DNA of 64,000 nucleotides from positions 1 through 64,000 of the forward strand of contig FUZG01000005.1 in NCBI GenBank assembly GCA_900168235.1, given 5' to 3'. Shown piece after piece: positions 1 to 64,000 of this stretch. Position 1 is the first letter of the stretch; each line of letters begins with the position of its first letter. The position numbers were made by a program, and so were the translations under genes. The stretch is from Lachnospiraceae bacterium. GTDB taxonomy: Bacteria; Bacillota; Clostridia; Lachnospirales; Lachnospiraceae. The notes under the pieces were generated by a model. The model saw nothing but the letters and a program-made list of their open reading frames with translations, was not told the origin of the DNA and did not search any database.

Positions 1-2
1 GG

Positions 3-254
3 GCAGAATGTCTTGAACGAATAACCAGCGATTACGGAACTCAGCTGAGAATGAACCGTAGTATTCAAGCGGAAGGATCCTTCGCAAACGTGAAAGAAGA
101 CATGAACTTCAGAAGATATCTATATCGCGGAAAAGAAAATGTTCTTGCACAGAGCATACTTCTGGCAATCGGTTATGACATAAATAAGCTGCATCATAAG
201 ATTGTATCTGATCGAACCGGAACGCATCTGTTTGAATTGAAAAAAGCCTCATAA
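3..254 (+). pseudogene. Transposase C-terminal fragment, IS1182-like, cut by window edge
   Basis: The frame is open from base 3 and ends at TAA 252-254. The residues around RMNRSIQAEGSFANVKED, then RRYLYRGKENVL and INKLHHK, match the C-terminal end of IS1182-type DDE transposases (the domain holding the last catalytic Glu region). Only about 83 residues lie in the window, so it is unknown whether the rest of the gene is intact upstream. An ATG at 51 is internal to the family alignment and not a likely true start. A small hairpin at 290-307 follows the stop and may be the element's terminator or part of its end. No terminal inverted repeat could be fixed from this one end. Confidence 0.75.
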
Positions 255-289
255 TTTTTGACACTTCAAAACGAAAAAGGCAACAATGC

Positions 290-307
290 GCCGATTTTCA
301 CATCGGC
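290..307 (+). terminator. Small hairpin after transposase remnant
   Basis: GCCGAT at 290-295 pairs with ATCGGC at 302-307 around a 6-nt loop, about 36 nt after the transposase stop. There is no long T-run, so termination is only possible. Confidence 0.35.
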
Positions 308-372
308 TTGTTAAAGTACTCAATTTTTCACAATAACAATGAAAACCATTTCTCAAATCCACAATTTATGGT

Positions 373-424
373 AAAAAAAGGAGCCTCGCTTAGATAATTT
401 AATCATCTAAAGCGACAGCCCCTT
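373..424 (-). terminator. Terminator of the tRNA operon
   Basis: Read on the minus strand, a long stem (GGGGCT-TCGCTT-AGAT side pairing with ATCTAAGCGA-GGCTCC) is followed directly by a run of seven Ts (A-run 373-379 on the plus strand). It lies just past the last tRNA (Lys) and is a convincing intrinsic terminator. The plus strand reads CCCC then TTTT after the stem, so it may also stop rightward transcription weakly. Confidence 0.85.
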
Positions 425-434
425 TTCATAAGTC

Positions 435-507
435 TGAGACACGCGGGAGTCGAACCCGCGACAACCTGATTAAAAGTCAGGTGCTCTACCAACTGAGCTA
501 GTATCTC
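435..507 (-). tRNA. tRNA-Lys (TTT anticodon)
   Basis: Cloverleaf on the minus strand. The acceptor arm GAGATAC pairs with GTGTCTC (one G-T wobble), the anticodon loop is CTTTTAA, and the T-arm has GGTTCGACTCC. The discriminator is A, and no CCA is encoded. It is the last tRNA of the six-gene cluster. Confidence 0.95.
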
Positions 508-556
508 ATATTAATTAATGTATTGATCAGCTTTACTATCAAGCAGGTAAAGCTAG

Positions 557-628
557 CAGGGCTAGCCGGATTCGAACCGGCGAATACAGCAGTCAAAGTG
601 CTGTGCCTTACCGCTTGGCGATAGCCCT
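557..628 (-). tRNA. tRNA-Gln (TTG anticodon)
   Basis: The acceptor arm AGGGCTA/TAGCCCT is fully paired. The anticodon stem CAGCA/TGCTG holds the loop CTTTGAC, giving anticodon TTG. The T-arm is GGTTCGAATCC. The discriminator is G and CCA is not encoded. Confidence 0.95.
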
Positions 629-650
629 AAGTGGCCTCTGACCAATTCAG

Positions 651-725
651 GGTGGAATGAGGGATTCGAACCCTCGATCTCCAGAACCACAATCTGGCGC
701 GTTAACCAACTACGCCAATCCCACC
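651..725 (-). tRNA. tRNA-His (GTG anticodon)
   Basis: The anticodon stem CCAGA/TCTGG holds the loop TTGTGGT. An extra 5' G pairs with C73, the encoded G-1 identity element of tRNA-His. The acceptor arm then runs GTGGGAT/ATTCCAC with one G-T wobble. CCA is not encoded. Confidence 0.95.
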
Positions 726-760
726 ATTAAAGGTAGATACCGATTACGGTTATCTACAAA

Positions 761-834
761 TGTGCTCGCAGGGATTCGAACCCTGGACCTACGGCTTAGA
801 AGGCCGTTGCTCTATCCAGCTGAGCTACGAACAC
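761..834 (-). tRNA. tRNA-Arg (TCT anticodon)
   Basis: Acceptor GTGTTCG/CGAGCAC. The anticodon stem ACGGC/GCCGT holds the loop CTTCTAA, anticodon TCT, reading AGA/AGG. Discriminator A, no encoded CCA. Confidence 0.95.
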
Positions 835-860
835 AAACCTCGTTTCAAATCTTGAAACGA

Positions 861-931
861 AGCGGGTGATGGGAATCGAACCCACGTATCCAGCTTGGAA
901 GGCTGGTGTTCTACCATTGAACTACACCCGC
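861..931 (-). tRNA. tRNA-Gly (TCC anticodon)
   Basis: Acceptor GCGGGTG/CACCCGC is fully paired. The anticodon stem CCAGC/GCTGG holds the loop CTTCCAA, anticodon TCC. The T-arm shows GGTTCGATTCC. Discriminator T, no encoded CCA. Confidence 0.95.
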
Positions 932-958
932 ATCAACGACTGATGCTTCGAAATCAAG

Positions 959-1033
959 TCGGGGTGACAGGATTCGAACCTGCGACTTCCTGGTCCCAAA
1001 CCAGGCGCTCTAGCCAAACTGAGCCACACCCCG
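959..1033 (-). tRNA. tRNA-Pro (TGG anticodon)
   Basis: Acceptor CGGGGTG/CACCCCG. The anticodon stem CCTGG/CCAGG holds the loop TTTGGGA, anticodon TGG. First gene of the cluster, about 31 nt downstream of the predicted start of transcription. Discriminator A, no encoded CCA. Confidence 0.95.
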
Positions 1034-1071
1034 TTTGCTGAATCGCAACTCCAAATCGTGACGCAAGGAAT

Positions 1072-1100
1072 ATTATATGCATTTACCTGCTATGTGTCAA
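1072..1100 (-). promoter_or_regulatory. Consensus sigma-A promoter of the tRNA cluster
   Basis: On the minus strand TTGACA (1095-1100) and TATAAT (1072-1077) are separated by exactly 17 nt, a perfect match to the housekeeping consensus. Transcription would start near 1065 and read through all six tRNAs to the terminator at 373-424. Confidence 0.9.
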
Positions 1101-1127
1101 CAATAAATTTAATATTTTTTTATTTTT

Positions 1128-1160
1128 CCTGAGAAGTCCTATTTTACGGGGTTCCTCAGG
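1128..1160. other. Hairpin between the yfcE operon end and the tRNA promoter
   Basis: CCTGAG at 1128-1133 pairs with CTCAGG at 1155-1160, with partial pairing inside. It follows the stop of the minus-strand operon by about 25 nt but lacks a T-run in that direction, so it is only a possible terminator or 3' stabilising stem. Confidence 0.35.
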
Positions 1161-1183
1161 TATATAATTTCTGTTATTTTTGC

Positions 1184-1666
1184 TCAGTCCAGATAGTTTA
1201 TCGCAAAAAACGGAGTACCGTTCTGATCAAATTCCATGATCATATATGATGGACGTCTTCCATCCTGTCTCGGGTAAGAGAGACTTCCGGGATTCAATAC
1301 TCTCACATTTCCAACTTTTTCGTTGGCAGGCTTATGGGTGTGTCCGCAGAATACGAAATCAACTCCGCGGTCCTCTCCCTCATCAGCAAGCCTCTCCAGT
1401 CCCATTCCCACGCCGTAGCGGTGTCCATGGGTCAGGAAAGCGGTAAAATCGCCTATTTCAAACACTTCTTCCTGAGGAAGATCTGTCATCCAGTCATTAT
1501 TTCCTGCAACAATATGACAGGGACATCCTGCGATCTCTTCTATCCTGTCTTCCTGTCCTTCTACATCACCGCAGTGGATGAGCATATCGTAGGGACCTGT
1601 TTCCTCTACAACAGTCATAAAATTTTCAAGTCTTCCATGTGTATCACTGACTATCAGGATTCTCAT
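1184..1666 (-). CDS. YfcE/MJ0936-type metallophosphoesterase
   Basis: A 160-residue cytoplasmic calcineurin-like phosphoesterase of the YfcE/MJ0936 family. All metal-binding blocks are visible in order: SDTHG near residue 7, CGDVE near 32, GNND near 55, THGH near 80 and GHTH near 109, and the length is usual for the family. Family members hydrolyse phosphodiesters in vitro; the natural substrate is generally unclear. The ATG overlaps the stop of the upstream rdgB by 4 nt, so translation is coupled. The same arrangement next to RdgB is common in clostridia. It is the last gene of a four-gene operon. Confidence 0.9.
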   Translation of the reverse strand: MRILIVSDTHGRLENFMTVVEETGPYDMLIHCGDVEGQEDRIEEIAGCPCHIVAGNNDWMTDLPQEEVFEIGDFTAFLTHGHRYGVGMGLERLADEGEDRGVDFVFCGHTHKPANEKVGNVRVLNPGSLSYPRQDGRRPSYMIMEFDQNGTPFFAINYLD

Positions 1667-2280
1667 ACTTCTTCAGCCTTTTCATAACTTTCTATTTCTG
1701 TCCGGATCATTCTGAGAGCCTTTCCTCTGTGACTCTCTTCATTTTTTACCTCTGCAGGCAGTTCTGCAGTTGTAACACCGTATTTAGGCAGGATAAATAT
1801 CGGATCATATCCAAATCCGTTTTCTCCTGCTTCTTTATATCCGATCCGGCCTTCCATCACGCCGCGGACAACTTTCTCCGTACCATCGGGAAATACCGCT
1901 GCTACAGCGCATACAAACCGTGCTGTGCGCTTTTCGTCCGGCACACCCTCAAGTCTCTCGATCAGATTATTGTTTTTTACATGGTAGGATGTATCTTCTC
2001 CCATGTATCTTGCAGAATAGATGCCGGGTTCTTTATTGAGCGCGTCGATCTCCAGACCGGAATCATCAGAAAGAACGAGTCCGCCTGTGATATCCCAGAT
2101 GGTCTTTGCCTTTATGAGTGCATTTTCTTCAAACGTAGTGCCGTTCTCGTCGATATCTGCCTGCACTCCGGCTTCTTTCATTGAAAGAACAGGAACGTCT
2201 ATGCCATCCAGGATCTCACGTATCTCACGGACTTTATCCTTGTTTCCGGTTGCAAATATGATCTTTTCTATTCTGCTCAT
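1663..2280 (-). CDS. rdgB: XTP/dITP diphosphatase (RdgB/HAM1)
   Basis: A 205-residue house-cleaning nucleotide pyrophosphatase that hydrolyses non-canonical purine triphosphates (dITP, XTP) to monophosphates, keeping them out of DNA and RNA. Diagnostic blocks are ATGNKDKVREI at the N-terminus (substrate loop), LSDDSGLEIDAL near residue 70 (catalytic acidic residues), PGIYSARY, and FGYDPIF near 157. The length is normal. The start is supported by AAGGA 6 nt upstream of the ATG. It lies 10 nt after the amidase gene and overlaps the phosphodiesterase gene downstream. Confidence 0.95.
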   Translation of the reverse strand: MSRIEKIIFATGNKDKVREIREILDGIDVPVLSMKEAGVQADIDENGTTFEENALIKAKTIWDITGGLVLSDDSGLEIDALNKEPGIYSARYMGEDTSYHVKNNNLIERLEGVPDEKRTARFVCAVAAVFPDGTEKVVRGVMEGRIGYKEAGENGFGYDPIFILPKYGVTTAELPAEVKNEESHRGKALRMIRTEIESYEKAEEV

Positions 2281-2290
2281 TTTTGTGTCC

Positions 2291-3292
2291 TTATCTCTTT
2301 AGTATTGCATCAGAAACCGCTTTTGCCGCTTTTTCTGCAAAATCTTCCGCTGCCATTTTTTCTGCCTCGGCTTTATTTGTGAGGTAACCAAGCCTTATAA
2401 AATAAACCGGACAATCTGCCTTTTCTACGATATCCGGCACATTTTCGTCTGTTTTATCTGATATGGAAAATCCCAGCTCTTCTGCAAGGACCTGCTCAAT
2501 CTCAGCTATTTTTTCGCTGTTTTCTTCCTGTGACATCACGCAGACCCCGTGTGTAACACGTGTTCTCGAATCTGCATTTGTGTGAAGGCTTATTATCAGA
2601 TCTGCGCTGACAGTGCTCGCCGCCTGCACTCTTGTCTCTGTATCTGCGTCAGTATCAAGGTCATGAGTGAGATACACCTTCACATCACGGTCTCTGAGCT
2701 CGTTTATGAGCGCTTCCGTGCACTTTCCAACAATATCCTTTTCAGATATACCGTATGCCACAGAACCTTCATTATCGCCGCCGTGGCCTGCATCTACTGC
2801 CACGATCATTTTGTAGACATCCTGAAATTCTTTCAGTCCTACATATAGATTTCCGTTATCTACCAATGTATCCGGCACAAAGAGTCCGTCTGTATCAAGT
2901 TCTATGACAGCCACCTGATTTTCGTAGCCATAGCGGATATTCCGAATGTTTTTCATATCGCCGGAAAAGAAATTTCTATGATAAAAATATGCCGGCACAT
3001 CAGATATTGATATCTTTATCCTCTGCTCGGTCTCCTCCTCGCTCACGGATATATTGTCACTTCCGACGCCATCCGGAAGCGGTATCGTAAGATAACCTAT
3101 TCTGTCAGCGTCTCTGTTGCTGACCTCCTCTGTCACCTCTGTTTTTTCGGTAAGGCTTCTTAACATTCCTTCTTTTACAGTAGTATTTTCCGCAGGAAAA
3201 GTCGCTGCTATGAACAGAGATGCCATGGATATCACGCCAAAGACCAGACTGATGACCGCCGCTGTCTTCATGAGACGGGATCCGTCATTCAT
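2291..3292 (-). CDS. N-acetylmuramoyl-L-alanine amidase, membrane-anchored
   Basis: A 333-residue wall hydrolase of the Amidase_3 fold, cleaving the amide bond between MurNAc and the stem peptide. An uncleaved N-terminal membrane anchor (residues about 8-30) is followed by an acidic linker and a region of unknown fold (about 60-160). The catalytic domain starts at VDAGHGG, with the first zinc His; SEKDI holds the Glu ligand near 185 and SLHTNA the second His near 236. The C-terminal glutamate block of classic members is not obvious. GGGAG precedes the ATG, which overlaps the upstream methyltransferase stop by 4 nt. A membrane-held amidase suggests a role in cell separation or wall turnover. 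Confidence 0.88.
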   Translation of the reverse strand: MNDGSRLMKTAAVISLVFGVISMASLFIAATFPAENTTVKEGMLRSLTEKTEVTEEVSNRDADRIGYLTIPLPDGVGSDNISVSEEETEQRIKISISDVPAYFYHRNFFSGDMKNIRNIRYGYENQVAVIELDTDGLFVPDTLVDNGNLYVGLKEFQDVYKMIVAVDAGHGGDNEGSVAYGISEKDIVGKCTEALINELRDRDVKVYLTHDLDTDADTETRVQAASTVSADLIISLHTNADSRTRVTHGVCVMSQEENSEKIAEIEQVLAEELGFSISDKTDENVPDIVEKADCPVYFIRLGYLTNKAEAEKMAAEDFAEKAAKAVSDAILKR

Positions 3293-4446
3293 TGTCTATC
3301 TCCCTTTTTCTTTGGCGGCTTTGGACCAGGGAACTGATAAAATCTGGTCTCAAGCATACCGTTATAGATTTTTCTGTTCTTTGCAGCTTTTTTGCCTATA
3401 TAGCGCTCTGTATCAGCATAGGATGTGATCACGTAGGATGACCATGTATCAAGACGTTTCAGAGCGTTTCCAAAGTCTGAATATATGCCCGGAAGCGTTT
3501 TCTTTTCTTCAAGACGCTCACCATACGGCGGGTTTGTGATCACGAAACCGTACTGCTTCGGATGGCTCAGATCTTTTACAGGTCTGCACTGGAAGTGGAT
3601 GAGATCTGCAACTCCTGCCATCTCAGCATTTTCGCGGGCAATCTTTATTATCTCAGGATCTGCGTCGTATCCCTGGATATCTGTCTCTATATCAAGATTT
3701 ACAAGGCTTCTCGCCTCATCGAGCACGTTATACCATACTTTACGTCCGATGAGATTTGTCCAGTTTTCCGCTGTAAATTCTCTCTCCATTCCGGGAGCGA
3801 TATTTGCCGCGATCATTGCCGCTTCTATAGGAAATGTTCCGCTTCCGCAGAAGGGGTCTACCAGCACTCTGTCGCCGTGCCAAGGGGTCAGAAGGATAAG
3901 CGCCGCAGCCAGATTTTCCGCGATGGGAGCAAGTCCCTGCTTTTTTCTGTATCCTCTCTTATGAAGAGAATCACCCGTTGTATCGAGACCGACAGTTACC
4001 CTGTCTTTATAGAAAAATACGCGGAGGGGATAGTCTTCTCCGTCTTCTTCAAAGCGCTCGCGATGGTACTTGAGTTTCATCCTCTCTACCATGGCTTTTT
4101 TCATTATAGACTGGATATCAGATGGGCTGAAGAGCTTTGACTTTACTGTACTTGCCTTTTTTACCCAGAATCTGGCATCTTCCGGAAGGTAGTCTTCCCA
4201 GGGAAGTGCTTTTGTTGCTTCAAAAAGCTCGTCGTAGGTTCTTGCTTCAAAGGTTCCTACGTTGATAAGGATTCTTTCCGCAGTACGAAGGAACACGTTT
4301 GCTCTCGCAACCGCATCTTCATCTCCCGCAAAGGTCACACGGCCGTCTTCGACGCTCGTGATCTCATATCCAAGTTCTGTTATTTCTCTTTTTAATACCG
4401 CTTCCAGACCAAAATGGCATGGAGCTATTAATTCAAATTTTCTCAT
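3289..4446 (-). CDS. THUMP-domain class I RNA methyltransferase (YpsC/RlmL N-half type)
   Basis: A 385-residue RNA N2-guanine methyltransferase. The N-terminal part (about 1-155) is a ferredoxin-like/THUMP RNA-binding region. The C-terminal part is a Rossmann methyltransferase with DPFCGSGTF (SAM loop, near 200) and TNPPYGERL (catalytic NPPY, near 304). The C-terminal RlmK domain of enteric RlmL is absent, as in Bacillus YpsC, so the likely target is 23S rRNA, but this is inference. A GTG at 4452 is in frame; the ATG at 4446 is chosen because the protein then starts with the usual MRKFELIAPCHFGLE. No clear Shine-Dalgarno is seen. First gene of the operon running to 1184. Confidence 0.88.
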   Translation of the reverse strand: MRKFELIAPCHFGLEAVLKREITELGYEITSVEDGRVTFAGDEDAVARANVFLRTAERILINVGTFEARTYDELFEATKALPWEDYLPEDARFWVKKASTVKSKLFSPSDIQSIMKKAMVERMKLKYHRERFEEDGEDYPLRVFFYKDRVTVGLDTTGDSLHKRGYRKKQGLAPIAENLAAALILLTPWHGDRVLVDPFCGSGTFPIEAAMIAANIAPGMEREFTAENWTNLIGRKVWYNVLDEARSLVNLDIETDIQGYDADPEIIKIARENAEMAGVADLIHFQCRPVKDLSHPKQYGFVITNPPYGERLEEKKTLPGIYSDFGNALKRLDTWSSYVITSYADTERYIGKKAAKNRKIYNGMLETRFYQFPGPKPPKKKGDRQ

Positions 4447-4517
4447 AAGCACTATTCTATTACATCGTTTTTCAAATATCTACATAATAATGTTTGGGAA
4501 TCGAACAAGCTGACGGC

Positions 4518-4567
4518 ACAGGCAGGTGCATTATCATACACGCGTGTATGATAATGCATCTGCCTGT
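4518..4567. repeat. 50-bp near-perfect palindrome
   Basis: The centre lies between 4542 and 4543 (CACG|CGTG), and the arms of 25 bp match at every position except one (4526/4559). There is no loop, so it could extrude as a cruciform or fold as a very stable RNA hairpin. The plus strand has a short TTTT a few bases after it; the minus strand has no T-run. Confidence 0.85.
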
Positions 4568-4686
4568 CGCCTGTTTTACGAAAATCAGAAGGTCATCGAC
4601 CTTTGGATGTGATGGAAACAAATGTATTAATGCGCGAATCTTGTTATAAAGGAAATTCGCAGAATTTTTTTACAGCAAGAAAAGAC

Positions 4687-4706
4687 CCGGCGGGGGACCG
4701 CCGGGC
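4687..4706 (-). terminator. GC-rich hairpin, possible leftward terminator
   Basis: CCCGGCGG (4687-4694) pairs perfectly with CCGCCGGG (4699-4706) around a GGGA loop. Read on the minus strand it is followed by TCTTTTCTTG, a moderate T-rich tail. It may be a back-up terminator for the transcript that ends at 5004-5063. Confidence 0.45.
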
Positions 4707-4962
4707 CATTGAGGGGAGTATAAATATTTATAAAGGGGTTATCATAAAAAGAATTATTGAAGGGTTAATTCTTTTTACACGATGATAATAACACCTCGCG
4801 GGGGACAATGCAAGACCTTTTTGATTGTTCACAATATTTTAATAATTTTCGCTCAAACCCGCATGGTTACTGGATTTGTTCGGTGTATACAGTATTCAAC
4901 AGGCGTTATTGTACTGAAAATAGCACAATATTTTAAATTTTTTCTTATTCGCACTTATATAA

Positions 4963-5003
4963 CAAGTTACCCGAGACGCGAAAATATCTCGCTAAGTGCT
5001 CCG
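4963..5003 (-). repeat. Terminator-associated repeat, copy 1
   Basis: On the minus strand, directly after the 19-T tract of the terminator, the sequence reads CGGAGCACTTAGCGAG and continues with ATATTTTCGCG, ending with GTAACTTG. The same 16-nt core directly follows terminator T-tracts at 24645 and 29032. Confidence 0.85.
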
Positions 5004-5063
5004 AAAAAAAAAAAAAAAAAAAGCGGCGTATTTCAGGATTATATAATCCCAAAATACACCGCT
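5004..5063 (-). terminator. Strong intrinsic terminator with a 19-T tract
   Basis: On the minus strand a stem of about 18 bp (AGCGGTGTATTT side with GAAATACGCCGC, plus inner GGGATTA/TAATCC) is followed by 19 uninterrupted Ts (A-run 5004-5022). It lies 17 nt after the stop of the gene at 5080. The homopolymer length may be uncertain in the assembly. Confidence 0.95.
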
Positions 5064-5079
5064 ATCGATCAGTTATATA

Positions 5080-5670
5080 TTAAGCACCGAAGCTTTTTCT
5101 CGGATACCTTTCCTTGAGCACTTCGCAGTAGCCGATAAGGAGATTTCTGAACTCCTCAAAAGTAAATTCTGCCTTGAAGTTCTCAAGCTTTTCTATCTTG
5201 TGGTTGTTGTGCGGATTTCTTCTGTCCTTTGCAAACACGTGCTCTTTATTCCAGAATCCGACGTCTGTAAATCTGGTTACGTCATTAAATGCGATGGTCT
5301 TATTTTCAGGATCAACTGCGATATGGGTATGGATAGCTGCGTGACGCATCCTTAAAAGAACGTTCTTCGGTGTTACCTTTTCCTCTGAGTTCATAATACG
5401 GAAGAAGCCATTTACATAGCCTCTTGCAAAATATGTATCTACGATAGGCTTTTCAGCATCCTCTGCTGAATGTGCGGCAAATACTTCTGCAGCTTTTGAG
5501 CCTTCTGTAAATGTCATTTCATCATCAAGTACTGACAGATCATCAGCCTTGGGATAAAGAACAAGTCCGTTCACAGCATTTACCAGTACGCTGAAATCAT
5601 CCTCTGCGGCACTCTTAAGTGACTCTGCGGTCTTATCAAGATACAGACCGATCAATTCTCTTTCTTCCAT
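5080..5670 (-). CDS. Uncharacterised protein, HEPN-like
   Basis: A 196-residue soluble protein that I do not recognise with certainty. The start is placed at the ATG at 5670, behind GAGAAAGGA; a TTG at 5718 is in frame but has no ribosome site. The middle reads VLLRMRHAAIHTHI followed by IAFND, which resembles the R-x4-H motif and following strand of HEPN-fold families (RNA-binding or RNase domains, often in toxin-antitoxin or stress systems), and the C-terminal FTFEEFRNLLIGYCEVL looks like the closing helices. No antitoxin-like partner sits beside it; the next gene upstream is a DUF1700 membrane protein 51 nt away. HEPN assignment is inference from motif shape only. Confidence 0.55.
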   Translation of the reverse strand: MEERELIGLYLDKTAESLKSAAEDDFSVLVNAVNGLVLYPKADDLSVLDDEMTFTEGSKAAEVFAAHSAEDAEKPIVDTYFARGYVNGFFRIMNSEEKVTPKNVLLRMRHAAIHTHIAVDPENKTIAFNDVTRFTDVGFWNKEHVFAKDRRNPHNNHKIEKLENFKAEFTFEEFRNLLIGYCEVLKERYPRKSFGA

Positions 5671-5721
5671 AAAAAACAAAAATCCTTTCTCTTTCTTTAA
5701 TGCATAACAGCCGTACAAAAA

Positions 5722-6180
5722 TCAGCTGTTAAACATCCTGAACACGAGCCAGGCAACGGCTATCACGACAAGAGCAGGCGCTAAGAAGACAATAAACGAT
5801 CCTACAAGGAATATGATAAGTACGAGAACAAGTATGGCAATAAGAGGTACTGCTATCATGGCAAGGGTTGCTTTCCATCCGGTCAGTATCTTCGCTCTTT
5901 CCTCATCAGCCTTACGCTTTTCTTCCTTTTTCTCCTCTTCATCTTTCCACTCTTCATAGGAAGCCCCCCGAAGATTCTGAGGATCACTGGTTTCTATTAT
6001 GGTTTTTGCAAGAAGACGCGGATTTCCAAGGCTTTCAATGACTTCTTCCTCACTTCTGCCTTTTCTCTTTTCCGTTTCTATATATTCTTCATAATAGCGA
6101 ACATTTTCAGTTATTATCTGCGAGCTCACACTTCCGCGGAGTGCATCAGAAAGCTCTGTTAAAAATGCCTGTTCTGTCAT
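5722..6180 (-). CDS. DUF1700/HAAS-domain membrane protein
   Basis: A 152-residue membrane protein. The N-terminal 75 residues form the helical DUF1700/HAAS signature (LTELSDAL near 10, YYEEYIE near 30, GRSEEEVIESLGNP near 42). A charged helical linker rich in Glu and Lys follows (about 80-100), then two hydrophobic segments near 105-130 and 132-150. HAAS proteins usually sit beside a PadR regulator and are thought to act as its membrane partner; none is seen here. The start at 6180 is chosen because GGAAGG lies 7 nt upstream; the ATG at 6195 would place that site inside the gene. Function unknown. Confidence 0.75.
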   Translation of the reverse strand: MTEQAFLTELSDALRGSVSSQIITENVRYYEEYIETEKRKGRSEEEVIESLGNPRLLAKTIIETSDPQNLRGASYEEWKDEEEKKEEKRKADEERAKILTGWKATLAMIAVPLIAILVLVLIIFLVGSFIVFLAPALVVIAVAWLVFRMFNS

Positions 6181-6210
6181 ATTTTTTCCTTCCATGTTCA
6201 GATGGTTTTC

Positions 6211-6219
6211 ATTATATCA
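6211..6219 (-). promoter_or_regulatory. Extended -10 promoter candidate for the DUF1700 gene
   Basis: On the minus strand TGATATAAT gives a consensus -10 with the TG extension, 31 nt before the chosen start codon. No good -35 is visible, as is usual for extended -10 promoters. The rest of 6220-6454 is AT-rich with nothing else recognised. Confidence 0.45.
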
Positions 6220-6454
6220 CACACCATACCACCAAAATGTTAAATATAAATGATGTAAGGTTCAAAAATAAATCCTTCTGACTCTAACATCATCACATAA
6301 ATTATTGCTAAACTAAAACATAAAGAATTGTTTATAAATCATCAAAAACAGGTGTGTGCAGGAATACTTTCGGAAAAATGTTTTAACTTTCATACACTTG
6401 CATTATGTTCTGAAAGCCTCTTTCTGCCGATATAATTAAATGTGTTAATATTGA

Positions 6455-6490
6455 AACAGACATCCGTTATAACCCGGATGTCTGTTTTTT
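6455..6490. terminator. Hairpin with 12-bp stem after the GLUG protein gene
   Basis: AACAGACATCCG (6455-6466) pairs with CGGATGTCTGTT (6475-6486). The plus strand has a run of six Ts after it; on the minus strand, where the GLUG gene ends 2 nt earlier, the tail is GTTTCAATATT. It probably ends the GLUG/RND operon and blocks rightward readthrough. Confidence 0.75.
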
Positions 6491-6491
6491 G

Positions 6492-9400
6492 TTATGCATT
6501 ATTCTGTTTTTCTTTTTCTTTTACTTTTTCTTCTTTCTTTTTCCGTGTCAGGATAAAAGCAAGTACAAGTATCGCCGCGGCACTAATGCCCGCTACCAGC
6601 GGTATTACCCACGAAAATACCGGTCCCAGAATATAGAACGTTCCGTCACCATCCATGGAAAATACCAGATATTTTCCATCTTTTTCCGTTTCAAGAGCGG
6701 TCAGCTTTCCATCCTTAATAACAGCGGCCTTTGCATCATCAGGAACGCCGTCCGCAAGGAGACGCACAACCCACTTCTCTCCGATAGTACCGTAATCCGC
6801 GTGGATCTGATATGTATATTTCTTTAATATCTTCGCAAAGCCTTCCGGAAGTTCCAGCTTCTCAGACGGAGTCTGTTCCGTATATGTGAGAGTCGTTCCT
6901 TTATAGAAATTTCCGGAGACCAGCATTACAGGGAAGGGTTCATCCGATGCCACTGTTGTTACAAGCGATATATAACGCGCCTGAATAGTGATATTTCTCC
7001 TGATATCCGTAAGATCCGTGTCTTCCCATATTCCAAACTTATCTCCGACTATCGGAAGCTCCGGGTGATCATCATTTGAAATCGATCCGCCGTATGGCAC
7101 CTCTATCATTTGAACGATATTTCCGTCTGCAATGTAGCTTACATGCATGGTCTTCGCATCGTCCGGTGTGTTGGGGATTGCAATAAATTCTTCGTATGTA
7201 ACAGACTTTGCCTGGTCATCATATGTGAGACCATTTACTGCGCCAAGCTCATTTTCTACGTATATATTCTGTGATACCGTACTCTCTTTATCATCGATAT
7301 CACCCGCTATTACTCCGGTGTATTCCTTGCCTGCTGACTGGATATCAGCCATAGCGCGGTTTCCTATGACACGTCTTCCAAATCCTGCCACACCGCCCAC
7401 ATATTTATTACCTGAAATACTGGTCATTGAAAAGCAGTCCCGGATCACATATCTGCTCTTACCGGTTATACCGCCTGCGTAATCGCCGTCTTCCGTCCGA
7501 ACATTTCCAAAATTATAGGAAGAAAGCACTGCACCTATATCCATGCTTCCTGCAATACCGCCTGCATTGCTGTTCTGAACCTTTACATAACCGTAGTTCG
7601 TGCAGTCAATGACTGTCGCTCTTTTAGTCCTGTCATACTTCAGGCTCACCTGACCTGAGGACACCACTTCAAAATCCGACTGAATATCTATATCGGTGTC
7701 AGCCATACCTACGATACCGCCGCCATTGATATCCGAGCGGATCACGCCTGTATTTGTACACTGTGTAATTCTTCCCTGTGCAGGGGTATTGTCACTGTCA
7801 TCAGAGATATCATCAAAAATATCATTGATATCATCTGTATTACGATACCGTTCAAGAACATTTGTTATCTGGTCAAAACTGTCATTAACCGCAGTATTCA
7901 GGCGCTTAAGAGTCTCATTTATCTCTCCTGTCTTACCTCTGACTCTGCTGTCACTTTCCTTTAATTCTTCATTAAGAGTATCCATTTCAGACGCCAGCGT
8001 GTCGATCTTTGACGTGATGTTTTCATCTGTCGCCCTGAAATCATTTTTGTAGCTGTCATAGACGATGCGGAGCGTATCATCCAGTGAATTAGACGCATCC
8101 CTCAGTCTCTCAAGGTCTTTTTCTGTATCCCTGAGGCTTTCACCTGCCTTCATTCCATCTCCCAGAAGAGAATCAACCTGTGTCAGGATATCCGACGAAA
8201 GCTTCATGAGCTTACTTGAGTAATTGGTCATATCAAGGGATACACCGCTCCCTGCGGCTTTTTCCGCAGCATCCATAAGGTCAGACAGATCATTTAAGTC
8301 TGCCTGGAGCGCCTTGAACGCATTTTTCGTATCACCATTCACAAGATCCGGATCAAGACCTTCTATGATTGAACGGACTTCACTCGTATGAGAACGGATC
8401 TCGCTCTCCATCTGGTCATCTTTATTACGGTAATACTCTTTATATCCGCTTACCGTACCTCGAAGATCATCGGCTGTTCCGCGAATGGAATCGATATTTG
8501 TCTGCGCCTTAAGATCTTCCTGCTCCATTATCTTCTGAAGCTCTGCAAGATCATCTACAAGCGTATCAGCTTCGGCACGGGTCGTATCCAGCGCATCCTC
8601 ATGGTAAGCATTCACGCAATAGGGCTCCAGCTGACCTGCGATACCGCCTGTATTTTTTCGTCCGCTGACTGCTCCGTTATTACTGCATGAACTTAGTATT
8701 CCCCGCTCGTATCCGACGATACCGCCTGTTTTATAACCCGTGTGATCATAGCCTACCACGCCGTTATTTATACATCCTGAGATTGTTCCAGATGACGCCC
8801 CGGCGATGCCTCCGGTGTAATTAACCTTCTGGTCATTCTGCAGCAGTTCAGAGAGATCATCATCCTTCAGGTCGATACCATCAGGATTGAGCTTACTCAG
8901 CGCATCACTTGTCCTGATCTCATCGTCATCAGAATCATCTTCACTTTCAGCGGCTTTTTCGCGCTCATCATTTATTTCCCATGCGGTCTTTCGTCCTGCA
9001 TTGACCTCACCTGAATTTTCCGAATCAATAATGGTTCCTTCGTTGAATCCGGCGATGCCTCCGGTCCTTCTCATACCTGTAACGGTACTGTAATTTACAG
9101 TCCTTACAATACGGCCGCTTTCCATATTGTGGCCTGTCGCTCCGCCTACAGCTTCCATTCCAAAAGCATTTCCCGAAACTGTGCAGTCCTCAATACAGCC
9201 ATAGTTTGAACCGACCATGATACCTACATCGTTCATCCCGCTCTCAGGATTAACGTTTCCCTCAACCCGGAGATTACGTACCAGTCCGTTCTTTGCAAGA
9301 ACCCTGATAAATCCGATATTTGAACCGTTTTCTTCGAAGTTAAAGCCTGAAATGGTATGACCGCATCCGTCAAGCGTACCCGCAAATATGGAGATCATAC

Positions 9401-9692
9401 CGAAGTCGGTTCCTGAGAGATCAATATCATCCGTAAGCACCCAGATCTTTCCTTCACTGTCGCTGTCACTCTGGAGCCTCTTTGCAAAGTTCAGGAAATC
9501 CTCCGTCGAAGAAATACGGGTCGCTTTTATACGGTTCCCCGATTCCGAGAAAACGTTTTTCTCCTCTGCTGTTGCGGCGTATACGGGAGCCGCCTTTATG
9601 GGCACCCCCGAAATAACACACGATACCGCAAGCCCCGCTGCCAGCATATACGCTATTCTTTTATGAAAATGTCTGGTAGTTCTAATTTTCAT
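6492..9692 (-). CDS. Large membrane-anchored GLUG-repeat surface protein (copy 2 of operon)
   Basis: A 1066-residue exported protein. A signal peptide (about 1-40, ending AAPVYA) leads into beta-helix-type GLUG repeats (GGIAGFNEG, GGIAGASSG, GGIVGYERG, GGIAGQLEP; about 60-370). A long acidic helical segment with coiled-coil character (about 370-650) breaks the repeats, and more GLUG units follow (about 655-800: GGIVGMADT, GGIAGSMDI, GGITGKSR, GGVAGFG). A beta-rich membrane-proximal domain (LVSGNFY near 910) precedes one TM helix and a Lys/Glu-rich cytoplasmic tail. It is a full-length paralog of the protein at 12301. The start at 9692 lies 4 nt past the transporter stop, behind AGGT, so the genes are cotranscribed. 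Function unknown; an extracellular partner of the RND transporter is plausible. Confidence 0.85.
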   Translation of the reverse strand: MKIRTTRHFHKRIAYMLAAGLAVSCVISGVPIKAAPVYAATAEEKNVFSESGNRIKATRISSTEDFLNFAKRLQSDSDSEGKIWVLTDDIDLSGTDFGMISIFAGTLDGCGHTISGFNFEENGSNIGFIRVLAKNGLVRNLRVEGNVNPESGMNDVGIMVGSNYGCIEDCTVSGNAFGMEAVGGATGHNMESGRIVRTVNYSTVTGMRRTGGIAGFNEGTIIDSENSGEVNAGRKTAWEINDEREKAAESEDDSDDDEIRTSDALSKLNPDGIDLKDDDLSELLQNDQKVNYTGGIAGASSGTISGCINNGVVGYDHTGYKTGGIVGYERGILSSCSNNGAVSGRKNTGGIAGQLEPYCVNAYHEDALDTTRAEADTLVDDLAELQKIMEQEDLKAQTNIDSIRGTADDLRGTVSGYKEYYRNKDDQMESEIRSHTSEVRSIIEGLDPDLVNGDTKNAFKALQADLNDLSDLMDAAEKAAGSGVSLDMTNYSSKLMKLSSDILTQVDSLLGDGMKAGESLRDTEKDLERLRDASNSLDDTLRIVYDSYKNDFRATDENITSKIDTLASEMDTLNEELKESDSRVRGKTGEINETLKRLNTAVNDSFDQITNVLERYRNTDDINDIFDDISDDSDNTPAQGRITQCTNTGVIRSDINGGGIVGMADTDIDIQSDFEVVSSGQVSLKYDRTKRATVIDCTNYGYVKVQNSNAGGIAGSMDIGAVLSSYNFGNVRTEDGDYAGGITGKSRYVIRDCFSMTSISGNKYVGGVAGFGRRVIGNRAMADIQSAGKEYTGVIAGDIDDKESTVSQNIYVENELGAVNGLTYDDQAKSVTYEEFIAIPNTPDDAKTMHVSYIADGNIVQMIEVPYGGSISNDDHPELPIVGDKFGIWEDTDLTDIRRNITIQARYISLVTTVASDEPFPVMLVSGNFYKGTTLTYTEQTPSEKLELPEGFAKILKKYTYQIHADYGTIGEKWVVRLLADGVPDDAKAAVIKDGKLTALETEKDGKYLVFSMDGDGTFYILGPVFSWVIPLVAGISAAAILVLAFILTRKKKEEKVKEKEKQNNA

Positions 9693-9696
9693 ATTA

Positions 9697-12279
9697 TTAC
9701 CTGTGACTGTCTTCCTGTTTTTCCGATGCACTTACTTCTATAACCTTGTCAGCACCGTTATCTTCATCATCCGGCGTACTCTCCGTGATCTCGTCCGGCG
9801 CTTCAGAACCGTTTTCTGAAGCATTACCTCTTCTAAGCGTAAGATCCATGTCACCATTCATCGTTCCCTTAAATTCACCGATGAGATAACCTGAGAAATA
9901 GCCGTTCACAACACCATTCACAACCATTGTTCCTGCTGTTTTCTGGAGTACAGAACCTGTTCCCATAACAGATATTTCCGGTGTCTTTACACTGAAGCTC
10001 GTCCTGTCGAGGATAGGATCCACAAGGAACAGGAGCTGAGGAAGAACCGTCATAACAAGGATGATGCTTGTAAATGTTCCTCTTCCAAGCACGAGACCCA
10101 GGTTTGCGATAACCGCGTTACTTGTGATATTCGCAATGAGAAGTCCGCATGCTGTAAGGATAGATCCGCTTGTAAGGATAGTCGCAAAGGACTCATTTAA
10201 GCTCTGTACTATAGCCTGCTGCTTATCCGGCAGTTCTTTTCTGAGGTGCACGTATCTATTCGTGATAACGATAGCATAGTCGATCGTAGCACCCATCTGG
10301 ATGGAGCTTACGATAAGATATGCCAGGAAATACAGCGGTGCATGCTGAAGGTACGGGAACGAGAAATTAATCCAGATACTTCCCTGAATAGTCATGAGCA
10401 GCACAAGAGGCAGGCTTATAGACTGGAAAGTGAACAGCAGTATCATTCCTACAAAAAACGCCGTAAGAATGCTGATCAGCAGGTTATCGTGACTAAAGGA
10501 GCTTGAAAGGTCGTCATTACTTGTGGCATCACCTACAACATAAACTCTGCCCTTATAATGCTCCTGAGCCATGTTCCTGATCTCACGGACCTTATCATAA
10601 ACTTCCTGTCCCTCTGCAGCTCCTGTAAGTGTGAATACGATTCGTGAATGGTTCTCACTTTCGAGCTGTTTACGGGCATTTTCTATCTGATCATGGATAT
10701 CAGTGATGTCCTGTGACTGCTTTGCGCTTAAGTTAAAAGCGCCAGCTTCTTTTTTATCATATATAAAGTCGATCAGATCGATAACAGACACCCGGTATTC
10801 ATCTATACCGTCTATAAACGCTCCATAGATTTCCTTATCCTGTGCATATGCTGTATAGAGAAGCTTTGCCAGTCCGACATCGATCTTTGCAACTTCCGCA
10901 AATTCTCTCGGATTCAGGTCATCTGTAAGGACGTATTCCTTTTCATCGCCGACATCTACATTTGCCAGAGCAAGGATATCATCTACATAATCTCTGGTCT
11001 TCAGATTCTGTATTATCTCCGCCTCAGTCGCATAGTCGCCCTTTGGCAGTACTATAGCCACATTGGTTCCTGTTTCAAATGTCTTGTCTATCCTGTCCTT
11101 TGCCGCGATATACGGAGTCATCTTCGGTCCGCGTGCCGTATTTTTATCAAAAATATACGGACACTTCTGAGAAAAACCGAACGCAAAAACAAGTGTTATT
11201 ACAAATAAAACAGGGAGCACAAATCTTGTCTTATATATAAACTTTCCCCAGTAATTGATCTGCGGAACGAAGCTCCTGTGCCTTGTTTTATCGATGAGCT
11301 TGCGGAATGTCATGATAAGTCCCGGCATGAAAAGGAATACCGTTACCATCGAGAACAGGATCGCCTTGCAGAGAACCATTCCAAGGTCACGTCCGATCTG
11401 GAACCTCATGAATACCAGTGCGACCATTCCTGCCATGGTCGTAAGTGAGCTTGATGAGATCTCAACGATCGCTTTTGAAAGAGCTATTACCATAGCATCT
11501 CTCGCATCCAGACCCTTATCACGCTCCTCTATGTATCTGTGGAACATGATGATCGCATAGTCGATGGCAAGCGCAAGCTGAAGGATTATATCAACCGCAT
11601 TTGAAATATAGGATACTGTTCCAAAGATGTAGTTAGTTCCCTTATTCAGGATCGCTGCCATCAGGAACGTGAGCATAAAGATCGGAACTTCCGCATATGT
11701 TGATGATGTAAAGATCAGCACTGCGAGGATGACTACTACAGCGAGTCCGAGGATAACCCTGACATCACTCTGAAGCTCGGCAGATTCATCAAGGTCTACC
11801 GTCGTATAAACGTAATTGTCATAATCCTTTACGTATTCCCTGACTGCCGCTATCGCTTTCTGAGAAAGCTCAGTGTCTTTATCCTCTTCAAACATAAGCG
11901 TGATGAGCGCTGCGGAATCCTTATAGTACTCATCAAGAGTCGCATCCGAATAGTCCGAATTGTCGGGGTCATAGAACTTTACGGTATCTATGCCGTCAAT
12001 ATTTTCCAGACCGTTTGCCACAGCAAGAGCCCGCTCATACGTGATATTTGTGAGCAGGATCTTTGCAGAACCGTTAGTCTGAAATTCTTCATCCATCAGA
12101 TCCACACCCTGACGGGTCTCGGTATCTTCCGGAAGATATCTTGTGACATCATTCTCAACCGTAACACGGCTGATCATCGCACCACAGTATATAGCCGCAA
12201 TGACGAAGAGCAGCATAAAGAGCTTTCGCCTGTCTACAATGAACGCGGCTATTTTATACATAATGTTTTTTTCTTCCAT
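9697..12279 (-). CDS. MMPL/RND-family transporter
   Basis: An 860-residue membrane transporter of the MMPL/RND superfamily with the usual duplicated layout: TM1 (about 20-37), an extracellular domain (about 40-172), TM2-6 (about 173-325), TM7 (about 352-370), a second extracellular domain (about 372-595) and TM8-12 (about 598-760). Both halves carry the paired Asp-Tyr of proton-driven MmpL3-type pumps: D240-Y241 in LAIDYA and D667-Y668 in ATIDYA. The C-terminal 90 residues are unusual, with Gly-rich GTMVVNG-GYFSG-GEFKG-GTMNG units and then an acidic tail. GGAG lies 9 nt before the ATG. It sits between two GLUG surface proteins under a TetR promoter. The substrate is unknown; lipids, glycolipids or antimicrobial compounds are typical for the family. 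Confidence 0.92.
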   Translation of the reverse strand: MEEKNIMYKIAAFIVDRRKLFMLLFVIAAIYCGAMISRVTVENDVTRYLPEDTETRQGVDLMDEEFQTNGSAKILLTNITYERALAVANGLENIDGIDTVKFYDPDNSDYSDATLDEYYKDSAALITLMFEEDKDTELSQKAIAAVREYVKDYDNYVYTTVDLDESAELQSDVRVILGLAVVVILAVLIFTSSTYAEVPIFMLTFLMAAILNKGTNYIFGTVSYISNAVDIILQLALAIDYAIIMFHRYIEERDKGLDARDAMVIALSKAIVEISSSSLTTMAGMVALVFMRFQIGRDLGMVLCKAILFSMVTVFLFMPGLIMTFRKLIDKTRHRSFVPQINYWGKFIYKTRFVLPVLFVITLVFAFGFSQKCPYIFDKNTARGPKMTPYIAAKDRIDKTFETGTNVAIVLPKGDYATEAEIIQNLKTRDYVDDILALANVDVGDEKEYVLTDDLNPREFAEVAKIDVGLAKLLYTAYAQDKEIYGAFIDGIDEYRVSVIDLIDFIYDKKEAGAFNLSAKQSQDITDIHDQIENARKQLESENHSRIVFTLTGAAEGQEVYDKVREIRNMAQEHYKGRVYVVGDATSNDDLSSSFSHDNLLISILTAFFVGMILLFTFQSISLPLVLLMTIQGSIWINFSFPYLQHAPLYFLAYLIVSSIQMGATIDYAIVITNRYVHLRKELPDKQQAIVQSLNESFATILTSGSILTACGLLIANITSNAVIANLGLVLGRGTFTSIILVMTVLPQLLFLVDPILDRTSFSVKTPEISVMGTGSVLQKTAGTMVVNGVVNGYFSGYLIGEFKGTMNGDMDLTLRRGNASENGSEAPDEITESTPDDEDNGADKVIEVSASEKQEDSHR

Positions 12280-12300
12280 TTTGTAAACTCCTACGGAATA

Positions 12301-15300
12301 TTACTTTCTTTTCTTCAGCCTTTTCTTTATAAAGATAAATGATCCAATCAAGATCATTAGTATAAGAACGATCGTTATGATCATCCGAATCCTGCTGTTC
12401 TTTTTCAGGATAACGAACTCACCGTCTCCCGTCATAGGGAACACCAGGTAATTACCATCCCTTTCAGACGGGATAATGGTCATTTCTCCGTTATTTACAG
12501 ACGCCGCAGTAATATCATTTCCATGATCACTGACCAAGAACCTTAATACATAGTTCTCATCAAGCTTTCCGTACATCGTCTGAATTTCATACCGGTATGC
12601 ACCAACAACGTGATAACCCTGTACCGGCTCAGCTTTCACCTGAGTTTCCATGAGAGTGACCGTGCTGTTATCATAGAAATTTCCTGATACCAGCAGTTTC
12701 GGGGTTTCTTCCGGCGTTGCAATAGTCGTTATATAATCCACGTAAACCGCGTGGATCGTGGTATTCTGACGCACATTTGAGAGATCCAGATTTTCCCAAT
12801 AACCAACTCTTCCATCCGTTCTCTTCGGTAACGGCGGGTATTCCTCGTATCGTACGCTTCCGCCGTATTTTACCCTCACAGACTTTATGATGGTTCCGTT
12901 ATCATCGAAATTCACCTGCATCTGTCTAAATTCCGTAGGAAGTCCGGTGATACCCATGAGTTCACCGTAATTTACAGGTCTGGTCTGCGTTTCGACTGTA
13001 TATCCGTCTACAGCCCCGGTTCCGTTTTGTACAAAAATATTGTCTTTAACGAGCCCGTCAGGATCTGCTTCACCAAGCACAGCACCGATATGTTCCTTTG
13101 TGCCGCCTACATTTGACAGGCATGCAGAACCTGTAAGTGTAGATCCATAGCCTGCGATACCGCCTACATTGCTGTTTCCGGATACCTCGCTCATGGAATA
13201 TGAATCACGTATCACATGAGCGCTTTTTCCTGCGACTCCGCCTGCGTAATCACCGTCTTTTGCTTCTACCCGTCCAAAATTATTGCCTGAAAGCACTGCT
13301 CCCATTTCCGCACGTCCTACGATACCGCCTGCATAATCATTTCTTGCAGTTACATCAGCTCTGTTTGTGCAGTCAAGGATGGTCGCTTTCCGCGTTCTTT
13401 TATAATTAAGGCTTATCTGTCCCTCTGACACTACTTCAAAGTCCGACTGAATATCACGGTCATAATCCATGATACCCACGATACCTCCCACATTGAAATC
13501 AGCATCGATCCTTCCTGTATTTACAGAAGAAATGATGGATCCCTTTGCGGGAGTCATATCCGGATCATCTGACACATCGTCAAATGCCTCCTCGATAGTC
13601 TCAGTCTGCTGTATCCGGTCAAGTTCCTGCTGGACTTCATCAAAACCGTCATCAAGTGTGCTGTTTATGGTCTGCATCTGACCTGTGATGGTATTCAGCT
13701 GATTCCTGACCTTTTCATCAGAATCCTTAAGTCCCTCGGAAAGCACGTCCATCTCGCCTGCAAGGCTGTCTGTCTTTCCTGTGATATCATCATCGGTCTT
13801 TCGGATGTCGCTCTTATAATCGTCTATGCATCCCCTTAGATAATCATCAAGAGCGCCTGACTTATCCCTTATATCATTGAGCTGGTCCTCAAGCTCTTCC
13901 AGATCGTCGACACCTTCCGCTGCCTGTCCTGAAAGGTCTGCGAGGCTGTCATTTACAGGCGCAAGAACTCTTATGAGCTTATCCATGTAATTTGTCATAT
14001 CGACGGCAATACCGCTCCCTGCAGCCTCTTCTGCGCTGTCCAGGAGCTTCTGAAGGTCTCCCAGACTGTCTTTCAGAGCTTTAAGAGCCTTTTTAGTATC
14101 TCCGCCGTAAACATCAGGATCTATCTCATCTACTGTACCGCGTATGCCGTCAACCTGTGAACGTATCTCACGCTCTACAGAATCATTTTTGCACTGATAA
14201 TAGGTTTTATAATTGCTGACAGTCTGACGGAGGTCATCTGCCGTATTCCTTATGGCATCTATATTCTGCTGTGCCCTGTCATCCTCGGATCCCACGGTAT
14301 TGTGAAGCTTATCCGTCATGTCCACCAGATCATCAAGCTGGTCGCCTGCTTCGGAAAAAGAATCCGTTGAGTATGAATTGAGCACAAAGGGCTCAAACTG
14401 TCCTGCGATTCCGCCGACATCCTTTCTGCCGTAGACCACACCGGTATTTCTGCACTCAGTGAGTATCCCTCTCTCATAACCCACTATTCCGCCTGTTTTG
14501 TAGCCTGTGTGTTTATATCCCACAATGCCTTCATTTGTGCAGTTCTCAATGACACCTGCAGATGCACCTGCTATTCCGCCGGTGTAGTTTATCTTCTGCT
14601 TATCTGTGAGCTTTTCTTTAATATCATCGTCTTTTATATCTATAGTATCAGGATTGAGCTTTGCCAGATCTTCATTGGTCTCATCAAGCTCTTCCATGTC
14701 TTCTGATCCAAAGCTTCCGCGCTCATCTTTTCTGGCATCATCAGTTTCCCACGCCGTTGTGCTTTCTGCATTGATCCTGCCTGAATTACGCGAATCTCTG
14801 ACCGTTCCCTCGTTAAAACCTGCGATGCCTCCGGTCCTGCGTGTTCCGAGGACTATCGCATCATTATTACAGGAAATGATCTCCCCGCCTTCCATATTTC
14901 TGCCTGTGATGCCTCCGACACACTCAGCACCAAGGACATAGCCTGAAAAGCTGACATTTTCCAGCACTCCGTAGTTCCTTCCGGAAACGCCGCCGATCTC
15001 TTTCATCACTCCATTCGGAGCCACATTTCCTGAGACATGGAGATCATGGATATAGCCTGTCTTTCCTACTGAACGGATGAACCCTGTCATATCAGAATTG
15101 CTCTCAACAGAAAATCCAGTAATGAAATGACCCTGACCATCAAACTCTCCTGCAAAAATGGAGATCGGTTTAAAATCAACGCCTTCAAGACTTATATCCT
15201 GTGTCAGGACATAAGTCTTTCCCATGGTAGACGCTTCAACTGTACTCTTTTTTACAAGAGCCTCAAAATCTTCTGCATTACCGATCCTGATCACGTCACC

Positions 15301-15438
15301 CGATAATTCATTTTTTTCAACAACTGCCCCGGTACTTCTCTCTTCCGCCTTGACATTTCCTACAAAAATAGAGGAAAATAATAATGACGCGGAAAGCATT
15401 ACCGCAGACAGCACTTTATAATATTTTTTCTTTCTCAT
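12301..15438 (-). CDS. Large membrane-anchored GLUG-repeat surface protein (copy 1 of operon)
   Basis: A 1045-residue paralog of the protein at 6492 with the same order of parts: signal peptide (about 1-35), GLUG beta-helix repeats (about 60-370), a long helical segment with heptad-like spacing (about 375-625), further GLUG repeats, a beta-rich domain with LVSGNFY, one TM helix and a basic tail. The helical segments match in detail: NYKTYYQCKNDSVEREIRS aligns with GYKEYYRNKDDQMESEIRS in the other copy. The ATG at 15438 gives a clean signal peptide; an in-frame TTG at 15456 is less likely. No clear Shine-Dalgarno precedes either. First gene of the three-gene operon; its promoter overlaps the TetR operator. 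Confidence 0.85.
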   Translation of the reverse strand: MRKKKYYKVLSAVMLSASLLFSSIFVGNVKAEERSTGAVVEKNELSGDVIRIGNAEDFEALVKKSTVEASTMGKTYVLTQDISLEGVDFKPISIFAGEFDGQGHFITGFSVESNSDMTGFIRSVGKTGYIHDLHVSGNVAPNGVMKEIGGVSGRNYGVLENVSFSGYVLGAECVGGITGRNMEGGEIISCNNDAIVLGTRRTGGIAGFNEGTVRDSRNSGRINAESTTAWETDDARKDERGSFGSEDMEELDETNEDLAKLNPDTIDIKDDDIKEKLTDKQKINYTGGIAGASAGVIENCTNEGIVGYKHTGYKTGGIVGYERGILTECRNTGVVYGRKDVGGIAGQFEPFVLNSYSTDSFSEAGDQLDDLVDMTDKLHNTVGSEDDRAQQNIDAIRNTADDLRQTVSNYKTYYQCKNDSVEREIRSQVDGIRGTVDEIDPDVYGGDTKKALKALKDSLGDLQKLLDSAEEAAGSGIAVDMTNYMDKLIRVLAPVNDSLADLSGQAAEGVDDLEELEDQLNDIRDKSGALDDYLRGCIDDYKSDIRKTDDDITGKTDSLAGEMDVLSEGLKDSDEKVRNQLNTITGQMQTINSTLDDGFDEVQQELDRIQQTETIEEAFDDVSDDPDMTPAKGSIISSVNTGRIDADFNVGGIVGIMDYDRDIQSDFEVVSEGQISLNYKRTRKATILDCTNRADVTARNDYAGGIVGRAEMGAVLSGNNFGRVEAKDGDYAGGVAGKSAHVIRDSYSMSEVSGNSNVGGIAGYGSTLTGSACLSNVGGTKEHIGAVLGEADPDGLVKDNIFVQNGTGAVDGYTVETQTRPVNYGELMGITGLPTEFRQMQVNFDDNGTIIKSVRVKYGGSVRYEEYPPLPKRTDGRVGYWENLDLSNVRQNTTIHAVYVDYITTIATPEETPKLLVSGNFYDNSTVTLMETQVKAEPVQGYHVVGAYRYEIQTMYGKLDENYVLRFLVSDHGNDITAASVNNGEMTIIPSERDGNYLVFPMTGDGEFVILKKNSRIRMIITIVLILMILIGSFIFIKKRLKKRK

Positions 15439-15479
15439 AGCACTTTTGATCGTCAACTGTTTGCAAGTGATTTACATTA

Positions 15480-15507
15480 ATTATACAACACTGTGATTTT
15501 TATTCAA
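15480..15507 (-). promoter_or_regulatory. Promoter of the GLUG/RND operon
   Basis: On the minus strand TTGAAT (15502-15507) and TATAAT (15480-15485) are 16 nt apart. The -35 lies in the left arm of the palindrome at 15504-15518, and a second half-site (GTGTTG read on this strand, plus-strand CAACAC 15486-15491) lies in the spacer. Confidence 0.8.
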
Positions 15508-15518
15508 CACCGTGTTGA
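15504..15518. promoter_or_regulatory. TetR-type operator palindrome
   Basis: TCAACAC and GTGTTGA form a perfect 7-bp inverted repeat around one central base. It overlaps the -35 elements of both divergent promoters, the classic place for an autoregulating TetR repressor to sit. Binding by the TetR protein encoded at 15611 is inferred from position and symmetry. Confidence 0.8.
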
Positions 15519-15543
15519 TTTACCAACCGCAATGTATTATAAT
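15515..15543 (+). promoter_or_regulatory. Promoter of the TetR gene
   Basis: TTGATT (15515-15520) and TATAAT (15538-15543) are 17 nt apart, facing right. The -35 box starts inside the right arm of the operator, so repressor binding should also repress the tetR gene. Confidence 0.8.
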
Positions 15544-15610
15544 GTCATTTGTAACGGATATCAATAGTCCTACGATAATTTTTTTATCAAATACCATAGG
15601 GTGAAAGCTT

Positions 15611-16192
15611 ATGAGAATGTCTGAAGTAAAAATGGATCGACGGATCCGAAAAACAAAAAGCCTGCTGTGGCACGGTCTGGCTACGTTAATGATGGAACAG
15701 GATATCCAGGATATCTCTGTAAAAAAACTTACTGAATTTGTGGATCTAAATCGCAGTACTTTTTATATCCACTATAAGGATATAAACCAGCTGCTCGAGT
15801 CCATCGAGAATGAGCTCATGGAGGAATTTCGCGAGATCATTTCTCACAACCTCGATATTTCCAATCTCTACGAATCCAATCTGCAGCTTTTGCACGAGCT
15901 TTATAAGGATCTTTTGCTCAATCGCGAGATCATCAGTGCGCTCCTTGGACCTCACGGTGATTTCCAGTTCATCAAGAAACTGAAAAATATTCTCACCGAA
16001 AGAATTGAAGAGGTCGGAAAATCTTTTAATTATTCTGAGGAAGTTCTCTCATATTATTCAGCATTCTGCTTTACAGGATGTGTCGGCATAATCCAGAATT
16101 GGATTGATACCGGTTTTGAACAGACTCCCGAACATATTGCAGATATTACAAACCGCTTTATGGTACAGGGCGTAGGTTCCATTCTTAGATAA
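15611..16192 (+). CDS. TetR/AcrR-family transcriptional regulator
   Basis: A 193-residue cytoplasmic repressor-type protein. The N-terminal 60 residues are a TetR helix-turn-helix: KSLLWHGLATLM, then the recognition region ISVKKLTEFVDLNRSTFYIHYKD. The C-terminal ligand domain (about 75-190) resembles the TetR_C family found in DhaS-like regulators. AGGGTG lies 9 nt before the ATG. Divergent from the GLUG/RND operon, with shared operator DNA at 15504-15518, so it very likely controls that operon and itself, released by an unknown small molecule, possibly a transporter substrate. Confidence 0.9.
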   Translation: MRMSEVKMDRRIRKTKSLLWHGLATLMMEQDIQDISVKKLTEFVDLNRSTFYIHYKDINQLLESIENELMEEFREIISHNLDISNLYESNLQLLHELYKDLLLNREIISALLGPHGDFQFIKKLKNILTERIEEVGKSFNYSEEVLSYYSAFCFTGCVGIIQNWIDTGFEQTPEHIADITNRFMVQGVGSILR

Positions 16193-16204
16193 CGAAAATA
16201 CATA

Positions 16205-16242
16205 AAAAGCCGATGTACATTTCTTTGTGTACATCGGCTTTT
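16205..16242. terminator. Bidirectional terminator between tetR and the repeat lipoprotein
   Basis: AAAAGCCGATGTACA (16205-16219) pairs perfectly with the matching arm ending 16242 around an 8-nt loop. The flanking A4 and T4 give T-tails in both directions, serving the convergent genes on each side. Confidence 0.9.
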
Positions 16243-16248
16243 CTGACT

Positions 16249-16875
16249 TTATTCTTTACTTTCCGGCTGCTCTTCCTTACCTGCCGGTCCGGGAGCAGAT
16301 TCGATGGCTATCGAAACAACTTCTTTGTTTTCGTCATATGTAACAACGACCATCTTTCCTTCTTCTATGTCGTCTGTGGTGCAGTCCTTATACTCAGTAG
16401 TGCTTGTGAGCGTGAGTTCCAGTGTCTCACCCTTTGGAGCTTCTCCTGAGGGCTTTTCACCACTCGGAGCTTCTCCCGAGGGCTTTTCACCGCTTGGAGC
16501 TTCTCCTGAGGGCTTCTCTCCACCCGGAGCTTCTCCTGAGGGCTTCTCACCATTCGGTGCTCCGCCCATGGCAGGAAATGCCTCCAGAGTAAGCTTTTCA
16601 CCGTCTACTGAAGATACGATCGCACGAACTTCACTTCCGGCTTCTGACTCTGAAGAAACTGCTTCTGAATCCGAAGGTGCCGCATCTGTCGGCATTTCTG
16701 ATGGCGCATCGGGTGCAGAAGGCGCTTCACTTCCGGCTTCTGCAGGTGCCTCTGCTGAAGGAACCGCCTCGGGTTCTTTTGCAGAACTTCCGCACCCCAC
16801 TACTGCAAACGACAATATCGCTGCTGTAATAACCGCCGCCACTCTTGAATTACCTGTTTTTCTGATTCTTTTCAT
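16249..16875 (-). CDS. Repeat-containing lipoprotein
   Basis: A 208-residue predicted lipoprotein. The signal peptide ends in a lipobox, VVGC, with Cys near residue 28. A Pro/Ala/Ser/Glu-rich linker (about 30-80) leads to a beta-type segment (VRAIVSSVDGEKLTLEAF), then four to five tandem copies of a 10-residue unit GEKPSGEAPS (about 110-152), then another beta segment (LELTLTSTTEYKD, EGKMVVVTYDENKEV). The two beta parts look like one small OB-like domain of the DUF5666 kind with the repeat inserted in a loop; this is inference. GAGAGG lies 6 nt before the chosen ATG at 16875. Convergent with tetR. Function unknown. Confidence 0.75.
   Translation of the reverse strand: MKRIRKTGNSRVAAVITAAILSFAVVGCGSSAKEPEAVPSAEAPAEAGSEAPSAPDAPSEMPTDAAPSDSEAVSSESEAGSEVRAIVSSVDGEKLTLEAFPAMGGAPNGEKPSGEAPGGEKPSGEAPSGEKPSGEAPSGEKPSGEAPKGETLELTLTSTTEYKDCTTDDIEEGKMVVVTYDENKEVVSIAIESAPGPAGKEEQPESKE
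16434..16557 (-). repeat. Tandem 30-bp coding repeat (GEKPSGEAPS units)
   Basis: Four successive near-identical 30-bp units with small differences (for example TCACCACTCGGAGCTTC versus TCTCCACCCGGAGCTTC) lie in the lipoprotein gene. Copy number could change by slippage. Confidence 0.85.
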
Positions 16876-17002
16876 TATCATCCTCTCAATCCGGTCACGA
16901 CTATCTGACCTTATTAGCCAGCTTCCCGCTGTATGAGGATGATTTTAGTTTTATCTCATGAAAACTATTTGATGAATCTGTGAAAAAAGTACGAACTGTG
17001 TA

Positions 17003-18436
17003 TCAGGCATTTTCTGCTGCAGTGTTTACTCCTGCGCTGTTTTTACCAAAAAAGTTCTTTACTTCTGCTGAAGCTACTCCGCTGAGTCCGATAAGTGCTA
17101 CAAGGTTCGGAAGTGCCATAAGTCCGTTTACGATATCAGCGATAGTCCATACAGCGCTTACTGTCATGTAGGGTCCGATAAATACACATGCGATGTAGAC
17201 CCAACGGTATGCCTTGATGACTTTCTGATTATCGTTTGTAAGGTACTCAAGACATCTCTCAGAGTAATAATCCCATCCAAGGATAGTTGTAAATGCGAAG
17301 AATACGAGACAGATCATTAAGAGGAATGATGCTGCCTGTGCAGGGATCGGAAGACCGATCTGGAAAGCACGTGTAGTTACTGCTGCTCCTTCGAGTCCCA
17401 TATCCCATGCACCTGTAACGATGATGCAGAGACCTGTCATTGTACAGATGATAAGTGTGTCGATGACTGTTCCGAGCATTGATACAAGTCCCTGCTCTAC
17501 AGGCTCATCTACCTTTGCAGCAGCTGCTGCGATAGGTGCAGAACCGATACCTGCCTCGTTACTGAAGATACCGCGGGCGATACCCTTCTGCATTGCGATG
17601 AGCATTGCTCCGACTGCGCCGCCGGCTGCTGCTCTGAGACCAAATGCACCTGTAACGATCTGTACCAGTGCTCCTGGGATCTTTGTTACATTTAAGAGAA
17701 GGATTACCATTCCGCATACTACGTAGAGGATTGCCATGAAGGGCACTACTACCTGTGCTACGCTTGAAATTCTCTTAAGTCCGCCGATAAGTACCAGTGC
17801 TACGCAAACTGTAAGGATCAGACCTGATACGATAACGCTCATTGAGTAATATCTGCCGAAAAGGCTTACTGCGTTTACTGTCTCAGGATCGAAGAATCCC
17901 TTAACTGCGCTTGTGATACCGTTTATCTGTGTGAAGGTTCCGATTCCGAAAAGACCTACCATCACGCCAAATACAGCGAAGATCTTTGCAAGCCATGTCC
18001 ACTGCTTACCCATACCTTTTTCGATATAGTAGAACGGTCCGCCGATGATATGTCCGTCTTTTGCTACTGTACGGAACTTTATTGCAAGCATACACTCAGC
18101 AAACTTTGTTGCTGTTCCTACAAGTGCTGCGAGCCACATCCAGAACAGTGCGCCGGGACCGCCTGCTACGATAGCGGTTGCTACACCTACGATATTTCCT
18201 GTACCGATGGTTGCTGAAAGAGCTGTACAAAGTGCTGCAAAGCTGGAAACTTCTCCTGTTTCTCCGCTTTTATCATTCTTGAACATGAGCTTGAACGCCA
18301 TTGCCAGTTTTGAGAACTGGAGTCCTCTAAGCCTTACCGTAAGCAGTAATCCGGTAAACAGGATCAAGACGATCAGCGGAACGCCCCACACAAAGTCATC
18401 GATGGAGCCCAGAACAGAGTTGATTGTATCCAGCAT
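17003..18436 (-). CDS. AGCS-family alanine/glycine:cation symporter
   Basis: A 477-residue inner-membrane transporter of the amino acid carrier (AGCS, AlsT/DagA-like) family, taking up alanine or glycine with Na+ or H+. Characteristic stretches are SALSATIGTGNIVGVATAI near residue 77, GPGALFWMWL, FYYIEKGMG near 130, and GIARGIFSNEAGIGSAPIA near 292, with about ten hydrophobic helices. The start at 18436 sits behind AAAGGAGAG with 5 nt spacing; the longer frame from 18496 has no such site. It appears monocistronic, with its own promoter at 18524-18552 and a leader that can fold (arms 18473-18479 and 18515-18521). Confidence 0.92.
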   Translation of the reverse strand: MLDTINSVLGSIDDFVWGVPLIVLILFTGLLLTVRLRGLQFSKLAMAFKLMFKNDKSGETGEVSSFAALCTALSATIGTGNIVGVATAIVAGGPGALFWMWLAALVGTATKFAECMLAIKFRTVAKDGHIIGGPFYYIEKGMGKQWTWLAKIFAVFGVMVGLFGIGTFTQINGITSAVKGFFDPETVNAVSLFGRYYSMSVIVSGLILTVCVALVLIGGLKRISSVAQVVVPFMAILYVVCGMVILLLNVTKIPGALVQIVTGAFGLRAAAGGAVGAMLIAMQKGIARGIFSNEAGIGSAPIAAAAAKVDEPVEQGLVSMLGTVIDTLIICTMTGLCIIVTGAWDMGLEGAAVTTRAFQIGLPIPAQAASFLLMICLVFFAFTTILGWDYYSERCLEYLTNDNQKVIKAYRWVYIACVFIGPYMTVSAVWTIADIVNGLMALPNLVALIGLSGVASAEVKNFFGKNSAGVNTAAENA

Positions 18437-18523
18437 TTTTTCTCTCCTTTGAAAAAAAGTTTTTAGTTGTGTTTCTTGTCCGTTATTCGCGTACAAATGT
18501 CCGCGACAGTTGAAACAAGAAGT

Positions 18524-18552
18524 ATTTTACTAAGTTGAAGTACTAAAGTCAA
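18524..18552 (-). promoter_or_regulatory. Promoter of the AGCS symporter gene
   Basis: Minus strand TTGACT (18547-18552), 17-nt spacer, TAAAAT (18524-18529). The predicted start is near 18517, giving an 80-nt leader that contains TTCTTGT/ACAAGAA arms and an inner CGCG/CGCG stem. Confidence 0.75.
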
Positions 18553-18603
18553 GGAGATAGTTAAAATTGATCATGTTTCTGTCAGCGACATAGTGACATC
18601 GTG

Positions 18604-18807
18604 ACAAAAGCGGAGGGCGTTGTTTCCAACACATCCCCTGGAACCGACACGATGGTGAGCTAACTGCTTACTTCGACTAAAACACGCAGGACATTCGCTT
18701 TCAGTATCGCTCTTGTCCTGCGTGTTTTAGTCTGCGTATGCAGTGGATCTCACCTGTGCGGTTCTTTTACGGGATGCTTATGGAAAACAGCGTCCTCCGC
18801 TTTCTGT
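18604..18807. repeat. 204-nt long inverted-repeat (hairpin) element
   Basis: The two arms are about 87 nt each around a 22-nt loop (18693-18714). The inner 18 bp are perfect (18675-18692 with 18715-18732), the outer ends pair as ACAAAAGCGGAGG with CCTCCGCTTTCTGT, and the middle pairs with bulges (AACCG/CGGTT, GTGAG/CTCAC, CATCCC/GGGATG). The plus strand shows a T7 run right after the outer arm (18807-18813). It lies between hisC and the AGCS gene and fills most of a 390-nt gap; no open frame fits it. It could be a structured RNA, an elaborate terminator, or a miniature inverted-repeat element. Confidence 0.85.
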
Positions 18808-18828
18808 TTTTTTGATGCCTGTAAAAAC

Positions 18829-19896
18829 TTACGGCAGCATAGGTTTCAATGCATCGATAAATGCTCTCATCTCTTCGTCTGTTCCGATGGAGATTCTGAG
18901 GTAATTTTTGAGGATTGGCTTATCAAAAAATCGTACATAGATGTCTTTTTCTTTGAGTCCCTCAAACACGGCTTTCATGGAGCCATCGCGGTTCACTACT
19001 GTCTCTGATGTGGCAAAGACAAAGTTTGTCATAGAATCGCGGAAGGTGAAGCCGAGGGATCTGAGCTGTTCTTTTGTCCACTCACGGGTATTGATAACAC
19101 GTGATGTTATATCCTTAAAGTATACGTCATCCTCGATAGCAGCCTTGCCTGCTGCAAGTGCCGGCATGTTCATGGTATAGGAATTGACCGAGAACTTTAC
19201 GTCATTTAAGTACTTGATGGCTTTTGCATTACCGAAGGCATATCCTACGCGAAGTCCTGCCAGCGCACGGGACTTGGACATTGTGCGGGTGATGATCACA
19301 TTTTCGTACTTTGAAATGAGCGGGATAGCTGTCTCACCGCCAAAATCTATGTATGCTTCATCAACAATCACCATGGAATCGGGATTTGCCTTAACGATCC
19401 TCTCAATGGCGTCCAGACTCTCAAGTACGCCTGTAGGCGCATTGGGGTTAGCTATTACGATACCGCCGTTTTCACGTCCGATATAGTCCTCGGGATCAAG
19501 GGAGAAATCCTCTTTTAACGGGATCTGCTCATAAGGGATCCTGTACACATCAGCCCATACATCGTAGAAAGAATATGTGATATCCGGGAATATAACAGGC
19601 TTCTTTCCTGCAAAGAATGTAAGGAAGCACATGGACAGCACATCATCAGAGCCCACGCCTACAAACACTTCCTCATCCTTCAGTCCGTAATACTCTGCGA
19701 TAGAGTGCACAAGGTCTTTACAAACCGGATCCGGGTACTTGCGAAGCGCCTCTGTATCAAAAGACTTAAAAACCTTTTCAACCTCAGGTGAAGGCGGATA
19801 CGGGCACTCATTTGTATTGAGCTTTATCACCTTTCTCTGGGGCTGCTCACCTGGTGTATATGGGACGCACTTCCTAATATTATCTATGTAGCTCAT
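18829..19896 (-). CDS. hisC: Histidinol-phosphate aminotransferase-type enzyme
   Basis: A 355-residue PLP-dependent class I/II aminotransferase, closest in pattern to HisC, which transfers an amino group to imidazole acetol phosphate in histidine synthesis. Visible landmarks are KLNTNECPYPPSP near 25, GVGSDDVL near 79, NPNAPTG near 148, DEAYIDFGG near 176, TRTMSKSRALAGLRVGY with the PLP-binding Lys near 207, and YLRISIGT near 333. Length and start are normal. No other his genes are nearby, so a role in another amino-acid route is possible. The upstream and downstream gaps hold strong secondary structure. Confidence 0.85.
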   Translation of the reverse strand: MSYIDNIRKCVPYTPGEQPQRKVIKLNTNECPYPPSPEVEKVFKSFDTEALRKYPDPVCKDLVHSIAEYYGLKDEEVFVGVGSDDVLSMCFLTFFAGKKPVIFPDITYSFYDVWADVYRIPYEQIPLKEDFSLDPEDYIGRENGGIVIANPNAPTGVLESLDAIERIVKANPDSMVIVDEAYIDFGGETAIPLISKYENVIITRTMSKSRALAGLRVGYAFGNAKAIKYLNDVKFSVNSYTMNMPALAAGKAAIEDDVYFKDITSRVINTREWTKEQLRSLGFTFRDSMTNFVFATSETVVNRDGSMKAVFEGLKEKDIYVRFFDKPILKNYLRISIGTDEEMRAFIDALKPMLP

Positions 19897-19949
19897 TTTT
19901 TCCTCTCAATTCAAAACAATTTCACAACATAAAATTTTGCACACATTTG

Positions 19950-20166
19950 CGACGGATATGGATCAATCTGCAAGGCAAGTACAGGCATTGTCGAGACTTG
20001 CTAACACATCAGATTAACCATTTCTGTTCACATGCAACCGGAGCACTCCGCTGCGGAGGTTGCAGCCGATCATCAAAGAGAGCCTACAAGATTTTGCCCA
20101 TCGCCTATGGCGATTTCATTGGCAAAATCCGTTACTGGAACGAGATGAAATCGAGTGAACAGTAAC
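19950..20166. repeat. Cluster of inverted repeats upstream of hisC
   Basis: Within about 220 nt: GCAAGT/ACTTGC arms near 19974-20001, TGCAACC/GGTTGCA arms near 20033-20063 around a GC-rich interior, a compound hairpin at 20090-20129 (GATTTTGCC/GGCAAAATC with inner ATCGCC/GGCGAT), and GTTACTG/CAGTAAC (20131-20137 and 20160-20166) enclosing CGAG-N5-ATCGAG. A short open frame (19947-20165, plus) covers it but lacks protein-like features. The hisC promoter must lie in or left of this region. Confidence 0.65.
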
Positions 20167-20173
20167 AATTAAT

Positions 20174-21370
20174 TCATAGACCGGCAAGTCCATATTTCTC
20201 TGCTAAACGACGGAACCCCTCTAACGAATTAACTATCGTCTCTCGCGACACACAGTACGAAATCCTCACATATCCCGGTCCTGCGAAGGATGATCCGGGA
20301 ACCACCAAAATATGCTCCTTCTTTGCCTCTGCCACAAATTCCTTTTCATCCTCAACAGGGCTCTTTACAAACAGGTAAAACGCACCCTGGGGCTCGATGC
20401 AGGTAAATCCGGCTTCTTTAAGGGCTTTGTAGAGAATGTCACGGTTTTCCTTATAAAAATCGATATCTGCCTTTTCATCAAGACATTCCGCAACAACCTT
20501 CTGGAAAAGTGACGGCGCATTTACACAACCAAGCACGCGGTTTGCTATGGTTATAGCTGTAAAAAGCTCATTTGTATCATCTGCTTCCTTCGGAACAACC
20601 AGATATCCGATACGCTCTCCCGGAAGAGAAAGTGTCTTTGAGAAAGAGTAGCAGACGATCGTCTTATCATAATATTTCGTTACATAAGGAACATCATCAC
20701 CGTTGTAAACAAGCTCACGATAGGGTTCGTCTGAAATAAGGTAGATCTCAATTCCAAACTCCTTCTGCTTCTTCTCAAGCACTGATGCAATGCCTTTAAT
20801 GGTGTCTTCGGAATAAATAACACCTGTAGGATTATTAGGGGAATTTATGATGACTGCCTTAGTCCTGCTGCTGATACGCTCTTCAAAAGCAGCGAGATCA
20901 GGCTGAAATGTAGATGTGTCGGGCTCAATGGCATGAAGGATACCGCCATAATTTGCCACGTAATTTTTATACTCAACGAAGAAAGGAGCAAATGTCAGAA
21001 CCTCATCTCCGTCATTAAGGATGGCTTTCAGCGCGCAGTTAAGTCCCGCTGCCGCGCCGACTGTCATCATGATATTACTCTCGTCAAAGGATGTTCCGAA
21101 CTTTCTGTTGATAGAATCAGCGATTTTCTTTCGAACGGCGGGATAACCTGCGTTGTTCATGTAGCTGTGAAGAGCCAGCGGATCTTCATTTTCCAGCAAG
21201 CTTATCGCTGTTTCCTTTACTCTTTCAGGTGCCGGGACATTGGGATTTCCGAGTGAAAAGTCATAGACCTTATCTTTTCCGTACTTTTCCGCCATGATCT
21301 GTCCTTCTTCAAACATCTGACGTATCACGGAGTTGTTGTTTACAAGGTCCTTCATCTTTTCTGATATCAT
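20174..21370 (-). CDS. PLP-dependent aminotransferase, aspartate-aminotransferase family
   Basis: A 398-residue class I aminotransferase. Landmarks are FSLGNPNVPAPERV near residue 40, SYMNNAGYP near 73, NSPNNPTGV near 174 and CYSFSKTLSLPGERIGYLVV with the PLP-binding Lys near 243, with the substrate-carboxylate Arg in PGYVRISYCVS near 370. It would make or use aspartate, alanine or a related amino acid; the exact substrate cannot be read from sequence. The ATG at 21370 is preferred because GGAAAGG lies about 12 nt upstream; the earlier ATG at 21382 directly abuts that site. Confidence 0.88.
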   Translation of the reverse strand: MISEKMKDLVNNNSVIRQMFEEGQIMAEKYGKDKVYDFSLGNPNVPAPERVKETAISLLENEDPLALHSYMNNAGYPAVRKKIADSINRKFGTSFDESNIMMTVGAAAGLNCALKAILNDGDEVLTFAPFFVEYKNYVANYGGILHAIEPDTSTFQPDLAAFEERISSRTKAVIINSPNNPTGVIYSEDTIKGIASVLEKKQKEFGIEIYLISDEPYRELVYNGDDVPYVTKYYDKTIVCYSFSKTLSLPGERIGYLVVPKEADDTNELFTAITIANRVLGCVNAPSLFQKVVAECLDEKADIDFYKENRDILYKALKEAGFTCIEPQGAFYLFVKSPVEDEKEFVAEAKKEHILVVPGSSFAGPGYVRISYCVSRETIVNSLEGFRRLAEKYGLAGL

Positions 21371-21414
21371 TGTGACAAACATCCTTTCCTTTAACTTATA
21401 AGCCTATCATCCGT

Positions 21415-21927
21415 TCACTGGAGCTTCTTGACTCCCGGCCAATAGCGCAGAACGGCTTTTCCCACGATCTTGTCCGCAGAAAGGTATGTATTTTTCCAGA
21501 ATCGGGAATCTGCGGAGTTGTTCCTGTTATCTCCCAGCATGAAATAATGTCCCTCAGGCACTTCATACGGTCCGTAATCACCCTCTGTCACAACAGAAAG
21601 ATACGGCTCATCCAGCTCCTTTCCATCGATGAAAACTTTCCCATCGCGGATATCCACTGTCTCTCCCGGCATTCCGATGATCCTCTTAATATAAAGTATG
21701 GATTCATCATCAGGGAAACGGAATATGATTATGTCTCCCCTCTCAGGCTCATTCGACATATATGCCAGACGGAATCCGATAACACGGTCATTCGTCATGA
21801 TGGTCTTTTCCATGGAAGAGCTTGGAACTGTTGCATTCACGATAATAAAGTTATTAATAAAAAGTGAAACGAGAACCGCAACCAAAATCACGATAACCCA
21901 TTCCACGATCTCCTTAAATGCCTTCAT
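21415..21927 (-). CDS. lepB: Signal peptidase I
   Basis: A 170-residue type I signal peptidase of the short Gram-positive (SipS-like) type, cleaving signal peptides outside the membrane. One N-terminal anchor (about 10-30) is followed by PSSSMEKTI with the catalytic Ser near 38, YIKRIIGMPGE with the general-base Lys near 80, and GDNRNNSADSR near 132. All catalytic boxes are intact. AAAGGAAAAG precedes the ATG. Divergent from the MBOAT gene at 22108. It presumably processes the many exported proteins of this window. Confidence 0.95.
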   Translation of the reverse strand: MKAFKEIVEWVIVILVAVLVSLFINNFIIVNATVPSSSMEKTIMTNDRVIGFRLAYMSNEPERGDIIIFRFPDDESILYIKRIIGMPGETVDIRDGKVFIDGKELDEPYLSVVTEGDYGPYEVPEGHYFMLGDNRNNSADSRFWKNTYLSADKIVGKAVLRYWPGVKKLQ

Positions 21928-21983
21928 ATACTTTTCTTTTCCTTTACTTTATTTTTACCCCTCTTCATTTTCATACCTCTCAA

Positions 21984-22012
21984 ATTTTACCGCATGGGAA
22001 TTGAATACACAA
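21984..22012 (-). promoter_or_regulatory. Candidate promoter of lepB
   Basis: Minus strand TTGTGT (22007-22012), 17-nt spacer, TAAAAT (21984-21989). The -35 is weak, but spacing and position fit. Confidence 0.4.
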
Positions 22013-22027
22013 GAGTACAACCCGCGA

Positions 22028-22057
22028 TTGACAGTGCAGACGGGGATAATGTAAAAT
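22028..22057 (+). promoter_or_regulatory. Candidate promoter of the MBOAT/SGNH operon
   Basis: TTGACA (22028-22033), 18-nt spacer, TAAAAT (22052-22057), about 50 nt before the start codon. Confidence 0.55.
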
Positions 22058-22107
22058 TGTTTGGATTCTGAAAAGTTACTGTTTATGCGGTTTTCGGGGA
22101 GATTTTC

Positions 22108-23547
22108 ATGCTCTTTAATTCTATATCATTTGTGATCTTCTTTCCCATTGTTTTACTGGCATATTTCCTTATGCCCGTGAGATTCAGGAAAGTCTGGCTT
22201 CTGATCACGAACTACTTTTATTATATGTGTCAGGGTCCTGTTTACGCCCTCCTGCTCCTGTATTCCACTATTACTACCTACGGTGCGGGACTGCTCACAG
22301 GTCGTTTCCGTGACAATGAGAAAGCAAAAAAATGTACCTTGTTCGGAGCTGTCGTTCTGAACCTCGGTATCCTTTTCTATTTCAAGTATTTTAACTTCTT
22401 CATGGACAATATCGGCATCGATCCGGGATTCAGAGTAATCCTGCCTGTGGGCATCTCTTTCTATGTATTTCAGGTTATCGGATATATCGCTGATGTTTAC
22501 CGGGGAAAGATCGAACCGGAGAAAGATCCTGTACGCTATGCGCTTTTCGTGTCATTCTTCCCTCAGATCCTTGCGGGTCCTATCGGAAGAGCGCCTGAGC
22601 TCCTGCCACAGTTTGACGAAATACATGAATTTGACTATGACAGGGTCCGTCACGGCATGCTCCGTATGCTCTGGGGCTACTTTATGAAGCTGGTCATCGC
22701 TTCCAGACTCTCTATTGCCGTAGAACTTATTTTTGAAAACTATTCGTCATGCTCCGGCTGGCAGCTTTTGCTTGGCGCGGCAGCTTATTCCGTGCAGATA
22801 TACTGTGACTTTGCGAGCTATTCGATCCTTGCCCTCGGTACTGCGGAAATCCTCGGATTCCGTCTCATCGAAAACTTCCGCCAGCCATTCCTCGCCGTAT
22901 CTCTTGCAGACCTCTGGAGGCGTTGGCATATATCTCTCATGAACTGGTTCAGGGACTACGTATACATTCCCCTTGGGGGAAGCAGAAAAGGCACTGTTCG
23001 TAAGCACCTTAACACCCTTATCGTGTTTACCCTGTCAGGTCTCTGGCACGGCGCTGCATGGACATATGTTATGTGGGGGTTCCTCTCCGGCGTGCTCCAG
23101 ATCATCGGAACACTGACAAAGCCCATACGCCTCCGCATCACAGAGATGAGCCCATGGAAGTCAGATATCGCTCACGGAATTCACGTTTTTTATCAGCGCA
23201 TTGTGACATTCCTGCTATTTACTTTCACTGTGGTATTTTTCAAGGCTCCTGATATTCCGACAGCACTCGGTATCATTCGCGGGGTCTTCACTGATATGCA
23301 TGTGTCCGATATCCTGAGCCGTCAGATCTTCCAGATAGGTCTCGGCGTAAAGAATCTCGCGATAGTTGCGGTCATGATGGCTGTGCTCTTTGCCGTTGAC
23401 AGCATTAACGAAAAAACAGGCGATGCCGCACAGGTTCTCCTCAGCAAAAAATGGTACATCCGCTGGGTTGTATATTATTTCTTTGTGATCATGATCCTCT
23501 GCAGTGCAAATATCGGTGCTGCTCAGTTTATTTACTTTAACTTCTAA
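22108..23547 (+). CDS. MBOAT-family O-acyltransferase (AlgI/DltB-like)
   Basis: A 479-residue polytopic membrane protein of the MBOAT family. Such proteins move acyl groups, usually acetyl, across the membrane to a polysaccharide or teichoic acid. The pattern is typical: MLFNSISFVIFFPIVLLAYF at the N-terminus, PVGISFYVFQ near 113, RRWHISLMNWFRDYVYIPLGG near 275, and the catalytic His in SGLWHGAAWTYVMWG near 317. GGGGAG lies 6 nt before the ATG. Paired with the SGNH gene 42 nt downstream, separated by a weak T-rich hairpin (23546-23567). Paralogous to the protein at 36293. The target polymer is unknown. Confidence 0.92.
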   Translation: MLFNSISFVIFFPIVLLAYFLMPVRFRKVWLLITNYFYYMCQGPVYALLLLYSTITTYGAGLLTGRFRDNEKAKKCTLFGAVVLNLGILFYFKYFNFFMDNIGIDPGFRVILPVGISFYVFQVIGYIADVYRGKIEPEKDPVRYALFVSFFPQILAGPIGRAPELLPQFDEIHEFDYDRVRHGMLRMLWGYFMKLVIASRLSIAVELIFENYSSCSGWQLLLGAAAYSVQIYCDFASYSILALGTAEILGFRLIENFRQPFLAVSLADLWRRWHISLMNWFRDYVYIPLGGSRKGTVRKHLNTLIVFTLSGLWHGAAWTYVMWGFLSGVLQIIGTLTKPIRLRITEMSPWKSDIAHGIHVFYQRIVTFLLFTFTVVFFKAPDIPTALGIIRGVFTDMHVSDILSRQIFQIGLGVKNLAIVAVMMAVLFAVDSINEKTGDAAQVLLSKKWYIRWVVYYFFVIMILCSANIGAAQFIYFNF

Positions 23548-23589
23548 AACACAACGGCGTGTTTTTTACTCGGCTTAAATAAATCTATT

Positions 23590-24591
23590 ATGAAAAAGAA
23601 CAAACGGAACTTCTTAAAAAAATTCGTGAGAAATATGATCCTGCTGGCCATGCCGCTGATCATCATATGCGTCTGGTGCACCTTTAATCCCATGTCGTAC
23701 ATGGCAGTGGAATACGCCATGTGGGCGGAGGAACGGGATTTTGTCCGTCAGAGCGGTAATGATCCCGACATCCTCATAATGGGTGACTCCCGTGCAAAAT
23801 CAAGCTATCTCCCTGAGATACTCTCAGACGACAGTAACCGCTCCATTTACAACATCGCTATCGGCGGAACGACTTCCGTTGAAATGTACTACGCTCTGTC
23901 AAATTACCTTGAGTCCCACAAAGCTCCGTCAGAAGTGATACTGACTTTCGCGCCATACCACTTCTGCACCATGGATAACTGGCAGCAGACTCTTTACTAC
24001 AATTATCTGACCGTTCCCGAGCTCGCTGAAGTCGAGTCAAGAGTCACAAAACTCGGCGGCGATGAAACAACACGCTACAGCGGATGGTTCGCAGATCTCG
24101 TATCTTTCAGGCTCCGTCTGCCGAATAAATATCTGGACGCTGTTTATACCGCCCGTATAAACGGAAACCTTGAGAGCAATACTGAAAAATACAAGGCTGT
24201 TCAGAAAGACCTGGGCTACACCGAATTTGGTTCTGATCCGGGTAATGACCGTCCGAACTATGAGACCCATCACGCAACCTTTGATTCGTCTCCTCTGGTC
24301 CTTGACTACTACGACTGTCTCCTGTCCCTCTGCGCGGATAATGACATCCATGTGACCATTGCACAGGCTCCCATAAACGAAGCCTCCTCTCCGCTCATTT
24401 CAGAGGCTTTCAGGGCAGGCTACAATGACCTGATGACATCCGTTCAGGAAAAATATCCGTCATTCACGGTCGAGACCGAGATTCCTGTTTACGACAACAA
24501 GTACTTCGGCGACAATAACCACTTAAACCGCAGGGGTGCAGAAAAGTTCTCACGCGAGTTTCGTGATCTTAACAACAGCTTATTTGAATAA
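23590..24591 (+). CDS. SGNH-type acyltransferase partner of MBOAT
   Basis: A 333-residue membrane-anchored protein with one N-terminal TM helix (about 12-32). The outer domain has SGNH-hydrolase-like marks: ILIMGDSRAKSSY near 62 (nucleophile-type Ser), GGTTSVEMYY near 100, and DNNHLNRRGAEKFS near 310 (Asp-His pair). Such proteins (DltD/AlgX/AlgJ-like) work with an MBOAT protein, taking the acyl group and placing it on the polymer outside. No clear Shine-Dalgarno precedes the ATG, so it may depend on upstream translation. Downstream lies a strong hairpin terminator followed by the terminator-associated repeat. Confidence 0.8.
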   Translation: MKKNKRNFLKKFVRNMILLAMPLIIICVWCTFNPMSYMAVEYAMWAEERDFVRQSGNDPDILIMGDSRAKSSYLPEILSDDSNRSIYNIAIGGTTSVEMYYALSNYLESHKAPSEVILTFAPYHFCTMDNWQQTLYYNYLTVPELAEVESRVTKLGGDETTRYSGWFADLVSFRLRLPNKYLDAVYTARINGNLESNTEKYKAVQKDLGYTEFGSDPGNDRPNYETHHATFDSSPLVLDYYDCLLSLCADNDIHVTIAQAPINEASSPLISEAFRAGYNDLMTSVQEKYPSFTVETEIPVYDNKYFGDNNHLNRRGAEKFSREFRDLNNSLFE

Positions 24592-24600
24592 TAAACACAT

Positions 24601-24644
24601 AAAAAGGTGCTTCCACAATTTTCACTGTGGAAGCACCTTTTTTT
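24601..24644 (+). terminator. Terminator of the MBOAT/SGNH operon
   Basis: AAAAAGGTGCTTCCACA pairs with TGTGGAAGCACCTTTTT around a 10-nt loop, followed by T-run to 24644. The flanking A-run also makes it usable for the convergent glnQ transcript. Confidence 0.92.
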
Positions 24645-24729
24645 CGGAGCACTTAGCGAGGTATTTTCGAGCTTAGTGCGTGTTATGCAAGTTCGCTTGG
24701 CGAGGTCTTATCGAGCCTAGCGTAACTTG
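24645..24729 (+). repeat. Terminator-associated repeat, copy 2 (double)
   Basis: Directly after the T-tract comes CGGAGCACTTAGCGAG, then GTATTTTCGAGC and TTAGTGC, forming a hairpin with GCACT and AGC arms. A second related unit at 24692-24729 pairs TTCGCTTGGC with GCCTAGCGTAA around a GAGGTCTTATCGA loop and ends GTAACTTG. Confidence 0.85.
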
Positions 24730-24732
24730 TTT

Positions 24733-25470
24733 TTATAATACCTTTGATAAAAAGTCTTTAAGACGCTGTGTTTTCGGCTCTGTGAAGAACTTATCCGGTG
24801 TATTCTCCTCCATGATGATACCGTCTGCCATGAAGAGCACCTTTGTGCCGACTTCTCTTGCAAAGCCCATCTCATGAGTTACCACCACCATGGTCATACC
24901 GTCATCAGCGAGCTTTTTCATAACATCAAGTACTTCTCCTACCATTTCAGGATCAAGCGCTGATGTAGGCTCATCAAAGAGCATCACTTCAGGATTCATG
25001 CAGAGGGAGCGCACGATGGCGATTCTCTGCTTCTGTCCGCCTGACAGGGATGAAGGATAAACATTTGCCTTATCCTCGAGATTAACACGCTTAAGAAGGC
25101 TCATAGCCTTTTCCTTTGCCTCAGACTCATTCATGATCTTGAGCTTAACAGGGGCAAGGATCAGGTTCTGCAGGACTGTAAGGTTATTGAACAGATTAAA
25201 GTTCTGGAACACCATTCCCATTCTCTGACGAACCTTATTGATGTCAGTCTTCGGATCGGTGATATTTTCTCCATCAAAGATGATGTCACCGCTTGTGGGA
25301 GTCTCCAGCAGGTTCAGGCATCTAAGAAATGTACTCTTTCCGCCGCCTGACGGTCCTACAATAACAATTTTTTGTCCCTGTTCTATCGTGTAATCTATAC
25401 CGCGGAGTACATGATTCACGGAACCATCCATGTTCTTAAAATCTTTAACGATATTTTTAACGGTTATCAC
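24733..25470 (-). CDS. glnQ: Polar amino acid ABC transporter ATP-binding protein
   Basis: A 245-residue ABC ATPase of the GlnQ/HisP group that powers amino acid uptake. Walker [10 protein letters not shown] near 38, Q-loop VFQNFNLF near 89, signature LSGGQKQR near 143, Walker [13 protein letters not shown] near 163, and switch His in VTHEMG near 198 are all intact. A GTG at 25470 is chosen: AAAGGAGG lies 10 nt upstream and the product then begins [11 protein letters not shown], as in family members. The start overlaps the permease stop by 14 nt. Confidence 0.92.
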
Positions 25471-26143
25471 TTCTGCGAAGCCTCCTTTCCATAACACCGA
25501 GCAGCAGCGTCAGCACCTTTATAACTGCAAAATAGATAACTGCTGCGCCTATAAGGGGCATAAACGCCTCATAGGTTCTTGACTGGATAAGATTTGCTGC
25601 ACGGGTCAGGTCATTAAGACTTACATATCCAACGATAGCCGTCTCTTTTAACAGAGTAATGAACTCATTTCCCATTGGCGGGATGATATTCTTCATCGCC
25701 TGCGGAAGGACGATATAACGCATTGTCATTGCCTTTGTGAGACCCAGAGAACGTCCGGCTTCCATCTGTCCATTATCAACCGCAAGGATACCGCCCCTGA
25801 CGATCTCAGACACGTAAGCCGCTGAATTGAGACCGAAGGAGAGGGATGCGACCAACACGCCGTTATTGCTGCTCTTCAGTACGATGAACCACATGATGAG
25901 AAGCTGGAGAACGCTGGGCGTTCCACGGATGATGTCCACATATGCAGTAGCTATATAGTTTACAAGGGACGGCTTTCCGTTTCTTGTTGTGGAAAGCTTC
26001 ATAAGGGCAAGCACAGTTCCCAGGACCAGTCCGATAATCGCTGCAAAAAGCGCGATCTCCACCGTGATCCCAAGACCCTTAAGATACAGTTGCCAGCGAT
26101 CCTCTGTTATAAAGGCCGCAGTAAATTTTTCGCCAATAGTCAT
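25457..26143 (-). CDS. Polar amino acid ABC transporter permease
   Basis: A 228-residue HisM/GlnP-family membrane permease. The N-terminal membrane-entry region ([20 protein letters not shown] near 24) and the EAA loop [22 protein letters not shown] near 128 are clear. About five TM helices are predicted. It lies 24 nt after the substrate-binding protein gene and overlaps glnQ, so the three genes form one operon. Substrate class: polar or basic amino acids; a possible ARG box upstream of the operon hints at arginine or related amino acids. Confidence 0.93.
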
Positions 26144-26167
26144 TGTTTTCAGTTACTCCGTTTTTTC

Positions 26168-27112
26168 TTATTCTGCTTCAGTTGAAGCTGCTTCTGTTGA
26201 TGCAGCCTCTGAAGATTCCTCTGATGCAGCCTCTGTTGAAGCTTCCTCAGATGCCTCTTCTGCTTCCGGAACCTCGCCGTTGTTGATGTACTCAGCTACA
26301 AGTGCATCAAATGTGCCGTCTTCCTTGAGTTCCTTAAGTGCGCCGTTTACAGCCTCGACAAGAGCTGCATCACCCTTAGGCATAGCGATCGCATAGTTCT
26401 CTGTCTCAAATCCGAATCCGTCTCCCTCAAGTGCTGTGAGCTCATCAGCATGCTGGCTTACAAACTCTTTTGCAGGATTTGTATCAAGGATCACGCAGTC
26501 AACACGTCCGTTCAGAAGATCATTTACAGCATCAACGCCCTTATTGTACTGGGAAACCTGAGCGCCCTCGACGTCAGACGCGATAAAATCACCTGTTGTT
26601 CCGAGCTGAACACCGATATTCTTACCCTTGAGATCATCAGCTGTGGAAATCTCAGAACCCTTTACAACGATAACATTCTGAACTGCTTCATAGTAAGGAT
26701 CGGAGAAATCTACCATGTTCTTTCTCTCATCAGTTACAGTCATACCTGCGATAGCAACATCGATCTTATTTCCGATAGAAGCAACAAGAGAATCGAACTC
26801 CATATCCTTTACTTCGATATTCTTTCCGATCTTCTCTCCTACTGCCTTGATAAGAGCGATATCAAAACCATCCGGTGTTCCGTCTGCACCTGCATACTCA
26901 AAAGGCGGGAATGCTGCGTTTGTACCAACGATAAGAGTGTCCTTATTGAGAACAGAGTCTGCTGCTGCCTCAGCGGGTGCTGACTCAGAACCTGCCGCTG
27001 CAACGGACGCTGCTTCTGTTGATGCAGATGCAGCCGGTGCAGAACCACCGCATGCTGTGAGCAGAGATGCACACATAACTCCTGTAAGAACTGCTGCAAG
27101 TAATTTCTTCAT
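26168..27112 (-). CDS. Amino acid ABC transporter substrate-binding lipoprotein with AST-E tail
   Basis: A 314-residue lipoprotein. Signal peptide with lipobox LLTACGG (Cys near 20), an Ala/Ser/Glu linker, then a family-3 solute-binding domain (about 55-285): DTLIVGTNAAFPPFEYAGADGTPDGFDIALIKAVGEK-type opening, FDSLVASIGNKIDVAIAGMTVTDERK near 105, and DLLNGRVDCVILD near 195. Unusually, about 30 residues of EASEEASTEAASEESS-type low complexity follow the domain at the C-terminus, matching the lipoprotein at 29106. AAGGAGG lies 6 nt before the ATG at 27112, which is why it is preferred over 27118. Confidence 0.92.
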   Translation of the reverse strand: MKKLLAAVLTGVMCASLLTACGGSAPAASASTEAASVAAAGSESAPAEAAADSVLNKDTLIVGTNAAFPPFEYAGADGTPDGFDIALIKAVGEKIGKNIEVKDMEFDSLVASIGNKIDVAIAGMTVTDERKNMVDFSDPYYEAVQNVIVVKGSEISTADDLKGKNIGVQLGTTGDFIASDVEGAQVSQYNKGVDAVNDLLNGRVDCVILDTNPAKEFVSQHADELTALEGDGFGFETENYAIAMPKGDAALVEAVNGALKELKEDGTFDALVAEYINNGEVPEAEEASEEASTEAASEESSEAASTEAASTEAE

Positions 27113-27190
27113 AATCATCCTCCTTCGGGCGGTCTACCCCTGCCCTGTCCATCACCCCGTAACGGAGCAAAATGGATATTTTGTGAATAA

Positions 27191-27244
27191 ATAGTGTATA
27201 TAACGTATAACGATATTGCATAATATACTACGAATATACACTAT
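27191..27244. promoter_or_regulatory. 11-bp inverted repeat flanking the transcription start
   Basis: ATAGTGTATAT (27191-27201) and ATATACACTAT (27234-27244) are perfect inverted copies 32 nt apart. The right arm lies in the promoter spacer and the left arm about 15 nt into the transcript, an arrangement that fits paired operator half-sites for the ABC transporter operon. Confidence 0.5.
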
Positions 27245-27250
27245 AATCAA
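27222..27250 (-). promoter_or_regulatory. Promoter of the amino acid ABC transporter operon
   Basis: Minus strand TTGATT (27245-27250), 17-nt spacer, TATATT (27222-27227). Predicted start near 27215, leader about 100 nt. Confidence 0.75.
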
Positions 27251-27267
27251 GTGCTTTACACATTTTT

Positions 27268-27284
27268 CTTGATTTTTATTCATG
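27268..27284 (-). promoter_or_regulatory. ARG-box-like site
   Basis: On the minus strand CATGAATAAAAATCAAG lies 17 nt upstream of the -35. It matches the Bacillus ArgR/AhrC box consensus, as I recall it (CATGAATAAAAATKCAAK), except for one missing base. If real, the transporter would respond to arginine. Confidence 0.45.
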
Positions 27285-27300
27285 TGTTAATCAATGTATT

Positions 27301-28884
27301 TTATTCACTTTTCCGAAGAACACCGCTTAATTCCCTGCACACACGGCCTATCGGAAGTCCGACTACATTACTGTAATCTCCGCGTATACTCTTTATATAT
27401 TTTGCAAATCCGCCCTGGATAGCATAGGATCCTGCCTTATCCATAGGCTCGCCTGTTGCGATATATGCACGTATATCCGCATCACTCACAGGATAAAACT
27501 CAACGATGGTCTTTTCATAAAAAGCCTTAAATACAGGCTCTTTATCCATATCCTTTGTAGCAATGACTACGCCTGTATAAACTTCGTGGCTCCGTCCCTG
27601 AAGATTTTTTATGCAGTTAAATGCATCATCTTCATCCTCAGGCTTTCCGAGGATCTTTCCATCAACGGAAACAACCGTATCTGCCGCGAGAACGACGAAA
27701 TTATCGTCAGGATCACCGCTAATAACTTTCTCAAGGACGTCCTTTGCCTTGCCTCTTGCGATCTCCATTACGATGGCAGGAGTTTCTGTTGCGGTGTATT
27801 CCTCGTCTTTATCGCTCGTAACCACGGTAAACGGAATATCAGCCTTTGTAAGAAGCTCTTTTCTCCGGGGTGATGCAGATGCAAGGATGAGTTTCCTGCC
27901 CCGGCTTGCCTTCACTGCTTCCTTTTCATCAAACTTTCTGTATCCGGTCTGACGGTCAACGATATTTTTTAACGGCTTTCCCTCCGCATAGGCTTCCAGA
28001 TTTGAAATGATGATATCCGCGATCCTGCGTCTGGTCTCCTCAAGGTGGTAATAACCTGAAATATGTGGTGTGATGATGATATTTTTTGCATCCCAGAGAG
28101 GATCATCCTTCGGAAGAGGCTCAGGCTCTACTACATCGATACCTGCACCGCCGATGATACCCTCATTAAGAGCCTTGCAGAGATCAGATGTTACAGCGAC
28201 AGAACCTCTGCCCACATTCAAAAAAATCGCTGTACTCTTCATTTTGCGGAATCTTTCTATATCAAAAAGATGCTCCGTTTCAGGCGTTCCGGGAAGTGTG
28301 ATGGCTACGATATCTGCCCAGTGAAGTAGCTCATCGAGACTTTCCATCGTGTAGATACCGTCCAGATAGTCAGGTTTTGCCGTAAGATGCCGTCTGATAC
28401 CCCGGACAGTACTTCCAAGAGCCTTCATTTTTTTCGCAAATTCCGAACCGATATCCCCAAGACCTACCACAAGGGTATGTGAGCCCCAGATAGATGTGAC
28501 ATTTCCTTCATCGGTCCACTCGTGCTTTATCTGGTCTTTCTCATATAAATAAAGCTTCTTTTGCAGAGAAAGAAGCATAGCAAGCATATGTTCCGACAGG
28601 GCAAGACCGTATGCACCTGTAGCATTTGTTATGATCACGTTTTCCGGCAGTACACCCGGCGCTGTAAAATCCGCAGCGCCTGCCATATTAAGCTGGATCC
28701 ATTCAAGCTTTTCACACTCTACGGCTCTGTCTGCAGGGATGTTTCCCGCAATGATCTCAGCCTCTCTAAGTTCATCAGATGTTAAGTCCTGTGCCTCTCT
28801 GAACTTAAAAGAAAACCCCTCTATGGACTCCATCCGTCCTTTTTCTTCGTCAGTTGCTTTGAAAGTTACTAACACATTCTTCAT
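27301..28884 (-). CDS. Fusion of D-2-hydroxyacid dehydrogenase and Maf nucleotide pyrophosphatase
   Basis: A single 527-residue frame with two enzymes. Residues about 1-315 are a D-isomer 2-hydroxyacid dehydrogenase: VVGLGDIGSEFAKK (NAD loop near 148), NVGRGS (catalytic Arg), DVVEPEPLP (Glu) and TPHISG (His). Residues about 335-520 are Maf: LILASASPRRKELL near 338, DKDEEY, LAADTVVSVDGKILGKP near 400 and GSYAIQGGFAKYI near 490. Maf hydrolyses modified or canonical nucleoside triphosphates. A short linker (about 315-335) joins them. The ATG at 28884 sits behind GGAGGAGAG. Both active sites look intact. Fusion of these two families is unusual, and no shared pathway is obvious. Confidence 0.9.
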   Translation of the reverse strand: MKNVLVTFKATDEEKGRMESIEGFSFKFREAQDLTSDELREAEIIAGNIPADRAVECEKLEWIQLNMAGAADFTAPGVLPENVIITNATGAYGLALSEHMLAMLLSLQKKLYLYEKDQIKHEWTDEGNVTSIWGSHTLVVGLGDIGSEFAKKMKALGSTVRGIRRHLTAKPDYLDGIYTMESLDELLHWADIVAITLPGTPETEHLFDIERFRKMKSTAIFLNVGRGSVAVTSDLCKALNEGIIGGAGIDVVEPEPLPKDDPLWDAKNIIITPHISGYYHLEETRRRIADIIISNLEAYAEGKPLKNIVDRQTGYRKFDEKEAVKASRGRKLILASASPRRKELLTKADIPFTVVTSDKDEEYTATETPAIVMEIARGKAKDVLEKVISGDPDDNFVVLAADTVVSVDGKILGKPEDEDDAFNCIKNLQGRSHEVYTGVVIATKDMDKEPVFKAFYEKTIVEFYPVSDADIRAYIATGEPMDKAGSYAIQGGFAKYIKSIRGDYSNVVGLPIGRVCRELSGVLRKSE

Positions 28885-28932
28885 CAGAACTCTCCTCCAC
28901 CGATCCGCCAAGCGAATTTTTGTACTGACCTT

Positions 28933-28960
28933 ATTTTACACTTTTATTCCTATAATACAA
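28933..28960 (-). promoter_or_regulatory. Candidate promoter of the dehydrogenase-Maf gene
   Basis: Minus strand TTGTAT (28955-28960), 16-nt spacer, TAAAAT (28933-28938), about 50 nt before the start codon. Confidence 0.5.
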
Positions 28961-28991
28961 ATATCGGGCGTGTCTTATTCTATAAACAGGG

Positions 28992-29032
28992 CAGGTTACT
29001 CCGGGCTCGATAAGACCTCGCTAAGTGCTCCG
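28992..29032 (-). repeat. Terminator-associated repeat, copy 3
   Basis: On the minus strand, immediately after the terminator T-tract, the sequence is CGGAGCACTTAGCGAG, then GTCTTATCGAGC, then a short spacer and GTAACCTG. The 16-nt core is identical to copies at 5003 and 24645. Confidence 0.88.
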
Positions 29033-29070
29033 AAAAAAAAAGCGCCCGCAGGCATTCACCTGCGAGCGCT
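29033..29070 (-). terminator. Terminator of the AST-E lipoprotein gene
   Basis: Minus strand AGCGCTCGCAGG pairs with CCTGCGGGCGCT around a 6-nt loop, with eight or more Ts following (A-run 29033-29040 on the plus strand). Confidence 0.92.
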
Positions 29071-29105
29071 CTCTTAAGTATTCTGAGATATTACTATCGT
29101 TAGAA

Positions 29106-29405
29106 TTACTCAGCCTCTGTAGAAGCAACCTCTGTAGAAGCAGCCTCAGTAGAAGCCTCCTCTGTAGCCTCTGTAGAAGCCTCTTCTGTAGCCTCTGTAG
29201 CCTCAGTAGAAGCAACCTCTGTAGCCTCTGTAGAAGCAACCTCTGTAGAAGCAACCTCTGTAGAAGCAGCCTCAGTAGAAGCAACCTCTGTAGATGCAAC
29301 TGTAGAAGCCTCTGTAGAAGCAGCCTCGTTTGTAGAACCGCAACCCATCATAAGAGTAGCAGCAACCATAGCAGATACCATAAGTACAACGATCTTGTTT
29401 CTCAT
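29106..29405 (-). CDS. Small lipoprotein made almost only of AST-E repeats
   Basis: A 99-residue predicted lipoprotein. Signal peptide MRNKIVVLMVSAMVAA with lipobox LMMGC (Cys near 22). The whole mature part is a 5-residue-period low-complexity repeat, ASTEV/ASTEA/ATEEA, with no folded domain. The start at 29405 has GAGGAGG about 8 nt upstream; the longer frame from 29474 has none. The repeat composition matches the C-terminal tail of the substrate-binding protein at 26168 and the N-terminal linker of the amidase at 31634. Such Ser/Thr-rich stretches may act as wall-spanning spacers and may be O-glycosylated; both are inference. Confidence 0.8.
   Translation of the reverse strand: MRNKIVVLMVSAMVAATLMMGCGSTNEAASTEASTVASTEVASTEAASTEVASTEVASTEATEVASTEATEATEEASTEATEEASTEAASTEVASTEAE
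29112..29330 (-). repeat. 15-bp-period coding repeat
   Basis: The plus strand repeats units such as GTAGAAGCAACCTCT and GTAGAAGCAGCCTCA about 15 times, encoding ASTEV/ASTEA. Copy number may vary by slippage. Confidence 0.85.
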
Positions 29406-29804
29406 AATTTTTTTCCTCCTCGTCGTGAATTGAAAATTGTTATTATAAATGCAAAATGCAGATGTGTTTCTCACGACACTAGGAAGTATAACCCTTTAAT
29501 ATTTCTTTGTAAACACTTTTTGGACGGTTTATGAATTTTTTGTGGTTTCATTCATAATTCGTTCATAATTCCATCATAATATACACATTTACTATCATAT
29601 TTCGACTTCTATTGTTTAAAGTGTATATCCAATTCTTAAGATTTATTTTAGATTATGAAGAACAACTACATGATTAGATAATCTTGTTAATTACACACGA
29701 GCCCTTTTTGTCCGTCCATCACGTACATTTGTCTATGTACAAATTTTTTACACATTAAACTCGTCCAATGAAGCTTCATAAAGTAATCTGCACACACAGC
29801 AAGA
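29406..29804. other. AT-rich intergenic region
   Basis: A stretch of about 400 nt with no gene. Next to the lipoprotein there is a TATAAT on the minus strand (29442-29447) as a possible -10, with no convincing -35. Further right there are repeated TTCATAATTC-like phrases (29550-29575) and two TGTACA-like words near 29725-29740. Nothing else was recognised. Confidence 0.5.
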
Positions 29805-29828
29805 GGACGGTCAGATATCTGACCGTCC
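29805..29828. terminator. 24-bp perfect palindrome, likely 3' end of the GH-like gene
   Basis: GGACGGTCAGAT and ATCTGACCGTCC form a perfect loop-free palindrome 30 nt after the stop of the minus-strand gene. The minus-strand tail (TCTTGCTG) has few Ts, so it is a weak terminator or a processing stem. Confidence 0.6.
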
Positions 29829-29858
29829 CCTTTGCCTCTCTCTTTATGAATGATCTTC

Positions 29859-30851
29859 TCAGCCTCTTGAACGGAGACCTGCAAGCTCTGCAGATGCTGC
29901 TCCGCTTAAAAGAGTGTTGTAACGATACAGGATGTATCCTGTGTATCCCTGAGCACGTGCCTTGTCACACTGTGTTGCAAGGTTTGATGAATTAAGTGTC
30001 CAGCCCGGATCTGATCCGATGGGCTGTCCTGCCTTATATGCTGCAAGACCTACGTACAGAGGAATACCTGCTGTATCGATAGCCTTAAACTGAGCGATAC
30101 GATTGCTGTACATTGCAATGTTGCCTGCTGCACCGTACTGATCAGACCAGTAGATCTGAGGTGCGAGGTAGTCAACATATCCCGGTGTGGAAAGCCATGT
30201 ATCAACGTCTGCACTGGATGCACGGAGGTTGCTTAAGTTTCCTGCGGGTGAGATACCGAATACTTTTCCGGATGCCGCACACACCTGATGTACGGATGAA
30301 ACCATGGAGTTTACTGATGCCTTTCCGATAGCCGGGAAGTAATCATCAAAGTGGATACCGTCTACTGCGTAGTTATTTACGATCTCCTGAACACCTGCTA
30401 CTACATTGCTGTTTGTAGCGAGTGCCGGATTTCCTGTGATAACGCCGTTACGATAGCCGTACGGATTGATCCATGCGTGGAACTGGAGTCCCTTGCTGTG
30501 AGCGATGGATACCATCTCAGCAAGCGGATCGTATCCCGGATTTCCGTTGAGCATCATTGTGCTCCAGGGATAGATATTTGAAGGATATACAGCATCGTTA
30601 TGAGAACGAACATGTACAAACAGTGCATTGAGTCCGTTTGCTGCTGCAGTATCACAGATAGAACCAAACGCTGCATCAAAAGATGCCTGATCCTTTCCCT
30701 TAAGGAAGAGCTGCCAGTCAAGGAATGACACCCATACTCCCTTAAGTCCTGCCGGTGCTGCTGCCTCGGCAGATACGCTTCCGGCACCTGTCATGCCTGC
30801 AATAACAGTCACAGCCATGAGGACTGCCAGAAATTTCTTCAGAAATTTCAT
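29859..30851 (-). CDS. Secreted glycoside-hydrolase-like protein (GHL10/DigH type)
   Basis: A 330-residue exported protein. Signal peptide (about 1-30, ending VSAEAAAP), then a TIM-barrel of the GHL10 (DUF187, DigH-like) family: LKGVWVSFLDW near 36, FVHVRSHNDAVYPS near 78, FHAWINPYGYRNG near 125, DGIHFDDYFPA near 164 (acidic pair), GISPAGN near 198 and YLAPQIYWSD near 229. DigH proteins act as peptidoglycan glycosidases on denuded glycan, so a role in wall turnover fits with the amidase upstream. It is 26 nt after the lipoprotein gene and probably shares its transcript. Confidence 0.85.
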   Translation of the reverse strand: MKFLKKFLAVLMAVTVIAGMTGAGSVSAEAAAPAGLKGVWVSFLDWQLFLKGKDQASFDAAFGSICDTAAANGLNALFVHVRSHNDAVYPSNIYPWSTMMLNGNPGYDPLAEMVSIAHSKGLQFHAWINPYGYRNGVITGNPALATNSNVVAGVQEIVNNYAVDGIHFDDYFPAIGKASVNSMVSSVHQVCAASGKVFGISPAGNLSNLRASSADVDTWLSTPGYVDYLAPQIYWSDQYGAAGNIAMYSNRIAQFKAIDTAGIPLYVGLAAYKAGQPIGSDPGWTLNSSNLATQCDKARAQGYTGYILYRYNTLLSGAASAELAGLRSRG

Positions 30852-30877
30852 AAATATTTCTCCTCCTTAGGTAGAGC

Positions 30878-31579
30878 TTATTCTGACAAGTTACTCTTGT
30901 CTTCGTAGATTGCTGCAAATCCGCTCATATCTCCATTATCGTGGATCTCCAGCCCATTTTCCGTTCTTTCAAAGGTCAGTGACAACTCGCCGTCATCATA
31001 TATCGCCTTCCAACGATCTTTCGCATCTGTTGTGGCGATACCCTGAAGCTCAGGCTCATCCTCACCGTCCTTTGTAATGGTGAATTCAAAGGATGTGTCG
31101 TCTGCCGGTTCCAAATGGACCGTTCTGGGATCAAGATAAAAATCACCTTCCCAGTTTACATCAGCATCCTTTTTCTCATTGTAGTACTTGAAAGTGGAAT
31201 AATCCGAAATTTCATCTGCTTCCAGATCGTAAACCACAACATCTCCCGAGACTGCATTTACCGCAAGCATCTGATCAAGTTCAGTATCGTCTGAATCAAC
31301 TACTGTGTAGGTATAATACTCTTCCTCTCCGATATCCATGAAATCATTATAAACAGCCTGACATCCTGTTCCATCAAGTTTTTCCGCAAGGATCGCATCT
31401 GCATCTCCCTGGCCTATCTGGATCACGTCCTCTTCTGTTTCCTCTGTTTCACTTGATTCCGTTTCTGACATTTCAGTTTCTGCTGCGGTGGTGCCTTTAT
31501 CTCCACTGCCATTATTAACGCAGGCAGTGAAGGACAGTACACATCCCGCAAGCAGAAACAGCAGGATCTTTTTCTTCAT
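30878..31579 (-). CDS. Uncharacterised lipoprotein
   Basis: A 233-residue predicted lipoprotein that I do not recognise. Signal peptide with lipobox FTACVNN (Cys near 20), a Thr/Glu-rich linker (about 25-52), and a mixed alpha/beta region (about 53-230) rich in Asp and Glu, including TVVDSDDTELDQML near 97, WEGDFYLDPRTVHLEP near 145 and LSLTFERTENGLEIHDNG near 200. The last part looks like a small beta-barrel or lipocalin-like sheet, but no family can be named. It lies between the large amidase and the DigH-like protein, suggesting a wall-related role. Confidence 0.7.
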   Translation of the reverse strand: MKKKILLFLLAGCVLSFTACVNNGSGDKGTTAAETEMSETESSETEETEEDVIQIGQGDADAILAEKLDGTGCQAVYNDFMDIGEEEYYTYTVVDSDDTELDQMLAVNAVSGDVVVYDLEADEISDYSTFKYYNEKKDADVNWEGDFYLDPRTVHLEPADDTSFEFTITKDGEDEPELQGIATTDAKDRWKAIYDDGELSLTFERTENGLEIHDNGDMSGFAAIYEDKSNLSE

Positions 31580-31601
31580 AAATACCTTTCGTGTTGCACT
31601 C

Positions 31602-31620
31602 CCGGGCAGTTTCTGCCCGG
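31602..31620 (-). other. GC-rich intercistronic hairpin
   Basis: CCGGGCAG pairs with CTGCCCGG around a 3-nt loop, between the amidase stop and the lipoprotein start, with no T-run. It may stabilise or process the message rather than stop it. Confidence 0.5.
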
Positions 31621-31633
31621 AAGATTTACCTTA

Positions 31634-34600
31634 TCAGTCTTTATTCCAGTAATTGGCAATAGCCTTTGCCTCAGCTTCTGCGATAGCGTCCTGGTTATTA
31701 ACGAGCTGTTTCAAGTCTGATTCATTTGTCATGAAACCGTGCTCAACAATAAGTCCGGGAATACCCTTTGCTGCAGAAGTACGGATAACTGAATAATAAT
31801 CACCGTTATCGCCTTCACGAGTCTTTGCACCATCGTTTTCTGTGCCCATTGATGATGCAACGCCGGAAGAAATAGCTGCTGCAAGCTTCGGTGCAGCGTA
31901 TGCCTTCTTAATGGAATAATAAACTTTAGTTCCCTTCGAGCTGCTGCTTGAACTTGAATCACAGTGAAGACTTACAAAGAGATTGCAGCCCTTATCCTTT
32001 GCATAGTCTGTTCTGCCTGTGAGTGATACATAAGTATCATCTTTTCTTGAGTAATAAACGTGTGCACCGTATTTCTTGGAAAGGATATCTCCTACTTTCT
32101 TTGTGATGGAGAGGTTTATATCCTTCTCTTTATAATTTTTACCGCTAAGAGTTCCGTTTGTTCCCGGATCAGATCCTCCGTGACCGGCATCGAGACAAAT
32201 AACAAGATCAGATGTCTTTCCGCTGTCATCATCCTTGCTGTTTCCGTCTGTTGAGGAATTTGTAACCTTTACCTCAACCTCATCATAAACGTTATTTGTA
32301 TCATGCTTTGCTGAGACTGTAAGGTAAACGTCATGGTTTCCTGTTGCCTTGATACCCTTGATCTTACCGTTCTTATCAACTGTGATGTACTTCTTCAGCT
32401 GTGTAGCAGAAAGATCATCACAATGAAGTGCATAGTCTACTTCATTATTGAAGAGATATACTTCCTTAAAATCAGTCTTGGACAGGTTGTCCATTGTCTT
32501 CGGCTGCTTTGAAGGCTGGAACTTAAGCGCTGTTGCTGTAGTATTGCCTACACCAACCTTATACGCTTTGCTGCTCTTAAATGAAACCTCTGTCGGGTTC
32601 ATGTAATAGTAGGAATTAGGCTCACCAAGGATGTAACCATCCTTCTTTTCACCAAGTTTCTGATTTTCAGTATCTTTTGTAAAGTAAACAGACTGAACTG
32701 TGTACTTAATGAGCTTACCGCTCTCAATAGCATTCATACTGGTGCTTGCCCAGTGCTTATTATTGTTGCCTGACTTGTAGTCCTGAAGAACAGCTGTTGA
32801 TACGAGTGTATCGTACTTCTTTGTCTGGCTGTTGTAATCGTAAGTATCTCTTACAATATAGTATCCAACGATATTGGACTCATCATATTCCCATGTGAGC
32901 TTTGCGTCACTTCTCTGAATACCGTCCTCATAGAAGGATGCCTTCAGATTCTTAACCTTTCCCTGACGTCCGTACTCCATAACAACTTCAGAAGTATCGA
33001 GAGGAGTTCCCATCTTGGAACTATCATTCTTCGTCTTCTGGTATGCTGTTACCTTTGCGTAAACCGGAACACCCAGCAGAACATCGTTAATTGTGACTTT
33101 TCTGTTGTTGTAAACGCTCTTCTTTGTTTCCTTATCGCAGAAAACCTGTGTTACATCCTTTGAGAATGTCTTATCTGTTGAATACTCAAAAAGATAACCT
33201 GTCGCGCTCTTAACCTTTGTCCAGTTAAAATGGATCTTTGTCTTGCTGTCTGCTGCGCCTGTAAGGGTCGGAGCTGTTGCAATGAGCTGACATGTTACTT
33301 TTGCTGACCATTTTGATTCAGGGATGGTTACTGACTTACCATAGTCAACTACATTAACTTCATTTGCACGTACTCTGAAACCAAATTTATGGTTATTCAT
33401 TCCGGCTATAGTTACGTTTGAACCGCCCTCATCAATGTAATTATTAACACTGACCGTTCTAGTGCTCTTTTTTGCCTTGTAGTCAGTAACAGTCAGATCT
33501 TTCTGTCTCAGATTGATCTCATCTGTAACATTCTTCTTTTTATTATCCCAGTGCTGAAGTGTATATGTAGCATCCTTACGTCCTGTTGCAATAAACTGGA
33601 CATTAATATTCTTTTTGCTGGTCTTTGTTGTTGCATTGATCACACGGGGAGCTGCCTGAATATATGCAGGAGTTTCGCACTCTCCAACCACACCGTTTGC
33701 ATCTGTTCCATAAGCGATGATCTTGTAGATATATGTCTCTCCATCACCAGCCTTTGAATCAGTATATGTGGTCTTCATCACACGATCAGCCAGAAGATCC
33801 CATGTGCCGCTATCGTTATAACGATAAATGTAATAGGTAGCCTTCTTCTTTGTACCGGAGCTTGACTTAAAGGTCTTTACTGCCTTCCACTTAAGCTTAA
33901 CACTTCCGTTTTTCTGAATGACCGCACTTACTTTAGTAGGTGTAGCGAGCTCATTTACTCCGTTTCTTGACGCTGTAACGATCAGATCACCATAAACCTT
34001 ATTGAACTTATAGTTTGATGAAACCGATGTTGAGTTGTCAGCTACCATTGAGAAGCTGTTCGGTACTGAACCCGGTTCTGTAATGGATGCATCAAAAACA
34101 GGTGTGAAGGAATCTGTATTGAGATAACTTCCTGTCTTTGTGTAAGATGCGTCATTATTTGAAAGCGGAGTTCCGTCAAACTCTTTATAAAGCGTCTGTG
34201 ACTCGATCGTAATGTCCAGCGGATTTACAACAAGTGCATAAATTGAATATGTGTTACTTGCGTCAGCATTTGCCAACGCCTCTGTTGCAAATACACGGAC
34301 ATATGTCACACCAGCCGTTGTTCTTACAGGCTCATCCTTAGTCACAGCAGAAATAGATGCACTTAAGCTGTCCTCCTGATAACGATAAAACTTTCCTGCA
34401 ACGTCTTTTGCGTCTGCGTCATCGGAGCACTTATGTGCCTTTCCGTCATAGGTAAATGAAACGATAGTTGCATTTGCTGTTTCGTCTACCTGTGCACCGT
34501 CGTCAGAATCTGCATCAACTGATGCATCTGCGTCATCTGCCTTGTCGGAAACCTCTCCGTCAGCTGCTTCCTCTGCTTTTTCTCCGGAAACTTCTGTTGA

Positions 34601-34816
34601 AGCTTCTTCAGCAGACTCACTTGAAGCGTCCTCTGATCCGGCTACTTCTGTAGATGCAGTCTCCTCCGCTTCTTCAGATGATGCGGTACCAATCTCCTCC
34701 TGAATTTCCGAAGTCGAAGATCCAATTTCACTTGCAAAACCCGTAGCCCCCACATTGGTGAAAGCCAGAGCTGCCGAAAGAAGGAGTGCCGTTAAAACCT
34801 TCAAACGTTTTTTCAT
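31634..34816 (-). CDS. Large secreted N-acetylmuramoyl-L-alanine amidase with Fn3-type modules
   Basis: A 1060-residue exported wall hydrolase. Signal peptide (about 1-31), then a Ser/Thr/Glu/Ala-rich acidic linker (about 32-115). Residues about 115-290 are beta-rich (MBG/gingipain-like). Several fibronectin-III-like modules follow (about 295-800; for example TKVSAVIQKNGSVKLKWKA and VKNLKASFYEDGIQRSDAKL), then an Ig-like block (about 800-870) and a C-terminal Amidase_3 domain (about 880-1055). Zinc ligands are in LDAGHGGSD, YKEKDINLS and SLHCDSS, with the catalytic Glu in VEHGFMTN. All are present. AAAGGGG precedes the ATG at 34816; the longer frame has no site. Likely first gene of an operon with the two secreted proteins downstream. 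Confidence 0.9.
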   Translation of the reverse strand: MKKRLKVLTALLLSAALAFTNVGATGFASEIGSSTSEIQEEIGTASSEEAEETASTEVAGSEDASSESAEEASTEVSGEKAEEAADGEVSDKADDADASVDADSDDGAQVDETANATIVSFTYDGKAHKCSDDADAKDVAGKFYRYQEDSLSASISAVTKDEPVRTTAGVTYVRVFATEALANADASNTYSIYALVVNPLDITIESQTLYKEFDGTPLSNNDASYTKTGSYLNTDSFTPVFDASITEPGSVPNSFSMVADNSTSVSSNYKFNKVYGDLIVTASRNGVNELATPTKVSAVIQKNGSVKLKWKAVKTFKSSSGTKKKATYYIYRYNDSGTWDLLADRVMKTTYTDSKAGDGETYIYKIIAYGTDANGVVGECETPAYIQAAPRVINATTKTSKKNINVQFIATGRKDATYTLQHWDNKKKNVTDEINLRQKDLTVTDYKAKKSTRTVSVNNYIDEGGSNVTIAGMNNHKFGFRVRANEVNVVDYGKSVTIPESKWSAKVTCQLIATAPTLTGAADSKTKIHFNWTKVKSATGYLFEYSTDKTFSKDVTQVFCDKETKKSVYNNRKVTINDVLLGVPVYAKVTAYQKTKNDSSKMGTPLDTSEVVMEYGRQGKVKNLKASFYEDGIQRSDAKLTWEYDESNIVGYYIVRDTYDYNSQTKKYDTLVSTAVLQDYKSGNNNKHWASTSMNAIESGKLIKYTVQSVYFTKDTENQKLGEKKDGYILGEPNSYYYMNPTEVSFKSSKAYKVGVGNTTATALKFQPSKQPKTMDNLSKTDFKEVYLFNNEVDYALHCDDLSATQLKKYITVDKNGKIKGIKATGNHDVYLTVSAKHDTNNVYDEVEVKVTNSSTDGNSKDDDSGKTSDLVICLDAGHGGSDPGTNGTLSGKNYKEKDINLSITKKVGDILSKKYGAHVYYSRKDDTYVSLTGRTDYAKDKGCNLFVSLHCDSSSSSSSKGTKVYYSIKKAYAAPKLAAAISSGVASSMGTENDGAKTREGDNGDYYSVIRTSAAKGIPGLIVEHGFMTNESDLKQLVNNQDAIAEAEAKAIANYWNKD

Positions 34817-35145
34817 TCTCTGTCCCCTTTGTTGATAAAAAATTTGATAGATAGAAAACTTATGTAACCTAGTTTCGTATACATACCATTTAGAAATATA
34901 GCATACTAGCGCAGGTTTTACCACAAAATCGCCGATAATTAAGAAATACTAAGGTCAAAAAAACGTATACATTTATGTCATCCAATTTCGACACACTGTA
35001 TATCATTTTGTACACAATTTATGTGCATTTTTTTGTATTTCGTACACTATTCGCCGTTCTGCACTACTATAAAGTACCAATTTGCGTACAAGAGGGTTTT
35101 ATTCGGTTCTCTGAACATTCTGTGAACTCAGGGTAAAAAAGGCGC
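34817..35145. other. AT-rich intergenic region upstream of the large amidase
   Basis: About 330 nt with no gene. Two identical copies of CGTATACAT (34876-34884 and 34964-34972) and several TGTACA-like words (near 35010, 35040, 35087) are present. An extended -10-like TGCTATATT lies near 34897-34905 on the minus strand without a good -35. No firm promoter is called. Confidence 0.5.
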
Positions 35146-35186
35146 AAAAAAAGCCTGTTATCGGGCTTTTCGCGGGATAACAGGCT
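35146..35186 (-). terminator. Terminator of the second MBOAT/SGNH operon
   Basis: Minus strand AGCCTGTTATC pairs with GATAACAGGCT around a 13-nt loop, followed by seven Ts (35146-35152). It lies 16 nt after the SGNH-type gene. Confidence 0.92.
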
Positions 35187-35202
35187 AAATCTTAAGTTTT
35201 AT

Positions 35203-36270
35203 TTAGTTTTCTTTATCTTTCTTATTAAGGGTATCGGGATATGTGTCTGTAGGAAGGTCAAAGTTCACTGCCTGCGCGTACAGCACATCCATGAGATCAT
35301 CCACGTTTTCCTCTGTCACATATACGCCGAAGCCTTCATCAAGGAGCTTCGGATCGGTCTTTCCGTGATAGATGGTATCGATCATCATATCCGATACCTT
35401 CGGAGAAAAGTGGCTTGTCTCATAGTAATTTGACATATCGAGAGTCACACTGTTAAATCCGCTGAAATTCCAATACGGTGTGACCTTTGCAAGCTCCCTT
35501 AGGAACACCAGATAACCATTTGCGATATCTTTCTGGTAGGTATAACCGTTTATGGGATTTGTAAAGATCCTGAGATTTATCTTATTTTCCTTACAGAAAT
35601 CAACGATCTCACGGATCTCATCAAATGATTCTTCCCTTGGAGAATAGTAGTCAGACCAGGTAGCCCTCGTATTGTCATAATGAAAATCCGGTTTGATATT
35701 CAGATTTTCAGTACCTGTCTCCAATAAACGCACTCCATAGTCAGGATCGGTATTTTTGTGATCCATAATGACTGAGAGTGAATCCGACAGAGTGATGAGA
35801 TCAAAGTAGCTCAGGTAAAAATCGAGCTTTTCCATGGGAGAACCGTTCCAGGGGAAGTTTCTCCTGTAGAGCTGTTCATTATGGAAGGACGGATCTACAA
35901 AGTATGAGATATCATCAATTCCGATAGTCACGTTTTTCGGAACGATACCGCGGCTCTTCAGGACTTTCAGGTTGTCCAGATGCTCCGCGGGAGTTCCCTC
36001 TGAATAGGACATGTCATAATAGATTCCGTCATCCATTTTTGACACATCAAAAAATCCAACTCTTGATGAACCAAAAAGTAATGAATCGTACTTATCCGGG
36101 TGGGTAAGCACATTTTTCATCTTTACATAGCTTTTATTCGGTTCTACTCCGTTATTACGGATGTTATTCCAATGAAAGATATTGTACGGATCAAGGAATA
36201 CTGCAAAGGGAACGAATATCACTCCCAGGATCAGCACAAAGATCAGACATTTTGTCAGAAACTTTTTCAT
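35203..36270 (-). CDS. SGNH-like acyltransferase partner of MBOAT (second locus)
   Basis: A 355-residue membrane-anchored protein, with one N-terminal TM helix (about 4-24) and an extracellular domain. It has LLFGSSRVGFFDVS near 65 as the probable nucleophile block, IGIDDISYFVDP near 115, and ETSHFSP near 288 as the probable His block. Its size and place directly after an MBOAT gene (22 nt) support a role in the same acyl-transfer step. It is divergent from the partner at 23590, suggesting a different polymer or acyl group. The ATG at 36270 is chosen for GAGCGAGG 7 nt upstream and the TM helix right after it. Confidence 0.75.
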   Translation of the reverse strand: MKKFLTKCLIFVLILGVIFVPFAVFLDPYNIFHWNNIRNNGVEPNKSYVKMKNVLTHPDKYDSLLFGSSRVGFFDVSKMDDGIYYDMSYSEGTPAEHLDNLKVLKSRGIVPKNVTIGIDDISYFVDPSFHNEQLYRRNFPWNGSPMEKLDFYLSYFDLITLSDSLSVIMDHKNTDPDYGVRLLETGTENLNIKPDFHYDNTRATWSDYYSPREESFDEIREIVDFCKENKINLRIFTNPINGYTYQKDIANGYLVFLRELAKVTPYWNFSGFNSVTLDMSNYYETSHFSPKVSDMMIDTIYHGKTDPKLLDEGFGVYVTEENVDDLMDVLYAQAVNFDLPTDTYPDTLNKKDKEN

Positions 36271-36292
36271 AAACGCCTCGCTCAAATTTATA

Positions 36293-37798
36293 TCAGAAGC
36301 TAAAGTAGATAAACTGCTGTGCAGTACCGCCGTGAAGCTCAGAAACAATGATCACGACAGTGAGTCCCGTATAAAGCACCCACCTTATGGGAGCCTTAAA
36401 TTTTCCGATCTCACGAGGTATATCGTGCTTCAGGGAAATAAAATCATATACCATGAGGAACGCAAGTGCCGCAAAAAGCTTCACCATTCCAAAGGTCGTG
36501 AGGCTCATATCTACCATCATCTTAGTCCATGCATTTGCAAAATGGAACACTACTCCGTTGTGGAAGTGAGTTACCACAAAAAGTGCATCAGAAATGCTGT
36601 CTGCACGGAAGAATACCCAGGCAACGCTCACAAGTATAAATGTGATGAGCCAATGGAAAACGTTTGACGCAGCGGTTTTTACAGTGAGTTTTTCAGAAAC
36701 AGCTGTTTTTTCTTTTTTAATGGCAGCGATCTCCGGATGACTCTTATTTATAATATCTCGGAAAGTTCCCTCGATAACCTGATATATACCGTGAAGTCCG
36801 CCCCAGATCACAAATGTCCAGTTTGCTCCGTGCCAGAGACCGGAAACCAGCATGGTGATGACCTGATTCAGATTTTTCCTGAATGAACCCTTTCTGCTTC
36901 CGCCAAGGGGGATGTACACGTAATCCCTGAACCATGTGGAGAGAGAAATGTGCCAACGGCTCCAAAATTCACGGAGTGAACGTGCAAAATACGGGCTCTT
37001 GAAATTGTCCATAAGGTCGATATTAAAGAGCTTCGCAACACCGATGGCTATATCTGTATAACCTGAGAAATCGCAGTAGATCTGGAAGGTATACATGAAG
37101 GCTGCCATGATAAAAGTCATTCCGAAATAATACGGAACCGCGCCAAAGATACGGTCAACGTAAAGTCCCAGGGAATCCGCGATGATAAGCTTTTTGAAAT
37201 AACCCCAGAGCATGAGGCGGAGTCCATATACTGCCTTCTCGCTGTCAAATTCTTTTTTATCAAAGAACTGATGCATGAGAGGCTCTGTTCTTCCGATAGG
37301 TCCCATTATTATCTGCGGGAAGAAGGAGATATAGAGCGCCAGCTTTGCAAAGTTTCTCTGAGGCTCGATCTTTCCCTTATAAACATCCACGAGATAGCTC
37401 ACCGACTGGAATGTGTAGAAGGATATTCCGGCAGGCATGAGAAGCTTTAATGTATGGGGCTGCAAACGGAAATTCAGGAGATTCAGGAACGAAACTGCGG
37501 ACTCGATCGCAAAGTTATAGTACTTAAAGAATCCCAGAAGTCCGAATACCAGAAGCATCGTAAGCACAAGTACCAGCTTTTTCTGCCCCTTTGTACGGGA
37601 TGATGCCACAAACACTCCCGAACCGTATATCACAAGGGTGGTCAGGAATAAGAGCAGAACGTACTTCGGACTCGTTGCCAGATATGAATAGTAACTTATC
37701 ACCAGCAGTACGATCCAGCGGACCTTTACCGGTGATGCCCAGTAGATCAGAAACGCTATGGGCAGAAAAAATAAAAATGAAAGTGAGTTAAAAAGCAT
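36293..37798 (-). CDS. MBOAT-family O-acyltransferase (second locus)
   Basis: A 501-residue MBOAT protein, paralogous to that at 22108 from end to end. Marks are MLFNSLSFLFFLPIAFLIYW, PAGISFYTFQSVSYLVDVYKG-type block near 122, SRWHISLSTWFRDYVYIPLGG near 282 and the catalytic His in SGLWHGANWTFVIWGG near 320. A basic cytoplasmic loop rich in Lys (about 365-390) is longer than in the first copy. AAAAGGTGA precedes the ATG. The promoter is probably the extended -10 at 37912-37920, whose leader overlaps that of the divergent Rrf2 gene. Confidence 0.93.
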   Translation of the reverse strand: MLFNSLSFLFFLPIAFLIYWASPVKVRWIVLLVISYYSYLATSPKYVLLLFLTTLVIYGSGVFVASSRTKGQKKLVLVLTMLLVFGLLGFFKYYNFAIESAVSFLNLLNFRLQPHTLKLLMPAGISFYTFQSVSYLVDVYKGKIEPQRNFAKLALYISFFPQIIMGPIGRTEPLMHQFFDKKEFDSEKAVYGLRLMLWGYFKKLIIADSLGLYVDRIFGAVPYYFGMTFIMAAFMYTFQIYCDFSGYTDIAIGVAKLFNIDLMDNFKSPYFARSLREFWSRWHISLSTWFRDYVYIPLGGSRKGSFRKNLNQVITMLVSGLWHGANWTFVIWGGLHGIYQVIEGTFRDIINKSHPEIAAIKKEKTAVSEKLTVKTAASNVFHWLITFILVSVAWVFFRADSISDALFVVTHFHNGVVFHFANAWTKMMVDMSLTTFGMVKLFAALAFLMVYDFISLKHDIPREIGKFKAPIRWVLYTGLTVVIIVSELHGGTAQQFIYFSF

Positions 37799-37820
37799 GG
37801 TTATATTTCACCTTTTCCTA

Positions 37821-37849
37821 TTGACTTAGTATGAAACATAGGATAAACT
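37821..37849 (+). promoter_or_regulatory. Promoter of the Rrf2 gene with possible own operator
   Basis: TTGACT (37821-37826), 17-nt spacer, TAAACT (37844-37849). The region CCTA-N5-TTAGTATGAA overlapping it resembles CCTA-N4-TTAGGTATGAA at the cysK promoter (40546-40564). The leader of about 120 nt can fold, with CCTCTG/CAGAGG arms near 37865-37891. Confidence 0.65.
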
Positions 37850-37911
37850 TTATGCATCAAAATACCTCTGCCAATGGGTTACTGACAGAGGAAAACTGCG
37901 AATCGAGTACG

Positions 37912-37920
37912 ATTATAACA
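37912..37920 (-). promoter_or_regulatory. Extended -10 promoter candidate for the second MBOAT gene
   Basis: Minus strand TGTTATAAT, consensus -10 with the TG extension. Start predicted near 37905, so this leftward transcript would overlap the Rrf2 leader by about 50 nt. Confidence 0.5.
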
Positions 37921-37978
37921 TAAGCCCACGGGGATTTGTAGTAATCGGTTTTGCAGAAAGGAGGACACTAATATAAGT

Positions 37979-38416
37979 ATGAAGATTTCTACCCGCGGAA
38001 GATACGCTGTACGGGTAATGCTCGATCTTGCACTCCACAATACCGGAGAATATATCAAGGTTAAAGATATCGCAAAAAGACAGGATATATCTGAAAAGTA
38101 CCTGGAACAGATCATTTCTATCCTGAATAAAGCCGGATTTCTCCACTCTGTAAGAGGTGCGCAGGGAGGCTACCAGATAGCAGATGCTCCCGAAAAATAC
38201 ACTATCGGAATGGTCCTTCGTCTGACCGAAGGCTCACTTTCACCTGTTGCCTGCCTGGATACCGACCCAAATCAATGCGAGAGATGTGACACCTGCGAGA
38301 CACTGCAGATCTGGAAGGATCTTTCAGATGCCATTAATAACGTAGTTGATCACGTTACTATCCAGGATCTGGTAGATCGTCATAATGAAAACATATCTTA
38401 CGACTATGTGATCTGA
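37979..38416 (+). CDS. Rrf2-family transcriptional regulator (IscR/CymR-like)
   Basis: A 145-residue DNA-binding regulator. MKISTRGRYAVRVMLDLA at the N-terminus and the winged helix (IAKRQDISEKYLEQIISILNKAG-type block, VRGAQGGYQIA) are textbook Rrf2. Residues about 93-108 hold four Cys with spacing C-x7-C-x2-C-x2-C, in the place where IscR binds its Fe-S cluster, though the spacing differs from IscR. CysK lies 1.2 kb away and its promoter shares a motif with this gene's own promoter, which favours a CymR-like role in cysteine metabolism; redox or Fe-S sensing is the alternative. GGAGG lies 14 nt before the ATG, longer than usual. Confidence 0.92.
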   Translation: MKISTRGRYAVRVMLDLALHNTGEYIKVKDIAKRQDISEKYLEQIISILNKAGFLHSVRGAQGGYQIADAPEKYTIGMVLRLTEGSLSPVACLDTDPNQCERCDTCETLQIWKDLSDAINNVVDHVTIQDLVDRHNENISYDYVI

Positions 38417-38433
38417 TAGTTATAAAGCAAAAT

Positions 38434-38476
38434 AACCCGCCGAAGTCATTATTTTGACCTCGGCGGGTTGTTTTTT
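38434..38476. terminator. Bidirectional terminator between Rrf2 and carbamate kinase genes
   Basis: AACCCGCCGA-GTCA pairs with TGAC-TCGGCGGGTT, with T6 to the right and TTATTTTGC to the left, serving both convergent genes. Confidence 0.92.
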
Positions 38477-39413
38477 ATTTTGTAGTGATGACAGTACCGT
38501 TCTTTCCGGCAAGTGCGTCTGCTACAGCATCGATAGATGTGATGAGAACCTTTCCGTCTGCATTTGCAGAAAGGAAATCCTCTGCTGCCTTGATCTTCGG
38601 CTTCATTGTTCCTTCACCGAAGGCTCCGTCACGCTCGTAAAGCGCTGCTTCCTCAAGGCTCATGTGATGGATTGATTCCTCGTTTGCTGTTCCGAAGTTC
38701 TTCTTAACAGCATCCACGCCTGTGAGAATGATGAGCTCATCTGCATTGAGTTCCTTTGCAAGAAGTGCTGCGATATCATCCTTTTCGATAACTGCGCTGG
38801 CACCCTTTAAGTTGCAGTTCTGCTCGATAACAGGGATTCCGCCGCCGCCTGCTGCTACGACTACCTGACCTGCATCGAGGAGTGCGCGGATCGCATCGAT
38901 CTCAACGATCTCCATGGGCTTCGGAGTAGCAACTACGCGAAGATAGCCTTTTCCGGGATCTTCCTTTGTAAAGTTACCCTTTCTCTCCTCCATAGCAGCT
39001 TCTTCCGCAGTCATGTGACGTCCGATGACCTTTGTGGGTGCATAAAATGCATCATCGTAAGGATCAACCGTAACCTGTGTAAGGATAGTTGCTACAGTCT
39101 TGCTGATACCTCTTGACAGAAGTTCTCCCTTAAGAGAGTTCTGAATATCATATCCTACATAACCCTGGCTCATTGCAGAACAAACACACATTGCAGCCGG
39201 AGAATAATCCGGGTACAGACGGCGGAGCTCTGTCATAGCCTTGTGGATCATGGAAACCTGCGGTCCATTGGAATGAGTGATAACAAGCTCATATCCTTCG
39301 TCTACGAGATCAGCCAGTGCCTTAACTGTGCGGCTTACAGCCTGCTTCTGTTCATTAGTTGTCTCACCCAGAGCATTATGTCCGAGAGAAACCACTGCAC
39401 GCTTAGTTGCCAT
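38475..39413 (-). CDS. arcC: Carbamate kinase
   Basis: A 312-residue amino acid kinase-fold enzyme that makes ATP from carbamoyl phosphate and ADP. Landmarks are SLGHNALGET at the N-terminus (usual form has GGNAL; here GH replaces GG), THSNGPQVS near 47, VVAAGGGGIPV near 207, DDIAALLAKELNADELIILTGVD near 232 and GTMKPKIKAAEDF near 272. AGGAGG precedes the ATG at 39413. No arginine deiminase or ornithine carbamoyltransferase gene is adjacent, so carbamoyl phosphate may come from another route such as purine or agmatine breakdown, or the partners lie elsewhere. Confidence 0.9.
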   Translation of the reverse strand: MATKRAVVSLGHNALGETTNEQKQAVSRTVKALADLVDEGYELVITHSNGPQVSMIHKAMTELRRLYPDYSPAAMCVCSAMSQGYVGYDIQNSLKGELLSRGISKTVATILTQVTVDPYDDAFYAPTKVIGRHMTAEEAAMEERKGNFTKEDPGKGYLRVVATPKPMEIVEIDAIRALLDAGQVVVAAGGGGIPVIEQNCNLKGASAVIEKDDIAALLAKELNADELIILTGVDAVKKNFGTANEESIHHMSLEEAALYERDGAFGEGTMKPKIKAAEDFLSANADGKVLITSIDAVADALAGKNGTVITTK

Positions 39414-39512
39414 TACTGCTTCCTCCTGTAAAACTGCCTGACGGCAGGATCTAACGAAACTATGTACACATATTAACACAGAACCCCTAATCTACCAACG
39501 CTTTATTTACAC

Positions 39513-39558
39513 ATAAAGACCCGCAGACCATAAAATATCTCGGTCTGCGGGTCTTTAT
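39513..39558. terminator. Terminator of cysK
   Basis: ATAAAGACCCGCAGACC pairs perfectly with its complement ending 39558 around a 12-nt loop. T-rich tail on the minus strand (TTTATGTG); 15 nt after the cysK stop. Confidence 0.88.
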
Positions 39559-39572
39559 GGCTTATGTCTGAA

Positions 39573-40505
39573 TTAATCCTGATAAAGCGCTGTTGACAGG
39601 TATCTGTCTCCGCTGTCAGGAAGGAGGACTACGATGTTCTTTCCCTTGTTTTCGGGTCTGGAAGCTACGATCTTTGCTGCGTGAAGTGCTGCACCTGAGG
39701 AGATACCTACGAGGAATCCCTCTACTCTTGCTACTTCTCTGCCTGTTGCAAATGCGTCGTCATTCTCGATCGGAATGATCTCGTCATAAACCTTTGTATT
39801 AAGTGTTGCAGGTACGAATCCTGCGCCGATACCCTGAATCTTGTGAGGGCCTGCTGTTCCCTTTGAAAGGACCGGTGATCCAGCAGGCTCTACTGCGATC
39901 ACCTTTATATCCGGGTTCTTGCTCTTAAGGTACTCACCAACACCTGTTATTGTACCGCCTGTACCGATACCTGCGATAAAGATATCTACCTTTCCGTCGG
40001 TATCTTCCCAGATCTCAGGACCTGTTGTTGCCTTATGAGTTGCCGGGTTAGCAGGATTCTCAAACTGACCTACGATAACGGAATTAGGTGTGTTCTTGTG
40101 GATCTCCTCAGCCTTTGCGATAGCGCCCTTCATTCCGGATGCTCCATCTGTGAGAACGATCTCTGCACCGTAAGCCTTGAGGAAGTTTCTTCTCTCTACT
40201 GACATTGTCTCAGGCATTGTGAGAACTGCTTTGTAACCCTTTGCAGTTGCTACTGCCGCGATACCGATACCTGTATTTCCTGAAGTGGGCTCGATAAGTG
40301 TAGCGCCTTCCGTGATCACGCCTCTCTTCTCATAATCCTCGATCATTCCGAGTGCGATACGGTCCTTTACTGATCCTGCAGGATTGAAATACTCAAGCTT
40401 TGCGATGATGTGTGCATCTATATTTTCTTTCTTCTCAAACTTTACAACCTCAAGTAAAGGTGTGTGTCCGATAAGCTCTGTTGCTGACTTTTTGATGTTT
40501 GCCAT
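39573..40505 (-). CDS. cysK: Cysteine synthase (O-acetylserine sulfhydrylase)
   Basis: A 310-residue PLP enzyme that makes cysteine from O-acetylserine and sulfide. ELIGHTPLLEV near 13, NPAGSVKDRIAL with the PLP Lys near 46, EPTSGNTGIGIA near 73, GTGGTITG near 180 and SSGAAL near 266 are intact and the length is normal. It has its own strong promoter and a putative Rrf2 site over the transcription start. Monocistronic. Confidence 0.97.
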   Translation of the reverse strand: MANIKKSATELIGHTPLLEVVKFEKKENIDAHIIAKLEYFNPAGSVKDRIALGMIEDYEKRGVITEGATLIEPTSGNTGIGIAAVATAKGYKAVLTMPETMSVERRNFLKAYGAEIVLTDGASGMKGAIAKAEEIHKNTPNSVIVGQFENPANPATHKATTGPEIWEDTDGKVDIFIAGIGTGGTITGVGEYLKSKNPDIKVIAVEPAGSPVLSKGTAGPHKIQGIGAGFVPATLNTKVYDEIIPIENDDAFATGREVARVEGFLVGISSGAALHAAKIVASRPENKGKNIVVLLPDSGDRYLSTALYQD

Positions 40506-40545
40506 GATACTGTCCTGCCTTTCTATTTTTTGTTTCTCTATTTTT

Positions 40546-40564
40546 CCTAGCTGTTAGGTATGAA
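40546..40564. promoter_or_regulatory. Candidate Rrf2/CymR site at the cysK promoter
   Basis: CCTA-GCTG-TTAGG is an imperfect palindrome, followed by TATGAA, between the -10 and the transcript start. A similar sequence overlaps the promoter of the Rrf2 gene at 37818-37835. Confidence 0.45.
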
Positions 40565-40591
40565 TATACACGACACCTTTTCCATTGTCAA
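40563..40591 (-). promoter_or_regulatory. Promoter of cysK
   Basis: Minus strand TTGACA (40586-40591), 17-nt spacer, TATATT (40563-40568). Predicted start near 40556; leader about 50 nt. Confidence 0.88.
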
Positions 40592-40616
40592 CAATTTTTT
40601 GCAAAGAAAATGCACA

Positions 40617-40642
40617 GAAAAAAGCTGCCTCTTTCGAGACAG
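40617..40642 (-). terminator. Terminator of the clpX/lspA-like pair
   Basis: Minus strand AGCTGTCTC-GAAA-GAGGCAGCT hairpin followed by TTTTTTCTG, 12 nt after the stop. Confidence 0.88.
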
Positions 40643-40654
40643 CTCTTATCATCG

Positions 40655-41203
40655 TTAATCTTCGTCTTTATCCAGGATTTCTGCGGCTGTTATCATCGCA
40701 GCTCCTGTATAGATCTCAAGATCACCTACGTTATATACATATTTTCTAAAGGGCAGATAATCCACCACATATCTATGGCGTACTCTGTCGAGAGTGTTGC
40801 TCAGTGCTCCGCCGAGTATCAGCGCCCAGCCAAGCTTCTTACTCTTCTTTTTAAGAAATGGGATACGTCCTGCTATAAACATCGTGAATACCGCTGCCAC
40901 AAAAGCTACGATACCGGGATGCTTTTTCATGCGTTCTCCCGCAAATCCGCTGTTATGAATGACTTCCTTGAAACGGAAACCTTTATGCTCTTTGTACTCT
41001 GAATCAAGATCAAAGTAGTCCTGTGCTTCCGCTGTGATATTATCCGGATTTTCTTCTTTGTACTGCTTTTCCGCAAAGTGCTTTAGACAGAGATCAACTG
41101 CCGCTGCCGCGACCGCTATCCTGTACCACACTGCGTTTTCTTTCAGAACTTTCAATATGACACCCGGTTCTGCTTTTTTAAGGAACTCCTTTATGTCACT
41201 CAT
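40655..41203 (-). CDS. Signal peptidase II-like membrane protein
   Basis: A 182-residue integral membrane protein resembling lipoprotein signal peptidase (LspA) in its second half. GGALSNTLDRVRHRYVVDYL near 133 corresponds to the GNxxDR block with the first catalytic Asp, and YNVGDLEIYTGAAM near 155 to the NxAD block with the second. HNSGFAGE near 84 resembles the NxGAAF loop. About four hydrophobic segments are present. The sequence is divergent (long charged stretch near 45-82), so it may be a specialised or second LspA; several lipoproteins in the window would be substrates. The start overlaps the clpX stop by 8 nt, so the two are translationally coupled. Confidence 0.7.
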   Translation of the reverse strand: MSDIKEFLKKAEPGVILKVLKENAVWYRIAVAAAAVDLCLKHFAEKQYKEENPDNITAEAQDYFDLDSEYKEHKGFRFKEVIHNSGFAGERMKKHPGIVAFVAAVFTMFIAGRIPFLKKKSKKLGWALILGGALSNTLDRVRHRYVVDYLPFRKYVYNVGDLEIYTGAAMITAAEILDKDED

Positions 41204-42830
41204 TTACTGCGTCTTCCTTCTTTTCCTCGATTTTTGATACCTGTTCTGCTTCAAGCTCGGCTACGCCGCGAAGGTCAATGACAGGACCGCCTGAACCCTC
41301 CACAAATTCTTTTGTGATTGTCACGCGTCCGATATTGTCATCCTTCGGAACTTCAAACATGATATCAAGCATAAATGCCTCAATGATAGAGCGAAGTGCT
41401 CTCGCACCTGTGTCGCGCTTCATTGCCTTTGCAGCGATAGCGTGAAGGGCATCATCTGTAAAACGGAGCTGTACTTCATCCATTTCCAGCAGGTCTTCGT
41501 ACTGGCGGATGATGGCATTTTTAGGTTCCCGAAGGATACGCACCATGCTGTCTTCCGTGAGACCTTCCATAGGACATGTGATAGGAAGACGTCCCAGGAA
41601 CTCAGGGATCATACCGAAAGAACGAAGATCCTCAGTAGTAACTTTCTTCAGGATATCTTTTTCCTTATCCCAGTGATCCTTAAGCTCTGCATTGAAACCG
41701 ATAGATGTTTCCTTGCGGAGACGTGCTCTTATGAGCTCATCGAGATCCGGGAATGCACCGCCGCAGATAAAGAGGATATTTCTGGTATTTACCTTTACCA
41801 TGGGTACCATTGCGTTCTTGGAATTTGCGCCTACCGGAACCTCGACTTCTGCGCCTTCCAGAAGCTTCAGCATACCCTGCTGTACGCTCTCACCGCTTAC
41901 GTCACGGCTTGTGGAATTTTTCTTCTTTGCGATCTTGTCGATCTCATCGATGAAAATGATACCGCGCTCTGCACGCTCTACGTCATTATCTGCTGCTGCG
42001 AGAAGCTTTGATACAACGGATTCGATATCGTCACCGATGTAGCCTGCTTCGGTAAGGCTCGTTGCATCAGCGATCGCAAGCGGTACCTGAAGGAGCTTCG
42101 CAAGTGTCTGTACAAGATAAGTCTTTCCGCATCCTGTAGGACCGAGGAGAAGGATATTGGACTTATCGATCTCTGACTTATTCTTTCCGCTGACCTCGGC
42201 ATTTATACGCTTAAAGTGGTTGTATACCGCAACGGATACGACCTTCTTTGCATGATCCTGTCCGATGACATACTCATCAAGCATCTTTTTCAGAGCATGA
42301 GGCTTCGGGATCTTGTGGAAATCAAATTCTTTTTCAATGTCCTCTTTTGAAGACTTGTGGACTTTTCCGGTCTGTCCCTGCATAGGACCGCCGAAATCAC
42401 CGAGATTTAAGAACTGGATATTCGGAAATCCGGGGATACCGAATCCGCCGCTCTTTTTACCTGATGTTTCTTTCTTTTCAGGATTCTCAGTGTCAGGCTC
42501 CTTCTTGTCTTTTGCTTCAACCGGTTCACCATCTTCTTTTTTCTCGATGGTCACGTCCTCTGACTCTGCCTTTTCAACAGCTCCCTGGGCCGCTGCCTGA
42601 TCTAAACCTGCCATGAATGAAGAATAGTCCATGGGCATACCGCTAAGCTGCGACAGGGTTCCGAGATCCAGACTTCCTATCTGATCCATAAAACGCTGCA
42701 TGCAGTCATTGCATATATTCATATTATTGGGGAAATGGAGCATTTTTCCGGCTACTGTATCGGGTCTCCGGCATACTGTGCAGATCTCCACTTCAGTTTT
42801 CGTATTCTTTTCGTCTTTGTTATCGCTCAT
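41196..42830 (-). CDS. clpX: ClpX-type AAA+ unfoldase with extended linker
   Basis: A 544-residue ATP-dependent unfoldase of the ClpXP protease. The N-terminal zinc domain has two Cys pairs (CTVC near 17, CNDC near 40). The linker between it and the AAA+ domain is unusually long, about 100 residues of acidic and Lys-rich low complexity plus a Gly/Pro-Phe patch (about 75-170); ClpX is usually 410-430 residues. Walker A is GPTGCGKT near 230 (usual form GPTGSGKT), Walker B FIDEIDKIAKK near 300. The IGF ClpP-docking loop is present (ETSIGFNAE near 378), so it should still dock ClpP. No clpP is next to it. Upstream lies a hairpin ending the htrA gene. Confidence 0.9.
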   Translation of the reverse strand: MSDNKDEKNTKTEVEICTVCRRPDTVAGKMLHFPNNMNICNDCMQRFMDQIGSLDLGTLSQLSGMPMDYSSFMAGLDQAAAQGAVEKAESEDVTIEKKEDGEPVEAKDKKEPDTENPEKKETSGKKSGGFGIPGFPNIQFLNLGDFGGPMQGQTGKVHKSSKEDIEKEFDFHKIPKPHALKKMLDEYVIGQDHAKKVVSVAVYNHFKRINAEVSGKNKSEIDKSNILLLGPTGCGKTYLVQTLAKLLQVPLAIADATSLTEAGYIGDDIESVVSKLLAAADNDVERAERGIIFIDEIDKIAKKKNSTSRDVSGESVQQGMLKLLEGAEVEVPVGANSKNAMVPMVKVNTRNILFICGGAFPDLDELIRARLRKETSIGFNAELKDHWDKEKDILKKVTTEDLRSFGMIPEFLGRLPITCPMEGLTEDSMVRILREPKNAIIRQYEDLLEMDEVQLRFTDDALHAIAAKAMKRDTGARALRSIIEAFMLDIMFEVPKDDNIGRVTITKEFVEGSGGPVIDLRGVAELEAEQVSKIEEKKEDAVNE

Positions 42831-42899
42831 GTTCCTTGTCTTTCTATAAAAAGATTCTGTTTTTACGGTACTGACCGCAATGTTTATGATAACACTAAA

Positions 42900-42922
42900 G
42901 GGACTGTTGCAACAACAGCCCC
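42900..42922 (-). terminator. Hairpin after htrA
   Basis: GGGACTGTTG pairs with CAACAGCCCC around a short loop; the minus-strand tail CCCTTTAGTGTT is weakly T-rich. It lies about 55 nt after the htrA stop. Confidence 0.5.
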
Positions 42923-42976
42923 TATGTGAAGAATCTATTAACTTTTCAGGTAAAAAATATAATCTTTATGCTCTAT

Positions 42977-44779
42977 TTACCAGAGACCATTGAAGAAATC
43001 ATTGAAATCCTTGATATTACCGTAGCCGTTCTGTTCCTGCTGCTGTGAATTGTCCTGCTCTTCAGTCTTCTGTTCCTCAGAGGATGATGAACCGCCGTTT
43101 GAGCCCTTTGCATCTGTAAGGGTTACAGTGTACTTTTTCTCGGTATAACCAAAACTGTCGCCATTGGGTTTCTGAACAACAACTTCGACTTTATCGCCAG
43201 CTTTATAATACTCAAGGAGATTCTGCAGCTGCTCCATGGTCTGAACCGTCTGACCGTCAAAGCTTGTGATGATATCCTTTTCCTCGAGTCCTGCGATCTC
43301 TGCACCGGTTCCCTTGTAGATCTTTGCTACATATACGCCGCGGGGCATATTGTACTGCTCTGAGATCTCGCTTGTAACGTTATAACCGCCGATTCCGAGA
43401 TAACCTCTGTCCTCATCAGATACCTTTATCTTTGTATTCTGATTCATGAGCTGCTCTATGATGGGCTTTGCTGTTGAAATAGGTATTGCATATCCCATGC
43501 CTTCGATCTGGGCACTTGCGAGCTTAGCTTCGTTAATGCCGATGAGGTTTCCGTTCATATCGAGGAGCGCACCGCCTGAGTTACCGGGATTTATAGCCGC
43601 ATCTGTCTGAATGAGCTTGTGTGTGCCGTTATCAAGAGTAAACTCTCTGTTCAGCGCACTTACGATACCTGTTGTAACCGACTGACCGTATCCAAGAGCA
43701 TTACCGATGGCAACTACCTGCTGGCCAACCTTCAGCTTATCAGAATCGCCGAGTGTTGCGATCTTTATGGCGCTTATGGTGTCGGAAGAGAGACTGCTCT
43801 TTTCTACTGCGATGACAGCGATATCATTACTCTCATCCTCGCCCTTGATATTTGCCTCTACAGTGGTTCCGTCCACAAACTGTACGCCAAGGGAATCTGC
43901 ATCACTTACAACGTGCTCATTTGTCACGATGAGAAGCTCTTCACCATTATCTCCTACGATGATACCGGAACCTGCTGACTGCTCAGGCTTGCTGTACTGC
44001 TGGCCCCAGAAATCCTGAACTACCGAAGTATATTCATTTGTGATAGCTACTACTGCCGGCATAACGGTCTCGGCTACGGATGAAACATCCGTTGCGCCTG
44101 TTGTTGCTACACTTGTGGTCGTAGCTGTGGCAGTCACTTTTCCGTCAACTGTGTTTGCGCTGGTTGTTCCCGCAACAGCTGCCGATTTTCCGCTTTCTTC
44201 AGGAACAGTCTGCTGAATCTCTGTTTTTGAGCTTCCCATTCCTGTGATGAGGTTTGTCACATAGAGACCTGTTCCTGCAAACGCACCGAATATCAGTCCC
44301 AGTGCAACTGCTCCAAGTGCCTTTTTCCAAAAAGCACCTTTTTTCTTCGGAGGTCTTCCCGCACCTGAATTTATCGGATTATTCGGAATATGCGAATTGC
44401 CGTTTCCCGAAAATCTGTAGTCATTATAGCGGTTCGCGCTGTTTGTTCCGGTGGAGCCTACATTCGGATAACCGTTATTGTAGGTATTTCCATAGCTTCC
44501 GCTCATGCCGGCGTTCATATTCTGTCTGTTATATCCTGCACCCTGAGGATTGTTATATGACGCTCCGTTATATGATGCTCCGTTATAAGCGTTTCTCTGG
44601 CTATTGTAACCGGTACTGCTGAAACCTGTATTCTGACCGCTGTAGGAAGCGTTTGGTATCTCTGATGTGGTGTTTACCTTTTCCGCGGATCCCGTGATCT
44701 CACTTTCGTTTCCGCTGTCTGTGCTTACTGAACTGTCGGTGTACTCACCATACTCGTTTTTGTTTTGCTCTTCATTCAT
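42977..44779 (-). CDS. HtrA/DegP-type membrane serine protease with PDZ domain
   Basis: A 600-residue quality-control protease facing the outside of the cell. The cytoplasmic N-terminus (about 1-155) is disordered and very rich in Asn, Gly, Ser and Tyr. One TM helix (about 160-185) and a Thr/Ala-rich linker follow. The trypsin-like domain (about 230-430) has the full triad: TNEHVV (His), NDIAVIAV (Asp) and NPGNSGGAL (Ser). One PDZ domain (about 455-550) precedes a Gln/Asn-rich tail. AGAGGGA precedes the ATG at 44779; the frame from 44833 has no site. Probably removes misfolded exported proteins under envelope stress. Confidence 0.93.
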   Translation of the reverse strand: MNEEQNKNEYGEYTDSSVSTDSGNESEITGSAEKVNTTSEIPNASYSGQNTGFSSTGYNSQRNAYNGASYNGASYNNPQGAGYNRQNMNAGMSGSYGNTYNNGYPNVGSTGTNSANRYNDYRFSGNGNSHIPNNPINSGAGRPPKKKGAFWKKALGAVALGLIFGAFAGTGLYVTNLITGMGSSKTEIQQTVPEESGKSAAVAGTTSANTVDGKVTATATTTSVATTGATDVSSVAETVMPAVVAITNEYTSVVQDFWGQQYSKPEQSAGSGIIVGDNGEELLIVTNEHVVSDADSLGVQFVDGTTVEANIKGEDESNDIAVIAVEKSSLSSDTISAIKIATLGDSDKLKVGQQVVAIGNALGYGQSVTTGIVSALNREFTLDNGTHKLIQTDAAINPGNSGGALLDMNGNLIGINEAKLASAQIEGMGYAIPISTAKPIIEQLMNQNTKIKVSDEDRGYLGIGGYNVTSEISEQYNMPRGVYVAKIYKGTGAEIAGLEEKDIITSFDGQTVQTMEQLQNLLEYYKAGDKVEVVVQKPNGDSFGYTEKKYTVTLTDAKGSNGGSSSSEEQKTEEQDNSQQQEQNGYGNIKDFNDFFNGLW

Positions 44780-44869
44780 TGTTTTATCCCTCTTTTCATA
44801 AGTATTCTGTGTTACATGAAGATACAATCCCAACCAGTCTGGCTACTGCAAACTAACTAACTGCAGTAA

Positions 44870-44905
44870 ATGCCTGTACAAAGTTTCTATCCTTTGTACA
44901 GGCAT
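44870..44905 (-). terminator. Hairpin after glmS
   Basis: ATGCCTGTACAAAG pairs with CTTTGTACAGGCAT around an 8-nt loop. The minus-strand tail (TTTACTGC) is only weakly T-rich, 64 nt past the glmS stop. Confidence 0.6.
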
Positions 44906-44968
44906 ATCTTAGCAACCAGTTGTGTTCAATTTGTGTTTCAATTCTTATAAATCTATGACTTGGAATTT

Positions 44969-46795
44969 TTATTCCACAGTTACAGACTTTGCAAGGTTTC
45001 TCGGATGATCCACGTCGTAGCCCTTTCCGAGAGATACATAGTATCCAAAAAGCTGGAGCGGGATAACTGCCAGTGAGTTTGTGAAGTACTGGTCTGTTTC
45101 AGGGATATAAACTGCGTAGTCCGCAGCCTTTTCAATATCCGGGTTATCCACGTTTGTGACTGCCATTACGAAAGCACCGCGCGCCTTTACCTCACGGATA
45201 TTTGAAATAGTCTTGTCATAAAGGTCCTTCTGAGTCACAACAGCAACTACCAGAGTTCCCTCTTCGATAAGGGAGATAGTACCGTGCTTCAGCTCACCTG
45301 CTGCGTATGCCTCGGAGTGAACATAGGAGATCTCCTTGAGCTTCAGTGAGCCCTCAAGAGAGATCGCATAGTCGATTCCGCGTCCGATAAAGAATACGTC
45401 CTTTGCAGCTGTATATCTGTTTGCAAACTTCTGGATCTTTTCCTTTTCGCCAAGGAGAAGATCGATCTGCTGAGGGAGCTTACGAAGATCATGGATATAT
45501 GCCGCAAGCTGCTTATCGTCAATCGTTCCGCGGACTGATGCAAACTTTAATGCGATAAGGTACAGAGCGATGAGCTGTGCGCTGTAAGCCTTTGTTGTTG
45601 CAACAGAGATCTCAGGGCCTGCCCATGTGTACATAACCTTGTCAGCTTCACGCGCGATGGAGGAACCAACAACGTTTACGATAGCGAGGACCTGACAGCC
45701 CTTTCTGTGAGCTTCTTCTATAGCTGCCTTTGTATCTGCTGTCTCACCGGACTGGGAGATAACGATAACAAGGTCTGAAGGATCAAGGAGCGGATCACGA
45801 TAACGGAACTCAGATGCGATATCTACATTAACCGGAATCCTTGCCATTCCTTCGATCACGTACTTTGCAGTAACACCTGTGTGATAAGCTGAACCGCAGG
45901 CAACGATGTGGATCTTTCCGATGGAACGGATCTCTTCATCAGTCATCTTGAGCTCATCGATAACTACCTTATTGTCACGGATCCTGGGATTAAGGGTATC
46001 ACGAACAGTCTTCGGCTCCTCGTAGATCTCCTTCAGCATGAAGTACTCATAACCGCCCTTTTCAGCAGCATCAGCATCCCACTTAATCTCGATCTCTTCC
46101 TTCTCGATCTCTTCTGCATCAGAGTCATAGAAGTGTGCGCCCTTTTCTGTAAGGACTGCGATCTCCTCTTCTCCGATGTAGTAAACGTTTCTGGTGTACT
46201 TTAAGAGAGCTGTCGCGTCAGATGCGATAAAGCATCCGTTGTCGTTTTTTGCAACGATAAGGGGGCTTGACTTTCTGGCTGCATAAATCTCATCCGGATG
46301 ATCTGCAAAAATGATACCGAGTGAGTATGAGCCTTCGATCCTCTGGATGACCTTGGAAATGGTCTCCAGCGGATTTCCGTTGTAATAATAGTCAAGAAGA
46401 TGCGGGATAACCTCTGTATCTGTCTCTGAACGGAACTCATAACCCTTATTCTTAAGCTTCTTCTTAAGGCTGATATAGTTTTCGATGATACCGTTATGTA
46501 CAACAGCGATAGTGCCCTCTTTATTTGTATGAGGGTGAGAGTTTACGTTAGACGGCTCTCCGTGTGTTGCCCATCTTGTATGTCCGATACCTGCATGACC
46601 CGGAACTGTCTCTCCTCCGCGTGTTATCTCTTTTAGCACCTGCAGACGTCCCATAGCCTTTGCAACGTTTACCTTTTCGCCGTCGTACACTGCCATACCT
46701 GCTGAGTCATAGCCTCTGTACTCGAGCTTTTCAAGTCCCTCCAGAATGATCTCAGCCGCACGCTGCTTTCCTATATATCCTACGATTCCACACAT
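44969..46795 (-). CDS. glmS: Glutamine-fructose-6-phosphate aminotransferase (isomerising)
   Basis: A 608-residue enzyme that makes glucosamine-6-phosphate, the first step to UDP-GlcNAc for peptidoglycan and surface sugars. The glutaminase domain begins CGIVGYIG after the start Met, with the catalytic Cys2; HTRWATHGEPS near 73 and NSHPH follow. Two SIS sugar-isomerase domains follow (about 285-420 with SQSGETADT near 350, and 455-590 with GRGIDYAISLEGSLKLKEISY near 472). Ends at the usual AKSVTVE. AAAGGAAT precedes the ATG. No glmS ribozyme fits, as the upstream gene ends only 15 nt away. Confidence 0.97.
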   Translation of the reverse strand: MCGIVGYIGKQRAAEIILEGLEKLEYRGYDSAGMAVYDGEKVNVAKAMGRLQVLKEITRGGETVPGHAGIGHTRWATHGEPSNVNSHPHTNKEGTIAVVHNGIIENYISLKKKLKNKGYEFRSETDTEVIPHLLDYYYNGNPLETISKVIQRIEGSYSLGIIFADHPDEIYAARKSSPLIVAKNDNGCFIASDATALLKYTRNVYYIGEEEIAVLTEKGAHFYDSDAEEIEKEEIEIKWDADAAEKGGYEYFMLKEIYEEPKTVRDTLNPRIRDNKVVIDELKMTDEEIRSIGKIHIVACGSAYHTGVTAKYVIEGMARIPVNVDIASEFRYRDPLLDPSDLVIVISQSGETADTKAAIEEAHRKGCQVLAIVNVVGSSIAREADKVMYTWAGPEISVATTKAYSAQLIALYLIALKFASVRGTIDDKQLAAYIHDLRKLPQQIDLLLGEKEKIQKFANRYTAAKDVFFIGRGIDYAISLEGSLKLKEISYVHSEAYAAGELKHGTISLIEEGTLVVAVVTQKDLYDKTISNIREVKARGAFVMAVTNVDNPDIEKAADYAVYIPETDQYFTNSLAVIPLQLFGYYVSLGKGYDVDHPRNLAKSVTVE

Positions 46796-46810
46796 AATGG
46801 TATTCCTTTC

Positions 46811-47812
46811 TCAAAGTCCTTCTTTATTCTTTCCGTATCCTGCATATACATCATCGGGAACCTGTGTCAGATCCCAATAACGTGTCCAGTAGGAACGGTT
46901 GGAAGTAAATTTCCAGATTATCTTTTTACTCAAGGACTTATATCTTAACCCTAACTTAAATCCCAGGTATCTCGCTGCACAATGCACTATCATTATCGGT
47001 ATATACCAGACTTTTCCCGAGCCTACAAGGGTATCGATATAACCCTTAACAAGGCGCACGCCTTCTTTTTCGCTCTTTACTCCCGCAAAAACTTCGGGAT
47101 GGTCTGCCTGAGACACACCGAGATCAAAATTTCTCTTAAACTGCTGTTTAGCTTTATAGTTATGGGAATGTACTACCTGCGCCTTTGATGCGTAGTAGAC
47201 CTTTTTTCCGTCATTTACGACTCCTGCCGCAAATACCATATCCTCATTAAAAATAGCACGTGTTACAAATCTGCCGGAATTTTCAAAGTAGGATCTTCTG
47301 TAGCAGGCGCATACATCCGAGCAAAAATAGGTTTTTATTCCCAGCTCAGAAAACGTTTTACTATCCTGAACCCTGTCGTGATCCGGGTAGTTAAAGCCCC
47401 TGTTGTACACTTCCATGGGACCTGCATCCTTGTCAGGGAGCTGTCTTGCGTAGCTCACCTGTACATCGGGATCTTCCATGGGGCGCAGAAGTTCCTCTAT
47501 CAGATATTCATCAGCAGGAACTGCATCCTGCGTCATATATACAAGGTAGTCAGAAGAGGAATAATCCGCTGCATGGCTTCTGGTGGCGCCATGATCGAAC
47601 TCCTTTCTGGACAGATGGTGGATCTCTGCATTAGGGTTCTGATCCACGAATCGTGTTCCATAAAGAAGTCTCTCGAGGTATTTCTCTTCGGTATTCATAA
47701 TGATAATGCGGTTCGGTTGTACCGTCTGCTTCTGCAGCATACCCATAAGATCAAGAAACTTCTGATCAGGGTGGTATGTTAGAACCACAACGTCAACTGT
47801 CTTCTCACTCAT
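46811..47812 (-). CDS. Family-2 glycosyltransferase, rhamnosyltransferase-like
   Basis: A 333-residue GT-A glycosyltransferase. The nucleotide-binding opening VDVVVLTYHPDQKFLDLM, FDHGATRSHAA near 75, and YLVYMTQDAVPADEYLIEEL near 92 (TQDA in the DxD place) match the dTDP-rhamnose transferase group (WbbL/RfbN-like). GRFVTRAIFNEDMVFAAG near 180 is the acceptor-side block. It probably adds rhamnose to a lipid-linked surface glycan. The ATG at 47812 has GGAG 9 nt upstream. It lies just ahead of glmS and after the LCP gene's terminator. Confidence 0.88.
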   Translation of the reverse strand: MSEKTVDVVVLTYHPDQKFLDLMGMLQKQTVQPNRIIIMNTEEKYLERLLYGTRFVDQNPNAEIHHLSRKEFDHGATRSHAADYSSSDYLVYMTQDAVPADEYLIEELLRPMEDPDVQVSYARQLPDKDAGPMEVYNRGFNYPDHDRVQDSKTFSELGIKTYFCSDVCACYRRSYFENSGRFVTRAIFNEDMVFAAGVVNDGKKVYYASKAQVVHSHNYKAKQQFKRNFDLGVSQADHPEVFAGVKSEKEGVRLVKGYIDTLVGSGKVWYIPIMIVHCAARYLGFKLGLRYKSLSKKIIWKFTSNRSYWTRYWDLTQVPDDVYAGYGKNKEGL

Positions 47813-47835
47813 TAAGCTTATCTCCACTGCCTCAC

Positions 47836-47880
47836 AAGAGGCGCCGATGTCCTTACTGAAAAAGACATCCGCGCCTCTTT
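47836..47880 (-). terminator. Terminator after the LCP gene
   Basis: AAGAGGCGC-GATGTC pairs with GACATC-GCGCCTCTT around a loop of about 12 nt, 15 nt past the LCP stop. The T-run is short on the minus strand, so some readthrough into the glycosyltransferase is possible. Confidence 0.75.
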
Positions 47881-47894
47881 ACTTGATCGTACGG

Positions 47895-48992
47895 TCAGAC
47901 GCCGTTCTTGGTCCTGTCTGACTGAATTTTAGAACTTATATCCTGTACTGTCTGACTCGGAGAATACTCAGAATCACCATACAGGAACTGGTGTAACTCG
48001 ATAACATTCTGAGAGAAGTTATCTGCAACTACAGAACTTCCTGCCTTACCCATGTTACCTGTTACTCTTTCAAACGGGAAACCGCTCTGGTCGCCAAGCT
48101 TATATGTAGCAGCTTTGATCGCATACTCCATGATCTGGTCTTTTGAAAAGCTTGTGCTGCAAAGCGGGAATACATCATCAACGATAGCATTAAGAGTGGA
48201 TACATCAGCAGCCATTGCCTTTTCAGCAAGCTGTGTCAGTACTGTACGCTGTCTCTCTGCACGCTTGAAGTCATCACCCTTTGTGTATCTGATACGGCAG
48301 TATGATGTAGCCTGGAGACCGTTAAGGGTCTGGAGACCTGCCGACTTGATATCTACGATATCACTCTGCTTGATGCCGATAGCCTCAGCAGTTCCGATCT
48401 GGTAGTCATTAAGGAAGTGGATCTCTTCCTCAGTGATATTGATTTCTACACCGCCAAGATCATCGATGGTATCTACAAGAGCCTTAAATCCGACAGTTAC
48501 ATAACCGTCGATATGCAGATCCATGTTTGTATTCAGCATCTGGATCGCCTGTGTGGGACCGCCTGCAGAATACGCTGAGTTTGCCTTGTTGTATGTGTCA
48601 TTACCAATATTCAGGTATGTATCACGGAATACGGAACAAAGCTTTACTTCACCTGTTTTATTATTAAGTGAAGCGATCATGATCGTATCTGTACGTGCGC
48701 CTTTTCCAAGGTTTGTATCGCGGGAGTCAACTCCGAACAGGGCAATATTTGTATATCCGTCCATGTTCCAGCTGTCATTTGTCTTATCATCGATCTGAGC
48801 CTGAACTTCATCATTAACTGTTGCACTGATGACATCCTTCTTATTTCCGGTATCTGCCAGGTCCAGCTTATATACTACAAACAACGCTCCGACGAGAATA
48901 AGAAGAACTAAGATCTCTACTGCAAAAAGAATCCTTCTCTTTCTCCTTCTCGCCCTTTTCCGGCCGGATCTTCTCCTACTATTGTCTGACAT
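47895..48992 (-). CDS. LytR-CpsA-Psr family glycopolymer ligase
   Basis: A 365-residue membrane-anchored enzyme that attaches teichoic acids or capsule from undecaprenyl phosphate to peptidoglycan. A very basic N-terminus (RRRSGRKRARRRKRR) precedes one TM helix (about 23-45). The LCP domain (about 80-270) has the pyrophosphate-binding Arg and Asp residues in FGVDSRD, GARTDTIMIASLN near 102, KLCSVFRDTYLNI near 118 and YCRIRYTKGDDFKRAERQR near 230. AGAGGGA precedes the ATG. Placed after the priming transferase, it is the likely final ligase for the polysaccharide of this cluster. Confidence 0.95.
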   Translation of the reverse strand: MSDNSRRRSGRKRARRRKRRILFAVEILVLLILVGALFVVYKLDLADTGNKKDVISATVNDEVQAQIDDKTNDSWNMDGYTNIALFGVDSRDTNLGKGARTDTIMIASLNNKTGEVKLCSVFRDTYLNIGNDTYNKANSAYSAGGPTQAIQMLNTNMDLHIDGYVTVGFKALVDTIDDLGGVEINITEEEIHFLNDYQIGTAEAIGIKQSDIVDIKSAGLQTLNGLQATSYCRIRYTKGDDFKRAERQRTVLTQLAEKAMAADVSTLNAIVDDVFPLCSTSFSKDQIMEYAIKAATYKLGDQSGFPFERVTGNMGKAGSSVVADNFSQNVIELHQFLYGDSEYSPSQTVQDISSKIQSDRTKNGV

Positions 48993-49030
48993 GACTATCC
49001 CTCTTAATCAAATGTACTTTATCAAAAATC

Positions 49031-49053
49031 AAAAAACACCCCTTGGGGGCACT
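49031..49053 (-). terminator. Terminator between the priming transferase and LCP genes
   Basis: Minus strand GTGCCCC-CAA-GGGGTG hairpin, partly with G-T pairs, followed by TTTTTTGATTTTTG. It lies inside the LCP leader, so it could attenuate LCP expression or mark the end of a transcript from the left neighbour. Confidence 0.5.
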
Positions 49054-49129
49054 TAACCCAAAAAATATAACTCACCATCCTCTGAATGTCAAGGAATGGC
49101 TTATTCGATTGTATACACAATTCAGCGCT

Positions 49130-50533
49130 TTAATACGCATTTTTATTGATAAGTCCCTTAAATACCGTAAGGAACATGATCTTTATGTCAAAGCTCATTG
49201 TCCAGTTTTCTATGTAGTAAAGGTCATATTCCACACGCATACGGATCGAGGTGTTTCCTCTGAGTCCGTTTACCTGCGCCCATCCGGTGAGTCCCGGCCG
49301 AACCTGGTGCTTTATCATGTAACGCGGGATTTCTTCCTTAAACTTTTCTACAAACTGAGGACGCTCCGGTCTCGGTCCCACGATGGACATATCTCCCCTA
49401 AGGATATTAAAGAGCTGGGGAAGTTCATCCATACTGGTTCTTCTGAGGAGTTTTCCGATACCTGTGACTCTCGGATCATTCGGAGTAGTCCAGCCCTTCT
49501 GTTCCTGAGAAGGCTTCTGTACTTCCATGGTACGGAATTTATACATCATAAACGGTCTGTTATGCAGTCCCACACGTTCCTGCTTAAATATCACAGGACC
49601 TTTGGATGATATACGTATCGCTATCACCGAAAACAGCATGATAGGCGAAAAGATCACTATCATAACAAGTGATCCGATAATATCTACTATACGCTTAGCT
49701 ACAAAATTAAACGTGTTTGTAAGGGGCACATGACGGATATTTATGATAGGCAGTCCGTCAAGATCCTCCATATATGGCTTTGATGGGATAACACGGTTAT
49801 AGTCGGGAACGAACTGGGTATGCACGCCTGATTTTTCGCAGAGCGCTACGATCTTTTCCAGCTTACCGTACTCGCTAAGAGGAAGTGTTATGGCGATCTC
49901 ATCCAGATGATTTTCCGGAAGGATGTACTCAAGATTTCCGATGGTTCCGAGAACCTTGATTCCCTTGTAGACCGTACCCGCTTTTACCTTATCATCAAGG
50001 ATACCCCTGATAACGTATCCCCACTGGGGATTAAGGCGCAGTTTATTTATATAACTCTCTGCAGCACTTGAATAACCTACCAGAAGAACAAATTTCCGAT
50101 TGAACCCGCGTCTCCTGAAGTAACGCAGTATCAGACGTATGACATTTCTGAATATAGTCGTGAGCAGGATATTTATACCATAGAAATAAACGATCATTTC
50201 ACGGGAGAAATGATCCTGGTGCATTACATACAATGAAACAACAAATATCAGTGCTCCTACCGTGTTTGCTCTTATGATATTGTAAAATTCCCGCTTTCGT
50301 CCCGATGCCCTTTTTGAATCGTATAAACTGAATACACTATAAAGGATCAGGTATCCGATCACCAGGAAGGGAAGCGCCATCATATACATCCGATAGGGCA
50401 GATGCAGGATGGACTGGTCTTCCCATGGCGACAGGAACTTTGCTGCGTATGCAAGATTATATGAACCGGCAATGACAAGAGCATCCAAAACTACATGAAG
50501 CCGGTTGAAAATCCTCTGATTATCCTTGATCAA
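49130..50533 (-). CDS. Polyprenyl glycosylphosphotransferase (priming enzyme)
   Basis: A 467-residue membrane enzyme that starts polysaccharide assembly by moving a sugar-1-phosphate onto undecaprenyl phosphate. The N-terminal half has about four TM helices (15-125) and a Rossmann-like CoA-binding-type domain (about 135-245). A fifth membrane segment (about 280-305) leads to the catalytic domain with VIFKQERVGLHNRPFMMYKFRTM near 316, TSMDELPQLFNILRGDMS near 370 (Asp-Glu pair) and GPRPERPQF near 390. This matches the WcaJ/WbaP/CpsE group. TTG start behind AGGTGAG. The sugar (glucose, galactose or N-acetyl amino sugar) cannot be told. Confidence 0.95.
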   Translation of the reverse strand: MIKDNQRIFNRLHVVLDALVIAGSYNLAYAAKFLSPWEDQSILHLPYRMYMMALPFLVIGYLILYSVFSLYDSKRASGRKREFYNIIRANTVGALIFVVSLYVMHQDHFSREMIVYFYGINILLTTIFRNVIRLILRYFRRRGFNRKFVLLVGYSSAAESYINKLRLNPQWGYVIRGILDDKVKAGTVYKGIKVLGTIGNLEYILPENHLDEIAITLPLSEYGKLEKIVALCEKSGVHTQFVPDYNRVIPSKPYMEDLDGLPIINIRHVPLTNTFNFVAKRIVDIIGSLVMIVIFSPIMLFSVIAIRISSKGPVIFKQERVGLHNRPFMMYKFRTMEVQKPSQEQKGWTTPNDPRVTGIGKLLRRTSMDELPQLFNILRGDMSIVGPRPERPQFVEKFKEEIPRYMIKHQVRPGLTGWAQVNGLRGNTSIRMRVEYDLYYIENWTMSFDIKIMFLTVFKGLINKNAY

Positions 50534-50633
50534 AGTTTCTCACCTGTGTTTCCACACATTATCCGTATGCATAAGTCCACACGGAATCAGTATTGTTTTA
50601 TTTGGAAATTTTCATTCTTATACTGCTGAAATT

Positions 50634-51596
50634 TCAGAAAATATCTGTGAACCGGCGTATAGCATTGAACCAGAGTTCCAGCTGGATACGGACATAGTTA
50701 CCGAAATTTCTCGATGAATACGGGTATTTCCTGCTCTCACGGCAGAGGAGATATCCTCTCTTTATTCCTGAGAGATATGGTCTTCCGTATCCTTTTATGA
50801 TAAAGAAGAGTGCCTTTACGCCAAAACCAAAGAGCAGAAAAGGCAGATTCAATATAATCTGAATAGTCGGCATGTTTTTCATGACAACGTACATATTGTT
50901 TCTTGCTGAGATACGTACCTTGAAATCATTGTATCTGGAACCTGTTGTTCCGGATCCCATGTGCCATACCACAGCCTCAGGCTCGTAAACATTCCTGTAG
51001 CCCATGATGCGGGCTCTGTATCCTATATCAACGTCTTCGAGATAAGCGAAGTGAAATTCATCAAACCAGCCGATCTCGTCAAGGATCTTCCTGCTGTAGA
51101 TGGCTGCGCCTCCGCAGGATGCAAATACATCACATTTCTTTGTGTAACGGCTGCTCTTTTTTCCTTTTCCTCTGGCGAAAGCCCATCCCCAGGCGCTGTA
51201 GAGGTCGCCTGCTCCGTCGATCCTGTCAGGGAACTTCATCTGGAGCATCTTTGCCGATACGGAAAAAATAGAATCGCTCTCTTTTATCGCTTCCGCCATC
51301 TTACGGACAAATGCCGGATCTGCTGTTGTATCATTATTAAGAAGCAGGACATACGGGGTTTTTGAAGCTTTTATACCCTCGTTCACTGCTCTTGAAAATC
51401 CAAAATTATCTGCTAAACGGATAAGCTTTGCTTCCGGATATTCCTTTTCAACTATGTCATCGCTGCCGTCATCAGAATGATTATCAACCACGATGAGATC
51501 GTACTCCATGAAATCCTGTTTTCTAAGGGAATCAAGGCACGGTCGGATGCAGTCTGCTCCTTTGTAATTTGGAATGATCACTGTTACCTGGTTCAT
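50634..51596 (-). CDS. Family-2 glycosyltransferase
   Basis: A 320-residue GT-A enzyme of the rhamnosyltransferase (WbbL-like) subgroup. VTVIIPNYKGADCIRPCLDSL at the N-terminus, VVDNHSDDGSDDIV near 35, NFGFSRAVNEGI near 63, LLLNNDTTADPAFV near 82 (DxD-type NDT) and FDEFHFAYLEDVDIGYRA near 175 (catalytic acid) are all present. A hydrophobic C-terminal stretch (about 240-265) may bind the membrane. It lies 30 nt after the neighbouring glycosyltransferase in the cluster. Confidence 0.92.
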   Translation of the reverse strand: MNQVTVIIPNYKGADCIRPCLDSLRKQDFMEYDLIVVDNHSDDGSDDIVEKEYPEAKLIRLADNFGFSRAVNEGIKASKTPYVLLLNNDTTADPAFVRKMAEAIKESDSIFSVSAKMLQMKFPDRIDGAGDLYSAWGWAFARGKGKKSSRYTKKCDVFASCGGAAIYSRKILDEIGWFDEFHFAYLEDVDIGYRARIMGYRNVYEPEAVVWHMGSGTTGSRYNDFKVRISARNNMYVVMKNMPTIQIILNLPFLLFGFGVKALFFIIKGYGRPYLSGIKRGYLLCRESRKYPYSSRNFGNYVRIQLELWFNAIRRFTDIF

Positions 51597-51625
51597 GTTT
51601 ATTCCTTAAAGAGCCTCGCAGATGC

Positions 51626-52996
51626 TTACTGCGTCAGCTTAAAATTTATTGTAGGATCGATCACGACCCTGTATCCACGTTTACGGATCTCGTCGCACAT
51701 TTCCATCGAATCGCCTGTAATGCAGTCAGCAAGCTCCGAACGGATGACGCAGGCGTGACGGCTTACAGCCTCGGTATCTCTGGTCATCGATGCGCGATGC
51801 ATGTCTCCCGAAAACCTGAAGTCCATTTTACCATAAAGGGACACTCTTCTGCCACCTGTAACCCTTTCGTAGCCGTTGCAGATGGTCCTGCCTGTGCGTC
51901 CGATGATACGGGCTCCTACGATCCCCACATCCGGTCTCACAAAGTAACCGCTGAGAGCGCGCTCAAAGTCAGCAGATAAGGGGCAGAGCCTGTCGTCCAC
52001 AAGGAGCACATACTTCTCCTTATCAATGACTGTATTTGAATAATCCGCGTGATAAAAGCCTCTGTGGTCGGTATCACGGACCACAACATCTTTATATCCC
52101 TTTGAGATAAAGAAATCCTGAAGCGCTTTTCTGCCGTTCTCATAGGCATAGAGCTTGCTCTCCGGATTATCCGCCGTAGAATTTATGGACACTCTCCAGT
52201 GGTAAAGGACTTCCGGGATATGTGCAATTTTTTCCTCATCCATTCCATCTGTGAGTCTCAGGATAAAGTCATAGTCCTGCGCTCCGTCATATTCACTGCG
52301 GAATCCTGTCTTGACAGCAAGCTCACGCTTCACTGCGAGGAAATGGCAGATGTAGTTATTGCTGTAGAGTAGATCCAGATTAAAGTCAGGCTTCCTGTTC
52401 GGACGGAAGAAACGGTCTGTTCTTGCATCATACTTATCTTCATCCGTATAAATGACATAAGCCCCGTGAACAGCTTCCTCTGCGATCCTTGAAAGAGCTG
52501 TGGGCTCAAGGAAATCATCATGATCAAGAAGCGCGATATAATTTCCCTTTGCGAGAGCCAATGCTTCGTTGGTGTTGCCTGATATGCCGAGATTTTCCGG
52601 AAGGCGCTTGTACACGATAGGAAGTCCCGCATCGGGATCAGCCATATATGTATTAACTACAGCTTCTGTATCCTGACCTTTTCCTGCATCGACTATGATA
52701 AGCTCATAATTTCCATAGGTCTGACGTGCGACCGAATCCAAGAGATGTGCAAAGTCATCAGGGTCCGGATCACATGCAGGTACAAGGATACTTATCTTTA
52801 TGCTGCCTCCGATGATCTCATTTTCCCTTAAGAGCTCCGAGGTTTCACGGTTACAGCGCATTTCCTCCGCATATTCCCTGTCTGCCAGCGTTTCGCTGAT
52901 ACCTTCGACTGCACGGAAAACGGTTTTTTCGATACCGTTTCTCTCTGCATATGACTTAAGTTTTCTTAAATGCTTCCTGACTGAATCAAGATCCAT
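51626..52996 (-). CDS. Family-2 glycosyltransferase with reduced second domain
   Basis: A 456-residue protein. A helical N-terminus (about 1-65) precedes a full GT-A domain (about 66-300) with ISILVPACDPDPDDF, NLGISGNTNEALALA near 137, LLDHDDFLEPTAL near 158 (DxD) and FRSEYDGAQDYDFILRLTD near 225. The remaining 150 residues resemble the second GT domain of the protein at 61933 but lack its opening nucleotide-binding block, keeping only a region like VDDRLCPLSADFERALSGYF. So this looks like a shortened paralog of that tandem enzyme, probably with one active site. No Shine-Dalgarno is certain. Function: adds a sugar to the growing glycan. Confidence 0.88.
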   Translation of the reverse strand: MDLDSVRKHLRKLKSYAERNGIEKTVFRAVEGISETLADREYAEEMRCNRETSELLRENEIIGGSIKISILVPACDPDPDDFAHLLDSVARQTYGNYELIIVDAGKGQDTEAVVNTYMADPDAGLPIVYKRLPENLGISGNTNEALALAKGNYIALLDHDDFLEPTALSRIAEEAVHGAYVIYTDEDKYDARTDRFFRPNRKPDFNLDLLYSNNYICHFLAVKRELAVKTGFRSEYDGAQDYDFILRLTDGMDEEKIAHIPEVLYHWRVSINSTADNPESKLYAYENGRKALQDFFISKGYKDVVVRDTDHRGFYHADYSNTVIDKEKYVLLVDDRLCPLSADFERALSGYFVRPDVGIVGARIIGRTGRTICNGYERVTGGRRVSLYGKMDFRFSGDMHRASMTRDTEAVSRHACVIRSELADCITGDSMEMCDEIRKRGYRVVIDPTINFKLTQ

Positions 52997-53025
52997 AACA
53001 TTCTCCCGTGTTTTTATACGCTTTA

Positions 53026-53421
53026 TCAGCTGAGACGGTCTCTCTTACAGAGTTCATCCATTTCTTCTGTGCTGAGTTCTGCAAATTCTCTGGGACGCAC
53101 AGTTCTGTCATCCACGTAAAATCCTTTTTTGCCTGCCCAGGGCTTTCCGAAGATTATCTCATCAAAAGGAATGTCCCATTTTTTCAGCCAGTCTATCATT
53201 ACCGGTGCGGTATTGGCATTGATGAGTCCAAGGTTATTTTCGTAGGTGCGCATATTTCTGCTGGAGCAGATTATGATGCGGGCGCCCTCTTTTTTATATT
53301 CACGGATCTTGTCTGCGACTTCGGGATAGGGGATCAGATCCTCATATTTTTCATCCGGCTTTTTTACAGGGCAGATAGTTCCGTCTACGTCAAAAACAAA
53401 TGTATAATCTTCGTACTTCAA
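53026..53421 (-). CDS. HAD-superfamily phosphatase of capsule-type clusters
   Basis: A 131-residue small HAD hydrolase. Motif I FVFDVDGTI near 9 (nucleophile Asp and second Asp), motif II IICSSRNMRTYENNLG near 50, a Lys in FGKPWAGKKG near 92, and motif IV YVDDRTVRP near 102 are all in place. Capless members of this kind occur beside sugar-phosphate or nucleotidyl transferase genes in capsule loci. It follows directly after the kinase-like gene at 53448 (26 nt), so the pair may act on the same small phosphate compound. TTG start at 53421 behind AAGGAG. Confidence 0.85.
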   Translation of the reverse strand: MKYEDYTFVFDVDGTICPVKKPDEKYEDLIPYPEVADKIREYKKEGARIIICSSRNMRTYENNLGLINANTAPVMIDWLKKWDIPFDEIIFGKPWAGKKGFYVDDRTVRPREFAELSTEEMDELCKRDRLS

Positions 53422-53447
53422 AAAAACTCCTTCTCAAACACTGATGT

Positions 53448-54896
53448 TTACTGCTTTATCTCCTGCATTATGCGTATCGCATTGAGCACAAATGCAAGCA
53501 CTTTATTGGGTCTGTCCATATGGAGCGGGAGCATGGACAGGAAAAGCGAACACTCAAAGAGCCTTATCATCCTGAAATCAATTCCGAGCTCTTCAAGTTT
53601 TTTCCTGAACGCTTCTTTATAGGCATGATTATCCCCGTCGATCCTTAAGTTCAGGTTCATGCCTTCATCCACTGAAATCTCATATAAACCGCTGTTCATG
53701 AAATCATATGAACCGCAGATAGAATGTGAAAGCTTCGCTATATCATAGGCAGGATCCGTAAAGAGTTCATCCTTACTCTCCGCGCCCTTGGGGTCGATGA
53801 ACCGCATGAGGTTCACTTCTGATGAATACAGGATATTTGAAAAACAAAGATCTCCGTGTCCAACAACTTCCACTATATTTTCATTATTTTTCCCGATCAA
53901 ACGATCGTAAAGCGCGATATATTCATTTACGATCTGATCGATTCCGTTGAAACGTGTTCCTGAACGGAGCATGGCATCGAGCTTCGGATATTCGGGATGA
54001 CGCTTTAATTCTGCGGTCCTGCTCAGAACCTTATCGATGTAAAGTTCTTTTCTCCTGCCGTAAAATGCTTCCCAGGATACGGGCCTCGCATCTCTTGATC
54101 CTATGAAACGGAAAAGGTTTCCGAGTATGCGGTCAAATTCCTCAAGGGATATGGCGCCATGGACATAACGTATCGCAAGGTCTGTCATATGCATGCGTTC
54201 CATGGTATATGATGCCGCGCCTTTTTCCTCTTTATAGTCATAGGGCTCCACAAACCAGTACTTCATGTGGTCAGGGAGAAGGTGGTAAAAACTGTACTCC
54301 GCGTGAATCTTTTTGCAGTTTGTGCTGGTTTTTACAACGTTATATTCATCGCCTGCAACGGAGTTAAAAAATCTCGCTTCAAATCCACTGGTAATAAAGC
54401 TCAGGAACGCATCCCTGCCTGAAATATCCGCAAATGCATCTGCCTCGATCTCAGTATCGTCCTCAGTTGCTGCCCGAACAGCATCAGTAGAATCCGCTTC
54501 ATCCATCATTTCTTCCCAACTTTCGATATCAGGAAACAGGACTGCTGCGGTCTTTATGTCGTCCTTCACGATGAAGCGCTCTCTTATATGCACGGCTTTC
54601 CTCAAGAGCAGACGGAACTCCGCAGGGTTCACTACTGCACAATCGGAAAAAATATGTACAACGGGAGTTTTGGGCGAAAAGGATGATAACTCCGGCTCAT
54701 GATCTGCATCCAAAAGCCAGAACTTAGTCCTTATGCCATTTTTTTCAAGCTGAGGATCTTCCACATGATGCTCAGCTATCTCCCGAAGGCTCTTTCTCTT
54801 ATATATTGTATTTCCAAAGCTGTTTCCGCCGGTGATACCGCGGATCTCATACCCCGGTTTCTTTCTGTCATCATAGATCACAAAGACGTTTTTCAT
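53448..54896 (-). CDS. Capsule-cluster protein with aminoglycoside/choline-kinase-like domain
   Basis: A 482-residue soluble protein. The N-terminal third (about 1-165) is not recognised. The C-terminal part has the Brenner motif of the phosphotransferase (APH/ChoK) fold, VVGHGDLCFSNILY near 345, with the catalytic Asp and Asn, and RFIDPKGAESKDELFTDPAYDIAKL near 370 with the metal-binding Asp. The usual N-terminal ATP-binding lobe may lie in 175-260 (YSFYHLLPDHMKYWFVEPY, TMERMHM). It may phosphorylate a sugar, choline-like headgroup or polyol used to decorate the polymer; the adjacent HAD phosphatase fits this. Substrate unknown. Confidence 0.75.
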   Translation of the reverse strand: MKNVFVIYDDRKKPGYEIRGITGGNSFGNTIYKRKSLREIAEHHVEDPQLEKNGIRTKFWLLDADHEPELSSFSPKTPVVHIFSDCAVVNPAEFRLLLRKAVHIRERFIVKDDIKTAAVLFPDIESWEEMMDEADSTDAVRAATEDDTEIEADAFADISGRDAFLSFITSGFEARFFNSVAGDEYNVVKTSTNCKKIHAEYSFYHLLPDHMKYWFVEPYDYKEEKGAASYTMERMHMTDLAIRYVHGAISLEEFDRILGNLFRFIGSRDARPVSWEAFYGRRKELYIDKVLSRTAELKRHPEYPKLDAMLRSGTRFNGIDQIVNEYIALYDRLIGKNNENIVEVVGHGDLCFSNILYSSEVNLMRFIDPKGAESKDELFTDPAYDIAKLSHSICGSYDFMNSGLYEISVDEGMNLNLRIDGDNHAYKEAFRKKLEELGIDFRMIRLFECSLFLSMLPLHMDRPNKVLAFVLNAIRIMQEIKQ

Positions 54897-54926
54897 CTTT
54901 TTCTCACACTCCTGTGATTTTTACGA

Positions 54927-55685
54927 TCATTTTGTACCGTGCTTTACGAGAGCTGCGATCATTGAAAGGATCATTGCCACAGCGATCAGCACAACTGCCA
55001 CCATATGGTAAAAGTTTCCAAGGGAACTGGTTCCTGCCATAAAAATGGAATTTATGTAGGAATTGAAATCCTGAATATTGAACAGGCTTCCAAGAATGGC
55101 TGCACAATTACGAAGCGCCATAAACTCCGCTCCCCATCCGATAAAGGACGCGAGCAGTATCATAGGGCTTCTTCCGCTTATAAGCCTGCGTGCAAAATGA
55201 TACCATTCATCGGCGCCGTCAAGTGCTGCGAGCACAGCCATGGCTCTCTCTGACTTTTTATGAGTCACGAGATACCTATTCATAAAACGGTATGAGGGCG
55301 CAAATGACAGATATACAAACAGCATTATAAGCAGGCACAGAAACAGCATTGCAGGGAACACGTTCAGCCTTCCCATGAAAAAGAGCTCGAAAGGCAGGAT
55401 TATCGCAAGAAGCGCCGTTGTGTCAAAAAAGCGGTCCATTATCACACTGAGGACGCCGGTTTTTACGGATCCCGTCATGTGAAAGACCGCTCCTACCCTG
55501 TAGATCTCGCCAAGCTTAAAGGGAATGACGAGATTTATAAATGTTGTTCTGAAATAGAGAAAAAGCACATCCACGAAGGCGAGCTTTTTCTCTTCCATGA
55601 GCACCAGATAAAACCTTATGAACTTTGCAATGTGGGCTGCTCCGAAAAATATAAGGAACAGCGCCGCCTCTGCCATAGTTATCAT
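54927..55685 (-). CDS. LPG-synthase-TM/UPF0104-type membrane protein
   Basis: A 252-residue polytopic membrane protein with about six TM segments. RTTFINLVIPFKLGEIYRVGAVF near 46 is the signature of the lysylphosphatidylglycerol-synthase membrane domain (AglD/UPF0104, flippase-like) family, followed by DRFFDTTALL near 85. Family members lie in glycan clusters and may flip or assist lipid-linked sugars. The length is somewhat shorter than the usual 300-330 residues, so the N-terminal helix may be missing. The ATG overlaps the stop of the upstream glycosyltransferase by 4 nt and sits behind GGAGGAG. Confidence 0.8.
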   Translation of the reverse strand: MITMAEAALFLIFFGAAHIAKFIRFYLVLMEEKKLAFVDVLFLYFRTTFINLVIPFKLGEIYRVGAVFHMTGSVKTGVLSVIMDRFFDTTALLAIILPFELFFMGRLNVFPAMLFLCLLIMLFVYLSFAPSYRFMNRYLVTHKKSERAMAVLAALDGADEWYHFARRLISGRSPMILLASFIGWGAEFMALRNCAAILGSLFNIQDFNSYINSIFMAGTSSLGNFYHMVAVVLIAVAMILSMIAALVKHGTK

Positions 55686-56473
55686 TCGGTTATCTCCTCC
55701 GCCTGATAAGACTCAACTACCTTTGTCCTGTATTCACCGCGGATGGTAGTAGGACAGTCAACATAATTAAAGAGCATTTTCAGAACTTTGATTGCCTGTG
55801 ATGTCATCTTTACGTTTGAAACCTGATCTGTCTCTCTCCAGGAAATAGGGAAGAAACGGCAGGTCTGATTGTAAAATCTGAGAGCCATGACCATGCAGTA
55901 GTTAAATGTAAGGTCATCAGGAAATCTCTCATAGAATCCGTCTTTCAGCATGGACACCTGGTACATATTGAGTCCGCTTCCGAGGTCGAATACTCTCTGA
56001 CGGATAGCTGCTGCAAAGAGGAAGTCATAAACTACATTTCCAAATGTGCGGAAAAGTGAATATCCTTCAAGTCTGGAGCCCAGCATGAATCTTGCACCGA
56101 GAACACAGTCATAGGCTCTGTAGAGCTTTTTCTTAAGAACCGGAAGAAAGTCACGGATATTTCCCTGATCATCTCCGTGAAGGACAATGATATCATCGAA
56201 GTGATGCTTTACCGCATAACCGAAGGCAACCTTGTGTGAGCCTCCGAGTCCGTAATTATCAGCATTTCTAAGAAGATGGAGCGGAATTTCAGGATGATCT
56301 GCCTTGAAATCGAGAACTGCTTTTTCTGTATTATCTGTACTGCGGTTATTGACCACGATCACCTCAGTGATGTACTGCATGACTTCGTGATCCAACTGTG
56401 AAAGTACCCTTACGATCTGGTTTTCGCAGTTATAAGCAGGGATGAATAACAGTATTTTGTCCTTTTTTTCCAT
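55682..56473 (-). CDS. Family-2 glycosyltransferase, DPM/DPG synthase-like
   Basis: A 263-residue GT-A enzyme. LLFIPAYNCENQIVRVLSQL near 7, VVNNRSTDNTEKAV near 42, NYGLGGSHKVAFGYA near 73, VLHGDDQGNIRDFL near 98 (DDQG as DxD) and FDLGSGLNMYQVS near 168 match polyprenyl-phosphate sugar transferases, which charge undecaprenyl phosphate with one sugar. With the LPG-synthase-like membrane protein and GtrA it may form a sugar side-branch system. The ATG at 56473 has GGAAGAAGG directly upstream. Confidence 0.9.
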   Translation of the reverse strand: MEKKDKILLFIPAYNCENQIVRVLSQLDHEVMQYITEVIVVNNRSTDNTEKAVLDFKADHPEIPLHLLRNADNYGLGGSHKVAFGYAVKHHFDDIIVLHGDDQGNIRDFLPVLKKKLYRAYDCVLGARFMLGSRLEGYSLFRTFGNVVYDFLFAAAIRQRVFDLGSGLNMYQVSMLKDGFYERFPDDLTFNYCMVMALRFYNQTCRFFPISWRETDQVSNVKMTSQAIKVLKMLFNYVDCPTTIRGEYRTKVVESYQAEEITE

Positions 56474-56501
56474 GTCCTTCTTCCTTTCTTTGTGCTTATT
56501 A

Positions 56502-57611
56502 TCATTGACCCTCATAATTTACAGGTTCAAAAATTTGTCCAGTTCGGTAGTCGGTGATGCTGGGGTCAAGCCTCGTCTCCGCAAAGTATGCAGAGTTTAT
56601 CCCGGCATCTGTTCCTACTGCGTTCAGGGCTTCCTGATCGTAGTGATAGGTGTCTATCATGTGATCACTAAGTGCCGAGAACATCGTCGATACCAGTACG
56701 AATCTGGGGTCTGTCCTGCAGAGCTCTGTCTGCACGTCAAGTATCCGTGAATATGCATCAGGATCAGTATTTGTAGCACCGATCCTTATCATCAAAAATT
56801 TGTCGATTCCGCAGTAAAACATCTTGCTCGAAAATACATTTATATCCGCAAGATACTGCTCTGTGGAAATACCCTCGATAACATCATTTTCGCCCTGCAA
56901 AAATACAAGGAACTGGTTTCGGACTTCATAGCCGTTTTCCTTGAGCCATGTCTTGGCATTGAGATATCTGGTCTTTACGTCCTCACCCACTGCGTCAGTC
57001 GCCCAGTATGTGGAGGGTGTTCCGCCTTTTGACGCAGAAACCGCGACTACAGGAACTCCTGTCTTTTCGTAATAAGCATTTATGAATGATGTGACCAGGG
57101 TTCCACGCTTCATGAACACGTCATTCATAACGGGCGTATTTTCATAGAAACCAAAGGGTTCTGTTATGGTATAGAGCTTTGACGGATCCGAAACTGAACG
57201 GAACTCTCCGCCTGCGCCCTCAGTCAGCGCCGGCGCCTGTGAGGCATCTCCGCCCCAGCCTGACATATTGCTCTGTCCGGCAAATACTATGAGATCGACT
57301 TTTACAGGACCTGACTCTTCCTCGTCCCTGATCTCGGTTTCTTCTGCTTTTTCAAGCTTTTTACGGATTTCAGGATCGATCTCTGCCTCATTATCAGACA
57401 CAGGTTCCATCTCAGGATCAGACACCGTTACCGTACCCGATGCAGTTGCAAGGATACTTCCCGGAACAGTACCGTTCCTTCTCGCCTTATATGCCCTGTA
57501 AAACCGCTTTGCAAAAATCCCGCCGGCGCAGACAAGACATATGAGCAACAGAATCATTATAAATAATACTGCTCTGTTTTTTCTTTTTTTATGCCTTTTC
57601 TGTCCGGTCAC
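56502..57611 (-). CDS. Membrane-anchored sialate O-acetylesterase-like (SASA) esterase
   Basis: A 369-residue protein with a basic N-terminus, one TM helix (about 13-32), a Ser/Glu-rich stalk (about 45-100) and an SGNH esterase domain of the SASA/carbohydrate-esterase-6 kind. VFAGQSNMSGWGG near 108 carries the catalytic Ser, VSASKGGTPSTYW near 190 the oxyanion Gly block, and FLQGENDVIEG near 235 the QGExD block; an Asp-His pair may lie in SDHMIDTYHYDQEAL near 320. It could remove O-acetyl groups from the surface polymer, opposing the MBOAT systems of this window. GTG start at 57611 behind AAGGA. Confidence 0.85.
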   Translation of the reverse strand: MTGQKRHKKRKNRAVLFIMILLLICLVCAGGIFAKRFYRAYKARRNGTVPGSILATASGTVTVSDPEMEPVSDNEAEIDPEIRKKLEKAEETEIRDEEESGPVKVDLIVFAGQSNMSGWGGDASQAPALTEGAGGEFRSVSDPSKLYTITEPFGFYENTPVMNDVFMKRGTLVTSFINAYYEKTGVPVVAVSASKGGTPSTYWATDAVGEDVKTRYLNAKTWLKENGYEVRNQFLVFLQGENDVIEGISTEQYLADINVFSSKMFYCGIDKFLMIRIGATNTDPDAYSRILDVQTELCRTDPRFVLVSTMFSALSDHMIDTYHYDQEALNAVGTDAGINSAYFAETRLDPSITDYRTGQIFEPVNYEGQ

Positions 57612-57621
57612 GATGATTCCT

Positions 57622-58095
57622 TCAGTCCTTCTTTTCGATAAAGATCTTTCTAGAGATAAAGTTGTAAACCATTACGATACCTGTTGCGAATATTTTTCCA
57701 ACCTGTTCCTTAAAATCAAAAAGAATACCGCTCTTAAGGATTGCAAGGCTTACATTGTCATATATTATCAGTACACCTAAAATGATTGCTTCATTAAGGA
57801 GAAGACCGATTGCGGAAAGGACTGCAAATACAATGAATTCCTTTCTCCTGTCCATATTCTCATCATGAACGAACACAAACTTCATGCTGACAATATAGTT
57901 GAATATCAAAGAGATCATGAATCCGAAGAAACCAGCCACCATAACTACCGGCTTTGAATCTCCGAATACGAATATGATCGCAGAATATACTGCAAAGTCG
58001 ATCACAAATGAAAGACCGCCAACTACGCCAAAACGCAGAATCTGCTGAATAAGTGAAGGTTTTGCTGATTCCGTTGATTTCAATGTCATTTCCAT
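57622..58095 (-). CDS. GtrA-family membrane protein
   Basis: A 157-residue protein with four TM helices (about 18-40, 48-70, 85-108, 125-148). QILRFGVVGGLSFVIDFAVY near 18 and NYIVSMKFVF near 66 are GtrA signatures. GtrA proteins are thought to move or stabilise undecaprenyl-phosphate-linked sugars; they often pair with DPM-like transferases, as with 58151 immediately upstream. GAGGATATT precedes the ATG. Confidence 0.92.
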   Translation of the reverse strand: MEMTLKSTESAKPSLIQQILRFGVVGGLSFVIDFAVYSAIIFVFGDSKPVVMVAGFFGFMISLIFNYIVSMKFVFVHDENMDRRKEFIVFAVLSAIGLLLNEAIILGVLIIYDNVSLAILKSGILFDFKEQVGKIFATGIVMVYNFISRKIFIEKKD

Positions 58096-58150
58096 AATAT
58101 CCTCATAAACTTTCTAAAAAACACTGAACCTACTGCTACGTTTCTTTAAT

Positions 58151-58855
58151 TTACAGCACTTTATTCAGACGGATAAAGTCACGAAGCGCATTTTTACCGA
58201 TACCGATGATCCTCTTCATATTGATGGAGTTTACACCGCCCTGACGGGGTCTGAAGGTGATCGGGATAAATCTTAAGTTTCTCTTGTGCTTTGTATACGC
58301 AACTGTGAGGAGCACGTTTGTTAAGAAGTAATCCCTCGGCACGTACTTTATCTCACGCTTGAGTGTTTCTGCCTTCATAAGACGGAACGGGGTATTTGCA
58401 TCCTTTACCCATACATGGAAGCAGAGGAAGATCACTGTTTTCAGTACCTTTGTTACAAATACGCGGGAACCGCCGTCCTGTCTGTGATTTCTGTAACCTA
58501 CCACCATATCGTAGTGGCGACGGCATCTCCAGAATGCAGGAAATTCCTCAGGTCTTGTCTGACCGTCAGAGTCTGTCTGGAACACATAATCTGCTCCATT
58601 TTCAAGGGCATAATGATATCCGTAAAGGATCGTGGGACCGTGACCTGAATTATCCTTATGAAGTGCTACGAGCTGCGGACGCTTTGCCGCTTCTTCCTGA
58701 AGTACGCTCCATGTGTTGTCACGGCTTCCGTCATCGATGATAACGAGACGGCTTTCCTCACCTGTCATGACAACCATCGGATACCATTCCTCGATCACTT
58801 CTCTGATAGTTGCCTGTTCATTGTAAGCGGGTATCACCGCATAAAGCTTATCCAT
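58151..58855 (-). CDS. Family-2 glycosyltransferase, polyprenol-phosphate sugar type
   Basis: A 234-residue GT-A enzyme. LYAVIPAYNEQATIREVIEEW-type opening, IDDGSRDNTWSVL near 40, GHGPTILYGYHYAL near 70, FQTDSDGQTRPEEF near 91 (DSDGQ as DxD) and KDANTPFRLM near 152 match dolichol-phosphate mannosyltransferase-like enzymes. No C-terminal TM anchor is present, so it may rely on the GtrA protein next to it. The ATG at 58855 sits behind GGGAGAGAG; the frame from 58879 overlaps the upstream stop. Confidence 0.92.
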   Translation of the reverse strand: MDKLYAVIPAYNEQATIREVIEEWYPMVVMTGEESRLVIIDDGSRDNTWSVLQEEAAKRPQLVALHKDNSGHGPTILYGYHYALENGADYVFQTDSDGQTRPEEFPAFWRCRRHYDMVVGYRNHRQDGGSRVFVTKVLKTVIFLCFHVWVKDANTPFRLMKAETLKREIKYVPRDYFLTNVLLTVAYTKHKRNLRFIPITFRPRQGGVNSINMKRIIGIGKNALRDFIRLNKVL

Positions 58856-58875
58856 TTCTCTCTCCCAGCCTTTAC

Positions 58876-60093
58876 TCATGCTGCTTTTCTCTCTCTGCGG
58901 ATCTCCACCATACGGTAAATAAATACCGCAAGATAGATCACCAGATAACCGTAATAAAGTACTGACGCTATCATGAGCGCCTTATCATTTTCCGAAAGGA
59001 CTCTCATTCCGAATCCAAACCAGAAAAGAACTACTCCGTATAATAACACAAGTCTGTCTGACAGTGCTTTCTCAATTCCCTCAGATGCAAGTTTTCTAAG
59101 TGCCAGAACCCCTGCAGCAGCTGCATTCAGGACAAAGTAATCATAGGACCTGTGATAAGTCATCACAAGGCTTACAAGGAGCAGAAGTGAGAACACCTCT
59201 CCATCCATTCCTTCAGGTACCGCAAAGACCGCCCCGAGAAGGATGATCATAAGCGCAAGGGTTATGAGAACAGACCAGGATGCTCCTCCTGTCAGTGCTC
59301 CCACATCGATAGAGCCTTCGCCTGTGAGGGCTGCCGAAACCTTGAGAGGTTTTATGATCATATCCATAAAAGGCTCGTGAAGCCATACCGAAGCCATAAA
59401 TGTTCCGACGATATGAGGGATCACCGAAATGATAAATTCCTTCCACTTACGCTTGTAAATGAAATACAGAGCGATCGGTGCCGTAAGTGTATATTTGAAA
59501 TACGAAACTGAAAGGCATATGCCTGACAAGATGATATTTACCGCACCGCTTTCTTTACCGTCTTTTTCTGAGATCCATACTGCCAACAGGAAAAATGCAA
59601 AGGAAAACAGCGTATGCTGTCCGACTCCTATCTGATTTCTCCAGGGCGTTCCTGCCACCATGAGAAGGCTCAGCATCCTGAAAAGGTCGGTATCTGTATT
59701 TTTAAGAAACGTTTTCCTAAGAAGCAGGATTATGAGAACTGTCCATAAAAGGTTCATTATGAGCCACAGGACTTTTGCTGTTCCATAGGGAAGTACCGTC
59801 AGCGGAAAGAGCTCAAATAAGAGGCTCGGAAACTGGTTTGCTTCCATTTTCTGCGGTGCATCTATGGCTTCAAACGCTTCATAAAATTCTCTGATACCGT
59901 CCCGCTCAAGCGCGCCTGTGGGTGACAGACTCTCTGTATACGGATCTATCTTCATAGCAAGTGCTTTCGCAGCATCCCACTGAAAGTCCTGACTGAAATG
60001 CAGGGCGTTCCTCACGCCCTGCACAACCGAAAGCACCGTCATAAGCGCAAGAAACGCGTATATTGCTATGCAGATAACTTTCTTTTTATTCAA
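58876..60093 (-). CDS. GT87/DUF2029-type membrane glycosyltransferase
   Basis: A 405-residue integral membrane protein with about nine to ten TM helices and a short basic tail. After TM1 there is a loop with FSQDFQWDAAKALAMKIDPY near 34, whose acidic residue is in the place of the GT-C catalytic Asp; TPWRNQIGVGQHTLFSFAFF near 150 and LSVSYFKYTLTAPIALYF near 187 also fit the GT87 (DUF2029) family. These enzymes use polyprenyl-phosphate mannose or a similar donor outside the membrane, which the DPM-like transferase downstream could supply. Confidence 0.82.
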   Translation of the reverse strand: MNKKKVICIAIYAFLALMTVLSVVQGVRNALHFSQDFQWDAAKALAMKIDPYTESLSPTGALERDGIREFYEAFEAIDAPQKMEANQFPSLLFELFPLTVLPYGTAKVLWLIMNLLWTVLIILLLRKTFLKNTDTDLFRMLSLLMVAGTPWRNQIGVGQHTLFSFAFFLLAVWISEKDGKESGAVNIILSGICLSVSYFKYTLTAPIALYFIYKRKWKEFIISVIPHIVGTFMASVWLHEPFMDMIIKPLKVSAALTGEGSIDVGALTGGASWSVLITLALMIILLGAVFAVPEGMDGEVFSLLLLVSLVMTYHRSYDYFVLNAAAAGVLALRKLASEGIEKALSDRLVLLYGVVLFWFGFGMRVLSENDKALMIASVLYYGYLVIYLAVFIYRMVEIRRERKAA

Positions 60094-60135
60094 ATCAATT
60101 CCCTCATAACCGTTCAGACAACGGTCCTTCGGTGA

Positions 60136-61866
60136 TCACTTTGCAAGCTTGTTTACGACTTCGTTTTTCAGCTCTTCAAGCTTATTTTCAGAGTCCTCAA
60201 GGCTCGCACCCTTTACGCCCATGTAGAACTTGATCTTTGGCTCAGTTCCGGAAGGACGTACGCAGCACCATGAATTATTTTCAAGGTCAAAGTACAGAAC
60301 ATTGGAAGTCGGAAGACCTGTGCTTCTCTTTTCGCCTGTCTCCATAACTGTAACTTCATCCTTCTGATAATCACGGAACTCCTTAACAGCAAGACCTGCA
60401 AATTCCTTCGGCGGGTTATTTCTGATGCGCTCCATCATATCCTGGATCTCTTTCGCACCGTCAACACCCTTAAGTGTTACTGTGTGGATGCCTTCTCTGT
60501 AGAAACCGTACTTCTCGTAGATATTTACCATCTGGTCCCATACAGTGATGTTCTGAGTCTTGCACCATGCGGCAACCTCAGCAAGGCACATAACTGCCAC
60601 GATAGCATCCTTATCACGGGCATGTGTTCCAACAAGACATCCGTAAGACTCCTCATAACCGAATACATACTCGTAAGTATTCTGCTCTTCAAAGAACTTG
60701 ATCTGCTCGCCGATATACTTAAATCCTGTAAGAACCTCGATAAGCTTGAGCTTATACTCTTCAGCGATAGGATCAGCCATGTTGCTGGATACGATCGTCT
60801 TTACAAGAGCTCCGTTTTCCGGAAGTTTTCCGAGACGTGCGAGCTCACGGATACGGTACTCAGCAATGAGCATACCTGACATATTTCCTGTGAAAGGCAT
60901 GTACTCGCCTGTTGCTGTATCCTTTGCATAGATTCCGAGGCGGTCTGCATCAGGATCTGTTGCCATTACGATATCAGCATCTTTTTCCTTAGCAAGCTTG
61001 AGGGCAAGTGTAAATGCCTTGGGATCCTCGGGATTCGGATACTCAAGTGTTGTGAAATCAGGATCAGGAAGCTCCTGCTCAGGAACTACATATACGTTCT
61101 CAAATCCGAGCTCCTTAAGTACACGGCGTACCGGTACGTTACCTGTTCCGTGGAACGGTGAGTAAACGATCTTTATGTCCTTAGCAGCCTTCTCAAGAAG
61201 ATCAGGATGGATGATCTGCTTCTTTAACTCTGCGATATACTTGTCGTCGATCTCGCTTCCGATCACATTGTAAAGACCCCGAGCCTTTGCATCTGCAAGA
61301 TTCATTGTCTTTGCATCGCTGTATGACTTAACAGCATCAACTTCTGTGATGATATCCTTATCGCGGGGAGCTGTGATCTGTGCGCCGTCCTCCCAGTAAA
61401 CCTTGTATCCGTTGTATTCCGGCGGATTGTGGCTTGCTGTGATGACTACGCCTGCTGTGCAGTGAAGCTCACGAAGTGCATATGAAAGCTCCGGTGTCGG
61501 GCGGAGTGAATCAAATACATAAGCCTTGATTCCGTTTGCAGCGAGGCAGAGTGCTGTAACATCAGCAAACTCAGGAGACATACGACGGCAGTCATATGCG
61601 ATGGCAACGCCCTTATCCTGTGTTCCCTCTTTAAGGATGTAATTTGCAAGACCCTGTGTAGCCTTACGTACAGTGTAGATATTCATGCGGTTGGAACCTG
61701 CTCCGATAACTCCGCGGAGTCCGCCTGTTCCAAATGCAAGATCTCTGTAAAAACGATCCTGGATCTCAGTTTCGTTATCTTCTATAGCCTTAAGCTCCTT
61801 TTTTGTATCTTCATCAAAATAAGGATCATTCAGCCAGTACTCATATTTCTTCTTAAAATCGTCCAT
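60136..61866 (-). CDS. Phosphohexomutase (phosphoglucomutase/phosphomannomutase)
   Basis: A 576-residue alpha-D-phosphohexomutase of the PgcA-like, bacterial PGM2-type group, interconverting sugar 6- and 1-phosphates. FGTGGLRGVIGAGSNRMN near 45 is the substrate entry block, VVITASHNPPEYNGYK near 134 holds the phosphoserine, ATDPDADRLGIYAKD near 297 the metal loop, GYEESYGCL near 402 the sugar loop and RPSGTEPKIKFYMGV near 541 the phosphate loop. All are intact. It would supply glucose-1-phosphate or mannose-1-phosphate for nucleotide sugars used by this cluster. Confidence 0.95.
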   Translation of the reverse strand: MDDFKKKYEYWLNDPYFDEDTKKELKAIEDNETEIQDRFYRDLAFGTGGLRGVIGAGSNRMNIYTVRKATQGLANYILKEGTQDKGVAIAYDCRRMSPEFADVTALCLAANGIKAYVFDSLRPTPELSYALRELHCTAGVVITASHNPPEYNGYKVYWEDGAQITAPRDKDIITEVDAVKSYSDAKTMNLADAKARGLYNVIGSEIDDKYIAELKKQIIHPDLLEKAAKDIKIVYSPFHGTGNVPVRRVLKELGFENVYVVPEQELPDPDFTTLEYPNPEDPKAFTLALKLAKEKDADIVMATDPDADRLGIYAKDTATGEYMPFTGNMSGMLIAEYRIRELARLGKLPENGALVKTIVSSNMADPIAEEYKLKLIEVLTGFKYIGEQIKFFEEQNTYEYVFGYEESYGCLVGTHARDKDAIVAVMCLAEVAAWCKTQNITVWDQMVNIYEKYGFYREGIHTVTLKGVDGAKEIQDMMERIRNNPPKEFAGLAVKEFRDYQKDEVTVMETGEKRSTGLPTSNVLYFDLENNSWCCVRPSGTEPKIKFYMGVKGASLEDSENKLEELKNEVVNKLAK

Positions 61867-61932
61867 TGCTGATAATAACTCCTTCAGTGTTTCTTGGTTT
61901 TAAACAGGTACATTATAGCACACCTGATAAGC

Positions 61933-63987
61933 TCACTGCACCATGGGTGCAGGGCTTGCTTTCAGTGTGTAATTGCTGTGATCAAGTGAGAAATTCGGGT
62001 TGTAATATGGATCACCCTTTTCAAGCGCATCCTTCCACTTTGTACGGAAGTGCTCTGCCTCAGCATTATAGCGCTCTGCTCTCGCGCTGTCAGATCCGTC
62101 TGTGTCGTCTCCTCTTGAAACTGACTCATAATGGAAAAGCTCTGAGAACGGAGTAAATACATTTAAGAGACCCTTTTCTCTGAGTCTCAGACAGAAATCA
62201 ACGTCGTTCAGAGCTACTGCAAAGCTCTCGTCAAATCCGCCTACAGCCTCGTAATCAGCCTTTGAAACCATGAGACATGCTCCCGTAACAGCTGTTACAT
62301 TCTGTGCGTAGCAAAGTCTTCCCATATATCCGAGGTTTTCCTTATAGAGACGGTAATGGGTATGGCCTGCTGTTCTATGTGCTCCGAGACCGATAACGAT
62401 TCCGGCATGCTGTATCAGGTAGTCCTCGTAGTACAGCTTGCATCCGACAGCTCCTACATCATCCCTCTGGGCATACATGAGGAGATTTTCGATCCAGTCA
62501 CGGGTTATAACCTCTGTATCGTTATTAAGGAGCAGGATGTAATCGCCTGTTGCCTGTGAAACTCCGTAGTTTACAAGCTTTGAGAAATTGAATCCGTCCT
62601 TTGAAGCAGGTGCTTCCACGATTTTTACCATAGGACAGGTGCGGAGGCTGTCATAACACTCCTTTGTGGCAGGATCTGTACTGCCGTTCTCCACGATCAC
62701 GATCTCATAATTGTCATAGGATGATCTGGAGATAATTGACTCTGTGCAGCGCTTCAGGTCATCTGCATGATCCTTATTCGGTATCACGATACTCACCTTC
62801 GGGTGTGAAGTAAGCTCGTAACGGATACGGAAAATTGTTGCAAAGGCCTTTGTGCTCTCTATCTCAAAATTCTTAAATCCGCAGCCTGTAAGGTGTGATG
62901 CAACCGCACCCTTTGCAGCATTTATGGCATATGTCTTTGTATTGATGTCAGATGCAGTAGAACCTGCATGGCTTCTCCAATAGTAAAGAATACGCGGTAC
63001 ATGACATATCTTCTTTGCAGATGCTGTGAGGCGGAGGATCATATCGTGATCCTGGCTTCCGTCAAATTCACTTCTGAATCTGCCGACTTTTTCAGAAAGC
63101 TCTCTGGTAAATACAGAGAAGTGGCAGATATAGTTATTTGCCCTTAAGTTATCGATAGCAAAATCCGGCTTGAAGTGAAGTGTCACCATATTGTCAATGG
63201 AGTTACCTGTGAAAGTAGCCTCATCACAGTAAAGAAAATCCGGGTGCTCCTTCTCGATGACCTTCATGTAAGCATAAAGCACTGACGGATGAAGGAGATC
63301 GTCGTGGTCAAAGAGACCGATGTAATCACCGTGCGCTATATCAAAGCAGACATTGGTATTACCTGAGATTCCAAGGTTTTCCTCAATCTTTTTATACTGG
63401 ATACGCTGTCTTTCAGGATATACGAGCTTATCCTTTTCGATGTACTCATCGACAATTTTTTTTACATAGCTGTGCTCATCATCAGAGCCGTCAGCAAGGC
63501 AGAGCTCCCATCCCGCATAGGTCTGATTTGTTACACTTTCTATCATTTCACGAAGGAACTGCTCCGGTGTGTTGAAGAGCGGTACGAGGATACTAAAAAC
63601 ATGTTTTTCTGAAAAAACAGTGTTTTCTTCTGCCCTTCTCTGCTCCTCATTCGGAAAACTGAGTGTTCCGTGGTAGCGGTACGCATTTCTCTCGATGCGC
63701 TTGCTCTTCAGCTTTCTGATCACTTCGCTGACGCTTCCAAAACGCTTCAAGCGTACGATCACCGCAAGGCTCTTTGCATAGACTGTGCGAAATGGCTTGA
63801 TCATCTTAAAAAGCTTACTTTTCTTAAGTGTATCAAGCTTTCCCTTCATTTCTGCGTTATCAGCTTCACATTCCACAAGCTCACGAGTCAGCTTCTCGTT
63901 TTTCTTTTTTTCGTCTTCGTACAGTTTTTTGTAGTACTCTGCCAGATTCTCTCCGGCATTAAGTTGTTCTTTTTCTGTATTTCCCAT
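61933..63987 (-). CDS. Tandem-domain family-2 glycosyltransferase
   Basis: A 684-residue protein with a coiled-coil N-terminus (about 15-70: YYKKLYEDEKKKNEKLTRE), then a first GT-A domain (about 125-370; NLGISGNTNVCFDIA near 205, LFDHDDLLHPSVLY near 224, DGSQDHDMILRLT near 305) and a second (about 395-640; VSIVIPNKDHADDLKRC, VENGSTDPATKE near 432, LLLNNDTEVITRDW near 495, LNDVDFCLRLREKG near 600). Both DxD-type motifs are intact, so it may add two sugars in turn, as in rhamnan- or capsule-type polymers. Its upstream region is cut by the window edge; GGCGAAGAA precedes the ATG. Paralogous to 51626. Confidence 0.92.
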   Translation of the reverse strand: MGNTEKEQLNAGENLAEYYKKLYEDEKKKNEKLTRELVECEADNAEMKGKLDTLKKSKLFKMIKPFRTVYAKSLAVIVRLKRFGSVSEVIRKLKSKRIERNAYRYHGTLSFPNEEQRRAEENTVFSEKHVFSILVPLFNTPEQFLREMIESVTNQTYAGWELCLADGSDDEHSYVKKIVDEYIEKDKLVYPERQRIQYKKIEENLGISGNTNVCFDIAHGDYIGLFDHDDLLHPSVLYAYMKVIEKEHPDFLYCDEATFTGNSIDNMVTLHFKPDFAIDNLRANNYICHFSVFTRELSEKVGRFRSEFDGSQDHDMILRLTASAKKICHVPRILYYWRSHAGSTASDINTKTYAINAAKGAVASHLTGCGFKNFEIESTKAFATIFRIRYELTSHPKVSIVIPNKDHADDLKRCTESIISRSSYDNYEIVIVENGSTDPATKECYDSLRTCPMVKIVEAPASKDGFNFSKLVNYGVSQATGDYILLLNNDTEVITRDWIENLLMYAQRDDVGAVGCKLYYEDYLIQHAGIVIGLGAHRTAGHTHYRLYKENLGYMGRLCYAQNVTAVTGACLMVSKADYEAVGGFDESFAVALNDVDFCLRLREKGLLNVFTPFSELFHYESVSRGDDTDGSDSARAERYNAEAEHFRTKWKDALEKGDPYYNPNFSLDHSNYTLKASPAPMVQ

Positions 63988-64000
63988 TTCTTCGCCTTAG

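Follow-up and report, generated by a model that had tools for sequence, protein, structure and literature searches.

What does an MMPL/RND transporter do between two large surface proteins that resemble each other along their whole length? The question is raised by a locus in the window, as we call the whole stretch of 64,000 nt analysed here. All four genes of the locus are open, at the positions first assigned to them (ORF check): a TetR gene on the plus strand diverges from a minus-strand operon that contains, in this order, a GLUG/hairpin protein (P0003), the MMPL transporter (P0002) and a GLUG/hairpin paralogue (P0001) (Table 1). Using longest-frame starts, the operon genes are spaced by 21 nt and -35 nt; an internal ATG in each GLUG/hairpin gene may be the real start. 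The arrangement claimed by the initial annotation, two end-to-end paralogues around an MMPL/RND gene next to a divergent TetR gene, was confirmed: P0001 and P0003 are identical at 481 of 1056 aligned positions (46%), P0002 matches the MMPL family (PF03176, E 7.8e-50) in two stretches, in both halves of the protein, and the regulator matches TetR_C_8 (E 1.1e-17), with a TetR_N match under the curated cut-off.

Table 1. Features of the locus, in window coordinates.
Feature	Position	Strand	Basis
P0001 (1079 aa), the downstream GLUG/hairpin protein; ATG 9692 is a candidate start	6492..9731	-	ORF, alignment to P0003
Helical hairpin of P0001, residues about 378-630	7842..8600	-	Alignment to P0003
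MMPL/RND transporter P0002, 860 aa	9697..12279	-	PF03176, alignment, hydropathy
P0003 (1051 aa), the upstream GLUG/hairpin protein; ATG 15438 is a candidate start	12301..15456	-	ORF, Pfam, model
C-terminal transmembrane segment of P0003, residues 1025-1043, then basic tail	12328..12384	-	Hydropathy
Second GLUG block and beta domain of P0003, residues 640-1019	12400..13539	-	Alignment, model
Helical hairpin of P0003, residues 364-616	13609..14367	-	AlphaFold2 model, helical periodicity
Hairpin-tip region, long inserts in relatives, after residue 476 as MAFFT places them	14026..14031	-	Alignment
First GLUG beta region of P0003, residues 55-357	14386..15294	-	Block lengths (46 proteins), strands in model
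Promoter-like site, operon, TTGAAT-16-TATAAT, 10/12	15480..15507	-	Consensus scan only
Putative operator, perfect inverted repeat TCAACAC-N-GTGTTGA between divergent genes	15504..15518	.	Sequence pattern
Promoter-like site, TetR gene, TTGATT-17-TATAAT, 10/12	15515..15543	+	Consensus scan only
Alternative promoter-like site, operon, TTGATA-17-TATAAT, 11/12, upstream of inverted repeat	15536..15564	-	Consensus scan only
TetR-type regulator, 193 aa, divergent	15611..16192	+	TetR_C_8 match

P0002 has the sequence features of an MMPL/RND protein. Hydropathy revealed 14 windows, some overlapping their neighbours, in agreement with the approximately 12 transmembrane segments (TM) expected, and the acidic residues expected in TM4 and TM10 are found in the intramembrane Asp-Tyr pairs D240-Y241 and D667-Y668, which are invariant across 41 aligned rows and which, as in MmpL3, would form the proton relay. 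There are two large outside loops (residues 38-172 and 372-599, about 135 and 228 residues), and since the second has about 228 residues in all there is little room in it for an MmpL5-like insert; by loop length only, P0002 has no coiled-coil insert of its own of the MmpL5/MmpL10 type. The structure model of this protein reached a pLDDT of 32 and no use was made of its fold. A second RND-like frame is present elsewhere in the genome, and no clue to the substrate was identified in the neighbouring genes.

Both GLUG/hairpin proteins display one N-terminal hydrophobic segment, corresponding to a signal peptide, and one C-terminal TM. In an AlphaFold2 model of moderate confidence, made for P0003 only (mean pLDDT 62, pTM 0.45), strands at residues 55-352 are followed by helices between 364-480 and 487-616, each arm being broken once, and the C-terminal half comprises strands at 640-1019 and a C-terminal helix. 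Hydropathy of both copies and the model of P0003 thus agree with the signal peptide, strands, helical segment, beta domain and C-terminal TM that had been read from the sequence. The amphipathic alpha-helical periodicity of each arm is seen in 44 of the 46 aligned proteins, in which the GLUG blocks are nearly constant in length whereas the helical segment can be as short as 167 or as long as 846 residues. The extra residues mostly enter at one point, which is the predicted hairpin tip; these tip inserts add up to 4849 residues, reach at least 10 residues in 38 of 46 rows and, judged by eye, are of very different kinds, including low-complexity and domain-like repeats. The tip is poorly conserved, though it is not the single least conserved block of the alignment, and with such unlike inserts it therefore gives no indication of a conserved outer partner. 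The name GLUG is itself a weak label, which in P0001 rests on homology, because the Glug motif (PF07581) passes the whole-protein cut-off in P0003 only (24.5 bits versus 20.5, three stretches), P0001 having no match in the Pfam profile scan, and a genome-wide search with the motif was negative at E 0.001. The helical parts weakly resemble several Pfam/NCBIfam models (SNARE, SMC, apolipoprotein, MCE and others of this sort), but these hits fall below the curated cut-offs and were discarded as coiled-coil noise; Sec3_CC in L165 exceeds its cut-off (29.7 versus 27.1 bits) and was taken as coiled-coil similarity.

Across 299 genomes of the bacterial family, an MMPL gene lies directly before the GLUG/hairpin gene in 45 of the 46 assessable loci, and the two genes mostly have touching or overlapping ends (from longest-frame starts, which overstate overlap). 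GLUG proteins commonly occurring without the transporter, an outcome that the initial annotation had set beforehand against its own proposal, were thus not seen; one orphan GLUG/hairpin gene (L080) has no MMPL neighbour, and its genome carries the full pair too. Conversely, P0002 gave 49 matches of at least 300 bits, in 46 of the 299 genomes, and wherever this MMPL subfamily could be assessed (45 genomes) the partner is present, the MMPL match of G016 being at a contig edge and hence non-assessable for the partner. The pair is also found in five genomes from other families of the phylum. These linkage counts show that the four-gene arrangement is not due to chance, and the GLUG/hairpin protein appears to be dedicated, as a partner, to a single MMPL subfamily. 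GLUG and MMPL distances are correlated (r 0.82 over 40 loci, with 0 of 2000 shuffles as high), but the value is confounded by the kinship of the genomes and was not used as proof of co-evolution. The GLUG search of the family matched 56 genomes, of which 11 with only short GLUG matches, and likewise one further short match in G169, were left unmapped. Alignment A3 (46 rows) holds 41 of the 47 family loci and a further five rows that the window, L001 and L002 contributed; six pieces that were fragmentary or lay at a contig edge, and a row nearly identical to another, were left out. Alignment A4 (41 rows) holds 38 of the 47 family loci plus three.

A search for the three-gene order, as had been suggested, upheld strong linkage but not the triplet as its usual form: the commonest unit in the family loci is the pair, MMPL followed by one GLUG protein, and for this reason a GLUG-flanked MMPL gene was rejected as the basic unit. 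The flanking triplet GLUG-MMPL-GLUG was found only within the genus of the window, where both duplicated copies flank the pump in 17 of 40 loci (from 36 genomes, triplet candidates taken first), plus the window; it probably stems, though on weak support, from one old duplication within the genus. The window and G079 had been mapped separately beforehand, and 7 of the 45 matched genus genomes were left unmapped.

Of 20 loci of a second MMPL subfamily, chosen by hand among 42 lower-scoring MMPL places (hand-counted), 17 have another kind of helical partner alongside and three have no large partner there. Like the GLUG/hairpin proteins, members of this second partner family (alignment A5) are directly adjacent to the MMPL gene and appear from their sequence to have a signal-peptide-like start, a beta-type first part, a long helical middle and a short conserved block near the end; unlike them, they have no GLUG blocks, and an amphipathic stretch takes the place of the C-terminal TM. 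Comparison of the two partner families with hhalign joined them over 88 coiled-coil columns only (probability 96.5, E 8.5e-10), which we do not take as evidence of homology because coiled coils would be expected to match in this way. Heptad repeats of the TIGR03057 type, which we associate with YhgE/Pip, were present in 3 of the 10 second-type partners that were scanned; the YhgE/Pip idea was dropped, and the accessible part of the literature pairing MMPL with YhgE appeared irrelevant.

This bacterial family is not expected to have a mycomembrane, nor this bacterium, unlike the hosts of AcrA/HlyD, an outer membrane. In AcrA/HlyD adaptors, which work beside an RND pump, a beta body carries a long inserted helical hairpin, and the modelled GLUG/hairpin protein, with its helical hairpin in a beta-rich body and its gene adjacent to that of the pump, appears to share this layout, in plan only. 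It differs in its variable tip with long inserts, and no adaptor family model was above its cut-off among the matches listed, the only one being HlyD for P0001 (11.6 bits versus 208.65). The initial annotation had suggested an adaptor or wall-conduit role for the helical segments, and its interpretation as a whole is partly supported: an adaptor in the AcrA sense is unsupported, because so variable a tip is unlike one docking on a conserved channel, while a stalk or conduit is possible. Helical coiled coils on MmpL pumps have precedents in the accessible literature.

The accessible parts of two papers describe these coiled coils, a 196-residue insertion in MmpL5 that is reported as essential and modelled as approximately 13 nm long (PMC12501195), and residues 480-734, i.e., 255 residues, in MmpL10 (PMC12183618). 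MmpS5-MmpL5 and MmpL10 share with the locus an MMPL engine and a long helical coiled coil outside the membrane, and MmpS5, as a single-TM accessory subunit, resembles the single-TM partner found here (PMC12501195; PMC12183618). Here, however, the helical segment belongs to a protein of its own, where a GLUG beta body surrounds it. The partners, with 1051 and 1079 residues and a C-terminal TM, also differ from an MmpS-type accessory (small, one TM, Ig-like domain); none of the operon's proteins proved MmpS-like and no MmpS model is among the matches listed for the partners. Our literature search, with most subscription papers outside its reach, found no description of the MMPL and GLUG/hairpin pair, in keeping with the earlier view that no recognised system has this exact set.

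We favour, with a probability of roughly 0.55, an MMPL amphiphile pump whose MmpL5-like coiled coil would come in trans, and not as an insert, from a membrane-anchored subunit. The locus would then encode an envelope machine with two components, belonging to monoderm bacteria of the Clostridia type: the MMPL protein would be the proton-driven engine, taking a hydrophobic or amphiphilic molecule from the membrane, and the GLUG/hairpin protein its dedicated extracytoplasmic subunit. Signal peptide, two GLUG beta blocks, beta domain and the single C-terminal TM would keep this subunit at the membrane beside the pump; its helical hairpin, predicted to have more than 100 residues per arm, would project from the GLUG body into the wall zone, and several such hairpins might assemble above the pump as a bundled stalk or tube, in analogy to what the coiled-coil insert forms in MmpL5 and MmpL10. 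In one lineage of the genus, where the gene was duplicated, the pump is usually flanked by two different hairpin subunits, possibly forming a hetero-oligomer.

The same linkage might arise with a different division of labour. The partner could be an ordinary surface adhesin and the MMPL protein a help for its maturation or lipid environment, the two being functional neighbours without a shared complex. Judged by match coverage, the search that also yielded the five genomes of other families otherwise hit mostly different open frames, many of them longer, and only at their GLUG positions, and GLUG blocks are therefore common outside the pair; even so, we consider an adhesin improbable against the near-strict one-to-one linkage of partner and MMPL in both directions and the single C-terminal TM of proteins in which no wall-sorting signal was seen by eye. 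Alternatively, the protein may be a pump partner but no conduit. Its hairpin would then be a spacer or antenna holding either the variable tip or the GLUG surface out in the wall, where the pumped molecule or a wall polymer could be captured, bound or presented. The acidic helical segments and the poorly conserved tip, with its unlike low-complexity and domain-like inserts, would suit such a role, as would the best, though non-significant, Foldseek match, a region of a Lactobacillus reuteri SRRP (5nxk, E 0.022), which is a beta-solenoid adhesin. On its own, however, a spacer leaves unexplained the long helical middles in both partner families on two MMPL subfamilies, and we find it rather doubtful.

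A further alternative is a FarE-type multidrug or fatty-acid efflux pump that does not need the partner, its neighbour being a dispensable accessory of convenience. A TetR-family regulator, FarR, is divergent from the RND/MMPL pump FarE in Staphylococcus aureus (PMC10019231), and FarE is required for oleic-acid resistance in Lactobacillus gasseri (PMC11429459). These Gram-positive systems share with the locus an RND/MMPL pump and a TetR-family regulator; unlike at the window locus, neither a hairpin partner nor another accessory protein is mentioned for FarE in the accessible parts of these papers (PMC10019231; PMC11429459). The divergent TetR gene and the three second-type loci without a large partner are consistent with this alternative, but the window's MMPL subfamily is never without its neighbour (0 of 45 assessable genomes) and the second subfamily mostly has a partner of its own, making it improbable in our estimation.

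The pump with a coiled coil supplied in trans has points against it as well, namely the moderate GLUG model, the low pLDDT of the MMPL model, the lack of any Foldseek match in the PDB at E 0.001 or better, the poorly conserved tip, the orphan GLUG/hairpin gene and the partnerless second-type loci. More tentatively, it is possible that monoderms have envelope-crossing RND machines with the coiled-coil tube as a separate anchored subunit, that at least two unrelated hairpin families were recruited by two MMPL subfamilies, that the tube of the window's lineage is built from two different hairpin subunits and that the variable tip fits its length or end to wall or capsule. The roles of RND pumps are described as less well defined in Gram-positives than in Gram-negatives, in the accessible part of PMC10019231. 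If our reading is correct, the near-obligate hairpin partner would be a defined outside subunit for Gram-positive RND pumps and would offer a testable route for lipids or drugs past the membrane and into or through the thick wall; the mycobacterial coiled-coil tube would likewise become one case of a broader scheme, with the coiled coil fused to the pump in one lineage but supplied in trans elsewhere. The linkage also provides a gene-neighbour rule for annotating large surface proteins of this bacterial family.

The TetR gene, also part of the initial proposal, proved frequent at such loci but not a defining trait. A TetR gene adjoins 16 of 47 loci in the family, with two further loci (L057 and L141) having it one small ORF away, and 9 of 40 within the genus; it is thus common at such loci, not defining, and was rejected as a defining part. 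A divergent TetR gene, as in FarR/FarE, and a palindrome are both present at the locus; the TetR protein is probably a repressor that acts at this palindrome and is released by a substrate-like ligand. FarE regulation is itself not plain repression, since FarE is not expressed without FarR according to the accessible text. The consensus scan found three promoter-like sites, against a mean of 1.2 in shuffled sequence; the first hexamers of the operon site at 15480..15507 and of the TetR site at 15515..15543 overlap the inverted repeat. The better-scoring match for the operon sits upstream of the palindrome, which counts against repression at this element. The inverted-repeat pattern occurs at 2 places in the 3.79 Mb genome (pattern search), and its arms, TCAACA/TGTTGA, are retained in L001 and L002.

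The initial annotation placed a TetR gene divergent from a paralogue, an MMPL transporter and a second paralogue, a layout borne out by the open frames, by alignment and by a profile match of the middle gene to MMPL transporters. The two outer proteins, P0003 (upstream) and P0001 (downstream), align end to end with 46% identity, each with a hydrophobic N-terminal segment and a single C-terminal transmembrane (TM) segment, according to hydropathy. The Glug motif scores above the whole-protein cut-off in P0003 only, and a genome-wide search for it gave no match at E 0.001. P0003 and P0001 are the only copies of this GLUG/hairpin protein in the 3.79 Mb genome, which also has a second PF03176 match, in a 1091-aa open frame (contig C16:32604-33056; 21.7 bits vs. 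a cut-off of 20.5).

Features of the three-gene set and its surroundings in the window
Feature	Position	Strand	Product	Remarks
HAAS-domain protein and 212-aa protein	5080-6195			after the operon; HEPN match of the 212-aa protein below cut-off
P0001, downstream GLUG/hairpin protein	6492-9731	-	1079 aa	open frame, closely spaced with the next two genes
P0002, MMPL transporter	9697-12279	-	860 aa	open frame
MMPL tail after the last TM	9697-10008	-		G-x-V-x-G-like repeats
P0003, upstream GLUG/hairpin protein	12301-15456	-	1051 aa	open frame
Perfect inverted repeat TCAACAC-N-GTGTTGA	15504-15518			between the divergent genes
Better operon promoter match	15564-15536			11 of 12; upstream of the inverted repeat
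TetR-type gene	15611-16192	+		open frame, divergent from the three-gene set
Short lipoprotein-like protein	16249-16881			GEAPSGEKPSGEAP-type repeats; adjoins the TetR gene

A search of 299 Lachnospiraceae genomes with P0003 (threshold 1e-10) found matches in 56, limited in 11 of them to a short GLUG part; from the remaining 44, the window's own excluded, we fetched 47 loci. The tie between these proteins and the transporter, on which the initial annotation depended, holds well: in 45 of the 47, the GLUG/hairpin gene is immediately preceded by a co-oriented MMPL gene, including two loci from one genome (L043 and L044, G205) where both genes are alike split into several frames. The other two are L061, which begins at a contig edge, and L080, lacking an MMPL neighbour in a genome that also carries a full pair (L067). 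The ends of the paired genes mostly touch or overlap, the overlap being overstated by the use of longest-frame starts. The reverse search with P0002 on 299 Lachnospiraceae genomes retrieved 49 matches scoring 300 bits or more, spread over 46 genomes, after which the scores drop to 271 bits or lower; a GLUG/hairpin gene adjoins in 45 of these genomes, and in the remaining one (G016) the contig stops 62 bases past the MMPL frame. In a draw of 398 genomes from the phylum, seven encode the GLUG/hairpin protein, complete or truncated where the contig stops. Five of these seven lie outside Lachnospiraceae, and in each of the five an MMPL gene or piece comes before it; a second piece in G627 begins at a contig edge. 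No description of this gene pair was found in the literature, as judged by titles and the starts of abstracts, with most subscription papers outside this scope; the hairpin partner of this MMPL pump seems to be undescribed. The L080 orphan (8541-11297) has, at 167 residues, the shortest helical segment of all aligned proteins, and its neighbours are ABC-F and manganese-efflux-like genes (named by eye).

An alignment of 46 GLUG/hairpin proteins, P0001 and P0003 among them, shows GLUG blocks of almost invariant length (176-180, 68 and 193-219 residues) and a helical segment that, inserts counted, spans 167 to 846 residues. MAFFT placed 4849 inserted residues after residue 476 of P0003, with inserts of at least 10 residues there in 38 of the 46 rows; by eye, they consist of Gly-Thr repeats (L036), beta-like repeats (L065, L072) or a Pro-rich stretch (L068). 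This point lies beside the loop (481-486) that, in the AlphaFold2 model of P0003, separates two arms (364-480 and 487-616), each with one break. Within residues 351-640, conservation peaks at the end of the GLUG body (0.65 at 351-360) and is lowest at the tip (0.14-0.17 at 481-500) and in a mostly gapped linker (0.12 at 611-620). Amphipathic alpha-helical periodicity of around 100-102 degrees is present in both arms, for each in 44 of the 46 rows, with median z values of 7.6 and 7.9. At the alpha-helical rise of 1.5 angstrom per residue, a straight, unbroken arm of some 117 residues would measure about 17 nm. The periodicity of the second arm centres on 100 degrees, vs. about 103 for a heptad, which may reflect straight, non-heptad packing. 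One protein (L057, 8239-12855) has 503 residues between the TM position and its end, vs. a median of 42.5.

Two intramembrane Asp-Tyr pairs, which we take to be marks of a proton-driven pump, as in MmpL3, are retained in all 41 aligned MMPL proteins. By analogy with the MMPL family and FarE, the substrate would be a lipid, a fatty acid or another amphiphile. At least two G-x-V-x-G-like repeats occur in the tail of 32 of the 41 proteins; by eye they resemble a tiny bactofilin-type beta solenoid. The outside loops of the transporter, of about 135 and 228 residues, offer little space for an MmpL5-like coiled-coil insert. The MmpL5 insert is reported to be required for efflux and was modelled as a tube of ~13 nm (PMC12501195), and that of MmpL10 is reported to drive oligomer formation (PMC12183618). 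Whereas the coiled coil of MmpL5 and MmpL10 is within the transporter, here it would reside on a separate protein, and the simplest reading is that the neighbouring GLUG/hairpin protein supplies it. A serious rival to a tube is that the hairpin acts as a stalk, spacer or antenna, because the variable tip gives, in sequence, no sign of a conserved far-end partner.

In 17 of 20 loci (L149-L168), hand-chosen among 42 lower-scoring MMPL places, the neighbour of the MMPL gene encodes another kind of large protein, downstream in 16 and upstream in one; the other three have no such neighbour. These 17 partners align mutually and lack GLUG blocks. They begin with a segment resembling a signal peptide, followed by a region that contains YVNLD, LPW and similar motifs; the middle is long, varies in length and abounds in coiled-coil patterns, and a conserved S.TS..N block precedes the amphipathic end. 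The family occurs in 40 of 299 phylum genomes at 1e-10, some matches being short or helical-only. Its match to the GLUG/hairpin family is confined to coiled-coil columns; two MMPL subfamilies are thus each accompanied by a separately made outside partner whose middle is long and helical. Of ten second-type partners scanned, three matched TIGR03057, the model of the xxxLxxG heptad repeat.

A relative of the GLUG/hairpin protein exists in 45 of 48 genomes of the window's genus. The three-gene order of the initial annotation recurs there, but shares the genus with plain pairs: among 40 loci from 36 genomes, triplet candidates taken first, 17 have GLUG-MMPL-GLUG, as does the window (six cases truncated where a contig ends), and another 17 have MMPL-GLUG pairs. 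Two have GLUG-GLUG-MMPL, one GLUG-MMPL running to the contig end, and three a GLUG gene at or beside a contig edge. In a tree of 64 proteins (short search, SH-aLRT support only), the triplet copies form one 38-row clade with support 100. The downstream copies, joined by one copy per rearranged locus, form a 19-row group with support of only 83, and the upstream copies form two groups (11 rows, 99; 8 rows, 96) not firmly joined. The simplest reading of the tree would be a single duplication that preceded the spread of the lineage, most members of which retained both copies. L227 has a downstream-type copy alone beside the MMPL gene, and some genomes, e.g., G693 (L217, L237), have both a triplet and a separate pair.

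The arms TCAACA/TGTTGA of the inverted repeat are conserved in L001 and L002 (taken as the same genomes as G737 and G692), and the pattern occurs twice in the window's whole genome. On either strand, the first hexamer of a promoter-like site coincides in part with the repeat, but the better operon match (15564-15536) lies upstream of it; the promoter scan found three sites vs. a mean of 1.2 in shuffles. The repeat fits a putative TetR operator. A directly adjoining TetR gene is present in 16 of the 47 loci whose contig reaches a neighbouring gene, and in 9 of the 40 from the genus. L001 and L002 also have similar-sized genes at the position matching the HAAS-domain protein and its companion.
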